Of a stretch of DNA of 64,000 nucleotides, positions 1 through 64,000 are shown in pieces. The DNA comes from an uncultured Gemmatimonadota bacterium. Its GTDB lineage: Bacteria; Gemmatimonadota; Gemmatimonadetes; Longimicrobiales; Longimicrobiaceae. The notes beneath the pieces were generated by a model that saw only the letters and a program-made list of their open reading frames with translations, did not search any database and was not told where the DNA came from. How positions within the stretch are numbered: position 1 is the first letter of the stretch; each line of letters opens with the position of its first letter. Made by a program: the position numbers and the translations under genes. Location of the stretch: the NCBI GenBank assembly GCA_902805735.1, contig CADCTW010000002.1, positions 1 to 64,000 on the forward strand. The letters run 5' to 3'.

Positions 1-1
1 T

Positions 2-2185
2 GCGCCTTCCGGAGGCGGCGCCCGGGCGGCCGCGCCCCGGCCCTCCGCCCTGCGCGCCGTGCGCGCCGAGGGCCGCGTGACCGTGGACGGCGTGCTCTCC
101 GAGGCGATGTGGTCGCAGGGGGAGCCCATCGGGATCGGGTACGAGTTCTATCCCGGCGACAACGTGGCGCCGCCGGTGCGCACCGAGTGCCGCGCCAGCT
201 ACGACGACGAGAACCTGTACCTGGGGTGCACGGCCTTCGACCCGGAGCCGGGGCGCATCCGCGCGCACCTGTCGGACCGCGACAAGCCCTTCCGGGACGA
301 CCACCTGATCTTCCTGATCGACCCCTTCAACGACCAGCGCCGGGCGTTCGAGTTCCGGGTGACCGCGCTGGGCGTGCAGATGGACGCCATGTTCATCCCC
401 CAGGAGGGGATCGAGGACTTCAGCTGGGACGCGCTCTGGCGCTCCGCCGGGCGCATCACCGGCGAAGGGTACGTGGTGGAGGTGGCCATCCCCTTCCGGT
501 CGCTGCGCTTTCCGCAGGCGGCGGGGCCGCAGTCGTGGGGGATCATCATGGAGCGCGTGTACCCGCGCAGCGTGCAGCGCCGCATGCGCAGCGCGTACAT
601 CAAGCGCGGCGGCAACTGCCTGCTCTGCGGCGCGGACCGGCTGGAGGGGCTGCAGGGGATCGCCCCCGGGCGCGACCTGGAGATGGCGCCCACCCTGACC
701 GCCCACCGCACCGACGCCCGCGACGCCACGGCCGGCCGGCTGGTGGGCGGCGACGGCAAGACGGACCTGGGCCTCACCGCGCGCTGGGGGATCACCTCCA
801 ACGCCACCCTGGCCGCCACCGTGAACCCGGACTTCTCGCACGTGGAGGCCGACGTCGCGCAGCTGGAGGTGAACGAGCGCTTCGCCCTGTCGTACCCGGA
901 GCGGCGGCCGTTCTTCCTGGAAGGCGCCGACGTGTTCGGCACGCCGCAGCCGGTGGTTTTCACGCGGACGGTGGTGGACCCGGTGGCGGGCGCAAAGCTC
1001 ACCGGCAAGGAGGGGGCAGGCGCATACGGGGTGATGGGGGCGCGCGACCGGGTGAACACGCTCCTCTTTCCCGCCAACCAGGCGTCGCGCAGCGCCCTTC
1101 TGCGGCAGGAGGTCAGCACGGGCGTGGCGCGCTACCGCCGCGACCTGGGAGGCTCGTCCAGCATGGGCGTGCTGCTCACCACCCGCGAGGGCGACGGATA
1201 CCACAACCGCACCGCGGGGCTGGACGGCCTGGTGCGGCTGGGCCGCGGCACGCTGCTGCGCTTTCAGGGCGCGCTCAGCGACACGGACTATCCGGACTCG
1301 CTGGCCACGCGGATGGCGCAGCGGACGGGGGCGTTCGGCGGGGTGAACGCGTACGCGCAGCTCTCGCACTCCCGGCCCACCTGGAACGCGATGGTGGCGG
1401 CGCGGCACGTGGAGCGCGGCTTCCGTGCGGACGCCGGCTTCATCCCCCGCGTGGACGTGAGCGGGGTGAATATGAACGCCACCCGCGTTCGCTGGGGGCG
1501 TCCGGGAGGGTGGTACAACCGCCTCGCCGTGACCACCTCGCTGGAGCGGCTGACGGACCAGGGCGGGGATCTCACGGACCAGGGGGTGGCGCTCTCGGGC
1601 AACTACCAGGGCCCGCGGCAGAGCGTGGTGGACGTGGGCGTGGGGCACTACCGCAGGCTGTACGGCGGGCAGATGTTCGACCTGGTGGACGCGCGCTGGA
1701 ACCTGGAGATGCGCCCCAGCCGCGCCATCGGCTTCCGCATGCCCGGCCGCTACGGCTACGACGTGGACCTGGCCAACAACCGCCGCGCCACCCTGCTGAG
1801 CCTGCAGCCCGCGGTGGACGCGCGGCTGGGGCGGCACCTGAACCTCGCGCTCAGCCACTCGCTGCGCACGCTCAGCACGGGCGGCGAAGAGATCCTGGAG
1901 GCGGGGCTCACGCAGGCGCAGGTGGGCTACCACTTCAGCTCGCGGACGATGGTGCGCGCCATCCTGCAGCACCAGGACATCGACCGGAACCAGGAGCTGC
2001 ACCTGGCGAAGGTCAAGGGCGAGTCGCAGAGCTTCTTTTCGCAGTTCCTGTTCTCGTACCGGGTGAACCCGCAGACGCTGCTGTTCCTGGGCTACAGCGA
2101 CAACCACCTGGGGGAGGACGGGGCGACCCTGGTGCGCACGGGGCGGACGCTGTTCCTCAAGCTGGGCTACGCCTGGCAGCTGTGA
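2..2185 (+). CDS. DUF5916 outer-membrane protein with CBM9-like N-terminus (5' end missing)
   Basis: Likely a surface or outer-membrane beta-barrel protein of unknown substrate. The ORF track starts at a GTG at 59, but the frame is open back to base 2 with an Ala/Pro-rich stretch, so the true start and signal peptide probably lie before the window. The first ~170 visible residues look like the CBM9-like fold found at the N-terminus of DUF5916 proteins (RVTVDGVLSEAMW, then ENLYLGCTAFDPEP). The middle carries the family signature NPDFSHVEADVAQLEVN followed by YPERRPFFLEG. The rest is beta-rich and ends in an aromatic strand (LFLKLGYAWQL), as outer-membrane barrels do. It is a paralogue of the complete gene at 32758-35589. 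Family assignment is firm; the ligand is unknown. Confidence 0.85.
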   Translation, partial: APSGGGARAAAPRPSALRAVRAEGRVTVDGVLSEAMWSQGEPIGIGYEFYPGDNVAPPVRTECRASYDDENLYLGCTAFDPEPGRIRAHLSDRDKPFRDDHLIFLIDPFNDQRRAFEFRVTALGVQMDAMFIPQEGIEDFSWDALWRSAGRITGEGYVVEVAIPFRSLRFPQAAGPQSWGIIMERVYPRSVQRRMRSAYIKRGGNCLLCGADRLEGLQGIAPGRDLEMAPTLTAHRTDARDATAGRLVGGDGKTDLGLTARWGITSNATLAATVNPDFSHVEADVAQLEVNERFALSYPERRPFFLEGADVFGTPQPVVFTRTVVDPVAGAKLTGKEGAGAYGVMGARDRVNTLLFPANQASRSALLRQEVSTGVARYRRDLGGSSSMGVLLTTREGDGYHNRTAGLDGLVRLGRGTLLRFQGALSDTDYPDSLATRMAQRTGAFGGVNAYAQLSHSRPTWNAMVAARHVERGFRADAGFIPRVDVSGVNMNATRVRWGRPGGWYNRLAVTTSLERLTDQGGDLTDQGVALSGNYQGPRQSVVDVGVGHYRRLYGGQMFDLVDARWNLEMRPSRAIGFRMPGRYGYDVDLANNRRATLLSLQPAVDARLGRHLNLALSHSLRTLSTGGEEILEAGLTQAQVGYHFSSRTMVRAILQHQDIDRNQELHLAKVKGESQSFFSQFLFSYRVNPQTLLFLGYSDNHLGEDGATLVRTGRTLFLKLGYAWQL

Positions 2186-2225
2186 TACGAAACCGCAGGC
2201 GGCTTGCACCGGCGCGCCGCACCGC

Positions 2226-2367
2226 CGGGGGATGAATCGCCGGGGGATGAATCCCCCGGCTGGAGGAACGGGAAGCCCGCTGAAGCGGGCTCCGGCACCT
2301 GACTTATGCGAGCGCGCTTCGGCGTGCCTCCCGTGGTCCCGGCGGGGGGATTCATTCCCTAGGCTGG
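2226..2367. repeat. REP-like palindromic intergenic element
   Basis: The gap between the first two genes holds two direct copies of CCGGGGGATGAATC, a central hairpin and a right-hand GGGGGGATTCATTCCCTAGG, in inverted orientation relative to the left side. This layout (inverted GAATGAAT-type ends around a hairpin) matches the element at 16985-17121, so both look like members of one dispersed palindromic family. Nothing coding is seen here. Confidence 0.55.
2274..2291. terminator. Stem-loop downstream of the DUF5916 gene
   Basis: AGCCCGC TGAA GCGGGCT is a perfect 7-bp stem with a 4-base loop inside the REP-like element. There is no T-run after it, so it is either a weak or rho-assisted terminator or simply the core of the repeat. 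A related hairpin, ACCCGC GAAA GCGGGCT, occurs at about 4184 ahead of NRPS1. Confidence 0.4.
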
Positions 2368-2400
2368 AACGCACACCTGATTCAAGAACAAGGACGTGAG

Positions 2401-3942
2401 ATGCGTGTTTTCGTGACGGGCGCCCGCGTGGCGGGCGCCCTGGCCCGGTCGTTCTCCGCCGCGGCGCTGGCGCTGGGGCTGGCCGCGGCGCCGGCCGGCG
2501 CGCAGGAGGCGGACGGGTACTCGATGGCGTCGTACCGCCGCGCGCGGGCGGAGGTGGAGGCGGGGCTTGCCGCCCTAGGCGGCCCCGCCCCGGCCCTCTC
2601 GTTCACGCTGGAGGGGACTCGTGGGCTGCGCGGGCAGAGCGCCGGGCCGGAGTCCGCCGGCGAGCGCACGCCGCACCGCATGCGTGTGATGGTGGAGCCG
2701 GCGCGCGAGCGTGCGCTGGTGGAGATGGAGAGCCACCTCCCCGGCGGCATCCTCTTCGTCCTGCGCCGGGTGGCGCAGGGGCGCTCCGGGTTCCAGATCG
2801 ACGTGCCGCGCACGCGCTTCGGCCCGGCGCTCGTGGAGCTGGCCGCCCCCGCCACCGCGGGGGTGCGCACGCAGGCCACGCGCACGGTGCCGCAGCTGCT
2901 GCTGGCGCAGGCCCTTGCCCGCCCCGCCACGCTGCGCGACCTGGGCACCGTCACGCGCGGCGGCCGCCCGCACCGCGCGGTCGCCTACGCCACCGAAGAG
3001 GGCGCGCAGGTCACGCTCTTCCTGGACTCGGGGACGCGGCTGCTCTCCGGGTACGAGCTGCTGGAAGACAACGCCGGCGTGGGCGACGTGCTGACGGAGG
3101 TCCGGTTCGCGGGCTACGCCGCCGCCGCGGGCGTCCGGCTCCCCACGCGCTACCAGGTGCGGCAGAACGGGGTGATGGACCAGGACCTCCGCTACACCGC
3201 CGTGGCCGCGGGCGCGCTCGCGGACTCGCTCTTCGGGGCGCCGGCCGGGTACACGCCCCCGCCGCCCGCCGCCGCGGCGTCGGTGAAGACGGTGGCGGAC
3301 GGGGTGTACCTGCTGGACCGGGTGGGCGGCCCGTACCGCTCGATGTTCGTGGACATGGGCGACCACGTGCTGGTGGTGGAGGCGCCCGTGAGCTCCGCCG
3401 CGTCGGAGACCGCGCTGGGGCTCATCCGCCAGACGCTGCCCGGCAAGCCCGTGCGCTACCTGGTGGTCACGCACCGCCACAGCGACCACATCGGCGGGGT
3501 GCGGCCGTACGTGGCGGCGGGCGCGGTGCTGGTGGCCCCCGCCGGCGCGGAGCCCGCGCTGCGCCAGATCGCCGCCGTACGCCGCACCCTGGCCTCCGGT
3601 CCGGTGGACCGCGCCCCGGGCGAGCCGCGGGTGGAGGCGGTGGCGGACCGGCGCGTGTTCCAGGGCGCCGGCCGGCGGGTAGAGGTGATCTCCACGGGCG
3701 GCGGGTCGCACGTAGACGCCGAGCTGCTGGTGTACCTGCCCGCGCAGCGGCTGCTGTACCAGGGCGACTTCGTGACCTTTCCCGACTACGGCGGCGACGC
3801 GCCCGACATCCCCGTGACGCGCGAGCTGGCGGCCCTCATCCGCAAGCTGCGGCTGGACGTGGACACCATCGTGGGCACACACGGCCGGCTGGGCACGCTG
3901 GCGGAGCTGAACCGGGCCGTCGGCGCACGCCCGGCGCAGTGA
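2401..3942 (+). CDS. Secreted MBL-fold metallo-hydrolase
   Basis: A 513-residue protein with a Sec signal peptide (hydrophobic ALALGLAAAPAGAQ ending in an AxA-type site near residue 35), so it is probably periplasmic. Residues ~35-280 form an all-beta N-terminal domain that I do not recognise. From ~295 the metallo-beta-lactamase fold begins, with the zinc motif THRHSDHIGG near residue 357, a GSHVDAE histidine, LLYQGDF supplying the bridging aspartate, and GTHGRLG near the C-terminus. The di-metal ligand set looks complete, so a hydrolase is likely, but the substrate cannot be read from the sequence. The ATG is supported by AAGGA six bases upstream. It stands alone, with no clear operon partner. 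Confidence 0.85.
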   Translation: MRVFVTGARVAGALARSFSAAALALGLAAAPAGAQEADGYSMASYRRARAEVEAGLAALGGPAPALSFTLEGTRGLRGQSAGPESAGERTPHRMRVMVEPARERALVEMESHLPGGILFVLRRVAQGRSGFQIDVPRTRFGPALVELAAPATAGVRTQATRTVPQLLLAQALARPATLRDLGTVTRGGRPHRAVAYATEEGAQVTLFLDSGTRLLSGYELLEDNAGVGDVLTEVRFAGYAAAAGVRLPTRYQVRQNGVMDQDLRYTAVAAGALADSLFGAPAGYTPPPPAAAASVKTVADGVYLLDRVGGPYRSMFVDMGDHVLVVEAPVSSAASETALGLIRQTLPGKPVRYLVVTHRHSDHIGGVRPYVAAGAVLVAPAGAEPALRQIAAVRRTLASGPVDRAPGEPRVEAVADRRVFQGAGRRVEVISTGGGSHVDAELLVYLPAQRLLYQGDFVTFPDYGGDAPDIPVTRELAALIRKLRLDVDTIVGTHGRLGTLAELNRAVGARPAQ

Positions 3943-4300
3943 GCTCCTGACGTCCGCGCCCTCCGGCCATGCAGCAACGCACGGCCGGAGAGCTGGAAGC
4001 CAGGCGGAGAGCCATTCCGCTGCATCCCACCCTGCACGGCCGGAATGACACCGGCGAGAACGGTCGCCCGCCGTCGCCCCGCTGATACGATGCCCGGCGT
4101 CCGCGGCCCCTGGAAACCCGCCCCAGGAGGGCGAGCACCACCAAAGCTACGCCCATCGGTATAGACGGAGCACGCCCTGGAAACCCGCGAAAGCGGGCTC
4201 ACCAGATCAAGACTGTTTTCTGAAGCCACGCTGCCGCGGCACGCGCTGGACTACGTCCCGGCCGAGCTCCAAGGCTTGCCCTAACCCACTGATCGGAACC
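3943..4300 (+). promoter_or_regulatory. Intergenic leader of NRPS1
   Basis: This 358-bp gap holds no credible gene. Its last ~170 bp (from about 4129) are a diverged duplicate of the region in front of NRPS2: both carry GGCGAGCACCACC, then a (T)TACGC...TAGACGG segment, a GCGCTGGAC segment and GGCTTGCCCTAACCCA just before the start codon. Conservation of a non-coding leader in front of both NRPS genes suggests shared control or recent duplication. A small hairpin, ACCCGC GAAA GCGGGCT, lies at about 4184. Confidence 0.5.
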
Positions 4301-7300
4301 ATGAGCAACAACGTCGAGGCGATCTATCCCCTTTCGCCCATGCAGGAGGGGATGCTGTTCCACACCGCGTACGCGCCGGGAACCGGCATCTACATCAACC
4401 AGGTGGCCTACACCTTCGGCGGGCTGGACGCGGACGCGTTCCGCCGCGCCTGGCAGGCCGCGCTGGACCGGCACGCCGCCCTGCGCAGCGCGTTCCTGTG
4501 GGAGAAGCGCGACCGTCCGCTGCAGGCGGTGCTCCGCGCGGTGGAGCTGCCCTGGGACGAGCGCGACTGGCGCGGCCTCGACGGGCAGGCGCAGCAGGCG
4601 GCGCTGGAGGCGCTGATGCACGAGGACCGCACGCGGGGCTTCGCGCTCAACCGCGCCCCGGCCATGCGGCTCTACGTCCTGCGCACGGGCGACGACGAGC
4701 ACCGGGTGCTGTGGAGCTTCCACCACCTGGTGCTGGACGGGTGGAGCATGTCGCTGCTGCTGGGCGAGGTCTTCCGCCTGTACGACGCCCTGCGCCGGGG
4801 CGAGTCCCCCGCCCTGCCCCGCGCGCCGCAGTACCGGGCGTACATCACCTGGCTGCAGGCCCAGCCCCCGGAGGCCGCCGAGGCGTTCTGGCGCGCCGCG
4901 CTGGACGGCGTGACCGCGCCGACGCCGCTGGGCATCGACCGCGACGGCGAAGCGGTGCCGGCGGACGCGCCCGAGCGCTACGGGCAGCGGATGGAGACCA
5001 TGGACCCGGCGCTGGCGGCGGAGGTGCAGGCCTTTGCCCGTCAGAACCGGGTGACGGCGAGCGCCGTGGCCCAGGGCGCCTGGGCGCTCCTCCTTTCCCG
5101 CTACAGCGGGGAGAGCGACGTCGTCTTCGGCGTCACCGTCAGCGGCCGGCCGCCGGCGGTGCCGGACGCGGAGCAGACGGTGGGGCTGTTCATCAACACC
5201 ATCGCCTGCCGCGTCCCGGTGCGCGACGACCTGCGGGTGGGCGAGTGGCTGCGGGAGATCCAGGCCCGCCACGGCGCCGCCCAGCAGTACGACCACGCGC
5301 CGCTGGTGCAGGTGCAGGGGTGGAGCCAGGTGCCGCGCGACCAGCCGCTCTTCGAGAGCCTGCTGGTGTTCCAGAACTTTCCGACCCAGGGCACCGGGCG
5401 CGAGGGGGGCGGGTTGGAGGTGCGCGAGGTGAAGATCGCCGAGAGCACCAGCGTTCCCCTGTCCGTGGTGGTGGGGATCGGCAAGGCGTCGTTCGTCAAG
5501 CTGATGTGGGACCGCACCCGCATCGGCGACGCGGCGGCGGACCGGCTGCTGCGCCACCTTCCCGCCGTGCTGGCCGCCCTGGTGGCCGGCGCCGGCCGCC
5601 GCCTGGGCGAGCTGCAGGTGCTGGACGCTGAGGACGCGGCGCAGACCGCGGCGTGGAACGCCACCCACCGGGAGTACCCCGGCACGGAGTGCGTCCACGA
5701 GCTCATCGCGCGGCAGGCGGCAGCCACGCCCGACGCGGTGGCGGTGGTGTTCGAGGGCGAGCGCGTGACGTACGCGGAGCTGGACGCCCGCGCCAACCGC
5801 CTGGCCAACCACCTGCGCGGCCTGGGCGTGGGCCCGGAGGTGCGCGTGGGCGTGTGCGCGGAGCGCTCCGTGGACCTCGTCGTCGCGCTGCTGGCCACGC
5901 TCAAGGCCGGCGGCGGCTACGTGCCGCTGGACCCCGGCTACCCGCGCGACCGCCTGGCGTACATGCTGGAGGACTCGCGGGTTTCCGTGCTGCTGGCGCA
6001 GGCGCCCCTGGCGGAGCGCATCCCCCCGCACGGCGCGCGCACGGTGTGGCTGGACCAGGACGCGGCGGCGATCGCGGCGGAGGACGGCACGGCGCCGGCG
6101 ACGGGCGTGGGGCCGGACCACCTGGCGTACGTCATCTACACCTCCGGCAGCACCGGCCGGCCCAAGGGCGCCGAGAACGCGCACCGCGGCATCCGCAACC
6201 GGCTGCTGTGGATGCAGGAGGCGTTCGGGCTGGACGCCAGCGACGCCATCCTCCAGAAGACGCCGTTCTCGTTCGACGTCAGCGTCTGGGAGTTCTTCTG
6301 GCCCCTGATGGTGGGTGCCCGCCTGGTGGTGGCCCGGCCGGACGGCCACCGCGAGCCGGCCTACCTGGCGCGGCTCATCGGCGACGAGGGGGTGACGACG
6401 GTGCACTTCGTCCCCTCCATGCTGCAGGCGTTCCTGGAGGAGCGCGACCTGTCCGCGTGCGCCCCGCTGCGCCGGGTGGTCTGCTCCGGCGAGGCGCTTC
6501 CGGCGGAGCTGCAGACCCGCTTCTTCCAGCGGATCGACGCGGAGCTGCACAACCTCTACGGCCCCACCGAGGCGGCCGTGGACGTGACCTGGTGGCCCTG
6601 CGCGCGCGGCGACGACCGCCGCTCCGTGCCCATCGGCCGCCCCATCGCCAACACGCAGATCCACCTGCTGGACGCGCGGCTCCATCCCGTCCCCGTGGGG
6701 ATCGCGGGGGAGCTGTACATCGCGGGCGTGCAGGTGGGGCGCGGCTACCTGGGGCGGCGCGGATTGACGGCGGAGCGCTTCGTCCCAGACCCGTTCTCCG
6801 CCCTTCCCGGTGCGCGGATGTACCGCACGGGTGATCTGGCCCGCTGGCTGGCCGACGGCAGCGTGGACTACCTGGGCCGCGCCGATCACCAGGTAAAGGT
6901 CCGCGGCTTCCGCATCGAGCTGGGGGAGATCGAGGCCGCCCTGGCCGCGCACCCCGGCGTGCGCGAGGCGGTGGTGGCGGCGCGCACCGACGCGCCCGGC
7001 GGAACGCGGCTGGTGGCGTACGTCACCCCGGCGGAAGGGGCGCCGGACGCGGACGCTCTGCGCGAGCACCTGCGCGCGCAGCTCCCGGAGTACATGGTCC
7101 CCGCCGCTTTCGTGGCGATGGACGCGCTCCCCCTTTCGCCCAACGGCAAGGTGGACCGCAAGGCACTGCCGGAGCCCGGCGCCGCCGCTGCGGCGTCGCG
7201 TGTGGCCCCGCGCAATGCTACGGAAGCCGGCGTCGCCAGGCTGTTCAGCGAGATGCTGTCGGTTCCGGACGTGGGCGCCACGGACTCGTTCTTCGCGCTG

Positions 7301-10300
7301 GGCGGCCACTCGCTCCTGGCCATGCGGCTGGTGTCGCGCGTCCGCGAGCTGTTCAGCGTGGAGCTGCCGCTGCGGGCGGTTTTCGACGGACCCACGGTGG
7401 CGGAGCTGGCGAGGGCGGTGGAGGACGGGCGGCGCGGCGAGCTGCCGGCGCTGCCGCCTGTGGTGCCGGTGGGGCGCACGGGCGCGCTGCCGCTGTCCTT
7501 CGCGCAGGAGCGGCTCTGGCTGGTGGACCAGATGGAGGGGGCGGGCGCGCTCTACAACGTCGCGGTGGCGAGGCGGCTGGCCGGGGCGCTGGAGGTGGAG
7601 GCGCTGCGCGGCGCACTGGCCGAGATCGTCCGGCGCCACGAGGCGCTGCGCACGGTCTTCCGCGAGGTGGAGGGCTCGCTCCGGCAGGTGATCGTCCCGT
7701 TCGCGGGTTTCGAGGTTCCGCTGGAGGACCTCTCCGGGCTGGACGAGCCGGAGGCCGAGGCGGAGCGGCGCGCGGTGCAGGACGCCGCGCTGCCCTTCGA
7801 CCTCGCGGCGGGCCCGCTCGTCCGCGCGAGGCTCCTGCGGCTAGGCGCGGAGGACCACGTGCTCCTGCTCTGCGTGCACCACGTCGCGTGCGACGGGTGG
7901 AGCATGGGCGTGCTCTTCCACGAGCTGAAGGTCCTGTACGGCGCGTTCCGCGAAGAGCGGGAGTCGCCGCTCCCGGAGCTGGCGGTGCAGTACGCGGACT
8001 ACGCCGTGTGGCAGCGCCGGCACCTGGACGGAGACGCGCTGGAGCCGCACCTGGCCTACTGGCGCCAGACGCTCTCCGGCGCCCCCGAGCTGCTGGCGCT
8101 CCCCGCCGACCATCCGCGCCCGGCGGCGCGGACGTACCAGGGCGGACACGAGCGCGTCGAGCTACCCGCCGAGCTGCTGGAGCGGCTGCGCGCGCTGGGT
8201 CAGGGCGAGAGCGCCACGCTGTTCATGGTGCTGCTGGGCGCATTCCAGGCCCTGCTCTCCCGCTACGGCGGCGGCGACGACGTGGTCGTGGGCAGCCCCA
8301 TCGCGGGACGCACGAGCCGCGAGCTGGAAGGGCTGATCGGCTACTTCTCCAACACGCTGGTGCTGCGCACGGACCTGGGCGGCGACCCCGCCTTCCGCGA
8401 CGTGCTGCGGCGGGTCCGCGCGGCGACGCTGGGCGCCTACGAGCACCAGGACGTCCCGTTCGACCGGCTGGTGGCGGAGCTGCGGCCGGAGCGGTCGCTG
8501 AGCCACTCCCCGCTCTTCCAGGTGACGTTCACCCTGCAGGATGGCGACCTCTCCCGGTGGAGCCTGCCGGGCCTGGGGGGCGTGAGTGTGATCCCCACGG
8601 AGCCACAGGCCAAGTTCGACCTCATGCTCACCATGGAGACCACGCGGCACGGCCTGCGCGCGGGGCTCACCTACGCCACCGACCTGTTCGAGCGCGGCAC
8701 CGTCCAGCGCATGCTGGGCCACCTGCAGCGGGTGCTGGAGCAGGTCGCCGGGAGCGCGGACGTACGCCTTTCCGAGCTGAAGCTGGCGGGCGAAGTGGAG
8801 CGGGCGCTGCTGGCGGCGGGGCACGCCACGCGGTCATTCCCCGTGGCGGAGCGGCTCGATCAGCGCTTCGAGCGCCGGGCCATGGAGCGGCCGGATGCTC
8901 CCGCCCTCACCTTCGAGGGGACGACGGCGACGTACGGCGAGGTGAACGATCGCGCCAACCGCCTGGCGCACCGGCTGCGCGCGCTGGGCGTGGGCCCTGA
9001 GGTGCGGGTGGGGATCGCGCTGGAGCGCTCCGCCGAGCTGGTGGTCGCCATCCTGGCGGTGCTCAAGGCGGGCGGAGGATACGTCCCGCTCGACCCCTCC
9101 TACCCGGCGGAGCGCATCGCCTTCGTCCTGGAGGACGCGCAGATCCCGGTGCTGGTGACGGCGAGCCACCTGGTCGCGCAGCTCCCCGCCTTTGCCGGCG
9201 CCACGCTGTGCATCGACACGGACGCGGCGGCCATCGCGGCGGAGAGCGGGGAGAACCCGGCCGTGGAATCGGGGCCGGATTCGCTGGCGTACGTCATCTA
9301 CACGTCGGGCTCCACCGGAAAGCCGAAGGGGGTGCAGGTCACGCACGCCAACGTGGCGCGGCTCTTCGACGCCACCGAGCCCTGGTTCGGCTTCGCCGCG
9401 GACGACGTGTGGACGCTCTTCCACTCGTGCGCGTTCGACTTCTCGGTGTGGGAGATCTGGGGCGCGCTCCTGTACGGCGGCCGGCTGCTCGTCGTCCCCT
9501 TCCTCACCACCCGCTCGCCGGAGGACTTCCACCGGCTGCTGGTGGACGAAGGGGTGACGATGCTGAGCCAGACGCCCAGCGCCTTCAAGCAGCTGGTGCA
9601 GGCGGACCTCGCCTCGGGCGTCGACGCCTCCGCCCTGCGCCTGCGCAGCGTGGTCTTCGGCGGCGAGGCGCTGGACCCGCAGTCGCTGCGGCCGTGGATG
9701 GAGCGGCACGGCGAACAGCCGCGGCTGGTGAACATGTACGGGATCACCGAGACCACCGTGCACGTCACCTACCGGGTGATCACGCGCGCCGACCTGGACC
9801 GCGCCGGGAGCCCGATCGGCGTGCCGATCCCCGACCTCTCGCTGTACGTCCTGGACTCCCGGCTGGAGCCCGTTCCCCCCGGCGTCCCCGGCGAGCTCTT
9901 CGTGGGCGGCGCGGGGGTGGCGCGCGGCTACCTGAACCGGCCGGAGCTCAACGCCGAGCGCTTCATCCAGGACCCCTTCTCGGCGGACCCGGCGGCGCTC
10001 CTCTACCGCTCGGGCGACCTGGCCCGGCGGCGCGCGGACGGCGAGCTGGAGTACATGGGGCGCGCCGACCAGCAGGTGAAGATCCGCGGCTTCCGCATCG
10101 AGACGGGGGAGATCGAGGCCGTGCTCCTCTCGCACCCCGCGCTGGCGGCCTCGGCCGTGATCGCGCGTGAGGACGCCGGGGGCGAGCGGCGGCTGGTGGC
10201 GTACGTCGTCGCCCGCCCCGGCGCGGCCGAGCCCACGGCGGCGGAGCTGCGCGCGCACCTGGCGGCGGCGCTCCCGGACTACATGGTCCCGTCGGCCTTC

Positions 10301-13300
10301 GTCCCGCTGGAAGTCCTCCCGCTCACCGAAAACGGCAAGCTGGACCGCCGCGCCCTTCCCGCGCCCGAAGACGTACGCACCGCCGTCGCCGCGGACGCGT
10401 ACCTCGCCCCCAGCAACGCCGCCGAGCAGGCGCTGGCCGGCGTCTGGGCCGAGGTGCTGGGCGTGGAGCGGGTGGGAATCGACGACAACTACTTCGCCCT
10501 GGGGGGCGACTCCATCCGTGGGGTGCGGCTGGTTGCCGCCGCCCGCCGGCGGGGGCTCACGCTCTCCATCCCCCACATCTACCGCCACCAGACGGTGCGC
10601 GCCCTGGCCGCCGCCGCCGGCCCGGCCGACGAGTCGCCGCACGTAACCGGGCCCGCGGCCGAGCCGTTCGCGCTGATGGATCCGGCGGCGCGGGCCGGAC
10701 TCCCGGAGGACGTGGAGGACGCGTATCCGGTGAGCCGGGTCCAGCTCGGGATGTTCTACCACACCGAGCGCGACTCGGACTCGACCGTCTACCTGAACCT
10801 CACCGGCTACCGCGTCCACTCCGCTTTCGACGAGGCGGCGCTGCGCGAGGCGATCCGCCGCGTGGTCGCGCGCCACCCCGTGCTGCGCACCTCCTTCGAC
10901 CTTGCGGCCACCCCGGAGCCGCTCCAGCGCGTGCACCGCGACGTGGAGGTCCCGCTGGAAGTGGCGGACCTGCGCCACCTGCCGCCCGCCGAGCAGGACG
11001 AGTGGTTCGACCGCGAGCTCGGGCGCGGCTTCGACTGGACGCACGCGCCGCTGGCGCGCTTCCACGCGCACCTCCTCTCCGGCGACACCTTCCGGCTGAT
11101 CCTGGCCGAGCACCACGCCATCCTGGACGGGTGGAGCGTGGCATCGCTGACGACGGAGCTCCTCCGCACCTACGCGGCGCTCCTGGACGGCCGGCCGGAC
11201 CCTGCCGGCGCACCACCGGCCGCGCGCTTCCGCGACTTCGTGGCGCTGGAGCACCAGGCGCTCGCGTCCGAGGAAACGCGCGCCTTCTGGCGGCAGGTGG
11301 TGGACGGCGCCCCCGTGGCCGCCCTCCCGCCGCGGGAACGGGACGAAGCACCGCGCCCCGGCGACACCCAGCACCTGCTGGTGGCGTTCCCGGACGAGCT
11401 CGCGGCGGGGCTGGGGCGGGTGGCGGCGGCGGCCGGGGTGCCGCTGAAGACGGCGCTGCTGGCCGTGCACCTGCGCGTGCTGGCGATGCTCAGCGGGTCC
11501 GACGATGTAGCCACGGGCTACGTGACCAGCGGACGGCCGGAGACGGAAGACGGCGAGCGGGTGCTGGGCCTGTTCCTCAACACCGTGCCGCTGCGGGTGC
11601 AGATGGCGCGGGGGACATGGCTGGACCTGGTGCGGCTCACCTGGTCGGCGGAAGCGGCGCTCCTGCCGCACCGCCGCTTCCCGCTCTCCGAGATCGTGCG
11701 CGAGGCGGGCGGGCGCGCCCCCTTCGAAGTGGGATTCAACTTCGTCCACTTCCACGTCTACGGCGACCTGGCGGGCAGCGGGCTGCGGCTGGAGGGGGAC
11801 CGCTCCTTCCAGAAGAGCGAGGTTCCCCTGTCGGTCAGCTTCTCCATGGGCACCGCCACGGGGGCGGTGCGGCTCCGGCTGGAGCACGACCCGGCCCGGC
11901 TCTCCGCGGCACAGGTGCGCGCGATCGCCGGCTGGTACACCCGCGCCCTCGCCGCCATGGCGGCCGGGCCGGACGAGCGCTGGGACGCCGACGCGCTCCT
12001 GGACCCCGCCGAGGAGGACCGGCTGCGGCTCGCGAGCGCCGGGCCGGTGGTGACGCACCAGGCCCTCGCCGTCCACCGGCTCTTCGAGGCGCAGGCGGCG
12101 CGGACCCCCGGGGCCGTGGCCGTGACGCACGGCGAGGCGTCGCTCACCTACGCCCAGCTGGACGAGCGGGCGAACGGGCTCGCGCACCGCCTGGTGCGGC
12201 TCGGCGCCGGGCCGGAGGCACGGGTGGGCGTGTGCCTGGAGCGCGGCGTGGACCTGGTCGTGTCCCTCCTGGCCGTGCTCAAGGCGGGCGCCGCCTACCT
12301 CCCGCTCGACCCGGAGCATCCGGCCGACCGCGTGGCCTGGATGCTGGAGGACAGCGGCGCCCGCGTGCTGCTGACGCGCGCCGCCCTGGCCGGCCGCGCC
12401 GGCGGGTGGCGGGGCGAGGTGGTGGCCCTGGACGGCGAGGAGGAGCACGCCGCACCCGGCGCGCCGGCGGTGGAGTCCGGCGCCGAGGGGCTGGCGTACG
12501 TGATCTACACCTCCGGCTCCACGGGGCGCCCCAAGGGCGTGGGCGTCCCGCACCGCGCGCTCTCCAACCACATGCAGTGGATGCAGCGCGCCCTTCCCCT
12601 CACCGCCGCCGACAGTGTGCTGCAGAAGACGCCGGTGGGGTTCGACGCCTCGGTGTGGGAGTTCTGGGCGCCCCTGCTGGCCGGCGCCACGCTGGTGATG
12701 GCGCCCGCCGGGGCGCACCGCGACCCCGCCGAGATGCTGGAGGCGGTGCGGCGGGAGCGGATCACGGTGCTGCAGCTGGTCCCGGCGATGCTGCGCGAGG
12801 TGGTGGCGCACCCGGCGCTGCCCCTCTGCGGCACCCTGCGCCGCCTCTGCGCCGGGGGCGAGGCGCTCCCCGCGGAGCTCGCCGCCCGCGCCCGCGCCCT
12901 GACCGGCGCACAGGTGGTGAACCTGTACGGACCCACCGAGGTGTGCATCCAGTCCGTGGTGCACGTGGACGCGGGCGAGCCGGGGGTGACGGTGCCCATC
13001 GGCCGGCCGGTGGACAACGTGCGGGCGCACGTGCTGGACGGGGCGGGCGCCCCGGTGCCGCCGGGGGTTCCCGGCGAGCTGTACCTGGGCGGCGCCCAGC
13101 TGGCGCGCGGCTACCTGGGGCGGCCGGGGCTCACCGCGGATCGCTTCGTCCCGGACCCGTTCGCCGCCGAGCCGGGCGCGCGGCTCTACCGCACGGGCGA
13201 CCGGGCGCGCTTCCTGGCGGACGGCACGCTGGAGTACCTGGGGCGCGTGGACCAGCAGGTGAAGGTGCGCGGCTTCCGCGTGGAGCCGGGCGAGGTGGAG

Positions 13301-14629
13301 GCGGCGCTGGCCTCGCACCCCGGGGTGGCGGCGTGCACGGTCCAGGCGCGGGCGGACGCCGGGGGCGACACGCGGCTGGTGGCCTACCTGGTCCCCGCGC
13401 GCGGCGCCGTGCTCCCGGCGGGCGAGCTGCGCGCGTACCTGCGGGAGCGGCTGCCGGAGGCGATGGTCCCCTCGGCGTTCGTAACGCTGGACGCGTTCCC
13501 GCTCACCCCCAGCGGCAAGGTGGACCTCCGGGCGCTCCCCGCCCCGGAAGGCGTGCGCGCCGAGCGCCCGTACGTGGCCCCGCGCGACGCGCTGGAGCTG
13601 CGGCTGGCCCGGCTCTGGGAAGAGGTGCTGAACGTGGACGCGGTCGGCGTGCGGGACGACTTCTTCGACGTGGGCGGGCACTCGCTGGCTGCGCTCCGCC
13701 TGCTCACGGCGGTGGAGCGGCTCACCGGCGTCCGGCTTCCCATGGCGACGCTGCTCGCCACGCCCACGGTGGAGAACATGGCCCGGACGCTGCGGGCCGG
13801 CGAAGCCCGTCCCGCGTCCGGGCCGCTGGTCCCCATCCAGCCCGCCGGCGACGAGCGGCCGCTCTTCCTGGTGCACGCCGCGGGCGGCAACGTGGCCTCG
13901 TACGCGGCGCTGGCCCGGCACCTGGGGCCCGCGCAGCCCCTCTACGGCCTGCAGTTTCGCGGGATCGAGAGCGACGATCCCTCCCCCGCCGGCATCGAAG
14001 AGATGGCGGCGGACTACCTGGCGCAGCTCCGCGCCGTGCAGGAATCGGGGCCGTACCGCCTGGGCGGATGGTCCATGGGCGGGCTGGTCGCGTTCGAAAT
14101 GGCGCGCATCCTCGCCGCCGCGGCGGAGGAGGTGGAGCTCCTGGTGCTGGTGGACACCCGGGCACCGAGCGACGACGCCCCCGCCGCCGACCCGGACTCC
14201 CCGCGCCTCCTGGCCGGCTTCCTCCTCCACCTCGGTTTCGACCCAGACCGGACCGCCCTCTTCGCCCGCGAAGTCGCGGCGCTCGCCCCCGGCGAGCGGC
14301 TGCGGCGGGCGTGGGAGGCGGCGCGCGCGGACGACGTGGTGCCGGACCTGGGTCTCCCCGGGTTCGAGCGGCTGTGGAACGTGTTCCGCGCGAACGTGGC
14401 CGCGGCATCCGTCTACCGGCCGGGCTCCTCGGCGTGCGACATCCTGCTGGTCTCCGCCGAGGACCGCCCCGCGCTGGCAGCTCCGGAAGTGGAGCGGTGG
14501 CAGGATCTCACCGCGGGCACCGTGCGGGCCGAGACCCTTCCCGGGGACCACTTCGGCCTGGTGCGCGAGCCCTACGTCCGGGCCCTCGCCGACCTGCTGG
14601 CCGACGCCCTGACGTCCGTTCCAGCATGA
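4301..14629 (+). CDS. NRPS1: C-A(Ser)-T-C-A(Thr)-T-C-A(Gln-like)-T-TE
   Basis: A three-module peptide synthetase of 3442 residues with terminal release domain. Module 1: C (HHLVLDG ~141), A (YTSGSTG ~613), T (LGGHS ~1001). Module 2: C (HHVACDG ~1193), A (~1667), T (LGGDS ~2068). Module 3: an atypical C domain ([11 protein letters not shown] ~2141, HHAILDG ~2272), A (~2736), T (VGGHS ~3124). TE ~3180-3440 has [13 protein letters not shown] and GDHFGLV as nucleophile, acid and histidine. Specificity codes read by eye against GrsA positions: DVWHVSLVDK (serine, close to EntF), DFWSVGMVHK (threonine-like) and DAWQCGLIQK (nearest the Gln code). There is no epimerase domain and no A-T loading module; it begins with a C domain, so the chain is started by an acyl donor or by another synthetase. 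The start was chosen by identity with NRPS2 ([13 protein letters not shown]). Confidence 0.93.
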
Positions 14630-14738
14630 GGATCAGGATGAGCTGCGGGCTGGACATCTGAAGCAACACCGGGCATTGCCCAATCCACGCGCCCCCCTCG
14701 AGAGGGGCGCACCACAAAAGACGACCGGAGAGAAAGAC

Positions 14739-14951
14739 ATGTCCATGGAAGAGCGCGAAGACACCACGACCTACAACGTGGTGATGAACCACGAAGAGCA
14801 GTACTCCATCTGGCCCGCCGACCGCGAGCTGCCCCTGGGCTGGAGCGCGGTGGGCAAGACCGGCCCCAAGGCCGAGTGCCTGGCGCACATCGAGGAGGTG
14901 TGGACCGACATGCGCCCGCGCAGCCTTCGCGAGCGGATGGCCACGGCCTGA
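14739..14951 (+). CDS. MbtH-like protein
   Basis: A 70-residue MbtH-family protein, the small partner that binds NRPS adenylation domains and supports their folding or activity. It shows the family hallmarks [15 protein letters not shown], a CL..I segment and [12 protein letters not shown]. The track ORF begins upstream at 14676, but the ATG at 14739 gives the normal family length and has GGAG eight bases before it. It lies ~110 bp downstream of NRPS1 on the same strand and is followed by a strong terminator, so it probably closes the NRPS1 transcript. It is the only MbtH-like gene in the window and could serve all three synthetases. Confidence 0.95.
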
Positions 14952-14982
14952 GCGGACGCCAGAGGCTGCAGACTGGAACGAG

Positions 14983-15020
14983 ACGTAGGGCGGCCGATCG
15001 TCGGCCGCCCCACGTCTTTG
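14983..15020 (+). terminator. Terminator after the MbtH-like gene
   Basis: GGGCGGCCGA TCG TCGGCCGCCC is a perfect 10-bp stem with a 3-base loop. It is extended outside a mismatch by ACGT/ACGT pairs and followed by TTTGTCTGTG. Its position 30 bp after the stop codon fits intrinsic termination of the NRPS1-MbtH unit. Confidence 0.75.
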
Positions 15021-15077
15021 TCTGTGACACCGATTCTACAGAACTGCATCCGTTCGTGCGCGCAGCTCATTCCTTGG

Positions 15078-15258
15078 TCATCCTGAAGGAGCCGCCGCTC
15101 CGTACCCGTCCGTCCGCTCCTGACCGTGGCGGCGATCGAAGGATCTTCTGTCGGCCGGCAAGGGACCCGGCGACGAGCCAGTCTCCAGGGCACCGGCGAT
15201 AGATCCTTCGCTCCGCGCCACAGTGTGGGTGTCCCTGCCGGGGCTCGTCTAGATGACA
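15078..15258. repeat. Dispersed TCATCCTGAAGGA / GAAGGATCT inverted-repeat element
   Basis: This is part of the 516-bp gap between the MbtH-like gene and the MATE gene. It has outer TCATC (15078) and GATGA (15252), and an inner perfect 9-bp inverted pair, GAAGGATCT (15138-15146) and AGATCCTTC (15201-15209). The wording TCATCCTGA...GAAGGATCT resembles short dispersed repeats common in large bacterial genomes. I see no gene in the gap. Confidence 0.45.
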
Positions 15259-15467
15259 AATACACGCGTTTCCCCGGAAGGCACTCGCTTTCTGCAAGTG
15301 GCATGACACCCGACGCGCCACGTCGCCAGCTCTCCTCATCACCGAGTGCCGATCTGACCGGTGCGCGCCGGGAGATGACGGTCTGGCCGCCACTTGTTTC
15401 CCGACGTACATCAGTTATCTTTTACGACAGAACATGTCGGTTTGCCCCTCTGACCGTTTCGTGAGTC

Positions 15468-16898
15468 TTGCTTCCCCCAACCGCCGCAGCCGGAATCCCG
15501 CACACCGCCCTCCCCCCTGCGGAGCCAGCGCTTCCCGGCCTCGCCGCGGCGTCACGGGGGGGTTCTCTACGCGCCGAGACACGGGAAGTAGCCGCGCTCG
15601 CCGCACCGATCGTCGCGAGCAACCTGCTCACGTGGGCCTCGGGCTCGGCCAACGTGTACATGCTGTCCCGGCTGGGCGCCGAGACCCTGGCGGGGCTGGG
15701 CATGGCGAACCAGGTCATGATGATCCTGATGACCCTGGTGCTCGGGATCACCACCGGCACCATGGCGCTGGTCTCCCGGGCCCGCGGCGCGTGCGACGCG
15801 GCGGCCGCGTCGCACGTCCTGCGGCAGTCCCTGCTGCTGGCGCTCCTGCTGTCGTCCGTGGTCGGCCTGGCGGGGATCGCGCTGGCGCCCTGGCTGCTGA
15901 GCGCGCTGGGAGCCGAGGGTGCCGCGGCCCAGGCGGGGACGCTGTACCTGCGCATCCTGCTCATCGGCCTGGCGGGCGTCGCCATGGACTTCACCCTGGC
16001 CAACACGCTGCGCGGGGTGGGCGATTCCGTGACGCCACTCCGCACCAACGCCGCCGTCGTGGTCCTGAACATCGGCGGGACCGCGCTGCTCGTCTTCGGC
16101 CCCGGCCCGTTCCCCGCCCTGGGAATCGCGGGGGCCGCGGCTGCCAGCATCGGCGCGCGGGCGGTGGGCGTCGCATGGCTGTGGACGCGGCTGCGGGGAG
16201 GACGAAGCGGGTTCCAGTGGCAGCCGGGCTCCTGGTCACCGGACCGGACGACGATTCGCCGCATCCTGGACATCGGCGTGCCCGGCGCGCTGGAGTCGAT
16301 CGTCCGCACCGGCAGCTCCGTGGCGCTGATGGGGGTGGTCGCGCGCACCGGAGCCGGAACGGCGGCCATCGCGGCGCACACGATCGGCCTGCAGATGGAG
16401 ATGTTCTCGCGTCTGGCCACCATCGGGCTCGGGACCGCCGCGACGTCCCTCGTGGGCCAGCGCGTGGGCGCCGGCGAGCCGCGCGCCGCCGAGCGCATGG
16501 GCTGGCTGGCCTGCGCCATGGGCGTGGCGCTGCTGGGAGGGCTCGGGCTGGTCACGTTCCTGCTCGCCGGGCCCCTGTCAAACATCTTCAGCGACGATCC
16601 GGCGACCGCGCGCCTCACGGCGGACTACCTGCGCACCATCTCGCTGGCGCAGCCGCTGTACGCGATGGGAATGGTGGCCGCCGGCGCGCTGCGGGGTGGT
16701 GGAGATACCCGGTTCCCCATGTGGGCCGCGGCCGTGGGCGGATGGCTGTTCATGGTCCCGGCCGCATGGCTGCTGGGCGTGCACCTGGGGTGGGGGCCGC
16801 GCGCGGTCTGGCTGGTCCAGGCCCTGAACTACGCCGTTTTCGCCGCCCTGCTCACCTGGCGCTTCCGTGCGGGCGGATGGAAGGGCATCCGCCTGTAG
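15468..16898 (+). CDS. MATE-family efflux transporter
   Basis: A 476-residue inner-membrane antiporter of the multidrug and toxic compound extrusion family, with about 12 hydrophobic segments in two related halves (IVASNLLTWASGSANVYML in the first; GVPGALESIVRTGSSVALMG opening the second) and the conserved loop LVGQRVGAGEPRAAERM. Sitting between NRPS1/MbtH and NRPS2 on the same strand, it is the best candidate for exporting the NRPS product, which is an inference from position. The start is uncertain: the only in-frame start is TTG at 15468 just after a stop, while an ATG at 15434 lies in another frame. A 7-G run near 15554 separates the two frames, so an N-terminal frameshift or sequencing error is possible. 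Confidence 0.88.
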   Translation: MLPPTAAAGIPHTALPPAEPALPGLAAASRGGSLRAETREVAALAAPIVASNLLTWASGSANVYMLSRLGAETLAGLGMANQVMMILMTLVLGITTGTMALVSRARGACDAAAASHVLRQSLLLALLLSSVVGLAGIALAPWLLSALGAEGAAAQAGTLYLRILLIGLAGVAMDFTLANTLRGVGDSVTPLRTNAAVVVLNIGGTALLVFGPGPFPALGIAGAAAASIGARAVGVAWLWTRLRGGRSGFQWQPGSWSPDRTTIRRILDIGVPGALESIVRTGSSVALMGVVARTGAGTAAIAAHTIGLQMEMFSRLATIGLGTAATSLVGQRVGAGEPRAAERMGWLACAMGVALLGGLGLVTFLLAGPLSNIFSDDPATARLTADYLRTISLAQPLYAMGMVAAGALRGGGDTRFPMWAAAVGGWLFMVPAAWLLGVHLGWGPRAVWLVQALNYAVFAALLTWRFRAGGWKGIRL

Positions 16899-16984
16899 GG
16901 CAGGTGGCTGGTCAGCGGGTCCCACGGGGGAGCTGGAAGTGGGCCTCCGTCCGGATCTGCTGGCGCGGCCCTGGCAACCCCGCC

Positions 16985-17121
16985 CCAGGAGCGAATGAAT
17001 TCGCCGCTGGGACCGCGCGAAGTGCCCCTGCGGGCACTGTGTCTTACGATGCGGAGCGGCGGCAACCAGTCCGCGGACGCGGACTTCGCGCAGGTCCAGC
17101 GGCGAATGAATTCGCTCCTGG
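16985..17121. repeat. 137-bp palindromic insertion in the NRPS2 leader
   Basis: The ends are near-perfect inverted copies: left CCAGGAGCGAATGAATTCGC (16985 on), right GCGAATGAATTCGCTCCTGG (ending 17121). The pairing continues inward through CCGCTGG(G)ACC. In the middle, AGTGCCC CTGC GGGCACT is a perfect hairpin. The NRPS1 leader has the same flanks (CCCCAGGA, then GGGCGAGCACC) but lacks this block, so it appears to be an insertion that postdates the leader duplication. No coding capacity. Confidence 0.65.
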
Positions 17122-17284
17122 AGGGGGCGAGCACCACCGAGTTACGCGGATCCGGTGTAGACGGCGCGCGCCCTGAAGATCGCGGCGGCAGATAATCTAT
17201 TTTACGACGTATTTGCGAAGAGCCCCGGGCGCTGGACGTCATCCTGGCCGGGCTCCATGGCTTGCCCTAACCCATAGCGGAACG
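17122..17284 (+). promoter_or_regulatory. NRPS2 leader, duplicate of the NRPS1 leader
   Basis: It carries GGCGAGCACCACC, a TAGACGGCGCGCGCCCTG segment and GGCTTGCCCTAACCCA, all matching the NRPS1 leader. An AT-rich stretch (GATAATCTATTTTACGACG, ~17191-17209) stands out in this GC-rich context and is a plausible promoter region; NRPS1 has only weak similarity at that point. The 9-mer TTTTACGAC in it also occurs at 15420, before the MATE gene. Promoter elements are not assigned with confidence. Confidence 0.4.
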
Positions 17285-23650
<6,366 letters not shown>

Positions 23651-23653
23651 GAT

Positions 23654-23672
23654 TCCCCCGGTCTCCGGGGGA
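23654..23672 (+). terminator. Stem-loop directly after NRPS2
   Basis: TCCCCCGG TCT CCGGGGGA is a perfect 8-bp stem with a 3-base loop starting four bases after the stop codon. There is no T-run. It probably cooperates with the second hairpin about 50 bp further on. Confidence 0.5.
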
Positions 23673-23723
23673 GCCCAAGGATCCTGACACGGCGTCGAGG
23701 GACGGCGCCGACCGAACGAGAAT

Positions 23724-23763
23724 GGGCCGGCTCCGAAGCATGGAGCCGGCCCGTCGTCGTTTT
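23724..23763 (+). terminator. Intrinsic terminator downstream of NRPS2
   Basis: GGGCCGGCTCC GAAGCAT GGAGCCGGCCC is a perfect 11-bp stem, followed by GTCGTCGTTTT. It is the clearest terminator of the NRPS2 transcript and lies between convergent genes (NRPS2 and the P450). Confidence 0.75.
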
Positions 23764-23796
23764 GAACCGCGACCCACCACTGCGATGGTCTCCCTG

Positions 23797-23920
23797 ATAC
23801 CGCATCCGGCAACTCAAATCGACGAGGCGGAGCCACTCACCTCACACGGAGGGCGGGATTCTTCATCCCTCCGTGTCCTCCGTGTGAGAACGACTGTTTT
23901 CACGGATTCGGTATGATATC
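23797..23920. repeat. Nested inverted-repeat element (CTCACACGGAGG variant)
   Basis: The 518-bp gap 23651-24168 holds the two hairpins above and this element, and otherwise nothing I recognise. The outer ends are GATACCGCATCCGG (from 23797) and, inverted, CGGATTCGGTATGATATC (to 23920). Inside are CTCACACGGAGG and CCTCCGTGTCCTCCGTGTGAG, also inverted to each other, which resemble a variant of the CTCACACAGAGACACAGAG repeat seen elsewhere in the window. Confidence 0.5.
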
Positions 23921-24168
23921 GAATCAGAGAGGAGCGGCGCGGCCGTTCGGCGCTCGCGCGGACCGCTTCGCCGTCCGGTGCCGCGCAAGCACCGCGCAGT
24001 GCCGGTGCGGACGATGAAAGGGGGAAGCGGCCCGTACAGACCGCGTGCCCCGATCTCCATCGAACCCGTGCCCTCAGGCGGCCGTCACACGGGCTGGGCC
24101 GTCCGCAGGCCGAACGCACGGAGTACGTGCGCGGATGACGCGCACGCCGCTGTCACTGAAGGTCTGCG

Positions 24169-25392
24169 TCACGCGCACAGGCAGGGGTACGAGGCGTACC
24201 CGCCCAGGTTCGGGTTCGGCTCCCACGTGGGGGGCGTCGCGGGGTCCGGACGGAGCTCGTGCAGCGTGTCCAGCAGCACCTGCAGCGCCACCTGGATCTC
24301 CATTCGCGCCACCGAAGCCCCTGGGCAGCGGTGCGCCCCGAACCCGAACGCCACGTGGGCGTTGGGCTGCCGGTCGCCCGCCAGGGTGTGCGGATCGGCG
24401 AATGCCTGCGGATCGCGGTTGGCGGCTTCAAGAAAGAGGACCACCTTGTCCCCCCGGCGGATGGTGGCTCCCTGCCCGTCATCGCCCCCGAGCCGCACCT
24501 CGTCCGCCGCGTAGCGCACCAGGTACCGGGTGGGGGTCACCACGCGCAGAAGCTCGTCGGTGAGCCGGCGCACCGCCGAGGGGTTCTCCCGTACCTGCTC
24601 CCTCCAGGCGCCCCACGCGGGCAGGAGGAGGGGAACGCCGCTTCCCAGCAGCTTCTGCGTGGTCACCCGCCCCGCGGCGAACGCCATCATGCACTGGATG
24701 ACGACGTCTTCCTCGCCGTCCAGCCCCCCGTCACGCATGAAAGCGCCGATCAGGTCGTCGGAAGGCGTCCCCCGCCGTTCGGCCACCCGCTCCCGCAGGT
24801 ACTCGCCCAGGCGGGTGATGTCGTCGATCTCCGCCCGCAGGTACCCGCTGGTGAGGTCCGCGAACGTTGAGGACCACCGCTCCAGCCGGTCGCCATCCTC
24901 GCCGCTGGCCAGGGGCAGCCCCAGCACCATCGAGATCGCCTGCATGGAAAACGGGGTGGCAAAGTCACGGATCAGGTCCAGCGCGCCCCGCTCGCGGGCG
25001 CGCTCCGCTAGCGCGAGCGCCGCCGCCCGCAGCGGCGCCGCCAGGCTCTCGGAGCGGCGCGAAAGCTCCACCAGCACCGCCCGCTGCACGCGCGCCTGCC
25101 GGCCGTCGTCCGCGAAGATGACCTGGTTCTGGATGGCTCTCTGGAGGAAAGTTGGGACCGCGCCGCGGCGAAGGTGCGGGGCCGCGAGGGTCGGGTCGGA
25201 CACGAAGCGCTCGTCGCCCAGGATCGAGCGAACCGCGCCATGTCCGCTCACCAGCCAGCAGCGCCCCGCCGGGTCGAAGGTGACCCCGCCGTGCTCCCGC
25301 AGCCCGTCGTACAGGCAGTGCGGGTCCGTGTAGCCCTTGACCAGGGCCTGCAACGTGACCGGGCAGGCCCCCTGCGCCGAATGTACGCTCAT
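24169..25392 (-). CDS. Cytochrome P450
   Basis: A 407-residue soluble bacterial P450, a heme mono-oxygenase that probably tailors the peptide. It shows the heme-thiolate loop FGFGAHRCPG near residue 350, the K-helix ELLR, and an I-helix segment FAAGRVTTQKLLG. The usual acid of the oxygen-activating AGx(D/E)T motif is Val here, although the threonines are kept. The gene lies 100 bp downstream of NRPS3 on the same strand, so the two are probably co-transcribed. This suggests action on the NRPS3-bound residue (predicted Phe) or on the released product. The substrate is not shown by sequence, and the altered I-helix leaves room for an atypical reaction. Confidence 0.93.
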   Translation of the reverse strand: MSVHSAQGACPVTLQALVKGYTDPHCLYDGLREHGGVTFDPAGRCWLVSGHGAVRSILGDERFVSDPTLAAPHLRRGAVPTFLQRAIQNQVIFADDGRQARVQRAVLVELSRRSESLAAPLRAAALALAERARERGALDLIRDFATPFSMQAISMVLGLPLASGEDGDRLERWSSTFADLTSGYLRAEIDDITRLGEYLRERVAERRGTPSDDLIGAFMRDGGLDGEEDVVIQCMMAFAAGRVTTQKLLGSGVPLLLPAWGAWREQVRENPSAVRRLTDELLRVVTPTRYLVRYAADEVRLGGDDGQGATIRRGDKVVLFLEAANRDPQAFADPHTLAGDRQPNAHVAFGFGAHRCPGASVARMEIQVALQVLLDTLHELRPDPATPPTWEPNPNLGGYASYPCLCA

Positions 25393-25492
25393 CTCTTGCC
25401 TCGGAGAGTCTCAATGGCCGGCAGCCGCACGCCACCGGGGTGACATCGATGGTGGGTGCCCGCGGCGGCAGGCCGCCGCCGCGAGCCGGTGC

Positions 25493-28400
25493 TTACGCCG
25501 GGACCAGGAAGCCGGCGCGCTCCCGCGCGGAAGCCAGCGCCTCGCGCACCTTCTGCGCGACGACGCGGACGTGCGGCTCGGCGTTCATACTGGTGTGGCT
25601 GCCGGGAACCCGGTGCACCTGCACCGGACCGTCGGTCAGCTGCGACCATCCCAGCGTGCGCTTCTCCTCGTCCGTGGACGCCAGCGCCTCCCACTCGTGC
25701 TCGCTGGGGGCGATGCTGGCCCGGAAAAGCGTGAGCGGACCGGAGAACCGGCCGGGAACGTACCCCTCGAGGCTGCGGAACCGGTCTTTCATCACCCCGG
25801 ACATCTCGCGCAGGTTCTCCTCACCGAATGCCTCGGGGACGGTGCCGTTGGAGCGCAGCGCCTCCACCAGGTACCGGACCTGCTGGTCCGCATCCATCCC
25901 CTCCAGTTCCGCCTTCTTGACCGCGAACGGGCGCCGCATGCGCGCCGCGACGGTGTGGGCCATACTGAGCGGAGAGCCAACGTTCCTGGTTTCCGGCCAC
26001 GCCAGCGTAAGCCCTGCCGTCATGGAGTCCAGCAGCCCCACGAAAACCACCTCCTGGCCCTGCCGCTCCAGCTGCGAAGCCATCTCGAAGACCAGGTACG
26101 CGGCAAACGACCATCCGGCCAGGTAGTACGGCCCCTCCGGCTGCACCTCGCGGACCGCCCGCACGTTGTCCGCGGCGATCTCCGCGAGGGGGCGGCCCAG
26201 GTCGCCGCCCACGTCCTGCACGCCGTAGACGGGCTGCTCCGGACCCAGGTGCCGTACCAGGTTCACGTAGGTCATCACCCCCCGGTCGGCTGCATGGACC
26301 ACGAAGAGCGGGGGGAGTGACCCGCCAGGCTGCAGCGGCACCACCGGCGCGGACGTCTCTGGGTCGGCGCGCTGCTGCTCCCGGATAACCTCCGCCATCT
26401 GCCGCACCGTGGCCCCGGCGAACAGGGTGGAAACGGGAAGGTCGCAGCGCAGAAGGCGGTTGATCTTGGCGAACAGGGGAAGCGCCAGGAGCGAGCTCCC
26501 GCCCAGCTCGAAGAAGTTCTGCGCCGCGCCGATCATCTCCATGCCCAGCACCTCTTCCCACAGCTGGATGAGCTGCACCTCGAGGTAGTCGCGCGGCTCG
26601 TCGGCCTCCAGCCGCGCGCCCCCGTGCACCGGCGCCGGCAGCGCGGCGCGGTCCAGCTTGCCGTTGGGGGTAACGGGAAGGGATTCCAGCTCCACAAAGG
26701 CCGCTGGAACCATGTACTCGGGCACACGCTCGCGCAGGTGCTCGCGCAGGGCGGTCGGGAGCGTGGCCCCCGCGTCGGCGGAAAGCGGGGCCTCGGTGTC
26801 CCCCGGCGCGCGCGCGCCGTACCCGGGCGCCGGGACCACGTACGCGACCAGCCGCCGGTCGCCGCCCACGTCCTCGCGCACCACCACCGCACATTCGCGC
26901 ACGCCCCGATGGCGGCGGAGCGCCGCCTCCACCTCCCCGGGCTCGATGCGGAAGCCGTGCACCTTGACCTGCTGGTCCGCGCGGCCCATGAACTCCAGCG
27001 TCCCGTCCGGCCGCCAGCGCGCGCGGTCGCCGGTGCGGTACAGCCGGGCACCCGGCGCGCCGAAGGGGTCGGGAACGAACCGCTCCGCCGTCAGCGCCGC
27101 CCGGCCCAGGTAACCGCGGGCCACGCCCGCGCCGCCCACGAACAGCTCGCCCGGCACCCCGACCGGCGCCCGGATCCCCCCCGACTCCAGCACGTGGACC
27201 GTCACGTTCGCGAAGGGGCCGCCGATGGACGGAGCGCGCCCGTCCGGCTGGCAGGGGGCAAAGGTGGCGCAGACGGTAACCTCTGTGGGCCCGTACGCGT
27301 TCACCAGCGTGCGCCCGGCGCTCCACCGCTCCACCACGGCCGCGTCCATCGCCTCGCCCGCGCTGACGACGGTCGCGAGGTCCGGCAGCCCCTCGGGCGG
27401 GAGCACCGCGAGCACCGAGGGCGGAAGGGTGACGAGGGACACCCGCTCCCGCCGCAGGGTCTGCACCAGCCCCGGGCCGGGAAGGAGGTCATCGCGCGAG
27501 GCGAGCACCAGCGTGGCGCCGGAGAGAAGGGCCGGGAACACCTCCCATACCGCCGCGTCGAAGGAGAACGAGGCGAACTGCAGCACCCGGCTGCCGGGAC
27601 CCACCCCCAGCCCGCCGGTCACCGCGCGGGCCAGGTTGGGGACGCAGCGGTGCGGCACCACCACGCCCTTGGGCGTGCCGGTGGAGCCGGAGGTGTAGAT
27701 CACGTACGCCGCGCCGTCAGGGTGCGACGCGCGAGCGGGCGCCTCCGCGGGGCACGCGCCGATGGCGCCTGCCTCCGCGGGCACGTCCAGCACGTCCGGC
27801 ACGAGCCCGGCGAGTCCACCGGGAACGCCCGCCGGGGCGACGACGGTCCGCGCGCCGGCGTCCGCCAGCATGTAGCGCAGCCGCTCCGCGGGGTAGGCGG
27901 GGTCCAGCGGCACGTACGCGCCGCCGGCCTTGAGGATGGCCAGGATGGCGACCACCGTCTCCGGGGTGCGCTCCGTGAACACGCCCACGCGCGACTCCGG
28001 TCCCACGCCGCGGGCCGCCAGGTGCTGGGCCAGGCGGCTGCTGTCCTCGTCCAGCGCGCGGTAAGTGACGCTGTGGCCCGCGTATGCGATCGCCTCGGCG
28101 CCGGGCGTCCGGGCGGCCTGCGCCTGGAACAGCAGGTGGATGCACTCTTCGCCGGCGTCCGCCGCGGGTGCCGTCCCGCTCCACTTCGTCATAAGGGCAA
28201 GCTCCTCCTCGTCCAGCAGGTCCAGCTCGGAAAGGCGCCGGTCCGGATTGCTCCCCATGTGGTCCAGCACGCGGTACAGGTGCCGGGTCATCCGCACGAT
28301 GGTGTCGTGCTCGAACAGCTCGCTGCTGTAGGTCAGGCTGCCGACCAGCCGGTCGGGGTACATTAGGAATCCCAGGGCGAGGTCCACCTTGGTCTCCGCC

Positions 28401-29653
28401 CAGGGCGTGCCGAACTCCTTCACCTGCACGCCCGTGTCCGTGTCGGTGCCCGTGGCCTGTGTTTGCGCGTGGTCGATGAGCTGGAACGCGACCTGGAAGA
28501 GGGTCGCATGGCTCAGGCTGCGCTCCGGACGCACCTCCGCTACGATGCGGTCCAGCGGCGTGTCCTGGTGCTCGTAGGCGCCCAGCACCGTCTCGCGCAC
28601 CCGCCCCACCAGCTCGCGCAGGGTGGGGTCGCCGGACAGGTCGGTGCGCAGTACCAGGGTGTTGACGAACATCCCGATTACGCCCTGCAGCTCCTGGTAC
28701 CGCCGCCCCGCGATCGGGCTTCCGGCGATCACGTCGTCGCTTCCACTGTACCGGGCAAGGACCACGTTGAACGCCGCCAGCATCAGCATGTACAGCGTGG
28801 CGTTATCGGCATGCCCCAGCTCCCGCAGCCGCTCCATGCGCTCCCGCGAAACTTCCACCCGCACAGAGCTCCCCCGGTTCGAGGGCACCGCGGGCCGCGG
28901 GTAATCGGTCGCCAGGCTCAGCACCGCGGGGGCGCCGCCCAGCTTGGCCTTCCAGTACGCCATGTTCCGCGCGTCGGCCTGGGTCGTGGACTGCTCGCGC
29001 TGCCACACCGCAAAGTCCAGGAACTGTACCGGCACCTCCGGCAGCGGCGACTCGCGGCCATCGCGGAACGCCACGTACAGTTTCCACAGCTCGCGGTGCA
29101 GCACGCCCAGGCTCCAGCCGTCGGTGATGATGTGGTGCAAGCACATGAGCAGCGCGTGCTCGCCGCCACCCAGCCGCAGCAGCCGCGCGCGAAACAGGGG
29201 CTCCGTGGTCATGTCGAACGGGTACGCGGCCTCGCCGCTGGCCGTGCGCCTCACCTCGGCCTCGCGCTCGTCTTCGTCGAGATCAGTCAGGTCGTCCATC
29301 GGCAGCGTATAGCCCCCAAAGGGGAGCACGACCTGCAGGGGCACGCCGTCGACCTCGCGAAAGGTGGTGCGGAGCGCGTGGTGCCGGCGGATGAGCTCGC
29401 CCAGCGCGCGCTCCAGCGCAGGCTCGTCAACGTCGCCGCTCAATCGCAGGCCGGTGAAGACATTGTACGCCGTGCTCCCCTGCCCCAACCGGTCGATGAA
29501 CCAGAACCGCTCCTGCGCGAACGAGGCGGGGCCCTCCGTCCGATGAGTGGGGCGGACGGTCGCTTCCTGACGGATCATGCCCTTGAGGCGGCCGTCCAGG
29601 AGCGCGCGCTTGGCGGCGGAGAGCCCTTGAGGTGGTGTGACGTGATTGGACAT
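25493..29653 (-). CDS. NRPS3: C-A(Phe)-T-TE
   Basis: A single-module, chain-terminating synthetase of 1386 residues. The N-terminus ([14 protein letters not shown]) is a typical pre-C stretch. C domain with [11 protein letters not shown] ~46 and HHIITDG ~175 (LCL-like); A domain with YTSGSTG ~654 and code DAWTVAAVCK, matching Phe codes of the gramicidin/tyrocidine type; T domain LGGSS ~1051; TE from ~1090 with AGWSFAA ~1178, GLLDSMT and PGSHTSM. The TE elbow is GxSxA rather than GxSxG, but Ser, Asp and His are all present. The track ORF starts at 29833; the ATG at 29653 gives the normal N-terminus. It starts with a C domain and needs an upstream donor; NRPS2, which lacks a TE, is the obvious candidate. 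Confidence 0.93.
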
Positions 29654-30083
29654 TCGTGTACCTGACATGGATGAGTTCGGCGCTGCCCGCCGTGAGCCCG
29701 TATTCACCAGGATGGACAAAGGATCTACGGCCGCTGGGGCCGCCGCGCCCGGAGAGCACCAACGCCAAGCGCAGGCGGCTCGATCCAGAGCACATTCTGG
29801 CGGGCTTGGTAATGGATAGGAGAAACGGCCCACCGCCGCTTTCCACGGCAGGCGCTCGCTCCAGAAGCGGAGCGTGCGTCACTGATCCGCCATCCCGTTC
29901 ACATGTTATATGTAGGGGGGCGACGACCATTGAGGCGCACTTGCGCCGGACCCGGAACGCTCCGCCGCTAACCACCGCGTAAGACGGAGGGATTCTGGTT
30001 CCGGTCTGGCGAGCCTGCCGATCGCGCGTGGCGCTACCATGGGTCGTCAGCCGGCGAGCCCCCGCGCAATCCGACCTCTCAAG

Positions 30084-30106
30084 AGCGTATCCTATCATTA
30101 TACGCT
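30084..30106. promoter_or_regulatory. AT-rich inverted repeat in the NRPS3 upstream gap
   Basis: AGCGTAT, nine bases, ATACGCT: a perfect 7-bp inverted repeat in a locally AT-rich stretch running on into TTTTATATCAG. It lies in the 1086-bp gap between divergent NRPS3 and the LytS-type kinase and could be an operator or promoter. The rest of the gap (29654-30739) shows only the queG relic described next and no other gene. Confidence 0.3.
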
Positions 30107-30164
30107 TTTATATCAGTCGCGCAAGTGATCGCCGCCGATGGAGACGTGGCCCTGTTTGCCACGC

Positions 30165-30370
30165 AGCCAAGCCTCCTAGCCGTGCCGTCAAAACGACGGA
30201 ATCCGACGGTAAAGGACGCAACGCGGCGACTGCGGCCTTGTCCTGCGTCGTCCCCGTCCACTCGATCAGCGAAGGGCCGTCCAACCCCTTCGCGGGCCAC
30301 GAAGGCGGAGTCGGAGGCGGGTTCGGCGAAGCTGTTCCAGGGGTAGACTCCTGGGACGATTGCCAGTTCC
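30165..30370 (-). pseudogene. Decayed fragment of queG (epoxyqueuosine reductase)
   Basis: On the minus strand this reads ...VYPWNSFAEPASDSAFVAREGV..., matching VCPWNSFAEPASDPAFIPRDGM of the intact QueG at 35571-36749. The match continues for ~120 bases at roughly 80% nucleotide identity by eye and then in broken frames (a stretch resembling RRFKGSA survives as RRFDGTA). The iron-sulfur CxxxC before PWNS has become PGVY, so the fragment cannot be functional. It has no start codon or catalytic domain. It implies a former duplicate or a transferred queG 3' segment. Confidence 0.75.
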
Positions 30371-30739
30371 GCGTTCGTCATCCCGCTCCTGACCGGGCGT
30401 AGAACCCGCGGAAGTGCTCCGGCTTGTGCGGAATCCTTGTGCGGAACCCTTCGAACGCACCGCATTCCCTTGCAGTGGATGACACTTGCCGGCGGAGTAC
30501 GCGGCGGTGAGACCGGCTTCCGATGGGATCACCTCGCCCTGCTCCCGTAAGGGGGAGGTGGACACAACGCGACGCGCAATCGGCGTGATCGTCGGAATCT
30601 GGCTCGCCCGCTGGCTGCTGCGGTGGCAGCGGGCCGGGCTCCGGCGGCCGATGTAGCGCGGGCTCGACGCCGTCCGTAGCTTCTCGAGCTCCGAAGTGCG
30701 CGCGAGCCGGCATCCTCCTCGTGAGAAGGATCTTGCGAC

Positions 30740-31855
30740 ATGGCTGAAGAGCAACGGAACCGCGGGTTCTGGCTGGAGACCGCGCTCATCTTCGCCGCAT
30801 GGTCGGTCTTTGGACTGATCTCGTCCAACCAGTACTACACGCAGGCTGAGCTCCTCGGCCGTCCGGAGTCCTGGGCGAAAGTCCTGCCAAGCGCCCTGTT
30901 CGAGATGTTTCTCTGGGCGCTCGCCACCGTCGCCATCTTTTCACTGGCCCGGCGCTTCCCGCTCGAGCGCGGGCGCATGCTCCAGAGCGTCGCGGTTCAT
31001 CTCGCCGGCGCCAGCGTCCTCTCGCTGGCGCGAATCGTCGTCATCGTCGAGGTGAGCCGCCGGGTGGAATGGCTCGACCATCACCCCTTCGAAATCCAGT
31101 TCTTGCGAGCGTTCCACCAGCACGTCCTGAACTGTTTGCTACTGCTCGGCCTCGCGCACGCGGTGATCTACTACAGGCGCTATCGCGAGCGCGAGCGGGC
31201 GGCGGAGCGGCTGGCGGCCAGCCTCACCGAGGCGCGGCTGCAGGCGCTCAAGATGCAGCTGCAGCCGCACTTCCTCTTCAACACCCTGAACGCGATCTCG
31301 GCCCTCATCCCCGCCGAGGCGAAGCCCGCCCGGCGAATGGTCGCGCGCCTCGGCGACCTGCTGCGCATCACCCTGGAGCACGAAGAGACGCAGGAGGTCA
31401 CGCTGCGCGAGGAGCTCGCGTTTCTCCAGCCCTACCTGGAGATCGAGCAGGCCAGGCTGGAAGACCGCCTCACGGTGGTGATGGAGATCGCGCCCGAGAC
31501 GATGGAGGCGCGCGTCCCCCACCTGATCCTGCAGCCGCTGGTGGAGAACGCCATCCGCCATGGCATCGCGCCGCGCATCCGGCCGGGGAGGGTGGAGATC
31601 TCCGCGACCGGGGACGACCGCTTCCTGCACCTGGAAGTGCGGGACGATGGGCCCGGACTGCACGGGCACGAGCAGGGCCGGGCCCGCAAGGGCGTGGGGC
31701 TGGCCAACATCAGGTCCCGGCTGGAACATCTCTACGACGGCGAGCACCGCTTCGAGCTCGCGAACCGCCCCGACGGCGGGGTGGTCGTGAGCATCGCTCT
31801 TCCCTTTCGGCGGGCCCATCACGGGCCGGCGACGGAGGAGAGGTCCGCCCGATGA
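30740..31855 (+). CDS. LytS-family sensor histidine kinase
   Basis: A 371-residue membrane sensor kinase of the His_kinase (PF06580) type. Four hydrophobic segments fill residues ~10-150 (for example MFLWALATVAIFSLA and HVLNCLLLLGLAHAVIYY). The phospho-acceptor motif is LQPHFLFNTLNA near residue 174, followed by an ATPase domain with LVENAIRHGI, RDDGPGL and GVGLANIRSRL. The ATG has AAGGA nine bases upstream. The stop codon overlaps the start of the LytTR regulator (ATGA), so the pair is translationally coupled. The signal is unknown; position beside the NRPS genes makes a role in their control possible but unproven. Confidence 0.93.
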   Translation: MAEEQRNRGFWLETALIFAAWSVFGLISSNQYYTQAELLGRPESWAKVLPSALFEMFLWALATVAIFSLARRFPLERGRMLQSVAVHLAGASVLSLARIVVIVEVSRRVEWLDHHPFEIQFLRAFHQHVLNCLLLLGLAHAVIYYRRYRERERAAERLAASLTEARLQALKMQLQPHFLFNTLNAISALIPAEAKPARRMVARLGDLLRITLEHEETQEVTLREELAFLQPYLEIEQARLEDRLTVVMEIAPETMEARVPHLILQPLVENAIRHGIAPRIRPGRVEISATGDDRFLHLEVRDDGPGLHGHEQGRARKGVGLANIRSRLEHLYDGEHRFELANRPDGGVVVSIALPFRRAHHGPATEERSAR

Positions 31856-32619
31856 CGATCCGCGCCGTGATCGTGGACGACGAGCCGCTGGCGCGCCGGC
31901 GCATACGCGGCCTGCTCGTCGAGGCGGGGGATGTCGAGATCGTCGCTGAGTGCGCCAACGGCAGGGAAGCGATCCGGGCGATCGAGGAGTCGCCGCCGGA
32001 GCTGCTCTTCCTGGACATCCAGATGCCCGAGATCGACGGCTTCGACGTGCTGCGGGCGATCGGCCCCGGCCGTGTGCCCGTGGTGATCTTCGTCACGGCG
32101 TACGACCAGTTCGCCCTGCGCGCCTTCGAGGCGCACGCGCTGGACTACCTGCTGAAGCCCTTCGACGACGAGCGCTTCGAGGCGGCGCTGCGGCGCGCGC
32201 GCGAGCGGATCCGCCAGCAGGCGGGAGGCGATCTGGACCGCCGGCTGCGGGCGCTGCTGGAGGAGGTGCGCGGGGGGCGCGGCTACCTGCAGCGGCTGGT
32301 GGTGCCCACGGGCAACCGCAGCGTCTTCGTACGAACGGAGGAGATCGACTGGATCGAGGCGGAGCGCAACTACATACGCCTGCACGCGGCGGGGCGGGCC
32401 TACCTGCTGCGCGAGAACCTGGGCCACGTCGAGTCCGCGCTGGACCCGGCGAGGTTCTGCCGGATCCACCGCTCCACCATCGTCAACGTCGACCGCATCC
32501 AGGCCGTCGAATCGCTCCTCGGTGGCGAGTACCTGGTGGTGCTGCACGATGGGACGAAGCTGACCTCGGGGCGCAGCTACCGCCGCAACCTGCACGCCCT
32601 GCTGGGGAAGGAGAGCTGA
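31852..32619 (+). CDS. LytTR-family response regulator
   Basis: A 255-residue cytoplasmic regulator. Receiver domain at residues 1-~120 (VIVDDEPLARRR, phospho-acceptor FLDIQMPEIDGF, switch lysine LLKPFDD). LytTR DNA-binding domain from ~155 (IDWIEAERNYIRLHA, FCRIHRSTIVNVDRI). The track ORF begins in another gene at 31069; the real start is the ATG at 31852, overlapping the kinase stop by 4 bases, with GGAGGAG upstream. LytTR proteins bind direct repeats near promoters; I did not identify a target site. Confidence 0.94.
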   Translation: MTIRAVIVDDEPLARRRIRGLLVEAGDVEIVAECANGREAIRAIEESPPELLFLDIQMPEIDGFDVLRAIGPGRVPVVIFVTAYDQFALRAFEAHALDYLLKPFDDERFEAALRRARERIRQQAGGDLDRRLRALLEEVRGGRGYLQRLVVPTGNRSVFVRTEEIDWIEAERNYIRLHAAGRAYLLRENLGHVESALDPARFCRIHRSTIVNVDRIQAVESLLGGEYLVVLHDGTKLTSGRSYRRNLHALLGKES

Positions 32620-32757
32620 GCCGGGACGTTCGTACCCCTCCCGGCGTCGTTCGTACCCGTGGATCCGTGATCGGGGACAAGCTCGTTGTACGGGGCGGAC
32701 GCCGGCCGATATTTCGGCCCGGCGCTCTTTTTTTCCCCGGCGAGCAAGGAGCTTCGC

Positions 32758-35589
32758 ATGCGGATCGGCAGCGGATTCGGACGCGCATTCCTGGGAGTCG
32801 CGGCTCTCGTACTGGTCCACGCGTTTCCGCGCGTGGAGGTGGCAGCGGGCCAGGCGAGCGCCACGCCCCCCGCCGGCCCGCCCGTCACCCGCGCCTCCCC
32901 GGCCGTGGCCGGCCCCGCCCCGGCGGCCGCACGAGACGGTGGGCCCACGGCGCAGGACACCTCCGGCACGCGCGCCGCAGTCGCCGCCAAACGCGCCTCT
33001 GCCATCCGCATCGACGGGAGGCTGGACGATGCGGCCTGGCAAGGCGCGACGCCCGTCGGCGGCTTCGTCCAGGCGGAGCCCGTCGAGGGCGCACCGGTGG
33101 ATCAGCCGACGGAGGTCCGGGTCCTCTTCGACGAAGAAGCCATGTACGTGGGGGCGCGGATGCACGACGCCTCGCCCGGCACCATCGCCCGGCAGCTGGT
33201 GCGGCGCGACGAGGCGGGACAGTACGATTACTTCGAGGTGTCTCTCGATCCCGAGCTCGACCGGCGCACAGGACACCGCTTCCGGGTCACGGCGGCGGGG
33301 GTGCAGATCGACGACTACCTCTTCGACGACGTGAAGGAGGACCGCTCCTGGGACGCCGTCTGGGAATCGGGTGTACAGCACGACGGCCAGGGGTGGACCG
33401 CGGAGATGCGGATTCCCCTTTCCCAGATCCGCTTCCAGCCCTCGGCGAGCCCGCAGGAGTGGGGGGTCAACTTCGGGCGCCGCCGCCTCGCCAGCAACGA
33501 ACTGAGCTTCTTCGCGATGGAGTCGCGCCGCAAGCATGGCCGCGTGAGCGTCTTCCGGATGCTGTCCGGCCTGGTTCTGCCGCGCGGCGTGCGGCGGCTC
33601 GAGGCCCGCCCCTACACGCTCGCGCGCAGCCAGACGGGGCCGACGGAGCCCGGGAATCCGTTCTTCGATGGTCGCGAGGAGAGCGCGGGCGCCGGGCTCG
33701 ACCTCCGCTACGGGATCGGCTCCACCTTCACCCTGGACGCCACCTTCAACCCCGACTTCGGCCAGGTGGAGGTGGACCCAGCGGTGATCAACCTCTCCGC
33801 CTTCGAGACGATTTACCCGGAGCGGCGCCCGTTCTTCGTGGAGGACGCCCGCATCTTCGACTTCAAGAATATCTCCGGAAACAATCTCTTCTACAGCCGG
33901 CGGATCGGGGGCCAGCCGCACCGCTCGAACGTCTCGGGAGCTACCTTCGTGAACGCCGCCGACGAGACCTCCATCCTGGGGGCGGCCAAGCTGACGGGGC
34001 GCACCAACCGCGGGCTCTCGCTGGGGGTGCTCGCGGCGGTGACCGGACGGGAGGAGGCCGAGGCATACTTCGCGGAGGGCGACAGCATGTCGACGTTTCT
34101 GGCCGAGCCGCGCTCCGGGTACGGGGTCGTCCGGGCCCTGCAGGAGCTGCGGGGCGGACAGACCGTTTTGGGCGGAGTCGCCACGCTGATGCACCGGAAC
34201 CTCCCCGACGACGGCTCCTTCGACTTCCTCCCCTCGGCCGCGATGAGCGCGGGGGTGAACTTCGAGCATGCCTGGAGCAACCGGGCCTGGGCGCTGTCGG
34301 GGCTGCTGGCCGCTAGCCACGTGCTTGGCTCGGAGAAGGCGCTGATCCGCCTGCAGCAATCCCCCAACCATTACTTCCAGCGGCCGGACGCGTATCGGCT
34401 GGGGGTAGACTCCGCCGCGACTTCCATGATCGGTGCCGAGTGGGGCCTGCGGCTCGACCGCCGCAGTGGCCGTTGGACGGGGGGGCTCTGGGCTGCGCAG
34501 CGCAGCCCGGGGTTCGAGATCAACGACCTGGGAGAGGTCAACGAAGGGGAGCGCCTGGACGGCGGAGCGCAGCTCACCTTGCGCGAGATCACCCCGGGCG
34601 TGCTCCTGCGGGACTATAGCATGAGCGTCACCACCGTCCACAACTTCCGGCAGGAGGTCCTACGCGACCCGTTCTCATGGAACGAATGGGGGCGCGCCCA
34701 CTCGAAGGGGTTCGTCGGTCTCAACGGGAGCGCCACCTTCCGCAACTACTGGGGCGTCAGCGCCGGCTTTGCGTACGATCCGGAGAACTTCGACAGCGAG
34801 GTCACCCGCGGCGGTCCCCTGATGCTCGATCCGGCCGCCTGGAGCTTCCTCCTCCGCGGGAACACCGACCGGCGCAAGAAATTCAGCTTCGAGCCGTCGT
34901 TCAGCATGAACAACGGCGCAGCGATGGGCTGGGCGTGGCGGGGCGGAACCAGGGTCTCGTACCGTCCGTCGTCGCGGGTACAGATCGAAGCCGAGCCGAG
35001 CTACTCGAGCCAGCCGGACGCCGCGCAGTACGTGGCCACCACGGGCCACGTGGGGTACGCCCCCACCTACGGACGGCGCTACCTCTTCGCCGAGCTGGAC
35101 CGCCGCACCTTCTCCCTCCCTACCCGCCTCAACCTCACCTTTTCCCGGAGCCTGACGCTCCAGCTCTTCGCGCAGCCCCTCCTCTCGGTGGGCGACTTCA
35201 CCGCGTACAAGCAGCTCGCCCGCGCGGAGAGCTTCGACTTCGACCGCTTCGAAGAGGGCGTCGCGGCCCCCGAGCCCGGCGCGGCCTCCTGCGTCGGCGG
35301 GCGCACCTGCCGGAGCGGGGACCGGCGCCTGGTGGACTTCGACGGCGACGGCGAGACGGACTTCTCCTTCCGCGAGAGGGACTTCCGTATCCGCTCGCTG
35401 CGCGGCAACGCGGTGGCGCGCTGGGAGTACCGCCCCGGCTCCACCCTCTTCTTCGTGTGGCAGCAGCGCCGCTCGTACCAGGACCTGGAGGCGAACACCT
35501 TCCGCCTGGGCGGCGAAGCGCTCGACCTGCTCACCGACCGGCCGACCAACGTGTTCATCATCAAGGCGAACTACTGGTTGTCGCTCTGA
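32758..35589 (+). CDS. DUF5916 outer-membrane protein with CBM9-like N-terminus
   Basis: A 943-residue secreted protein. The signal peptide (AFLGVAALVLVHAFPRVEVAAGQA) follows an ATG with AAGGAG six bases upstream; the track start at 32686 adds 24 unlikely residues. Next comes a Pro/Ala-rich spacer, then a CBM9-like domain at ~80-240 (IRIDGRLDDAAWQGATPVGGF; SWDAVWESG), then the DUF5916 region with NPDFGQVEVDPAVINLS and YPERRPFFVED, and a long beta-barrel-like C-terminal part ending IKANYWLSL. It carries a cysteine pair and an acidic DFDGDGETDFSF insert near residue 865 that looks like a calcium-type loop. It is a paralogue of the first gene in the window. Its 3' end overlaps convergent queG by 19 bases. 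Confidence 0.88.
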   Translation: MRIGSGFGRAFLGVAALVLVHAFPRVEVAAGQASATPPAGPPVTRASPAVAGPAPAAARDGGPTAQDTSGTRAAVAAKRASAIRIDGRLDDAAWQGATPVGGFVQAEPVEGAPVDQPTEVRVLFDEEAMYVGARMHDASPGTIARQLVRRDEAGQYDYFEVSLDPELDRRTGHRFRVTAAGVQIDDYLFDDVKEDRSWDAVWESGVQHDGQGWTAEMRIPLSQIRFQPSASPQEWGVNFGRRRLASNELSFFAMESRRKHGRVSVFRMLSGLVLPRGVRRLEARPYTLARSQTGPTEPGNPFFDGREESAGAGLDLRYGIGSTFTLDATFNPDFGQVEVDPAVINLSAFETIYPERRPFFVEDARIFDFKNISGNNLFYSRRIGGQPHRSNVSGATFVNAADETSILGAAKLTGRTNRGLSLGVLAAVTGREEAEAYFAEGDSMSTFLAEPRSGYGVVRALQELRGGQTVLGGVATLMHRNLPDDGSFDFLPSAAMSAGVNFEHAWSNRAWALSGLLAASHVLGSEKALIRLQQSPNHYFQRPDAYRLGVDSAATSMIGAEWGLRLDRRSGRWTGGLWAAQRSPGFEINDLGEVNEGERLDGGAQLTLREITPGVLLRDYSMSVTTVHNFRQEVLRDPFSWNEWGRAHSKGFVGLNGSATFRNYWGVSAGFAYDPENFDSEVTRGGPLMLDPAAWSFLLRGNTDRRKKFSFEPSFSMNNGAAMGWAWRGGTRVSYRPSSRVQIEAEPSYSSQPDAAQYVATTGHVGYAPTYGRRYLFAELDRRTFSLPTRLNLTFSRSLTLQLFAQPLLSVGDFTAYKQLARAESFDFDRFEEGVAAPEPGAASCVGGRTCRSGDRRLVDFDGDGETDFSFRERDFRIRSLRGNAVARWEYRPGSTLFFVWQQRRSYQDLEANTFRLGGEALDLLTDRPTNVFIIKANYWLSL

Positions 35590-36749
35590 CGGCGATCGTC
35601 AGTCCCGAGTGCGAGCGCGATCTCCTCGCGCACCCAGGCGTCCGCCTCCACCTCCGCGCGTCCGGACAGCGCCTGGCGCGCCGCCTCCGTGCCGATGCGC
35701 CCCAGCGCCCACGCCGCGTGCCCGCGCACCAGCGCCTCCTCGTCGTTCAGCGCGGCGGCGAGCGCGGGCACGGCCTCGGGCGCGCCCCAATTGCCCAGCG
35801 CCACGGCTACGTTGCGCAGCAGCCCGCGCCGCTTGGTCCGCTTCACGGCGGAGCCCTTGAAGCGGCGCGAGAACTCCTCCTGCGTCATCCCCATCCACTC
35901 GATCAGCTCCGGCCCCTCCATCCCGTCGCGGGGGATGAAAGCGGGGTCGGAGGCGGGCTCGGCGAACGAGTTCCAGGGGCAGACTTCCTGGCAGATGTCG
36001 CAGCCGTAGACGCGGTTGCCGATGAGGGGGCGCAGCTCGCGGGGGATGGGGCCGCGCAGCTCGATGGTGAGGTACGAGATGCAGCGCCGCGCGTCCATGC
36101 GGGGGGCACCGGCCTCGTCGCGCCCCAGCAGGGCGCCGGTGGGGCACGCGGAAAGGCAGCGCGAGCACGAGCCGCAGTGGTCGCGGGTGAAGGGCGCGTC
36201 GTACTCCAGCTCCACGTCCAGCAGCAGCACGCCGAGGAAGTAGTACGACCCGCGCCGCGGCTGGATGAGCATGGTGTTGCGGCCGAACCATCCCAGCCCC
36301 GCGCGCGACGCCAGCTCGCGCTCCAGCACGGGCCCGGCGTCCACGTACGCGCGCCCGCCGAGCGGCGTAAGCTCCGCGTTCGCCCACTCCTGCAGCGCGA
36401 TCAGGCGGTCCTTGAGCAGGTCGTGGTAGTCGTCGTTGCGCGCGTAGCGGGCGACCACGCCGCGTGAAGGATCCGCCTCCTCCGCGTCGCCGCTGTAGTA
36501 GCCGATGGCGACCACCACGGCCGAGCGCGCGTCCGGCACGAGCACGCCCGGGTCGGCGCGCTTGGCGACGGCGTCCTCGCGCGCCAGGTACGCCATCTCC
36601 CCGTGCATTCCCTCGCCGATCCACGCGCCGTAGCGCTCCGCGTGCTCCGACGGGCGCACGGGCGCGATCCCCACGGCCTCGAAGCCCAGCTCCAGGGCAC
36701 GGGCGCGGATGCGGTCGGTGAGCTCGGCTCGGGTGAGATTCGGGTGCAT
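35571..36749 (-). CDS. queG: Epoxyqueuosine reductase QueG with C-terminal HEAT repeats
   Basis: A 392-residue cobalamin and iron-sulfur enzyme that performs the last step of queuosine synthesis in tRNA. The N-terminal DUF1730 half is followed by two [4Fe-4S] sets: CGSCSRCLSACP, and CISYLT with CDICQEVCPW. The C-terminus carries HEAT-like repeats (AVPALAAALNDEEALVRGHAAWALGRIG), as is common in long QueG forms. All cluster cysteines are present. A decayed copy of its middle section lies 5.6 kb away at 30165-30370. The start is the first ATG (MHPNLTRAEL); the end overlaps the convergent DUF5916 gene. Confidence 0.96.
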   Translation of the reverse strand: MHPNLTRAELTDRIRARALELGFEAVGIAPVRPSEHAERYGAWIGEGMHGEMAYLAREDAVAKRADPGVLVPDARSAVVVAIGYYSGDAEEADPSRGVVARYARNDDYHDLLKDRLIALQEWANAELTPLGGRAYVDAGPVLERELASRAGLGWFGRNTMLIQPRRGSYYFLGVLLLDVELEYDAPFTRDHCGSCSRCLSACPTGALLGRDEAGAPRMDARRCISYLTIELRGPIPRELRPLIGNRVYGCDICQEVCPWNSFAEPASDPAFIPRDGMEGPELIEWMGMTQEEFSRRFKGSAVKRTKRRGLLRNVAVALGNWGAPEAVPALAAALNDEEALVRGHAAWALGRIGTEAARQALSGRAEVEADAWVREEIALALGTDDRRQSDNQ

Positions 36750-36805
36750 GCGCCTGCTACACCCATCCCTGGAGGGCGATCCGGGGTATCTATACAGAGG
36801 GGGGG

Positions 36806-37266
36806 CTCACACAGAGACACAGAGAAAAGATGAGGGAGATCAACGAGGTCACGCGGGAGGTCGTGGATGCGGCGTATGGGATCCACAAGCGGCTGGGGCC
36901 GGGGCTGCTGGAGAGTGTGTACGAGGCGGTACTCGCGCAGGTCCTGGCGCAGCGCGGGTTTGCCGTCCAGCCCCAGGCGAAGATCTCATTCGGGTACGAG
37001 GGGATCAGGATCGAAGAAGGGTTCAGGATCGAGCTGCTGGTCGAGAAACTCGTCGTCGTGGAGTTGAAGTCCGTCGAGACCCTCGCCCCCGTGCATGCGA
37101 AGCAGGTCCTCACCTATCTTCGCGTACTCGACCTGCCGGTCGGCCTCCTCATCAACTTCGGCGCGCCCACGCTCAAGGCCGGCATCCGCCGCATCGCCAA
37201 CACGCACTCCGCGACCCTCCCTCGCCGTTAACTCTGTTTCTCTGTGTCTCTGTGGCTCTGTGTGAG
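36806..37266. mobile_element. Inverted-repeat unit enclosing a GxxExxY gene
   Basis: The left end CTCACACAGAGACACAGAGA (36806-36825) runs to within four bases of the ATG. The right end, CTCTGTTTCTCTGTGTCTC...CTCTGTGTGAG (37232-37266), begins directly after the TAA. The ends are inverted copies; the right arm is longer by one 6-base unit. The same repeat is found without a gene at 38449, 47134, 49545, 52836 and 63739. No transposase is seen, so mobility is inferred from structure only. I could not determine a target-site duplication. Confidence 0.5.
36830..37231 (+). CDS. GxxExxY protein (PD-(D/E)XK nuclease-like)
   Basis: A 133-residue protein of the GxxExxY family: the name motif is GLLESVY at residues 24-30, and the nuclease-like core is FRIELLVEKLVVVELKSVE with the ELK triad. 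The usual aspartate of the xDLLV strand is Glu here. Family members are small, widespread in some phyla and of unknown function; the fold suggests nucleic-acid binding or cleavage. It is bounded start-to-stop by inverted repeats, which suggests it belongs to a repeat-borne unit rather than to the neighbouring operons. No clear Shine-Dalgarno is seen; the repeat itself supplies the upstream sequence (GAGAAAAG). Confidence 0.85.
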   Translation: MREINEVTREVVDAAYGIHKRLGPGLLESVYEAVLAQVLAQRGFAVQPQAKISFGYEGIRIEEGFRIELLVEKLVVVELKSVETLAPVHAKQVLTYLRVLDLPVGLLINFGAPTLKAGIRRIANTHSATLPRR

Positions 37267-37312
37267 GCCTTCTGTTAGTTTGCCCGCTCCCAGAAACCCG
37301 GAGCCACGCACG

Positions 37313-38440
37313 ATGCCACAAAGCAGCGACCTCCCCACCCGCTGGCGGAGCGAGTTCCCGATCCTGCAGACCCACACCTACCTGAACTCGTGCTCCCTGG
37401 GCGCGCTGTCGCGGCGCTCCATGGGGTACCTGGGCGAGTACCAGGCGCTCTGGAACAGCATGGGGGCCTCCGCGTGGTACGAGCTCTGGCTGGGGCGCAT
37501 CGCCGAGCTGCGGGGGCACGTGGCGCGCATGTGGAACGCGCGGGAAAACGAGATCGCCCTCACCCCCAGCGTCTCCGCGGCCCTCTCCTCCGTTGCGTCC
37601 ACTATCGATTATACGAAGCGCAACCGCGTGGTGGTGTCGGACCTGGACTTCCCCACCCTGGTGTACCAGTGGCTCGCGCGGCCGGAGGTGGAAGTGGTGC
37701 GCGTGCCCAGCGACGACGGCATTGGCGTGCCGCCCGAGCGCTGGGCGGAGTACATCGACGAGCGCACGGCCATCGTGGCCACCAGCCACGTCTTCTACGG
37801 CACGGGCTACGTGCAGGAGCTGGAGCCGATCGCGCGGGCCGCGCACGCCGCCGGCGCCCTCTTCCTGGTGGACGGCTACCAGGCCGTGGGCCAGATCGCC
37901 GTGGACCCGCGCGCCAGCGGGGCGGACGTGTACGTGGCCGGCCCCCTCAAGTGGCTGCTGGGCGGCCCCGGCCTCGCCTACCTGTGGGTGCGCGAAGAGC
38001 GCATCGCGGAGATGCGCCCCACCGTGACCTCCTGGTTCGGCGCGCGCGACCAGTTCTCCTTCCGCGTGGACGAGTACGAGCCGCGCGAAGACGCCGGCCG
38101 CTTCTCCCTGGGCACCCCCGCCGTCCCCACCGTGTACACGGCGCTGGGCGGGATGGAGATCTTCGCCGAGGCGGGGGAGCGCGCCGTCTACGAGCGCATC
38201 GCCGGCCTCACCGCGGACCTGGTGGCCCGCCTGGAGGAAGCGAAGTTCGAGCTCAAGATCGCCGACGAGGCCCACCGCTCCGGAATCGTCATGGTGCGCC
38301 ACCCGGAAGCCGCCGCCGCCGTCGCGCGCCTCGCTCAGCGCGGCATCGTGGTGGACCACCGCGCCGGCTACGTCCGCCTCTCCCCCCACTTCTACAACAC
38401 GGAAGCCGAGAACGAGCTCGCCGTCGCCGCGCTGCGCTGA
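37313..38440 (+). CDS. Class-V aminotransferase-fold PLP enzyme
   Basis: A 375-residue fold-type I PLP enzyme of the aminotransferase class V / cysteine desulfurase-like superfamily. The likely PLP lysine lies in VAGPLKWLLGGPGLAYLWV; an upstream aspartate segment is FLVDGYQAVGQIAVD. The track ORF starts at 37244 inside the CACAGAG repeat; ATG 37313 (MPQSSDLPTRW) avoids this and fits the family. Selenocysteine lyase or kynureninase-like activities are possible, but the sequence does not decide. It stands alone between two repeat copies and is followed by a strong terminator. Confidence 0.88.
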   Translation: MPQSSDLPTRWRSEFPILQTHTYLNSCSLGALSRRSMGYLGEYQALWNSMGASAWYELWLGRIAELRGHVARMWNARENEIALTPSVSAALSSVASTIDYTKRNRVVVSDLDFPTLVYQWLARPEVEVVRVPSDDGIGVPPERWAEYIDERTAIVATSHVFYGTGYVQELEPIARAAHAAGALFLVDGYQAVGQIAVDPRASGADVYVAGPLKWLLGGPGLAYLWVREERIAEMRPTVTSWFGARDQFSFRVDEYEPREDAGRFSLGTPAVPTVYTALGGMEIFAEAGERAVYERIAGLTADLVARLEEAKFELKIADEAHRSGIVMVRHPEAAAAVARLAQRGIVVDHRAGYVRLSPHFYNTEAENELAVAALR

Positions 38441-38448
38441 AATCCCCC

Positions 38449-38481
38449 CTCTGTGTCTCTGTGCCTCTGTGTGAGACCTCT
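38449..38481. repeat. CTCTGTGTCTCTGTGCCTCTGTGTGAG repeat, half copy
   Basis: A single arm of the dispersed repeat, in the reverse orientation, just after the aminotransferase stop codon. It ends GTGAGACCTCTGTT; the outer flank G(A/G)CC..TCTGTT is shared with the copy at 37266, so the repeat unit extends past the GTGAG end. Confidence 0.7.
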
Positions 38482-38486
38482 GTTGG

Positions 38487-38518
38487 CGCGGCTGGTTCCC
38501 GAACGGGAACCAGCCGCG
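38487..38518 (+). terminator. Strong hairpin terminator after the aminotransferase gene
   Basis: CGCGGCTGGTTCCC GAAC GGGAACCAGCCGCG is a perfect 14-bp stem with a 4-base loop, followed by TTCCTAAAAC. It separates the aminotransferase gene from the promoter of the DUF4402 operon. Confidence 0.75.
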
Positions 38519-38553
38519 TTCCTAAAACGGAACAGGGAACACGCCGCGGGGGA

Positions 38554-38581
38554 TGGACAAACGCGCTAAGTACTATATAAT
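38554..38581 (+). promoter_or_regulatory. Near-consensus sigma-70-type promoter of the pilus-like operon
   Basis: TGGACA, 16 bases, TATAAT. The exact TATAAT (38576-38581) sits in an AT-rich island (TACTATATAATTCAAG) within a very GC-rich region, ~140 bases ahead of the first DUF4402 gene, directly after a terminator and with no other gene between. Confidence 0.65.
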
Positions 38582-38721
38582 TCAAGCACTAACGCCACAC
38601 GCCCACCCGGGCATACCCATTGCCCTTCTCGTGGCCCGAACCCGTACACTACATCGGGTCGCCGGGCGATCCGGTTCAAGCAGCCCAAAGCAGCACCCAC
38701 CCCCACTCCTCTGGAGACGCC

Positions 38722-39261
38722 ATGAAGAAGCTCGCCATCGCCGCCGCCGCCGTCGCCGCCCTCGCGCTTCCGTCGCTCGCCTCGGCGCAGTCGGGCCAGG
38801 TCACCGCGTCGGCGACCATCTCCACGATCCTCGACTTCGGCACCCCGTCGGACATGGCGTTCGGCAACATCCTGCCCGGCTCGGCCGGTCCGATCCGCGC
38901 GCAGGGCAGCATCCCGCTGGTCCGCAACGTGGGCGTGAAGCTGTTCCTGCCGGACGGGGCGTCCACGGGCGTGCTGACGGGCCCCGCGGGCTCCACCGCC
39001 ATCACCCCGGCGCTTTCCTGCGGCGTGAACAGCACCGCGGTCGCCGGCGGCACCGCCGCTGCGCCGACGTACGACGTGTTCACCATCACCTCGTGCCGTC
39101 CGGGCACCCCGGCCACCGAAGTCGCCACCCTGGCCGCGCCGACCACGGCCGCGGAGCAGACCTCGCACGTCATCTTCAACGGCACCATCACCAGCGTGCC
39201 GCAGACGCAGGTGCCCGGCTACTACTCGGGCGTCATCAAGGTCCAGGCTGTCGCCAACTAA
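38722..39261 (+). CDS. DUF4402 secreted pilin-like protein (first of operon)
   Basis: A 179-residue exported protein. The signal peptide is MKKLAIAAAAVAALALPSLASAQ, with GGAG five bases before this ATG; the track start at 38620 adds an implausible leader. The mature part fits DUF4402: an early beta strand (TASATISTILDFG), a MAFGNILPG turn, two cysteines that may form a disulfide (SCGV, TSCRP), and a C-terminal strand GYYSGVIKVQAVAN. DUF4402 proteins are often encoded with PapD-like chaperones and usher-like proteins, as here, so a fimbrial or surface-fibre subunit is likely. It is the promoter-proximal gene and probably the major subunit (inference). Confidence 0.8.
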   Translation: MKKLAIAAAAVAALALPSLASAQSGQVTASATISTILDFGTPSDMAFGNILPGSAGPIRAQGSIPLVRNVGVKLFLPDGASTGVLTGPAGSTAITPALSCGVNSTAVAGGTAAAPTYDVFTITSCRPGTPATEVATLAAPTTAAEQTSHVIFNGTITSVPQTQVPGYYSGVIKVQAVAN

Positions 39262-39271
39262 GCCGGAACGG

Positions 39272-39766
39272 ATGAAAGCACCGGCGCGGCGCAGGGCGCG
39301 GACCCGCGGGCTGGGGATCGTCCTTGCGCTCGCCGGTGCGCTGGCGGGAGGGAGTGCCGCCGCCCAGCCCGGCGGGGTGGCGGCGGTGCCGGTGCAGGGG
39401 CTTTCCTTCGGCTCCCTGATCCCCGGCGTGCCGGAGGTGGTGTCGGTGGACGACGCCGCGCGCCGCGCCGAAGTGGTGCTGGAGGGGAAAGGCTCGGTGG
39501 ACGTGCTGCTGGTGCTCCCGCGCGCGATGGTGTCGCGCACGGGCGGGTCCATCCCGCTGCACTTCGGGACCAGCGACGCGGCGCTCACCACCGCGACGGA
39601 CCGGATTTCGCCCATGGACCCGCTGCGCTCCATGCGGCTGAACCTGGCGGGCGGCTCCGCTCCACCGCGCCTGCTGCTGGGCGGCACCGCCACCGCCGGG
39701 CGCGCGCAGCCCGCCGGGGAGTACAGCACCACCATCGTGGTGATCATCTCCAGGGCGGGCACCTGA
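39272..39766 (+). CDS. DUF4402-like secreted protein (second of operon)
   Basis: A 164-residue exported protein starting 10 bases after the first DUF4402 gene. Signal peptide GLGIVLALAGALAGGSAAAQ. The mature part repeats the layout of its neighbour in shorter form: VQGLSFGSLIPG near the start and GEYSTTIVVIISRAGT as last strand. It has no cysteine pair. Probably a minor subunit, adaptor or tip protein of the same fibre; this rests on operon position and the shared N- and C-terminal patterns rather than on a strong family match. Confidence 0.7.
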   Translation: MKAPARRRARTRGLGIVLALAGALAGGSAAAQPGGVAAVPVQGLSFGSLIPGVPEVVSVDDAARRAEVVLEGKGSVDVLLVLPRAMVSRTGGSIPLHFGTSDAALTTATDRISPMDPLRSMRLNLAGGSAPPRLLLGGTATAGRAQPAGEYSTTIVVIISRAGT

Positions 39767-39791
39767 CCGGGCACAACGGAAGTGAGGTTCG

Positions 39792-40640
39792 ATGAAGGCT
39801 TTGCGCTCCCTCTGGTCGTCACTCGGCACCGCGGTGCTCCCGGCGCTCGCCCTTGCCCTCGGCCTGGCCGAGCCGGCCGGCGCGGTCACGGTGAGCCCCA
39901 CCGCGCTCTTCATAGACGCGCGCTCCCCCTCCGCCACCCTCACGCTGTACAACGGCGGCACCATCGCCGAGGAGCTGGAGGTGTCGTTCGCGTTCGGGTA
40001 CCCGGTGACCGACTCGGCGGGGCGCGTGATGGTGGAGCTGCGTGACACGGCGGCGGCGGGAGAGCCGTCGCTGCTGCCGTACCTGCGCGCGTTCCCGCGG
40101 CGCCTGACCCTGCAGCCGGGGCAGCGCCAGACGGTGCGCGTGATGGTGCAGCCGCCGGCCTCGCTGGCGCCCGGGGAGTACTGGGGGCGCGTGATGGTGC
40201 GGGCCCGCGGCGGCCAGCCGCCCATCGAGCAGACGCAGGGCAACGTACGCATGCAGCTCTCGGTGGAGACGGTGGTCGCCACGGCGGTGCTCTTCCGCAA
40301 GGGCGCGGTGGACACCGGCGTCCGCCTGGCCGGCGCCACCGCCGAGCGCGTGGCGGACGGGGTGCAGATGACCTTCGACGTGGAGCGCACCGGGGGCGCC
40401 GTGTGGCTGGGCCGCATCGCCGCGCAGCTCGTGGGTCCCGACGGCCGGGTGGTGGGCGAGACGGGCGACCAGGTGGCGCTCTACCGCTCCATGCGGCTGC
40501 GCTTCACGGTGGCGCTCCCCCCCGGCGCCCCCCGCACCGGCTACACGGTGCGCTACACGCTGGACAACGAACGGCCCGACCTGCCCACTCCGGGGCAGCT
40601 CACCGCCCCCCCGGTCACCGGCACCCTGGCGATCCGCTAA
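39792..40640 (+). CDS. PapD-like periplasmic pilus chaperone
   Basis: A 282-residue exported protein with two Ig-like halves. After the signal peptide (ALALALGLAEPAGA) it begins VTVSPTALFIDARSPSATLTLYNGG, the first strands of the chaperone N-domain. FPRRLTLQPGQRQTVRVMV corresponds to the region before the F1-G1 edge used for donor-strand complementation, and YWGRVMVRA follows. The second half (TFDVERTGGAVWLGRIAAQLVG) forms the C-domain. It would hold the DUF4402 subunits folded in the periplasm and hand them to the usher-like protein encoded two genes downstream. Spacing in the operon is 25 bases upstream and 3 bases downstream. Confidence 0.82.
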   Translation: MKALRSLWSSLGTAVLPALALALGLAEPAGAVTVSPTALFIDARSPSATLTLYNGGTIAEELEVSFAFGYPVTDSAGRVMVELRDTAAAGEPSLLPYLRAFPRRLTLQPGQRQTVRVMVQPPASLAPGEYWGRVMVRARGGQPPIEQTQGNVRMQLSVETVVATAVLFRKGAVDTGVRLAGATAERVADGVQMTFDVERTGGAVWLGRIAAQLVGPDGRVVGETGDQVALYRSMRLRFTVALPPGAPRTGYTVRYTLDNERPDLPTPGQLTAPPVTGTLAIR

Positions 40641-40643
40641 CCG

Positions 40644-41207
40644 ATGACGCGACGCCTCCTCCTCGCCTGCGCCCTGATCGGCGCCGCGCTCTGCGCGGCG
40701 CCGCCGGCGCACGCGCAGTCGGGGGCGGTCGGCGCGTCGGCGGTGGTGGTGTTCCCGCCGCTCACGGGCACGGGGGTGCGCGGCCTGCAGTTCGGCAGGG
40801 TGATCCCGAGCGCGGGCTCCGTCACGGTGCGCCCCAGCTCGGCGCTCGCCGGGGAGTGGCGGCTCACGTCGATGCGCGGCCGCAAGTGGGTGGATATCAC
40901 CTTCATCCTCCCCGCTGCCCTGCAGGGTCCTGGCGGCGCCACGCTGCCCCTGTCGTTCAACGGCAACTTCGCGGCGCTCTGCGAGATCGACGACGCGACC
41001 CAGATCTGCCAGACTGCCTCGTACTTCGAGTGGAACCCGGTCACGACCCCCACGTACCGGGATACCCCGGAGCGCTACAAGCCCGGCCGCCCGCGGTACA
41101 GCGACGACTCGTACTCCATCTACATCGGGGGCATCGCCACGCCCGCGCCCGCCCAGCCGGCGGGCCAATACACCGGGGCGGTGGGAATCACGATCGTCAC
41201 CAACTGA
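40644..41207 (+). CDS. DUF4402-like secreted protein (third of operon)
   Basis: A 187-residue exported protein. The signal peptide LLLACALIGAALCAAPPAHAQ is followed by SAVVVFPPL and GLQFGRVIPS, the same start as the other two DUF4402 proteins. It carries a cysteine pair around CEIDDATQIC and ends GQYTGAVGITIVTN, a likely subunit-type terminal strand. A charged loop (DTPERYKPGRPRYSDDSY) is specific to this copy and may form an exposed or tip surface. It lies 3 bases after the chaperone gene and 1 base before the usher-like gene, so translation is probably coupled. Confidence 0.75.
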   Translation: MTRRLLLACALIGAALCAAPPAHAQSGAVGASAVVVFPPLTGTGVRGLQFGRVIPSAGSVTVRPSSALAGEWRLTSMRGRKWVDITFILPAALQGPGGATLPLSFNGNFAALCEIDDATQICQTASYFEWNPVTTPTYRDTPERYKPGRPRYSDDSYSIYIGGIATPAPAQPAGQYTGAVGITIVTN

Positions 41208-41208
41208 C

Positions 41209-43800
41209 GTGTCCCCCGGCCTTCGTGCCGGAGCCCGCTGGGCGCTCCGCGTAAGCTTCTTCCTGCTCTCCCTTCTCTTCGCCCCGGGCGCCGTCCGCGC
41301 CGGGGCGGCTCAGCTTCCCGCCGGCATGGAGGAAGGGATCTACCAGCTCCGTGTGGGCGACCTTGCCCCGCTGGACCTGCCCGTGCTGGTGCGGGGGGAC
41401 GGCGGGGTCTTCGTGCCCCTCCGCCCCGTGCTGGAGCTGGCGGGTGCCCCCTTCCGCCTGCTCCCGGACAGCGGCGTGGCCACCGTGGCGCGCCCCCGCG
41501 GCGAGGGCGAGTCGCGCCTGGACGTGGCCGCGCGCACCATCGGCCCGCGCCGCCTGCCGCTGGGCGAGGGGGAGGCGTTCACGGCGGGGGGCGAGCTGTA
41601 CCTGTCCGCGCCGCGGCTGGGCGACCTGCTGGAAGCGGGGGTGGAGGTGGATGCGTCGGCGCTCACCATCGCCGTCACCCGCGAGCTCCCCTTCCCCGCG
41701 CAGGAGCGTGCGGCCAACCGGGCACGGCGGGCCGGCGCCCTGGGCCGCGCCGCGCCCGGAGACTTCGCGGGGAGCGTTCCCTTCCACCCCCGCAGCGGCG
41801 GGGGGGTGGTGGAGTGGGGGGTCACTTCGTCGCTCCCCGAGCCGTGGACGCCCTCGGCGGTGGACGCGCGGCTGGGGGTGGGCTTCCTGGGCGGGCTGGT
41901 GCGCGCGGGCACCAGCGTGCAGAGGGCGGACGGGGGCGTGTCGGTGGCGGAGCTGAACGCCAGCTTCCAGCGCGTCTTCCCCACCGGGAGGTGGGTGCGG
42001 CAGCTCCAGGTCGGCGACATCGCCACCGGGGGGCCGCGCCCGCGCTCGGTGCGCGGGTTCAGCGTGGGGAACGCCCCCTTCACGCGCGAGGCCGTGTACA
42101 GCGAGGTGCGCTACGCCCCCCGGCTCCCCAGCGGGTGGGAGTACGAGGTGTACCAGAACGGGCGGCTGCTGGGCTTCTCGGGCGAGGCGGGGGGCGGCGG
42201 GGTGGACATCCCGCTGACGTACGGCAGCACGCCGGTGGAGGTGAGGATGTACGGCCCGGCCGGCGAGCGGGTGCGGTCGGAGATCTCGTACCTGGTGCCG
42301 GCCCTGCAGCTTCCCCCGGGACGCACGGAGTACTCGCTGGGCGGCGGCCTGTGCGCCGACGAGCGCGAGTGCCGCCTCTTCTCGTACCTGGACCTGCGCC
42401 GGGGGCTGGTGCGCGGGGTGACGCTGTTCGGCGGGGCCGAGGCGCCGGTGGACTCGGCCGGCGTCGCGCCGCGCCCGTACGGCGGGGCCAGCATCCTCCC
42501 CGCGCGGGACTGGGCGCTGGAGGTGCAGGGGATGTACGGCTCGTACCTGTACGGAACGGTGGAGAAGCTGGGGACGGGCCGCCTCTCCGGCGTGGCGAGC
42601 GCCGGCGTCACCTACCCGGAGCGCCGCGCGGCCTCCATCGTGGTGCCCGGCGGCGCGGCGGGGGTGCCGGTGCAGGGAGCGGCGTGGCACGTGGATGCCG
42701 CGGTCGGGGTGCGCACGGGCGGGCTGGAGAACCTGGTCCGCAACTTCTCGCTCGCCGCCCGCGCCAACGGCGCGCTGGAGTCGGGCGAGCTCTTCGCGCA
42801 CCTTTCCGCGGCGGCGGCGCTGCGCCGGGTGCTGCTGGAGGCGGGGTACGAGACCACCCCGTCGGAGCCCGGGGTCGTCCTGCTGCGGGCGGGGCTCCCC
42901 GTGATGGGCGTGTTCCCCCGCTGGCTGCAGGCGCCCTCGCTCTACGCCGGGGTGGGTCTGGCCGGCGGAGCTCCCAGCCGCTGGGACCTCACCGTCACCG
43001 CGCAGCCGTTCCACACCCAGCTCACCCTCAACGCGCGGTGGCTCGCGGGCGGCGCGGGGCCCTCCGTTTCGCTGGGCGCGGGGGTCCCGCTCCGCTTCGG
43101 GCGCGCGCATACGCACGTCGGCGTACGCGGGAGGGAGGCGGTCGGCTCGCTCTCGGTGACGGGGGCGGCCGCCTTTGGCAGCGGCGCGGGGGTCCGCCCG
43201 CTGCGCTACGGGGGGCTGGGGCTGAGCGGCATCACCGGGGTGGTGTTCATGGACGCCAACGGCAACGGCCGCCGCGACCCGGGGGAGCAGACCGCCGCGG
43301 ACGCCGCCGTGGAGGTGGGGTCCACCCGCGTCCGCACGGACGCGTCGGGTAGGTATTCCACCTGGTCCGTGATCCCGTACGACGTGGCTCGGGTGCGGCT
43401 GGACACGGCGACGCTGGCCGACCCGGCCTGGGTGCCCGCCAGCGCCGAGCGGCTCCTGCGCCCGTCTCCCCACATGTACATGGACGCGGACTTCCCCCTG
43501 GTGCAGACGCGCGAGCTTTCCGGCACCCTGGTGGCGGCTCGCGACGTGCGCAGCGTGGGCGGCGTCACGGTGGAGATCACCGCTCCCGGCGGCGAGGTGA
43601 TCCGCACCCTCACCTTCAGCGACGGCGCGTTCTACCTGGGCCGGGTGAGTCCCGGCGAGTACCAGGTTCGCGTCTCCGAGTCCTCTCTGCGCGCGCTCGG
43701 CGCCCGCTCCGACCCGGCCTCCGTCCGCGTGGTCGTGCCCGCGGGTGGCGACCAGCCGCTGGTGGAAGTCCCTCCCATCCAGGTCCGGCGCGCCCGGTAG
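41209..43800 (+). CDS. Usher-like outer-membrane protein with SdrB-like C-terminal domains
   Basis: An 863-residue exported protein that closes the operon; GTG start one base after the preceding stop. After the signal peptide, an N-terminal domain (DLPVLVRGDGGVFVPLRPVLELAG) precedes a long beta-rich region with usher-like wording: GWEYEVYQNGRLLGFSGE, then YGSTPVEVRMYGPAGERV. From ~residue 675, GITGVVFMDANGNGRRDPGEQ marks an SdrD_B-like module, followed by a second carboxypeptidase-regulatory-like module (LSGTLVAARD...GEYQVRVSES). Role: secretion and assembly of the DUF4402 subunits at the outer membrane. The fit to classical FimD ushers is loose; it resembles CS1/alternate-type ushers more. 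Function is inferred mostly from the operon. Confidence 0.75.
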   Translation: MSPGLRAGARWALRVSFFLLSLLFAPGAVRAGAAQLPAGMEEGIYQLRVGDLAPLDLPVLVRGDGGVFVPLRPVLELAGAPFRLLPDSGVATVARPRGEGESRLDVAARTIGPRRLPLGEGEAFTAGGELYLSAPRLGDLLEAGVEVDASALTIAVTRELPFPAQERAANRARRAGALGRAAPGDFAGSVPFHPRSGGGVVEWGVTSSLPEPWTPSAVDARLGVGFLGGLVRAGTSVQRADGGVSVAELNASFQRVFPTGRWVRQLQVGDIATGGPRPRSVRGFSVGNAPFTREAVYSEVRYAPRLPSGWEYEVYQNGRLLGFSGEAGGGGVDIPLTYGSTPVEVRMYGPAGERVRSEISYLVPALQLPPGRTEYSLGGGLCADERECRLFSYLDLRRGLVRGVTLFGGAEAPVDSAGVAPRPYGGASILPARDWALEVQGMYGSYLYGTVEKLGTGRLSGVASAGVTYPERRAASIVVPGGAAGVPVQGAAWHVDAAVGVRTGGLENLVRNFSLAARANGALESGELFAHLSAAAALRRVLLEAGYETTPSEPGVVLLRAGLPVMGVFPRWLQAPSLYAGVGLAGGAPSRWDLTVTAQPFHTQLTLNARWLAGGAGPSVSLGAGVPLRFGRAHTHVGVRGREAVGSLSVTGAAAFGSGAGVRPLRYGGLGLSGITGVVFMDANGNGRRDPGEQTAADAAVEVGSTRVRTDASGRYSTWSVIPYDVARVRLDTATLADPAWVPASAERLLRPSPHMYMDADFPLVQTRELSGTLVAARDVRSVGGVTVEITAPGGEVIRTLTFSDGAFYLGRVSPGEYQVRVSESSLRALGARSDPASVRVVVPAGGDQPLVEVPPIQVRRAR

Positions 43801-43808
43801 GGAGAAGC

Positions 43809-44037
43809 GGCCCTCACCCGGCAGCTTACAGCTGCCACCCTCTCCCAGTAACTGCCCTGGGAGAGGGGACCACGTCGTGCGCGCCGAGCGGCGACCCAGC
43901 GCGCCGGAATGACGGGGTCACGCCCCTGCCACGTGCGTCGCGGCGATCAGGCCCCTGCGGAACCCCACGCGAAGTAGTCCCCTCTCCCATGGTGTTCATG
44001 GGAGAGGGTGGCAGCTGTAAGCTGCCGGGTGAGGGCC
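43809..44037. mobile_element. 229-bp MITE-like element with perfect 39-bp terminal inverted repeats
   Basis: GGCCCTCACCCGGCAGCTTA... (43809-43847) is repeated exactly in inverse at 43999-44037 (...TAAGCTGCCGGGTGAGGGCC). Each end contains its own hairpin: CTCTCCCAG...CCTGGGAGAG on the left and CCTCTCCCATG...CATGGGAGAGG on the right. There is no ORF inside. It sits between convergent genes, 8 bases after the usher-like gene and 7 bases before the MOSC stop, where it may also act as a two-way terminator. Confidence 0.75.
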
Positions 44038-44044
44038 ACGATCC

Positions 44045-44485
44045 TCAGCCCACCGGGTCGCCCACGCGGATCTCGCCGCCCTCCAGGATCTCGGCGCGCA
44101 GGCCGCCGCGCTCGGCCAGGTCGCGCATGACGCCGCGGTAGGTGAAGCGCTGCAGGCGCGAGCAGGGGTCACAGCGCTCCACCCCGCGCACGAGCACGTT
44201 CCCGATCCGGAACACGCGCCCCACCAGGTCGTTCAGGGCCACCCCGCGCGTGACCACGTTGCGCCGCGTGTCGGCGGGGGAGAAGTCGCGGCCGGTGGCG
44301 CGGACGCGCTCCACGGCCTCGGCTTCCACCAGCGTGAGCTGGCAGGTAGCGGCGTAGCGGGTGGGCGGCACCCCCAGGTAGCGGTCGCCCAGCAATCCCT
44401 CTCCGGCCACCGCGGTGGCGGTCTCCACCGGCGTGCGCGGCTCTCCGCGCTCCCGGGCCACGTAGATCGCCTCCACCGTCCCCAT
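44045..44485 (-). CDS. MOSC-domain protein
   Basis: A 146-residue single-domain MOSC protein, the family linked to molybdenum cofactor sulfurases and YiiM-type reductases. Seen: GEGLLGDRYLG near residue 30, QLTLVEAEAVE, TRRNVVTRGVALNDLVGR, and a cysteine motif RCDPCSRLQ that may bind sulfur. It lies two bases downstream of the HD hydrolase gene on the same strand, so the two are co-transcribed. The specific substrate is not evident. Confidence 0.88.
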   Translation of the reverse strand: MGTVEAIYVARERGEPRTPVETATAVAGEGLLGDRYLGVPPTRYAATCQLTLVEAEAVERVRATGRDFSPADTRRNVVTRGVALNDLVGRVFRIGNVLVRGVERCDPCSRLQRFTYRGVMRDLAERGGLRAEILEGGEIRVGDPVG

Positions 44486-44487
44486 CG

Positions 44488-45057
44488 CTACTCGCTCCCC
44501 GCCAGCCCCAGCTCCGGGGCGATGCCGCGCATGGCTTCGATCACGAACGCCACGTGCTCGGCCAGCTCCACGCCCAGCATCTCGGTGGCGCGGCGCACGT
44601 CCTCGCGGTCCACGCCGGCGGCGAAGCCCTTGTCCTTCATCTTCTTGAGCACCGACTTGGCCTCCAGGTCCATCACGGACTTGGAGGGGCGCACCAGGGC
44701 GGCGGCGGTCACCAGGCCGGTGATCTCGTCGCAGGCGTAGAGGGTGCGGTCCAGGAGGGACTCGGGGTGCACGCCGGTGCGCGGGGCGTAGTGCGCCAGG
44801 ATCGCGTGCACCATCTCGTCCGGGTAGCCGCGCTCGCGCAGCAGCTCGGTGCCGGGGACGGGGTGCTCGTCCGGGTAGCGCTCGTAGTCGAAGTCGTGGA
44901 GGAGGCCGGTGAGGCCGAAGAGCTCCTCGTCCTCGCCGAAGCGGCGGGCGTAGGCGCGGCAGGCGGCCTCCACCGAGTACATGTGGCGGCGGAGGCTTTC
45001 GCTCTGCACGTACTCGTGCATCAGCGTGAGGGCTTCTTCGCGGGACGGGAGTGGCAT
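44488..45057 (-). CDS. HD-domain hydrolase
   Basis: A 189-residue cytoplasmic HD-superfamily phosphohydrolase. The first His is probably in SLRRHMYSV, the HD pair is LLHDFDYER, further metal ligands fit DEHPVPG and HAILAHYAP, and the last Asp is CDEITGLV. It matches the small HDIG-type proteins often annotated as hydrolases with unassigned nucleotide substrates. The start codon opens a two-gene unit with the MOSC gene. No dedicated regulator is visible. Confidence 0.88.
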   Translation of the reverse strand: MPLPSREEALTLMHEYVQSESLRRHMYSVEAACRAYARRFGEDEELFGLTGLLHDFDYERYPDEHPVPGTELLRERGYPDEMVHAILAHYAPRTGVHPESLLDRTLYACDEITGLVTAAALVRPSKSVMDLEAKSVLKKMKDKGFAAGVDREDVRRATEMLGVELAEHVAFVIEAMRGIAPELGLAGSE

Positions 45058-45114
45058 CGGTGCAGGGGCCGGGGTGAACGGATTGGGCTCACAGGAGACG
45101 GAGAGGAGGTCATC

Positions 45115-47055
45115 TCAGCGCTTTGCGAGCTGGAAGGTGACGTCCATGGTGGCGCCGCCACCGAGGGCGATCCAGCGCGTCTGCAGGCCGTACTCGGGGT
45201 GCTCGATCTGCACGCGGTAGGTGCCGTGCGGCAGGCGGCGCAGGGAGAACGCGCCGAGCCGGTCGGTGGTGCGCGTTTCTTCGCCCTCTCCCAGCCGCAC
45301 GCGCGCGCCGGAGATGGGGTCGCCGCTCTCCGCGTCCACTACGCGCCCCTCCAGCGACATGGTGGCGGCGCCGGTGGCCTGGTTGTACTCGCCGCGCGCG
45401 CTGGCGGAGGCGGACACCACGAAGGTGCTCAGGTCGCGGAGCACGGGCTCGGCACCGGGGAGGGTGACGGTGATGGTCTCGCCGCTGCGGCCCAGGAAGG
45501 AGGCCCGCGCGGCGAGCCTCACCCCCGGCGGGGCCCCGCAGAAGCGGTAGTGCCCCTCCGAGTCGGCCTCCACCTCGCCGCGCACCGTGCCGGCGGGGCC
45601 GCTCCACCAGATCGCCACGCGGGCACCCGCCAGCGCGGCGCCATTGGCACGGTTGCGCACCGTTCCGGCCAGCACGCCGGTGCCCGCGCGCAGCGAATCG
45701 CCCGCGCACCCCGCGGCGATCGCCGTGGCCAGCGAGGGCGAGACGAGGCGCACCGTGGCGGCCTCCCCCAGCCGCACGGCGACGTCGGTGGCCGGGGCGC
45801 GGTAGCGGAGCGAGTCGGTGCGGGGGTGGGTGAAGGTCACGGAATAGCGCCCCTCGTCCAGCTCCGGCACGCGGAAGCGGCCCTCCGCGTCGGTGACGGC
45901 ACCGCGGTCGGTGCCCACCAGGGTGACGCGGGCGCCCGCCAGCGGGGCCTCGGTGACGGCATCCACCACCGTCCCCTCCAGCGCCCCCGTCTGCGCCGCG
46001 AACACCCGCTCGCCCGCGGAGGTCGTCACCTCGCGCACGTAGCCGCCCGTCTCGTGCAGCGCGTCCAGCACCACGCTGGTGCCGCTGCCGCCGGTGGGCA
46101 GCCGCCACTGCTTGCCGACCAGCACGGGCATGCGCAGCCGCCAGCGCCGCACGATCCACGCGCCGCCGGCCAGCCGCACGAACTCCACCCTCCCGCCCAC
46201 GCCCTCCTGGTCCTCGTTCTGGGAGAGGCCGGTGTAGCGGAAGTCCAGGTGGCGCAGCTCGGCCGTGGCGGGGTCCAGCCAGAGCACCCCGCGCACGTCC
46301 ACGCCCGGCCCGCGCCGGCGCACCGGCTGGAAGGTGAGGCCGATCAGCCCTTGGGTGGCCCCTTCGCCGGCCGCGACCCCGAAGCAGTGGCTGTCCTGGA
46401 ACGCGTCCGAGAGGAGGAGCTGCGCGTCGGGCGCGAAGAAGTAGATGCCGTCGCGGCGCTCTTCGCGGTAGCCGGTGCGGGCCAGGTCGGCCGCGTTCCG
46501 GCTCACCCACACGCCGCGCCCCACCGCCGTGCGCCGCTGCGCCGTCTCGCCGCGCACGCGCTCGCTGGCGGGGTCGATGTCGCGCTCGTAGTCGGTGAAG
46601 CCGAAGCGGAGCGCCCCCGCCGTCCAGGTGGTGGCCTCCAGCGCCTTGCGCGCCTCCTCCCACACCCGCGCGGCCGCGCCCCCCTCCGCCGGCCGCACGT
46701 CGCAGCGCGAGCGCCCCCGCGCCACCAGCCCCTCCAGCGCCACCCCCGCGGAGGCGGCCACCAGGCGGAGCTGGTGCGTGTCGCCGGCCGCCAGCGTCAG
46801 CGGAGCCGAGCTGGTGCTGGCGTAGCCGATGCGCTCCGCGCGCACCCGGTACGTCCCCGCGCCGGAGCCCTGCAGGCTGAAGCGCCCCTCCGCCCCCGTG
46901 AGCGCCCGCGCCACCACCGCTCCACCCGCGCCGCGCAGGCTCACGAACGCCCCCGCCACGGGCCGCCCGGCGGGGTCCACCAGCACCCCCTGCACGCGTT
47001 GCGCGGCCGCCGGCGCGGCGAAGAGGATCAGAGCGACAAGTACGATCGATCGCAT
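45115..47055 (-). CDS. Secreted protein with several carboxypeptidase-regulatory-like domains
   Basis: A 646-residue exported protein (signal peptide SIVLVALILFAAPAAAQ). It has at least four CarboxypepD_reg-like Ig modules: residues ~20-100 (VQGVLVDPAGRPVAGAFVSL), ~360-440 (LEGTVVDAVTEAPLAGARVTL), ~455-530 (LAGTVRNRANGAALAGARVAI) and ~560-640 (LEGRVVDAESGDPISGARVRL). Between the first two is a ~240-residue region with YFFAPDAQLLLSDAF and RVEFVRLAGGAWIVRRW, resembling secreted proteins of unknown role from related phyla. It lacks a TonB plug or barrel, so it is periplasmic or surface-attached rather than a transporter. Function unknown. Confidence 0.8.
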   Translation of the reverse strand: MRSIVLVALILFAAPAAAQRVQGVLVDPAGRPVAGAFVSLRGAGGAVVARALTGAEGRFSLQGSGAGTYRVRAERIGYASTSSAPLTLAAGDTHQLRLVAASAGVALEGLVARGRSRCDVRPAEGGAAARVWEEARKALEATTWTAGALRFGFTDYERDIDPASERVRGETAQRRTAVGRGVWVSRNAADLARTGYREERRDGIYFFAPDAQLLLSDAFQDSHCFGVAAGEGATQGLIGLTFQPVRRRGPGVDVRGVLWLDPATAELRHLDFRYTGLSQNEDQEGVGGRVEFVRLAGGAWIVRRWRLRMPVLVGKQWRLPTGGSGTSVVLDALHETGGYVREVTTSAGERVFAAQTGALEGTVVDAVTEAPLAGARVTLVGTDRGAVTDAEGRFRVPELDEGRYSVTFTHPRTDSLRYRAPATDVAVRLGEAATVRLVSPSLATAIAAGCAGDSLRAGTGVLAGTVRNRANGAALAGARVAIWWSGPAGTVRGEVEADSEGHYRFCGAPPGVRLAARASFLGRSGETITVTLPGAEPVLRDLSTFVVSASASARGEYNQATGAATMSLEGRVVDAESGDPISGARVRLGEGEETRTTDRLGAFSLRRLPHGTYRVQIEHPEYGLQTRWIALGGGATMDVTFQLAKR

Positions 47056-47133
47056 CGCGGGACTCCTGGTGGACGGGGCGGAACTCGGGTATAGAGACGA
47101 ACGCCCGGCGCGGCCGGAATCTGACCTCCCCCT

Positions 47134-47170
47134 CCTCTGTGTCTCTGTGTCTCTGTGTGAGCCCGTCCGT
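47134..47170. repeat. CTCTGTGTCTCTGTGTCTCTGTGTGAG repeat, half copy
   Basis: A reverse-orientation arm of the dispersed repeat, ending GTGAGCCCGTCCGTT immediately beside the asnS stop codon. It lies between two minus-strand genes. No partner arm is present, so it cannot form the long hairpin. Confidence 0.7.
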
Positions 47171-48571
<1,401 letters not shown>

Positions 48572-48695
48572 CGGTCTCAGAGTCTGGTCGTACAGAGGAT
48601 GGTCAGGGTGCCGCTGGCAACTTACTCGCTCCGGCGCAATCTTGCACGCGACGATCCGCGGAACGCCCCGCGGTGTACCCGCAGCCCACGGCCGG

Positions 48696-49307
48696 ATGAC
48701 CGATAGCGAACTTGCACGCGCGCTCGCGCAGGCGTGGCGCTCCGAGCGCGAGCACGTGGAGCGCGTCGTGCTCGCCGCCGCCGTGATCACGACGGCCCTC
48801 GACCGTGCGGGCATGCGCGCCACGCTGGTGGGCGGAGCGGCCATCGAGTTTTACGCGCCGGACGCGTACACCACCGCGGATCTCGACTTCGTGGTGGAGG
48901 GCCGCACGCGTGAGGCCATCGACGAGACCCTCACGTCGCTCCGGATGCAGCGGCAGGGGCGCCACTGGGTACTGGACGACCTGTTCGTGGAGGTCCCTGG
49001 CAGCTACCAAAGTGAGCCGGCGGAATCCTTTGAAATCGGGCCGTTCACCCTGCGTGTGGTCAGGAAGGAGTACGTGCTGGGGGACCGGATCATCGGCTAC
49101 CGCTGGTGGAAGTACGCGGGCTACGGCCTCCAGGCAGTCGATATGATCGATGCGTTCGCGGGTGAGTTGGACGACGCGGCTCTGCGGGCCTATCTCCGCC
49201 GGGAAGGAGCAGAGGACACGTACGATCTGCTGCTGAAGTTGTCTGCGTCCGGATCACCTCCGACCGCTAAGGAGCTTGATGCGCTCTGGCACCTCCACTA
49301 CAGTTGA
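48696..49307 (+). CDS. Nucleotidyltransferase-fold protein (DUF6036-like)
   Basis: A 203-residue cytoplasmic protein with the minimal nucleotidyltransferase core [25 protein letters not shown]: the GG pair plus D-x-D needed for metal and nucleotide binding. This layout is found in DUF6036 and AbiEii-like proteins, often half of toxin-antitoxin or defence pairs. The track ORF starts at 48423 within asnS antisense; ATG 48696 ([10 protein letters not shown]) follows GCCGG and is the sensible start. The next gene begins 4 bases after its stop, so the two are coupled. A toxin-antitoxin role is possible but not shown. Confidence 0.75.
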
Positions 49308-49311
49308 TTGC

Positions 49312-49539
49312 ATGAATATCGACGACATCGACCTCTCCGAATTCCGGGCCATGTGGGCACGCCGGCGCCAGGCAGCGGCGGCGATCCGCGCCCGCTCGGA
49401 CCCCACGGGCATGACCCGCCCGCCCCGCGACCCGGACGAGCGCGCGTTTCTCGCCGAGCGCGGCCTGCTGGGCCCGTTCATCGAAGAGGACCGGCCCGGC
49501 TGGCGCGAGTACGTCGAGCGGAGGTACAGGCCGAAGTGA
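49312..49539 (+). CDS. Small hypothetical protein coupled to the nucleotidyltransferase gene
   Basis: A 75-residue charged, soluble protein (MNIDDIDLSEFRAMWARRRQ... PGWREYVERRYRPK) starting 4 bases after the nucleotidyltransferase gene. I do not recognise a family. It is Arg/Asp-rich with a likely N-terminal helix and no membrane segment. The tight spacing and lack of its own clear Shine-Dalgarno point to translational coupling, as in two-gene toxin-antitoxin-type modules. The track ORF (49276) extends upstream into the preceding gene; ATG 49312 is preferred. Confidence 0.6.
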   Translation: MNIDDIDLSEFRAMWARRRQAAAAIRARSDPTGMTRPPRDPDERAFLAERGLLGPFIEEDRPGWREYVERRYRPK

Positions 49540-49544
49540 CGGGG

Positions 49545-49608
49545 CTCACACAGAGACACAGAGGCACAGAGATCAGTTCTTCTCTGTGCCTCTGTGTCTC
49601 TGTGTGAG
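49545..49608. repeat. Perfect 28-bp palindrome of the CACAGAG repeat between convergent genes
   Basis: CTCACACAGAGACACAGAGG... (28 bases, 49545-49572), an 8-base spacer TCAGTTCT, then its exact inverse (49581-49608). It fills the gap between the small hypothetical gene and nth, which converge here, so it could terminate both. It is the most regular copy of the family in the window; its left arm is identical over all 28 bases to that of the copy at 63739. Confidence 0.8.
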
Positions 49609-49610
49609 AT

Positions 49611-50273
49611 TCAAGCTCTGTAAGCGGCGGGCGCCGTGGGGCACAGCTCGGCCAGGGCGCAGCGCTCGCAATAGGGGCGGCGCGCGGTGCAGATGGCGCG
49701 GCCGTGGTCGATGGTGCGATGGGTGAAGTGCACGCGCTCCTCGGGAGGGACCAGGGGGATCAGGTCGCGCTCGATCTTCTCGGGGTCCTGCTCGCGGGTG
49801 AGGCCCCAGCGCTGGGCGATGCGGCGCACGTGCGTGTCCACGACGACGCCTTCCGCCATCCCGAAGGCCACGCCCAGTACCACGTTGGCCGTCTTGCGCC
49901 CGACGCCGGGGAGCTGCGTCAGCGCTTCCATGTCCGCGGGCACCTCGCCGCCGAAGCGCTCCGCCAGCACCCGCCCCAGGCCGATCACCGCCTTGGCCTT
50001 CTGGCGGAAGAAGCCGAGCGACCCCAGCAGGCGCTCCATCTCCTCCTGCGATGCGCCCGCGAAGTCCTCCGCGGTGCGGAAGCGGGCGAAGAGGGCCGGG
50101 GTGGCACGGTTGACCGCCGCGTCCGTGGTCTGCGCCGAGAGCACGGTGGCGACGACGAGCTGCAGCGGGTTTTCGTGCACGAGCGAGCACTCGCTGTCGG
50201 GGTACATTCCCTTCAGCCGCTCGATGATGGCGAGGGTGCGCTCACGGCGTGCGCGCTTGCTTTCTCTGGGCAA
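49611..50273 (-). CDS. nth: Endonuclease III
   Basis: A 220-residue base-excision-repair glycosylase/AP lyase for oxidised pyrimidines. Seen: the helix-hairpin-helix LPGVGRKTANVVL with the catalytic Lys, the catalytic Asp in VVDTHVRRI, and a C-terminal [4Fe-4S] loop with the standard C-x6-C-x2-C-x5-C spacing (CTARRPYCERCALAELC). Its start overlaps the end of polX by 32 bases, so the two repair genes form one operon with the unknown gene upstream. Confidence 0.97.
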   Translation of the reverse strand: MPRESKRARRERTLAIIERLKGMYPDSECSLVHENPLQLVVATVLSAQTTDAAVNRATPALFARFRTAEDFAGASQEEMERLLGSLGFFRQKAKAVIGLGRVLAERFGGEVPADMEALTQLPGVGRKTANVVLGVAFGMAEGVVVDTHVRRIAQRWGLTREQDPEKIERDLIPLVPPEERVHFTHRTIDHGRAICTARRPYCERCALAELCPTAPAAYRA

Positions 50274-51969
50274 AATGTTCTTCCACCTCTTCGAGTTGCC
50301 ACGTGTTCAGGACGCCGCGCGCGCCCAGCCACGCCTTGCGCGCCACGTTCACCCCCCACCCCACGTTGTCCAGCCCGCCCACCGAGTGCGCGTCCGGGTT
50401 GATGGGGACGAGGACGCCGCGCTCGGCCGCGTAGCGCGCGTGCCGCCAGTCCAGCTCCAGCCGGGCCGGGTCCGCGTTGATCTCCACCGCCACCCCGTGC
50501 TCGGCCGCCGCGTCGATCACCGCGCGCACGTCCACCGGATACCCGCTGCGCCCCAGGAGGAGCCGCCCCGTCGCGTGCCCCAGGATGGTGAGGCGCGGGT
50601 TCTGGACGGCGCGGATCAGCCGGTCCGTCTGCTCGCGCTCGCTGCGCTGGAACGCGGAGTGGATGGAGCCGACCACGTAGTCGAAGCTCGCCAGCGTGGC
50701 GTCCGGGAAGTCCAGCGCGCCATCCGCCAGGATGTCGGCCTCGGTGCCCTTGAAGACGCGGAAGCGGCCCTTCCCCGCCCCGCCGTGGGCGCGGTTCCAC
50801 GCGTCGATCTCGCGCTGCTGCTTCGCGACCGCTTGCGGGGTGAGGCCGCCCGCGTAGGAGGCGGCCTGGCTGTGGTCCGCGATCCCCAGGTAGCGCCAGC
50901 CGCGGGCCCGCGCACCCTCCGCCATCTCCGCGACCGTCGCCTTGCCGTCCGAGTAGGTGGTGTGGCAGTGGAAGGTGCCGCGCAGGTCGCCCGGCTCCAC
51001 CAGCCGGGGCAGCGTCCCCGCCGCCGCGGCCTCCACCTCGCCCCACCCCTCGCGCAGCTCCGGCGGCACCCAGGCCAGGCCCAGCGCCGCGTAGAGCGCT
51101 TCCTCCGTGGGCGTCGCGACCGTTCCCAGCCCGTCCGCGCCCAGCGCCAGCCCCCGCTCGGCCGCGCGCGCGGCGAGAGCCTGCACGTGCGCCGCGCTCC
51201 CCGTCCACACGGCGAGCGCGGCGCCGAAACGCTCCGGGGCCACGCAGGCGAACCGGGCCGCGAAGCCGTCGCTGAAGCGCACCTCGACGCGCCCTTCCCG
51301 ATCCCCCGCGCCCGCCGTGTGCTCGCCCAGCGTGCGGAACGCGGCGAGCACCTCGTCCGGGCGGTCCGTGGCGGCGACGAGGTCGATGGAGGCGACGATC
51401 TCCATCCGCCGCCGCAGCTCGCCCGCGAGCTCCGCGGACGAGACCCCCGGGAGGGTGCGGACGTGCTCCACCAGCCGCTCGGCCACCTCCAGCGCGCGGT
51501 CGATGCGCCGCTTCCCCCGCGTCTCGCGCACGTAGGCGGCGCCCTCCAGGATCTTCGCCTCCGTCTTCGCGCCGAAGCCGGCGAGCCCGGCGATGCGGCC
51601 GGCGGCTTCCTCCAGCGCGTCCAGCGAGTCGATCCCCAGCTCGGCGTACAGGGCGCGCAGCCGCTTGGTGCCCAGGCCCTTGATGCGCATCAGGTCGTAC
51701 AGCCCCACGGGCGTCTCCGCCATCAGGCGCTGGTGGAGGCCCGAGCGCCCGGTGCGCACCATCTCGTCGATGATCCCCGCGATCCCCTCGCCGATGCCGG
51801 GGATGGAGGTGAGGGCGCCGGCGCGCGCCAGCCCCTCCACATCGGCGCCGGAGCCCTCCAGCCGCCGCGCCGCGCTGGCGTAGGCGCGCGCGCGGAAGGG
51901 ATCGCCGCCCACGACCTCCAGCAGCATGGCGATCTCGGCCAGGACGGCGGCGGCCTCGGCGGCGGTCAT
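50242..51969 (-). CDS. polX: PolX-type DNA polymerase/3'-5' exonuclease with PHP domain
   Basis: A 575-residue family X repair protein. Residues 1-~330 are the polymerase-like half: helix-hairpin-helix segments (LTSIPGIGEGIAGIIDEM, LMRIKGLGTKRLRALY) and a palm region with IVASIDLVAATDRPDEV. From ~335 the PHP metal-dependent phosphoesterase domain follows (GTFHCHTTYSDGKATVAEMA, GIADHSQ, GSIHSAF, GHATGRLLLG, NPDAHSVGG). The canonical palm G-S-x-R-R..D stretch reads ELAGELRRRMEIVASIDLV, so the first part of the polymerase signature is altered and nucleotide transfer may be weak. The track ORF starts at 52476; ATG 51969 overlaps the previous stop (ATGA). Confidence 0.93.
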   Translation of the reverse strand: MTAAEAAAVLAEIAMLLEVVGGDPFRARAYASAARRLEGSGADVEGLARAGALTSIPGIGEGIAGIIDEMVRTGRSGLHQRLMAETPVGLYDLMRIKGLGTKRLRALYAELGIDSLDALEEAAGRIAGLAGFGAKTEAKILEGAAYVRETRGKRRIDRALEVAERLVEHVRTLPGVSSAELAGELRRRMEIVASIDLVAATDRPDEVLAAFRTLGEHTAGAGDREGRVEVRFSDGFAARFACVAPERFGAALAVWTGSAAHVQALAARAAERGLALGADGLGTVATPTEEALYAALGLAWVPPELREGWGEVEAAAAGTLPRLVEPGDLRGTFHCHTTYSDGKATVAEMAEGARARGWRYLGIADHSQAASYAGGLTPQAVAKQQREIDAWNRAHGGAGKGRFRVFKGTEADILADGALDFPDATLASFDYVVGSIHSAFQRSEREQTDRLIRAVQNPRLTILGHATGRLLLGRSGYPVDVRAVIDAAAEHGVAVEINADPARLELDWRHARYAAERGVLVPINPDAHSVGGLDNVGWGVNVARKAWLGARGVLNTWQLEEVEEHFAQRKQARTP

Positions 51970-52805
51970 CCCGCGCCGGCCAGCCGCACGCGCTGGAAGG
52001 GCAGCCGCGACAGCGGGATGCTCCCCTGGCGGTCTTCCGTGCGCCGCTCGGGCGCCGTCTCGGTGGGGACCTCGCCCGTCTGCGTGTCGATGTACCACAG
52101 GGCGCGCGCCAGCAGCTTGAGCGCCTCGGTGTTTGTCAGGATCGAGTAGAGCCCCGCCATCTCGCCGCCGGGGAGGATGTTCTCGAAATCCCGCCCGCCC
52201 TCGCGCCCCGGCGCCTCCGCCCAGTCCGCCGGGATGCCGGGGCCGACCTCCGTGTCGAACGGGATCACGCTGAACCCCGCGCGATCGCGCCGCACGCCCA
52301 GCACCATCAGCACCTGCAGGTCGCTGAACCCGGGGCCCAGCGGATCGATCCCGGCCGACTGCACGGCGAAGAAGCCGTCCACGGGCTCCGGCGGCGCATC
52401 CACGGCGATGGTGGCCCAGAAGAGGCGCGGGGGAAGCTGCACGTACACGCACGGATAGGGAAGACGCAGCTCCCATCCCGCCAGCCTGGGCGCAGCTTCC
52501 ACCAGGTAGCGCGCGGTGGCCGGCTCCAGCGAGTAGAGCCGCCGGCCGAAGCGCCAGAAGTTGAAGCCGTGGTAGAGGAGGAGGCGGTACTCCTCCAGCT
52601 GCTCGGCCGTGGCGTCGGCGGGCACCACCTGGCGGAGCGCCTCGGCGGCCACGGTGATGAAGCCGAAGCGGTCGAGCCGCGCCGGGTCTTCCGACTGCGC
52701 CTCGGCCTCGGCCTGGATGTCCGGGAACACGCGCTCCTCGAAGCCCGCCTCGCCGAACACCAGCTCGTACGGCGTCACCAGCGGGCCCTTGTCGATCTCG
52801 TTCAT
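51966..52805 (-). CDS. Hypothetical protein in the polX-nth operon
   Basis: A 279-residue soluble protein I do not recognise. It starts MNEIDKGPLVTPYELVFGE at an ATG chosen over the long track extension (53141), which runs through the CACAGAG repeat. Features: an acidic Glu/Ala-rich segment (DIQAEAEAQSEDPARLDRFG), a helical RLLLYHGFNFWRFGRRLYSL, and a central beta-rich part (LPYPCVYVQLPPRLFWATI, GFFAVQSAGIDPLGPG). There is no signal peptide or membrane helix. It overlaps polX by 4 bases (ATGA), so coupling to the repair genes is clear from sequence, though a repair role is only an inference. Confidence 0.7.
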   Translation of the reverse strand: MNEIDKGPLVTPYELVFGEAGFEERVFPDIQAEAEAQSEDPARLDRFGFITVAAEALRQVVPADATAEQLEEYRLLLYHGFNFWRFGRRLYSLEPATARYLVEAAPRLAGWELRLPYPCVYVQLPPRLFWATIAVDAPPEPVDGFFAVQSAGIDPLGPGFSDLQVLMVLGVRRDRAGFSVIPFDTEVGPGIPADWAEAPGREGGRDFENILPGGEMAGLYSILTNTEALKLLARALWYIDTQTGEVPTETAPERRTEDRQGSIPLSRLPFQRVRLAGAG

Positions 52806-52835
52806 ACGGCGATCCCGCGGAAGCCCGTCACGTTC

Positions 52836-52875
52836 TTCCTCCGTGTCTCTGTGTCTCTGTGTGAGGCCCGTTGTT
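52836..52875. repeat. CTCCGTGTCTCTGTGTCTCTGTGTGAG repeat, half copy
   Basis: A reverse-orientation arm of the dispersed repeat in the 157-bp gap between the divergent hypothetical gene and the histidine kinase. It ends GTGAGGCCCGTTGTT. Being between divergent genes, this copy is not in a terminator position. Confidence 0.65.
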
Positions 52876-52962
52876 GAAGGAGCACCGCCGCCTGCAAGCC
52901 CGGTTCCGCGCCTCGCGGAATGGAGCTTGCCCCGTCCACCACAGACCCTTTCCACCGAGCCG

Positions 52963-54144
52963 ATGACCGTATCGCGGAAGTGCCCCCTCGCCGTCACCCT
53001 CGCGCACCGCATGCGCGAGGGGCGCGAGCAGCTGGTGGAGCGCTGGCTCGGCCGGATCGCGCAGCGCGTGGCGCTCTCGCCCAACGAGATCTTCCCCACC
53101 GACGAGCTGCTGGACCACGTGCCGCTCCTCATCGACGGCATCGCGCGCTACCTGGAGGACCCCGCGGACGAGATCACGGCCGACACGCCCGTGGTGGGGA
53201 AGGCGGTGGAGCTGGGCGAGCTGCGCCACGCGCAGGGCTTCGACGCGCACCAGATCCTGCGCGAGTACGAGATCCTTGGGGGCGTGCTCTTCGACTTCCT
53301 GGTCAACATCGCGGACGAGCTGGACGAGCCGTGCACCCGCGGCGAGCTGCTGGTGTGCGGGCACCGCGTCTTCCGCTCCATCGCCGTGATCCAGCAGTAC
53401 ACCACCGCCCACTTCCTGCGCCTGGCGGACGAGCGCACCCGCGAGCGCGAGGACCGGCTGCGCGGCTTCAACCGCGCCGTCACGCACGAGCTCAAGAACC
53501 GCATCGGCGCGGCTGGGGGCGCGCTGGACATGCTGGCCGAGGACTGGGTGGGCGAGAACCCCGCGCAGCGCGCCAAGTTCGTGGGGATCGCCTCGCGCAA
53601 CGTGGCCGCCATGAGGGACACCCTCCAGACCCTCCTGGAGCTCTCCCGCATCGACGACGACGGCGGCCACACGCGCAACGTCCTCCTCCCCGACGTGGCG
53701 GGGGAGGTGCGCCGCCAGCTGCGCGAGTTCGCCGAGGCGCGCGGCGTGGAGGTGGAGGTGGCCGAGGACCTCCCTTCGGCGGAGGTGGGCGCCGCGGCCA
53801 TGGAGCTGGCGCTCTCCAACTACGTGTCCAACGCCGTCAAGTACCGCGACCCCGCCCAGCCGCGCCGCTGGGTGCGCATCGAGGGCGAGCTGCGCAACAC
53901 GGGGGGCGCGTGCGAGATCGTGGTCCGCGTGCGCGACAACGGCCTCGGCGTCCCCGAAGACGGGCGCGACAACCTCTTCCAGCGCTTCTTCCGCGCCCAC
54001 GAGACCGTCACCGGCGAAGAGGGCACGGGCCTGGGCCTCTCTCTGGTCCGCGAGGCCATCGAGGCCTCCGGCGGCCGCGTCTGGGCCGAGTTCCCCGAGC
54101 GCGGCTCCATCTTCGCCCTCAGCGTCCCCTGCACCAGCGGGTAG
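52963..54144 (+). CDS. Soluble sensor histidine kinase with RsbRD-like N-terminal domain
   Basis: A 393-residue cytoplasmic kinase without membrane segments. Residues ~5-160 are an all-helical sensor-like domain (LAHRMREGREQLVERWLGRIA) resembling RsbRD_N. The HisKA box is FNRAVTHELKNRIGAAGG near residue 178, and the ATPase domain has LSNYVSNAVKYRDP (N box), RDNGLGVPEDG (G1) and GTGLGLSLVREAIEASGG (G2). The track ORF starts at 52609 in antisense of the neighbouring gene; ATG 52963 (MTVSRKCPLAV) is preferred. No response regulator is adjacent, so it is an orphan kinase. A terminator follows. Confidence 0.9.
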   Translation: MTVSRKCPLAVTLAHRMREGREQLVERWLGRIAQRVALSPNEIFPTDELLDHVPLLIDGIARYLEDPADEITADTPVVGKAVELGELRHAQGFDAHQILREYEILGGVLFDFLVNIADELDEPCTRGELLVCGHRVFRSIAVIQQYTTAHFLRLADERTREREDRLRGFNRAVTHELKNRIGAAGGALDMLAEDWVGENPAQRAKFVGIASRNVAAMRDTLQTLLELSRIDDDGGHTRNVLLPDVAGEVRRQLREFAEARGVEVEVAEDLPSAEVGAAAMELALSNYVSNAVKYRDPAQPRRWVRIEGELRNTGGACEIVVRVRDNGLGVPEDGRDNLFQRFFRAHETVTGEEGTGLGLSLVREAIEASGGRVWAEFPERGSIFALSVPCTSG

Positions 54145-54193
54145 CGGCGCCGCACGACGTCGAAGGTTCGTCTGCGGGCGCCGGCTGAGCCGG

Positions 54194-54236
54194 AGAGGCA
54201 CGCTGGGATGAAATTGATCTCAGGGTGCCTCTTTCT
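54194..54236 (+). terminator. Terminator of the orphan histidine kinase
   Basis: AGAGGCAC and GTGCCTCT form an 8-bp outer stem, with a further inner pairing (CTGGGAT / ATCTCAG with one wobble) and then TTTCT. It lies 50 bp after the kinase stop. Confidence 0.65.
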
Positions 54237-54333
54237 GTCGCAGCCGACTGCTGGTTTGCACCGCGTGTTTCAGTTTCGCCCCGTTTGAGGCCAAACAGGG
54301 CGACACAGGGGGTTGTTGGGCAGACAAGAAGCT

Positions 54334-54349
54334 GTTAATGATCTTTAAC
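54334..54349. promoter_or_regulatory. AT-rich palindrome upstream of the AraC-like gene
   Basis: GTTAA TGATCT TTAAC is a short palindrome within an AT-rich stretch (GCTGTTAATGATCTTTAACC...ATTTTAATCG), 54 bases ahead of the AraC-like start codon. It is a plausible promoter or self-regulatory operator; exact -35/-10 boxes are not clear. Confidence 0.35.
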
Positions 54350-54402
54350 CGCCATTTTAATCGTACGCGATCGCCTTCTCACTCGATCAGGGGAGCGCGG
54401 GT

Positions 54403-55203
54403 ATGCCGGCCCAGAACGCCATGAGCGAGGAACTCCCCGTCTATGTCCTCGCGCCGCCGTACCGGTGCCTGGAGCCAGCGGGAGTTTCGGCGAGCCTCCG
54501 CGCGGCCGCTCCGGCCGAGGGCGCGGTGATGGCCGTGCACATCGCCGATCCCGAGCGCGAGGGCGTTCTGGCCGCCACGGCGGTGAAGGCCCTGCGCCGC
54601 GCCCGTCCAGCGCACGCGGTGGCGCTGTGGAGCTCCGCGCCGTCGGCGGACGTCCTGGCGGTTGCCCACCTTGCCATGGAGCTGGGCGTGCGCGCGGTGC
54701 TGGCGGGCTCGACGCCGGACCCCGCCTCCATTCGCCGCCAGCTCACGGATCCCATCGGGGTGGCCTCGCACGTGGTGCGCTGGGCCGTGGACTCCGGGCG
54801 GGTGCGTGGTGCCCACGCCGAGGCGGAGCTGCGGGTGATCCTGGAGGCCGCGCCCTTTTGCCGCACGCTCGGCGGGCTGGCGGTGGAGGCAGAGGTCGTG
54901 GAGCGCACCCGCCGCAGCCGCCTGCAGCAGCTCGGGCTTCCGTCGCCGCGCGCCTGGCTGAACCTGGGGCATGAGCTGCAGACGGTGCTGTTCCTCCAAC
55001 GCCACCCGGAGTTGCCGCTCCACCGCGCCGCCGACACACTGGGGTTTGCCGAGCCCACGCCGCTGGTGCACCGCATCCGCCGCGCATTCGGGTGCCGCCC
55101 CAGCCAGGTGCGCTCCATGCTCGGGTGCGAGCCCCTCCTCTCCCTCTGGTTCGGCCGCGCGACTCGAAACGCCAACCTGCGGCGGACCAACGCCCCACCC
55201 TGA
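54403..55203 (+). CDS. AraC-type HTH transcriptional regulator
   Basis: A 266-residue probable DNA-binding regulator. The C-terminal ~80 residues fit an AraC-family HTH: LPLHRAADTLGFAEPTPLVHRIRRAFGCRPSQVRSML (first part matches the IA..LGF..P..F turn, second the F...G..P...R end). The N-terminal ~170 residues (AVHIADPEREGVLAATAVKALRRA...VAHLAMELGVRAVLAG) show alternating helix/strand and could be a degenerate receiver- or ligand-like domain; I do not recognise it. GGGGAG lies a few bases upstream of the ATG. It is monocistronic and followed by a strong terminator. Targets unknown. Confidence 0.75.
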   Translation: MPAQNAMSEELPVYVLAPPYRCLEPAGVSASLRAAAPAEGAVMAVHIADPEREGVLAATAVKALRRARPAHAVALWSSAPSADVLAVAHLAMELGVRAVLAGSTPDPASIRRQLTDPIGVASHVVRWAVDSGRVRGAHAEAELRVILEAAPFCRTLGGLAVEAEVVERTRRSRLQQLGLPSPRAWLNLGHELQTVLFLQRHPELPLHRAADTLGFAEPTPLVHRIRRAFGCRPSQVRSMLGCEPLLSLWFGRATRNANLRRTNAPP

Positions 55204-55211
55204 CGCGCGGC

Positions 55212-55238
55212 GCCCCCTCTCGCCGTGCGAGAGGGGGC
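55212..55238 (+). terminator. Terminator after the AraC-like gene
   Basis: GCCCCCTCTCG CCGTG CGAGAGGGGGC is a perfect 11-bp stem with a 5-base loop, ten bases after the stop codon, followed by ATCCTCTTTCC. Between convergent genes. Confidence 0.75.
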
Positions 55239-55481
55239 ATCCTCTTTCCTAGCGCGCCGCTATCCGGCCGAACGCCAAGACTTCTCAGGCGCGAAGATAT
55301 GGTGCGGGGGCGCGGGTCGTCCCGCCCGCTCCCTCGCGCGGCTTGCCCGCGTCCGCCGCGTCTCCGTAGGGGCGAGTCAGGCCTCGCACGCTGCCTCCCC
55401 ACAACTCCACCCGCACCTCGGAAGACGCCCGCGCGGCTGCCCGTGCCCGGCATGCCGCGCGGGCGGCCCTGGCCGCTTCAG

Positions 55482-57911
55482 TCAACCGTCGCGCAGCGCG
55501 ACCATCGGGTCAATCGCCGCGGCGCGGCGCGCGGGCAGCCACCCCGCCGCGAAGCTCGCGGCGAGGAGGACCAGCGGGACCGCCGCGAAGATCAGCAGGT
55601 CGTTCGCCTCGACACCCAGGAGGAGCCGCGAGACGAGCCGCCCCGCCGCCGCCGCGCCCACGAGCCCCATCACCAGGCCCGCAACGACGGGCGGAAGCCC
55701 CTGCAGGACGACCAGCCGGCGCACGTCGCGGGGGTGCGCGCCCAGGGCCATGCGCACGCCCATCTCGCGCGTGCGCTGGGCCACGCCGTAGGCGATCACG
55801 CCGTACACGCCGACCACGGCCAGGAGGAACGCGACCGTGCCGAAGGCGACCAGGAGCAGGGTGCGGAAGCGCGGCTGCGCCAGGGTCACGGCAATCACGG
55901 CGTCCATGGTCCGCACCTGGCCCACCGGCACCCGGCCGTCCACGCTCCACACGGCGCGGCGCACGTCGGGCGTCAGCGACGCGGCGTCGGCGGGGCCCCG
56001 CACCACGACGGACGAGAAGCGGGTGAGCCAGGAGGGCGCCTGCGCGTGGGGGAAGTAAAGGGCCGGCTCGGGCGGTGCGTCCGGGCGCTCGCGCACGTCA
56101 CCCACCACCCCCACCACCTCGCGGGCTTTCCCGCTCACCACGATCCGTGCTCCCACGGGATCGCCTGCCGGCCAGTACCGCTGGGCGGCGGCGCGGTTGA
56201 CCACCGCCACCGGCAGGGCGCCGGGCGCGTCGGAGGGCGCCAGGCCGCGGCCGCGCAGCACGGGGATGCGCAGTGCGTGGAAGAACCCGGGCGAGGCGGC
56301 GCGCAGCGCGGCGGTGGGGCCCTCCTGGGGAGCGGCGGGGCGGCCCTCGATCTCGAATCCCGTCTGCCAGAACCCCCCCCCCATCGGCAGCACGTTCACG
56401 GCGCCCGCGGACTCCACCCGCGGGAGCGCGTCGAGGGCGCCCAGCACCTCCGTGTAGAAGCCCGCCATCCGCTCGTCCGTCTCGTAGCCCTTCACGGGCG
56501 GGAAGAGCGAGAGCGTGAGCACGCCGGCCGGGGCGATCCCCGTCTCCACCTGCTGCAGGCGCCAGAGGCCGCGCAGCAGGAGCCCCGCCTGGGAGAGCAG
56601 CACGACCGTGAGCGCCACCTCGGCGGCCACCAGAACCTGGCGAAGGCGGCGCTGCCCGCGGCCGCCCGTGGGCGCGCCGGCCTCCCGCAGGTCCGAGTGC
56701 AGGTCGCCGCGGGCCGCGTGCAGCGCCGGGCCCGCGCCGAACAGCAGGCCGGTGGCGAGCGACAGCAGGAGCGCGAACCCCAGCACCCGAGGGTCCAGCT
56801 CAGCCGCCTGCAGGCGGGGCAGCTCCCCCGCGGCGAGCCTCACCAGCGCGCCGGCGGCCGCCCACGCCAGCGCGACCCCCGCGGCTCCCCCCAGCACGGC
56901 CAGCAGCAGGCTCTCCACGACGAGCTGCCGCACCAGCCGGGCGCGCGAAGCCCCCATCGCCGCGCGCACCACCAGCTCGCGGCGGCGCCCGGTGTAGCGG
57001 GCCAGGAGGAGGTTGGCCACGTTCACGCATGCCACCAGCAGCACCCCGCCCACCGCCGCCAGCAGCACCAGGAGCATTGGGCGCACGGGGGCGACCATCT
57101 CCTCCTTCAGCGAGACCACCCGCGCGGCACGGTCGCGGTTGGCGGCGGGATCGAGCGCCTCCAGGCGGCGCATCACACCCGCCATCTCCGCCTGCGCGCG
57201 CGCCAGCGGCACCCCCTCGCCCAGCCGGCCCACCACGGCCAGGAAGCGCGTTCCCCGCCCGCGCCCCTCCTCGGTCCAGGAAGCGGGAGGCGAGCGCCAG
57301 AGGCGCGGCTCGCCGGCCGCGCCAACGCCCAGGCGCGGGTCTTCGAAGCTGGCGGGGGCCACCCCCACCACAGTGTATCCCGTGCCGTTCAGCCGCAGCT
57401 CGCGGCCCAGCACCGCCGGGTCCGCGCCGAACCGCTCGCGCCAGAGGCCGTGGCTCAGCACGACGGAGCGGACGGCCCCCGGCGCGTCCTCCTCGTCCAC
57501 CAGGAAGCGCCCCAGCGCCGGCCGCACCCCCAGCACGCGAAAGAAGGAGGCGCTCACCGAAGCCGCGTCCAGCCGCTCGGGGTCGCCCGCGCCCTCCAGC
57601 GTGGCGCTCCACCCGTCGTACGCCGCGATCGCCTGGAACGAGCGGGCCTGCGCGCGCCAATCCGCGAAGTTCGGATACGAGGTGCGCGTCTCGGTCTCCA
57701 CCGCGGCTTCGCGAGGCACGTCGTCCAGCCGCACCACCCGCTCGGCATCCTCGTACGGGAGCGGACGCACCAGCACGGCGTGCACCACACTGAACAGTGC
57801 GGTGTTGGCCCCGATCCCGACGGCCAGCGTCAGCACGGCGATCGTCGTGAAGCCCGGCGAGCGCCGCAGGGTGCGCAGGGCGTAGCGGAGGTCCGCAAGC
57901 AGCGTTTCCAT
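55482..57911 (-). CDS. MacB/FtsX-type ABC permease of the ADOP class
   Basis: An 809-residue membrane protein of the duplicated orphan permease type. It begins METLLADLRYALRTLRRSPGFTTIAVLTLAVGIGANTALFSVV, the ADOP hallmark, followed by a MacB_PCD periplasmic domain, a first FtsX domain near 270-400 (LLVALLAAVGGVLLVACVNVANLLLA-type sequence), a second periplasmic domain, and a second FtsX domain near 680-800 (GVYGVIAYGVAQRTREMGVRMALGA). There is no ATPase gene nearby, which is usual for this class. Likely role: mechanotransmission or export across the envelope; substrate unknown. The 255-bp gap upstream (57912-58166) shows nothing I recognise. Confidence 0.92.
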   Translation of the reverse strand: METLLADLRYALRTLRRSPGFTTIAVLTLAVGIGANTALFSVVHAVLVRPLPYEDAERVVRLDDVPREAAVETETRTSYPNFADWRAQARSFQAIAAYDGWSATLEGAGDPERLDAASVSASFFRVLGVRPALGRFLVDEEDAPGAVRSVVLSHGLWRERFGADPAVLGRELRLNGTGYTVVGVAPASFEDPRLGVGAAGEPRLWRSPPASWTEEGRGRGTRFLAVVGRLGEGVPLARAQAEMAGVMRRLEALDPAANRDRAARVVSLKEEMVAPVRPMLLVLLAAVGGVLLVACVNVANLLLARYTGRRRELVVRAAMGASRARLVRQLVVESLLLAVLGGAAGVALAWAAAGALVRLAAGELPRLQAAELDPRVLGFALLLSLATGLLFGAGPALHAARGDLHSDLREAGAPTGGRGQRRLRQVLVAAEVALTVVLLSQAGLLLRGLWRLQQVETGIAPAGVLTLSLFPPVKGYETDERMAGFYTEVLGALDALPRVESAGAVNVLPMGGGFWQTGFEIEGRPAAPQEGPTAALRAASPGFFHALRIPVLRGRGLAPSDAPGALPVAVVNRAAAQRYWPAGDPVGARIVVSGKAREVVGVVGDVRERPDAPPEPALYFPHAQAPSWLTRFSSVVVRGPADAASLTPDVRRAVWSVDGRVPVGQVRTMDAVIAVTLAQPRFRTLLLVAFGTVAFLLAVVGVYGVIAYGVAQRTREMGVRMALGAHPRDVRRLVVLQGLPPVVAGLVMGLVGAAAAGRLVSRLLLGVEANDLLIFAAVPLVLLAASFAAGWLPARRAAAIDPMVALRDG

Positions 57912-58166
57912 TTCGGCCGGCCCCGGGCGGGGCGTTGAAGGATTTAGTCCGATGACGGGAACCCCGGCTACATCCTGGCGGACGTGCCGAGTGCGGCTTC
58001 GTGACCGCGAAGCGCAAACACCAGGTGCTGAACCGCGATTGCCAGGCGCCAGGGACTAGGCACCCAGGAGTCCGCGCTTCGCACTGCCGCCCTCGACCAA
58101 TGGCATCATACACACGATAGACCGCGTGTGCACTCTCGCACGAAACGCGGTCCCGCACAAGTCCGA

Positions 58167-59966
58167 TCACGCGATCAGCGCAGCCGGGGGCGCCTGCGCG
58201 TCCACGTCGCGGAACTGGTGCGCGGCCAGGGCGCGGTAGCTGCCGCGCCGGGCCAGCAGCTCGTGGTGAGTCCCCTCCTCCACGATCCTTCCGTCCTCCA
58301 CCACCAGGATGCGGTCGGCGTCGCGCACCGTCGCCAGGCGGTGGGCGACGACGAAGGTGGTGCGGTCCCGTTTCAGGGCGTCCACCGCCTGCTGGATCAG
58401 CGCCTCGGAGGTGGAATCGACCGACGAGGTCGCCTCATCCAGCAGCAGGATGCGCGCGTCCTTGAGGAAGGCCCGGGCGATGGAGATCCTCTGCCGTTGT
58501 CCGCCGGAGAGCTTCACCCCGCGCTCCCCCACCTCCGTGTCGTAGCCCAGAGGGAGGGCGTCGATGAACTCGTGCGCGTTGGCGGCCCGGGCGGCCCCCT
58601 CGACATCCGCGTCGCTGGCGCCGAGCCGGCCGTAGCGGATGTTCTCGCGCACCGAGCCGGCGAAAAGGTGCACCTCCTGCGCGACGACGGCAACCTGTGC
58701 GCGCAGCGACTCCAGCGTGAGCCCGCGAACGTCGTGCCCGTCCACCCGCACGCACCCCGAGGTGACGTCGCTGAAGCGGGGGATCAGGTTCAGCAGCGTG
58801 GTCTTGCCCGCGCCGCTGGGCCCCACCAGCGCCACCGTCTCCCCCGGGTTCGCTCGGAACGAGACGCCGTGCACCACCGGCCGCCCATCGTAGCCGAACC
58901 GCACATCGTCGAAGCGCACCTCGCCTCGCGCGGCGAACAAGGGCACGGCGCCGGGAGCGTCGGCCACGTCGGGCGGGGTGTCCAGGAGCTCGAAGAGCCG
59001 CTCAGAGGCGCCCGCGGCGGAGTTGAAGATGGAGTACACCGTGGCCATCTCACCCACGCTGCCGGAGATCTGCTGTGAGAGGAAGAGGAAGGCCACCAGG
59101 TCGCCCACCGTGAGCCGCCCGGCCAGCACCTCGCGCCCGCCGTACCAGAAAATGGCCACGGTGGATGCGTAGAAGAGCATCTCCACCACGGAGGTGAGGA
59201 GCACCGACACCCGCGCCGAGTTCCGCGCGGCGCCGACGAGCGCTTCCACCGCGCCTCGATAACGCCCCACCTCGTGCGCCTCGCGCCCGAAGGCCTTCAC
59301 CACCCGCACTGCGGAAAGCGCCTCCTCCGCCACTGCAGTGGTCTCGGCCAGCCGGTCCTGCACGCGGCGCGAGTGCTCGCGCGCGACCCGGCCAAAGGTG
59401 CGCGAGACCACCGAGGCGACGGGAAGCACCAGCACCACCCACACCGCCAGCCGCCAGTTCAGCGTGAGCATCAGGGCCAGGGCTCCCCCGAAGCGCGCGA
59501 GCTGGTAGATCACCGCCACCGACGCGTCCGTCACCGCGATGCGCACCGACCCCACGTCGCTGGTGAGGCGGGAGATGATCTCGCCGGTGCGCTGGTTGGC
59601 GAAGTAGCCCACGCTCAGCGTGTGCAGGTGCGCATACACCCGGGTGCGCAGGTCCGCGGTGATGCGGTCGCCGGTCACGCGCAGCAGGTACTGAAAGGCG
59701 AAGGTGATCCCCGCCCGCGCCACGAACAGGGCCAGGAGCAGCAGCGCGATCCGGTCCACCATGCCCCGGCTCCCCCCGCGCACCACCGAGTCCAGCAGGG
59801 CGCGCAGCCCCATGGGCATGGCGAGCGAGGCGGCCACGGCGAAGAGCGAGAGGAAGATCACCACCCCCAGCCGCGTCCGGTACGGACGCGCCAGCGCCAG
59901 GATGCGGCCCATCTGCCGCGCCAGGCGGACCCTGGAGCGGGCGGGCGTGGGAGCCGGGGGGATCAC
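58167..59966 (-). CDS. lanT: ABC exporter (fused membrane and ATPase domains) of the lanthipeptide locus
   Basis: A type I ABC exporter half-transporter of 599 residues. Six membrane segments in residues ~20-310 precede an ATPase domain with Walker A GPSGAGKTT, signature LSGGQRQR, Walker B ILLLDEATS and the H-loop VVAHRLAT. There is no N-terminal C39 peptidase domain, so it would export but not cleave the peptide. The track ORF starts at 60035, overlapping lanKC by 62 bases; I prefer GTG 59966, eight bases after the lanKC stop with GAGGCGG just upstream. Role in exporting the lanthipeptide is inferred from this tight linkage; the sequence alone would also fit a lipid or drug exporter. Confidence 0.85.
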   Translation of the reverse strand: MIPPAPTPARSRVRLARQMGRILALARPYRTRLGVVIFLSLFAVAASLAMPMGLRALLDSVVRGGSRGMVDRIALLLLALFVARAGITFAFQYLLRVTGDRITADLRTRVYAHLHTLSVGYFANQRTGEIISRLTSDVGSVRIAVTDASVAVIYQLARFGGALALMLTLNWRLAVWVVLVLPVASVVSRTFGRVAREHSRRVQDRLAETTAVAEEALSAVRVVKAFGREAHEVGRYRGAVEALVGAARNSARVSVLLTSVVEMLFYASTVAIFWYGGREVLAGRLTVGDLVAFLFLSQQISGSVGEMATVYSIFNSAAGASERLFELLDTPPDVADAPGAVPLFAARGEVRFDDVRFGYDGRPVVHGVSFRANPGETVALVGPSGAGKTTLLNLIPRFSDVTSGCVRVDGHDVRGLTLESLRAQVAVVAQEVHLFAGSVRENIRYGRLGASDADVEGAARAANAHEFIDALPLGYDTEVGERGVKLSGGQRQRISIARAFLKDARILLLDEATSSVDSTSEALIQQAVDALKRDRTTFVVAHRLATVRDADRILVVEDGRIVEEGTHHELLARRGSYRALAAHQFRDVDAQAPPAALIA

Positions 59967-59973
59967 CGCCGCC

Positions 59974-62694
59974 TCACGCGAGCACCAGGGCGGGCGCGAC
60001 CACCGCTTCCGCACCGCCCGCCGCGGGGGCCGCATTACGCAGCAGGATCTCGTCCGGGAAGAAGAGGTGGGGAGCCCGCGGATTCAGCAGGCGCAGGAGG
60101 AACTCGCCGATCCCCGCCGATCCCATCCCGTAGTCGCAGGAGATGCGGATCAGCTCGGCCCCCGGAAAGGCGATCCCGCCCTCCCTCCGCATCCGGTGCG
60201 GCAGCAGCGCCGTGGACACGTGGAAGGCGTCGTTCAGGTACCGCTCGTCGCCCAGGAAGCGGTGCATGTCCAGCAGGAAGTGCCCGTACCCGCTCATCCC
60301 GTAGTCGTACCACAGCTTGTTGGAGGTGCGCTGCGTGCAGGTCGCGGCGCAGCGCTCCGCCCATCCTCGGTAGCGCTCCTCGCCGGTCAGCGCGTAGAAG
60401 CGCAGGAGCGCGCTCCCTACGCCGGCCGATCCGTGACGGATGTGGGGCGACTTGGGAGCGTCCAGCTTGGCGCCCACGCGCGGGTACCAGAGCACGCGCG
60501 TGTTGAGCGCCTGCGCCTGCGCCAGCTCGAACTCCAGCGCCTTCTCGGCCGCTTCCACGAAGGGCGCGTGCGGCGAAGCGGCGTACAGGTAGGTGAGGAA
60601 AGCGGCCACACCGCTGGCGCCGAAGCCCAGCCCCACCGGGGTTTCCTCCGGCGTGGGCCAGCAGAGGCCTTCCGGCTCCTCGCGCGCGTCCTCGAGCAGT
60701 CGCTCACCCACCTCCAGCGCGCGGTCCAGCCAGCGGCGTTCGCCGGTGCGCCGCCAGAAGGTGAGCGCCGCCAGCCCCCACCCCGCCGCTCCCCAGTGCA
60801 GCCCCGCCACCTCGTGGATCTCGTCCGGCCGGTCGGAGAGCGTCATGATCTCCGCGGCCTCCTCGGAACGGCCGGCCTCCAGGAGGAAGAGCGCCACCCC
60901 GGAAAGCCCCGTGTAGAGCGCCGGCGGGCAGGCGATCCGCCGCGCGCGCTCCGCCACCCAGTCGGCCACTCCGTCTGGAAGGCCCCCGCCGGCGCGCAAC
61001 AGGAAGAGCCCCGTTCCCGCCGCGCCGAACTGCAGGCTGATGGGGTTGGTCAGGAACAGCTCGCCCGAGGCCGGCCAGAGCCGGTCCCCACGCCCCAGGT
61101 CCAGGTGAGAGCGGATGTACGCGCCCGTCCCGTCCAGGGTCGCGGCCAGCTCGGCTCGCAACGCGGCGTCCGGCTCGCGCGGCACGGCCCCGGTGTGGCC
61201 GGGGGGCGGCGGAGCGATCTCGTCGAGCGCCGCCAGCACCTGGTGCGGGCGCCACCGGGTTTCCGGCTCGGGCTCCAGCAGCCCCGCCACCACCGTGCGC
61301 AGTTCGGCGGGGAGCCCCTGGTCGTCCAGCACCAGCGAGAGTCCGTCCAGGATCCCCTCGCGATGGAGCGGGAGCCCGGACGCGGTGAACGACAGGCTGT
61401 CCAGGATCAATGCGCCGAGGGCGTAGTGGTCTTCCTGGGGGGTGGGACGCTGGTTGCGCAGCTGATCGGGCGAGGCGTACCCGGGCGTCCAACCGGCCAC
61501 CGAGGGGTCGTCGCGGTCCAGCTCGAAGGCGAACTCGAAGTCGATGAACTTCACGCGCCCGTCCGGGGTGAACATCACGTTCGTCTTGGTCATGTCGCGC
61601 AGCACTACGCCGTGCGCGTGGATCGTCTCCAGCCCGCGGATCAACTCGCGGATGGTCGCGCGGATCACCTCGAACGCCTCCGCAGGCGTGCGCTCGCGCT
61701 CCATAGTTTGGGTGAAGCCGATCGCGTATCCCCAAAGCGACTCAACGTCCTGCAGCTTCTCCTGCACCAGGAAGGTGTGCTCCCACTCCTGGAACAGGTC
61801 CACGAATCGGGGGGCCAATCCCGTCCCCTGCAGCCGCGAGAGGATGCGGCCCTCCTTCTCCAGCAGCCGCACGGCGTCGGTCGCCTCGTCACGCTCGCTC
61901 AGCATAGGGCGCGCCTCGCGGATCACGACGGTCTCCCCGGTCCGCGTGTCGTCGGCCTCGTAGATCCCCCCCACGCTGGAGTACTTGAGGGCGCGAGTCA
62001 CCCGGTACCGGCCGTCTTTGAGCCACACCTCGCCGCCGTTGTCCGAGGGGAGCGGCTCGCTGGCGAAGGGGTCCTGCACCCACGGGGGGAGCGTGTAGTG
62101 AGCCTTGCGCTCGTCGGAGTAGCGAGTCCCGTCGGGGCTCAGGATGGCGCGCTGCATCTGCCCGGACGGCTGCATGCGCGGCGCGCCCACGTGCTCTCCG
62201 TAGCGGTAAAACACCACCCCGCTCTCGCGGAACGGGCAGTCGGAGAGGATATACGGGCCGTACAGCCCCGCGGTGGCTTCGTGAAGCCGCTCCAGCAGGA
62301 TCAGGAAGTGCTCGTCGTTCTTGGGGTAGACGGTGATGAACTTTCCCGCCCCCGCACGCGGCCAGTTCTTTCCCGTGGAGAGCGCCACCATCCGGGTGTC
62401 GGAGCAGAACTTGAAGGGGGTCTCCTCCTCCACCAGTACGGGCACCACGCGCCGCAGCGTCTCCCCGGCGTTCCCTCGCGTGGACGAGACGTGGATCTTC
62501 CACCCCTGCACACGGTGCCGATACCCGCGCGGCGTGGAGTACGACCAGAACCCGCCGGGGGTGAGCACCCATCCGTCTCCTACCTGCCCGCGCACCACCG
62601 CCATCAGCTCGTCTCCGGGCTGGTAGCGGTCGAGGCTCTCAAAGAACTCGCGGTCCAGGAGCGTGAAATGGAATCGCGGCTGATCGCTTCTCAT
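59974..62694 (-). CDS. lanKC: Class III lanthionine synthetase LanKC
   Basis: A 906-residue three-domain enzyme that phosphorylates, eliminates and cyclises Ser/Thr and Cys in a precursor peptide. Residues 1-~210 are the lyase region, ~230-490 the kinase domain (LKYSSVGGIYEA glycine loop; catalytic RDMTKTNVMF; IDFEFA in place of DFG), and ~510-890 the LanC-like cyclase. The cyclase lacks the zinc Cys-Cys-His set: where LanC has CHG it reads HIRHGSAG, so class III rather than class IV. The beta3 position reads VVIREARP, with Arg where LanKC enzymes normally have the ATP-binding Lys. The precursor gene lies 81 bases upstream with a hairpin between, and an ABC exporter follows by 8 bases. Confidence 0.93.
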   Translation of the reverse strand: MRSDQPRFHFTLLDREFFESLDRYQPGDELMAVVRGQVGDGWVLTPGGFWSYSTPRGYRHRVQGWKIHVSSTRGNAGETLRRVVPVLVEEETPFKFCSDTRMVALSTGKNWPRAGAGKFITVYPKNDEHFLILLERLHEATAGLYGPYILSDCPFRESGVVFYRYGEHVGAPRMQPSGQMQRAILSPDGTRYSDERKAHYTLPPWVQDPFASEPLPSDNGGEVWLKDGRYRVTRALKYSSVGGIYEADDTRTGETVVIREARPMLSERDEATDAVRLLEKEGRILSRLQGTGLAPRFVDLFQEWEHTFLVQEKLQDVESLWGYAIGFTQTMERERTPAEAFEVIRATIRELIRGLETIHAHGVVLRDMTKTNVMFTPDGRVKFIDFEFAFELDRDDPSVAGWTPGYASPDQLRNQRPTPQEDHYALGALILDSLSFTASGLPLHREGILDGLSLVLDDQGLPAELRTVVAGLLEPEPETRWRPHQVLAALDEIAPPPPGHTGAVPREPDAALRAELAATLDGTGAYIRSHLDLGRGDRLWPASGELFLTNPISLQFGAAGTGLFLLRAGGGLPDGVADWVAERARRIACPPALYTGLSGVALFLLEAGRSEEAAEIMTLSDRPDEIHEVAGLHWGAAGWGLAALTFWRRTGERRWLDRALEVGERLLEDAREEPEGLCWPTPEETPVGLGFGASGVAAFLTYLYAASPHAPFVEAAEKALEFELAQAQALNTRVLWYPRVGAKLDAPKSPHIRHGSAGVGSALLRFYALTGEERYRGWAERCAATCTQRTSNKLWYDYGMSGYGHFLLDMHRFLGDERYLNDAFHVSTALLPHRMRREGGIAFPGAELIRISCDYGMGSAGIGEFLLRLLNPRAPHLFFPDEILLRNAAPAAGGAEAVVAPALVLA

Positions 62695-62737
62695 TGCTTT
62701 GGGTCCCGGGAACCAGGTTGGGGTGGCCGAGGAGGGT

Positions 62738-62766
62738 GCCCCGCGCCGGGCGTGCCGGCGCGGGGC
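62738..62766 (-). terminator. Intercistronic hairpin between precursor and lanKC
   Basis: GCCCCGCGCCGG GCGTG CCGGCGCGGGGC is a perfect 12-bp stem with a 5-base loop, ten bases after the precursor stop and without a T-run. In lanthipeptide operons such a hairpin typically lets the precursor be made in excess of the enzyme, by partial termination or 3' protection of the short mRNA. Confidence 0.7.
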
Positions 62767-62775
62767 GGAACCACT

Positions 62776-62910
62776 TCAGAAGTACGCTTCCTCGCCGGCG
62801 CTGCTCTTGTTGGACTCGCAGCTCACCACCGACGGGCAGCTGACGTCCGAGTTGGTGCAGGACGGGTTGTTGCTGTCGGGGAACATCTGAAGCTTGAGCA
62901 CGTTCTGCAT
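62776..62910 (-). CDS. lanA: Class III lanthipeptide precursor (44 residues)
   Basis: This gene is missing from the ORF track. ATG at 62910 with strong GGGAGG six bases upstream; TGA at 62776-62778. The leader starts MQNVLKLQMF, containing the (I/V/L)LxLQ-type motif that class III LanKC enzymes recognise. The core has three Cys (18, 25, 31) and Ser at 21, 24, 27, 30, 33 and 36, a strict three-residue spacing (TNSDVSCPSVVSCESNKSS). Ser24-x2-Ser27-x3-Cys31 fits the S-x2-S-x3-C labionin pattern; the other Ser/Cys could form lanthionines. It ends in an acidic/aromatic tail (GEEAYF). Position directly before lanKC supports the call. The leader cleavage site and ring pattern are not determinable here. 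Confidence 0.85.
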   Translation of the reverse strand: MQNVLKLQMFPDSNNPSCTNSDVSCPSVVSCESNKSSAGEEAYF

Positions 62911-62958
62911 GACGACCTCCCAGAGGAGAGTAAATGGTGGCACCTGGCTAGTGCCGCC

Positions 62959-62996
62959 GCTCTAAATATCCCGCGAAATATTTTCGGGTAAAGAGC
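62959..62996 (-). promoter_or_regulatory. AT-rich nested palindrome in front of the lanthipeptide operon
   Basis: GCTCT...AGAGC (outer) encloses CCCGCGAAATATTTTCGGG (19 bases, imperfect palindrome), the only AT-rich stretch in the 126-bp gap before the precursor gene. It lies about 50-90 bases upstream of the precursor ATG, where a promoter and operator would be expected. The cognate regulator is not identified. Confidence 0.45.
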
Positions 62997-63036
62997 TGAT
63001 TTCGGCACGTCGCTGCCGATAACGACAATCAGGTGT

Positions 63037-63729
63037 TTACGACCCGATTTCCGTCTCCAGCACCTCCGGCGCCGCGCCGGAAAAGAATCCCCTCAGCGAC
63101 TCCCACGCGCCGCGGCGGCGCACCAGCACCAGCGCCACGTCGTGCTCCTCGCCGCAGAGGTCGAGGGGGTAGATGAAGTGCACGTCACCCAGGTCGTCCG
63201 GGCGGGGGATGGTGTGCTCCACCCCGTCCAGCTCCACGCGCAGCTGGGTGAGCGACGCGAACTCGCGCGCGTCCATCTCGCGCTCCACGAACAGGTCGCC
63301 GTCCACCTGCCAGCGGCCGGGCCCGGCGGGCTCCCCGGCGCGAAAGAAGAGGGGATCGAAGGGCTCGCCCTCGCGCCGCTTGAAGTTCTCGTCCTCCGCG
63401 TAGTCCATCTCCTCCAGGTCGTCCTCCCCCGCGGCGGACTCGCGGTGGTGGCGCACCTCGTGGGTCACCGTCTCCCACAGCTCTCCCTCCCAATCGAACT
63501 CCTCGTACAACCTGGAAAGCTCGAGGAAAGACCCATAGTACAGGTGCACCCCCGAGCGCTCCGCGTCGATCTCCCCGGTCGCGCACTCGCCCAGCGTGAA
63601 CACGTCCGGCAGCGTGGGATGCGCCACCGTCTCGCGCGACACCTGCAGGTACGCCACGCCCTCGCGAAGCTCCGGAGGGATCCCCTCGTAGATCTCCCGC
63701 GCCCGCCGCTCGAACTCGTCGAAAGTCAT
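63037..63729 (-). CDS. Zincin-like metallopeptidase-family protein
   Basis: A 230-residue cytoplasmic protein with an HExxH-type motif in TVTHEVRHHRE near residue 82, matching the small metallopeptidase (zincin-like) family. The N-terminus MTFDEFERRAREIYEGIPPELREGV is typical for that family; a long acidic/variable C-terminal part (residues ~95-230) is extra. The track ORF begins at 63753 in the repeat; ATG 63729 is preferred. It lies upstream of the lanthipeptide operon on the same strand but is separated by a palindrome-bearing gap, so a leader-peptidase role is possible but speculative; a housekeeping role is as likely. Confidence 0.8.
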   Translation of the reverse strand: MTFDEFERRAREIYEGIPPELREGVAYLQVSRETVAHPTLPDVFTLGECATGEIDAERSGVHLYYGSFLELSRLYEEFDWEGELWETVTHEVRHHRESAAGEDDLEEMDYAEDENFKRREGEPFDPLFFRAGEPAGPGRWQVDGDLFVEREMDAREFASLTQLRVELDGVEHTIPRPDDLGDVHFIYPLDLCGEEHDVALVLVRRRGAWESLRGFFSGAAPEVLETEIGS

Positions 63730-63738
63730 TTCTTCGAT

Positions 63739-63801
63739 CTCACACAGAGACACAGAGGCACAGAGAAAAGCTTATCTCTGTGCCTCCGTGCCTCTGTGTG
63801 A
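63739..63801. repeat. CACAGAG repeat, paired copy (hairpin)
   Basis: The left arm is identical over 28 bases to the one at 49545. After an 8-base spacer (AAAGCTTA) comes an imperfect inverse arm (TCTCTGTGCCTCCGTGCCTC...). It lies between clpP and the metallopeptidase gene, both on the minus strand, and could act as a terminator for clpP. Confidence 0.75.
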
Positions 63802-63812
63802 CCCCCATCTGT

Positions 63813-64000
63813 TTATTTGACTTCGTCCATGCTCCGCACGATGTGCTTCACGAGCCCGTACTCCCGCGCCGCCTCCACGTTGAGCCAGAAGTTGCGCCGC
63901 GTGTCGTTCTCGATCCGCTCGATGGACTGCCCGGTCTGCTCGGAGAAGATCCGGTTGATCCGCTCGCGCATGCGCACGATCTCCTGCGCCTCGATGGCGA
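63813..64000 (-). CDS. clpP: ATP-dependent Clp protease proteolytic subunit (3' part only)
   Basis: The last 62 codons of a minus-strand gene that runs out of the window. The translation IEAQEIVRMRERINRIFSEQTGQ, then IERIENDTRRNFWLNVEAAREYGLV, matches the C-terminal helix and handle region of ClpP (compare the usual IEKDTERD..MSAEEAKEYGL). The aspartate in the ENDTRR stretch fits the catalytic-triad position. Stop TAA at 63813-63815. The Ser and His of the triad lie outside the window. It is not in the ORF track because it has no start here. Confidence 0.9.
   Translation of the reverse strand, partial: AIEAQEIVRMRERINRIFSEQTGQSIERIENDTRRNFWLNVEAAREYGLVKHIVRSMDEVK

Follow-up and report, generated by a model that had tools for sequence, protein, structure and literature searches.

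A tandem C-x(1,2)-S-x-x-S repeat in precursors encoded beside a divergent class III-like lanthipeptide synthetase

The core of a small peptide encoded by an uncultured Gemmatimonadota bacterium consists of three tandem C-x(1,2)-S-x-x-S hexads, and its gene stands beside that of a class III-like lanthipeptide synthetase (LanKC). The peptide was found in a 64,000-nucleotide stretch of DNA, here called the window, and belongs to a hexad family that we define as seven precursors from four genomes (the window, G012, G394 and G483). The genes and their products, as read from sequence, make it likely that this is a modular-precursor lanthipeptide, made by a divergent, zinc-ligand-free class III-like enzyme clade that would install one staple per hexad.

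The precursor and its gene cluster

The precursor has Ser at positions 13, 17, 21, 24, 27, 30, 33, 36 and 37 and Cys at positions 18, 25 and 31. A sequence-only reading of this DNA had pointed to an exact S-x-x rhythm from Ser21 to Ser36 with Cys25 and Cys31 interleaved, and to one segment, S24-x2-S27-x3-C31, that fits the labionin rule; the translation confirms each of these points and adds Cys18, which was absent from that reading. The core contains two exact copies of C-x-S-x-x-S and one of C-x2-S-x2-S. The proposed three-residue period is indeed conserved, but the actual unit is the tandem C-x(1,2)-S-x-x-S hexad, with two Ser per Cys. The leader carries the LxLQ motif as VLKLQ, which, together with the adjoining zinc-less LanKC, supports the earlier assignment to a class III-type precursor.

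Among 200,000 shuffled versions of the entire peptide, six Ser in a row at step 3 arose with P=2.5e-4 (0.025%), and a six-Ser run at any of the steps 1-7 with P=1.8e-3; when shuffling was confined to residues 17-37, the values were 2.8e-3 (step 3) and 1.5e-2 (any step 1-7). The run in a single sequence is therefore only moderately surprising, suggestive rather than conclusive, and we accept it as real because all six Ser are invariant across the seven precursors of the four genomes. The Ser codons are mixed (TCG/TCC/TCA and AGC/AGT), which argues against a recent DNA repeat that is passively carried. A DNA-level repeat artefact was rejected on the basis of these codons and of the divergence of the x positions, and a chance open reading frame on the basis of conservation in four genomes.

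Table 1. Features of the window at and around the precursor gene
Feature	Position	Strand	Remarks
Precursor peptide gene, 44 aa	62776-62910	minus	Translation MQNVLKLQMFPDSNNPSCTNSDVSCPSVVSCESNKSSAGEEAYF
Precursor parts			Leader MQNVLKLQMF...; core units C18-TN-S21-DV-S24 / C25-P-S27-VV-S30 / C31-E-S33-NK-S36
Shine-Dalgarno region	62911-62925	minus	GGGAGGTCGTC; before precursor ATG; strong/good, GGGAGGT
Class III-like lanthipeptide synthetase LanKC, 906 aa	59974-62694	minus	RamC_N lyase, kinase, LanC-like cyclase
ABC exporter (transmembrane and ATPase domains)	58167-60035	minus	Pfam; same place in G483 and G394 clusters
MacB/FtsX-type permease, 809 aa	55482-57911	minus	Next gene; identical order in window, G483 and G394
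Zincin-like metallopeptidase gene	63037-63753	minus	Immediately upstream of precursor; HEVRHH motif; just below Pfam PF06262 cut-off

The LanKC gene directly follows that of the precursor, and the order precursor, LanKC, ABC exporter, MacB/FtsX is common to the window, G394 and G483. The exporter frame overlaps the end of the synthetase, so its true start is probably internal; Pfam found no peptidase domain in the exporter. The MacB/FtsX-type permease is a probable member of the cluster, serving in export or immunity. The zincin-like protein was rejected as the leader protease, given its Pfam score and the fact that no such gene was noticed beside the G394 and G483 precursors. Inspection of the open reading frame lists for window positions 50000-64000 and for L029, L108 and L007 revealed no second synthetase.

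Relatives and conservation of the repeat

Used as a single-sequence query, the window precursor retrieved no family relative, and the relatives were therefore reached through the synthetase. A single-sequence scan of genome contigs with the window LanKC gave no match; of 394 genomes in the window's class, only some 2% have a related LanKC. In G012, from the same genus as the window, the LanKC is 62% identical and three precursors lie just downstream, two with ...ECLSIASCVSVPSCVSVPSCLSLRSG... (4 units each) and one with ...ECVSVTSCISIPSCLSVPSCVSVPSCVSARSG... (5 units). A scan of genome contigs with a LanKC alignment led to L029 of G394, a Thermoanaerobaculia MAG from another phylum than the window, with a LanKC of 45% identity and two 3-unit precursors, ...DACGSNISCQSTNSCISRKSRLAA and ...CQSTASCISRKS..., and a search of Thermoanaerobaculia yielded the third relative, G483 (LanKC 47%), with one 3-unit precursor, ...GGCAQSSISCVSNTSCFSMTSTP.... 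Every family core contains an integral number of C-x(1,2)-S-x-x-S units, namely 3, 4 or 5. Viral contigs held one distant LanKC only, and plasmids held distant LanKCs and no hexad precursor. Profile searches of 302 genomes for orphan hexad precursors returned only the known ones and weak matches (E 0.002-0.01), mostly within long frames.

When the seven precursors were aligned blind with MAFFT, the only invariant columns were N3, L5, L7 and Q8 of the leader together with S21, S24, C25, S27, S30, C31, S33 and S36. Homologues keeping the Cys and losing the Ser period would have spoken against the sequence-only reading; these keep both. With the last three units registered by hand, the C/S sites are identical in 81/81 comparisons and the three x sites of each unit in 6/81; hand registration favours the C/S sites, yet the register is nearly forced, since the precursors differ in length there by one residue only, between the first Cys and its Ser. 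Ser is followed immediately by Cys at each of the 13 unit junctions.

These features set the family apart from 35 other LanKC-linked precursors, in which the longest step-3 Ser run is 1-3, with a run of 5 once, in a Ser-rich core. A Ser/Thr pair lies downstream of 18/18 Cys in the hexad clade, as opposed to 15/96 Cys in the 35 other precursors, a comparison in which kinship within the clade is uncorrected. The conventional upstream Ser pair, S-x2-S-x(2-5)-C, is present for 8/18 family Cys, and in the window core for one of three (C31). Because the downstream pair is complete and the upstream pair is found for fewer than half of the Cys, the crosslinking probably goes beyond a single S24/S27/C31 ring. 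The sequence-only reading had also suggested that overlapping S-x-x-S pairs might permit several alternative ring registers or a ladder of crosslinks, either of which may apply.

The synthetase

All three expected domains of the window synthetase (RamC_N, Pkinase and LANC_like) score above the Pfam cut-offs, and the NCBIfam LanKC model NF038151 matches at 637.7 bits (cut-off 575). The whole protein also resembles class IV enzymes in scoring 644.3 bits with the LanL model, just under its cut-off of 650. However, the zinc-ligand columns of its LanC-like domain are R753, D797 and Y798, instead of the Cys-Cys-His of class IV, so that the cyclase is without metal ligands, like class III; class IV membership was rejected for this reason and for the sub-cut-off score. 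Among 89 LanKC homologues, 54 have the CCH ligands, which are absent from the hexad-associated clade.

Residues K66, H68, K95, K118 and D152 of the lyase domain align with residues that were tested in ThurKC and shown to matter there (PMC10604976). The kinase has Arg259 at the place of the usual ATP-anchoring Lys. The same replacement occurs in 10 of the 89 homologues, namely throughout the wider clade, which has six members, and in four actinobacterial LanKCs (L026, L031, L033 and L037). In ThurKC, the substitution K257A yielded degraded peptide only (PMC10604976). We assume that the window enzyme is active as a kinase despite Arg259; like every clade member, it retains the lyase residues as well as the Asp/Asn and D-[FL]-E motifs of the kinase.

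A FastTree phylogeny of the 89 synthetases groups the four enzymes that accompany hexad precursors in one clade (support 0.968), with the G007 and G011 synthetases as sister; the group including these two has support 0.997. The precursors of these sister enzymes lack the hexad: G011 cores are irregular, and G007 has period-4 Ser/Thr-Cys modules. Thus, the repeat length itself seems to evolve within this enzyme clade. The G007 precursor at L008:7207-7407 carries the repeat TISC VSTC TVSC TSTC.

Discussion

Based on the domains of the enzyme and the layout of the cluster, we propose that a short leader with its LxLQ recognition motif would present the tandem hexads, three in the window, to LanKC, which would phosphorylate the evenly spaced Ser residues and eliminate the phosphate to give dehydroalanines (Dha) at every Ser. 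Each Cys thiol would then start one crosslink, either with a Dha-x-x-Dha pair, forming a labionin, or with one Dha, forming a lanthionine. The result of one staple per hexad would be a rod- or ladder-like polycyclic peptide, presumably secreted by the adjoining ABC exporter and freed of its leader by an unlinked protease.

The direction of these crosslinks can be weighed only by judgement, and the weights given here are not computed. The conventional direction, with overlapping rings S(n)-S-C(n+1), has in our estimate somewhat less than an even chance. It uses known chemistry, places the S-x2-S-x3-C residues at positions i, i+3 and i+7 on one helix face, and would explain both the fixed Ser-Cys adjacency at the 13 junctions and the uninterrupted Ser run. 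Its weak points are the first two Cys, which lack a complete Ser pair, and the two final Ser, for which no Cys remains. A labionin is not certain even so, since S-x2-S-x3-C in some class III peptides yields, through its first Ser, a lanthionine instead (PMC7268733). We tentatively consider that the family may instead use a new kind of crosslinking, in the form of reverse labionins within each hexad or of an enolate relay that would stitch several successive residues along a Dha-x-x-Dha-x-x-Dha face. In a reverse labionin, Cys would attack the downstream Dha pair of its own C-x-S-x-x-S, giving separate, non-overlapping bicycles. That arrangement fits the downstream pair present for every Cys and the make-up of the arrays, which start with Cys, end with Ser and hold Cys and Ser at 1:2 with none left over; a single C-x-S-x-x-S has also been named 'reverse labionin'-like, as a motif, in a Streptomyces subfamily (PMC11251773). 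Against it, we found no established example of a crosslink running this way, Cys and the nearer Ser are closely spaced (C-x-S), and positions 1, 3 and 6 would not lie on a common helix face, unlike i, i+3 and i+7. The first unit, moreover, can take one additional residue between its Cys and the Ser that follows, and neither the Ser-Cys adjacency at the junctions nor the confinement of length variation to the stretch from first Cys to first Ser is explained, so that reverse labionins remain a doubtful but serious candidate. A crosslink direction other than conventional or reverse appears unlikely.

Two accounts would dispense with a staple in every hexad. In an ordinary class III peptide, one labionin or lanthionine would form from S24, S27 and C31, perhaps with a plain lanthionine between S21 and C25, the other Ser being simple dehydroalanines or unmodified, and the period would be mainly a feature of helix or solubility. 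Conventional motifs predominate in published work (PMC11251773, PMC7268733) and serve 68/96 Cys in the other precursors compared here, and ThurA1 bears many dehydrated residues as well as a labionin (PMC10604976). Such a peptide would not, however, account for the invariance of Ser33 and Ser36, which lie C-terminal of every Cys, for the complete last unit in 7/7 precursors while the residues between vary freely, or for a unit count that changes by whole hexads (3, 4 or 5), and we regard it as improbable. The other account, in which LanKC makes no crosslink, the Cys serve in disulfides or metal binding and the Ser undergo phosphorylation at most, could draw on the Arg in place of the kinase Lys and on the unusual cyclase site. 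The intact catalytic motifs throughout the clade and the conserved pairing of an LxLQ leader with an adjacent LanKC make it very improbable. One staple per hexad is thus the reading that we favour.

The enzyme is of a kind already known, a class III-like LanKC, and we would class the tandem hexad core as a variant of class III lanthipeptides for which we found no description. Like peptides of the labyrinthopeptin, SapB and ThurA1 kinds, the window system combines a zinc-ligand-free lyase-kinase-cyclase, an LxLQ leader, one S-x2-S-x3-C segment and an ABC exporter. Unlike them, the family has 3-5 tandem units with an unbroken run of Ser at every third residue and ends in a complete Cys-first, Ser-last unit, and its synthetases have Arg for the kinase Lys and D-Y/F/M where the other LanKCs compared mostly have F-x. 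Streptomyces 'subfamily C' (PMC11251773) likewise places a C-x-S-x-x-S string beside a lyase-kinase type synthetase, but with one Cys per peptide, no tandem array and an actinobacterial host, and its clusters additionally encode a class II enzyme and a partner peptide that lacks Cys; the main subfamily in that study has 2-3 Cys (PMC11251773). The sequence-only reading knew of no class III core with this repeat, and we likewise found no published description of a tandem hexad core in the open-access literature, subscription papers and supplementary tables being outside the scope of the search.

Within a single enzyme clade, the number of identical, presumed crosslinking units varies naturally (3, 4 or 5), with almost complete change at the free positions. 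Known class III products usually have one to three rings. Comparison within the family therefore provides a natural test of what governs ring direction and register in a zinc-free LanKC, and the array is a possible scaffold for programmable stapled peptides. If reverse labionins or the relay were confirmed, hexad number alone would set peptide length and ring number. As far as we found, these clusters also extend LanKC chemistry to groups without a characterised member.

Several further loci were observed. A second LanKC locus of G394 (L110:2796-4182) carries five tandem precursors with conventional cores of the SDKSRTC/SCISLFC type and, beside the hexad locus, provides a natural contrast within one genome. 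In G483, a radical SAM gene (L108:2443-4011), with a Cys-rich C-terminal region that is SPASM-like by eye, is the close upstream neighbour of the hexad precursor and LanKC genes, so a further type of crosslink may be introduced in this cluster through that enzyme. At L112 (G063:C11:67497-69041 and 71747-72844), LanKC matches occur in two pieces about 2.7 kb apart, the N-terminal half and then the cyclase, and between them lies a precursor-like open reading frame with a LALQ leader (L112:6601-6777).
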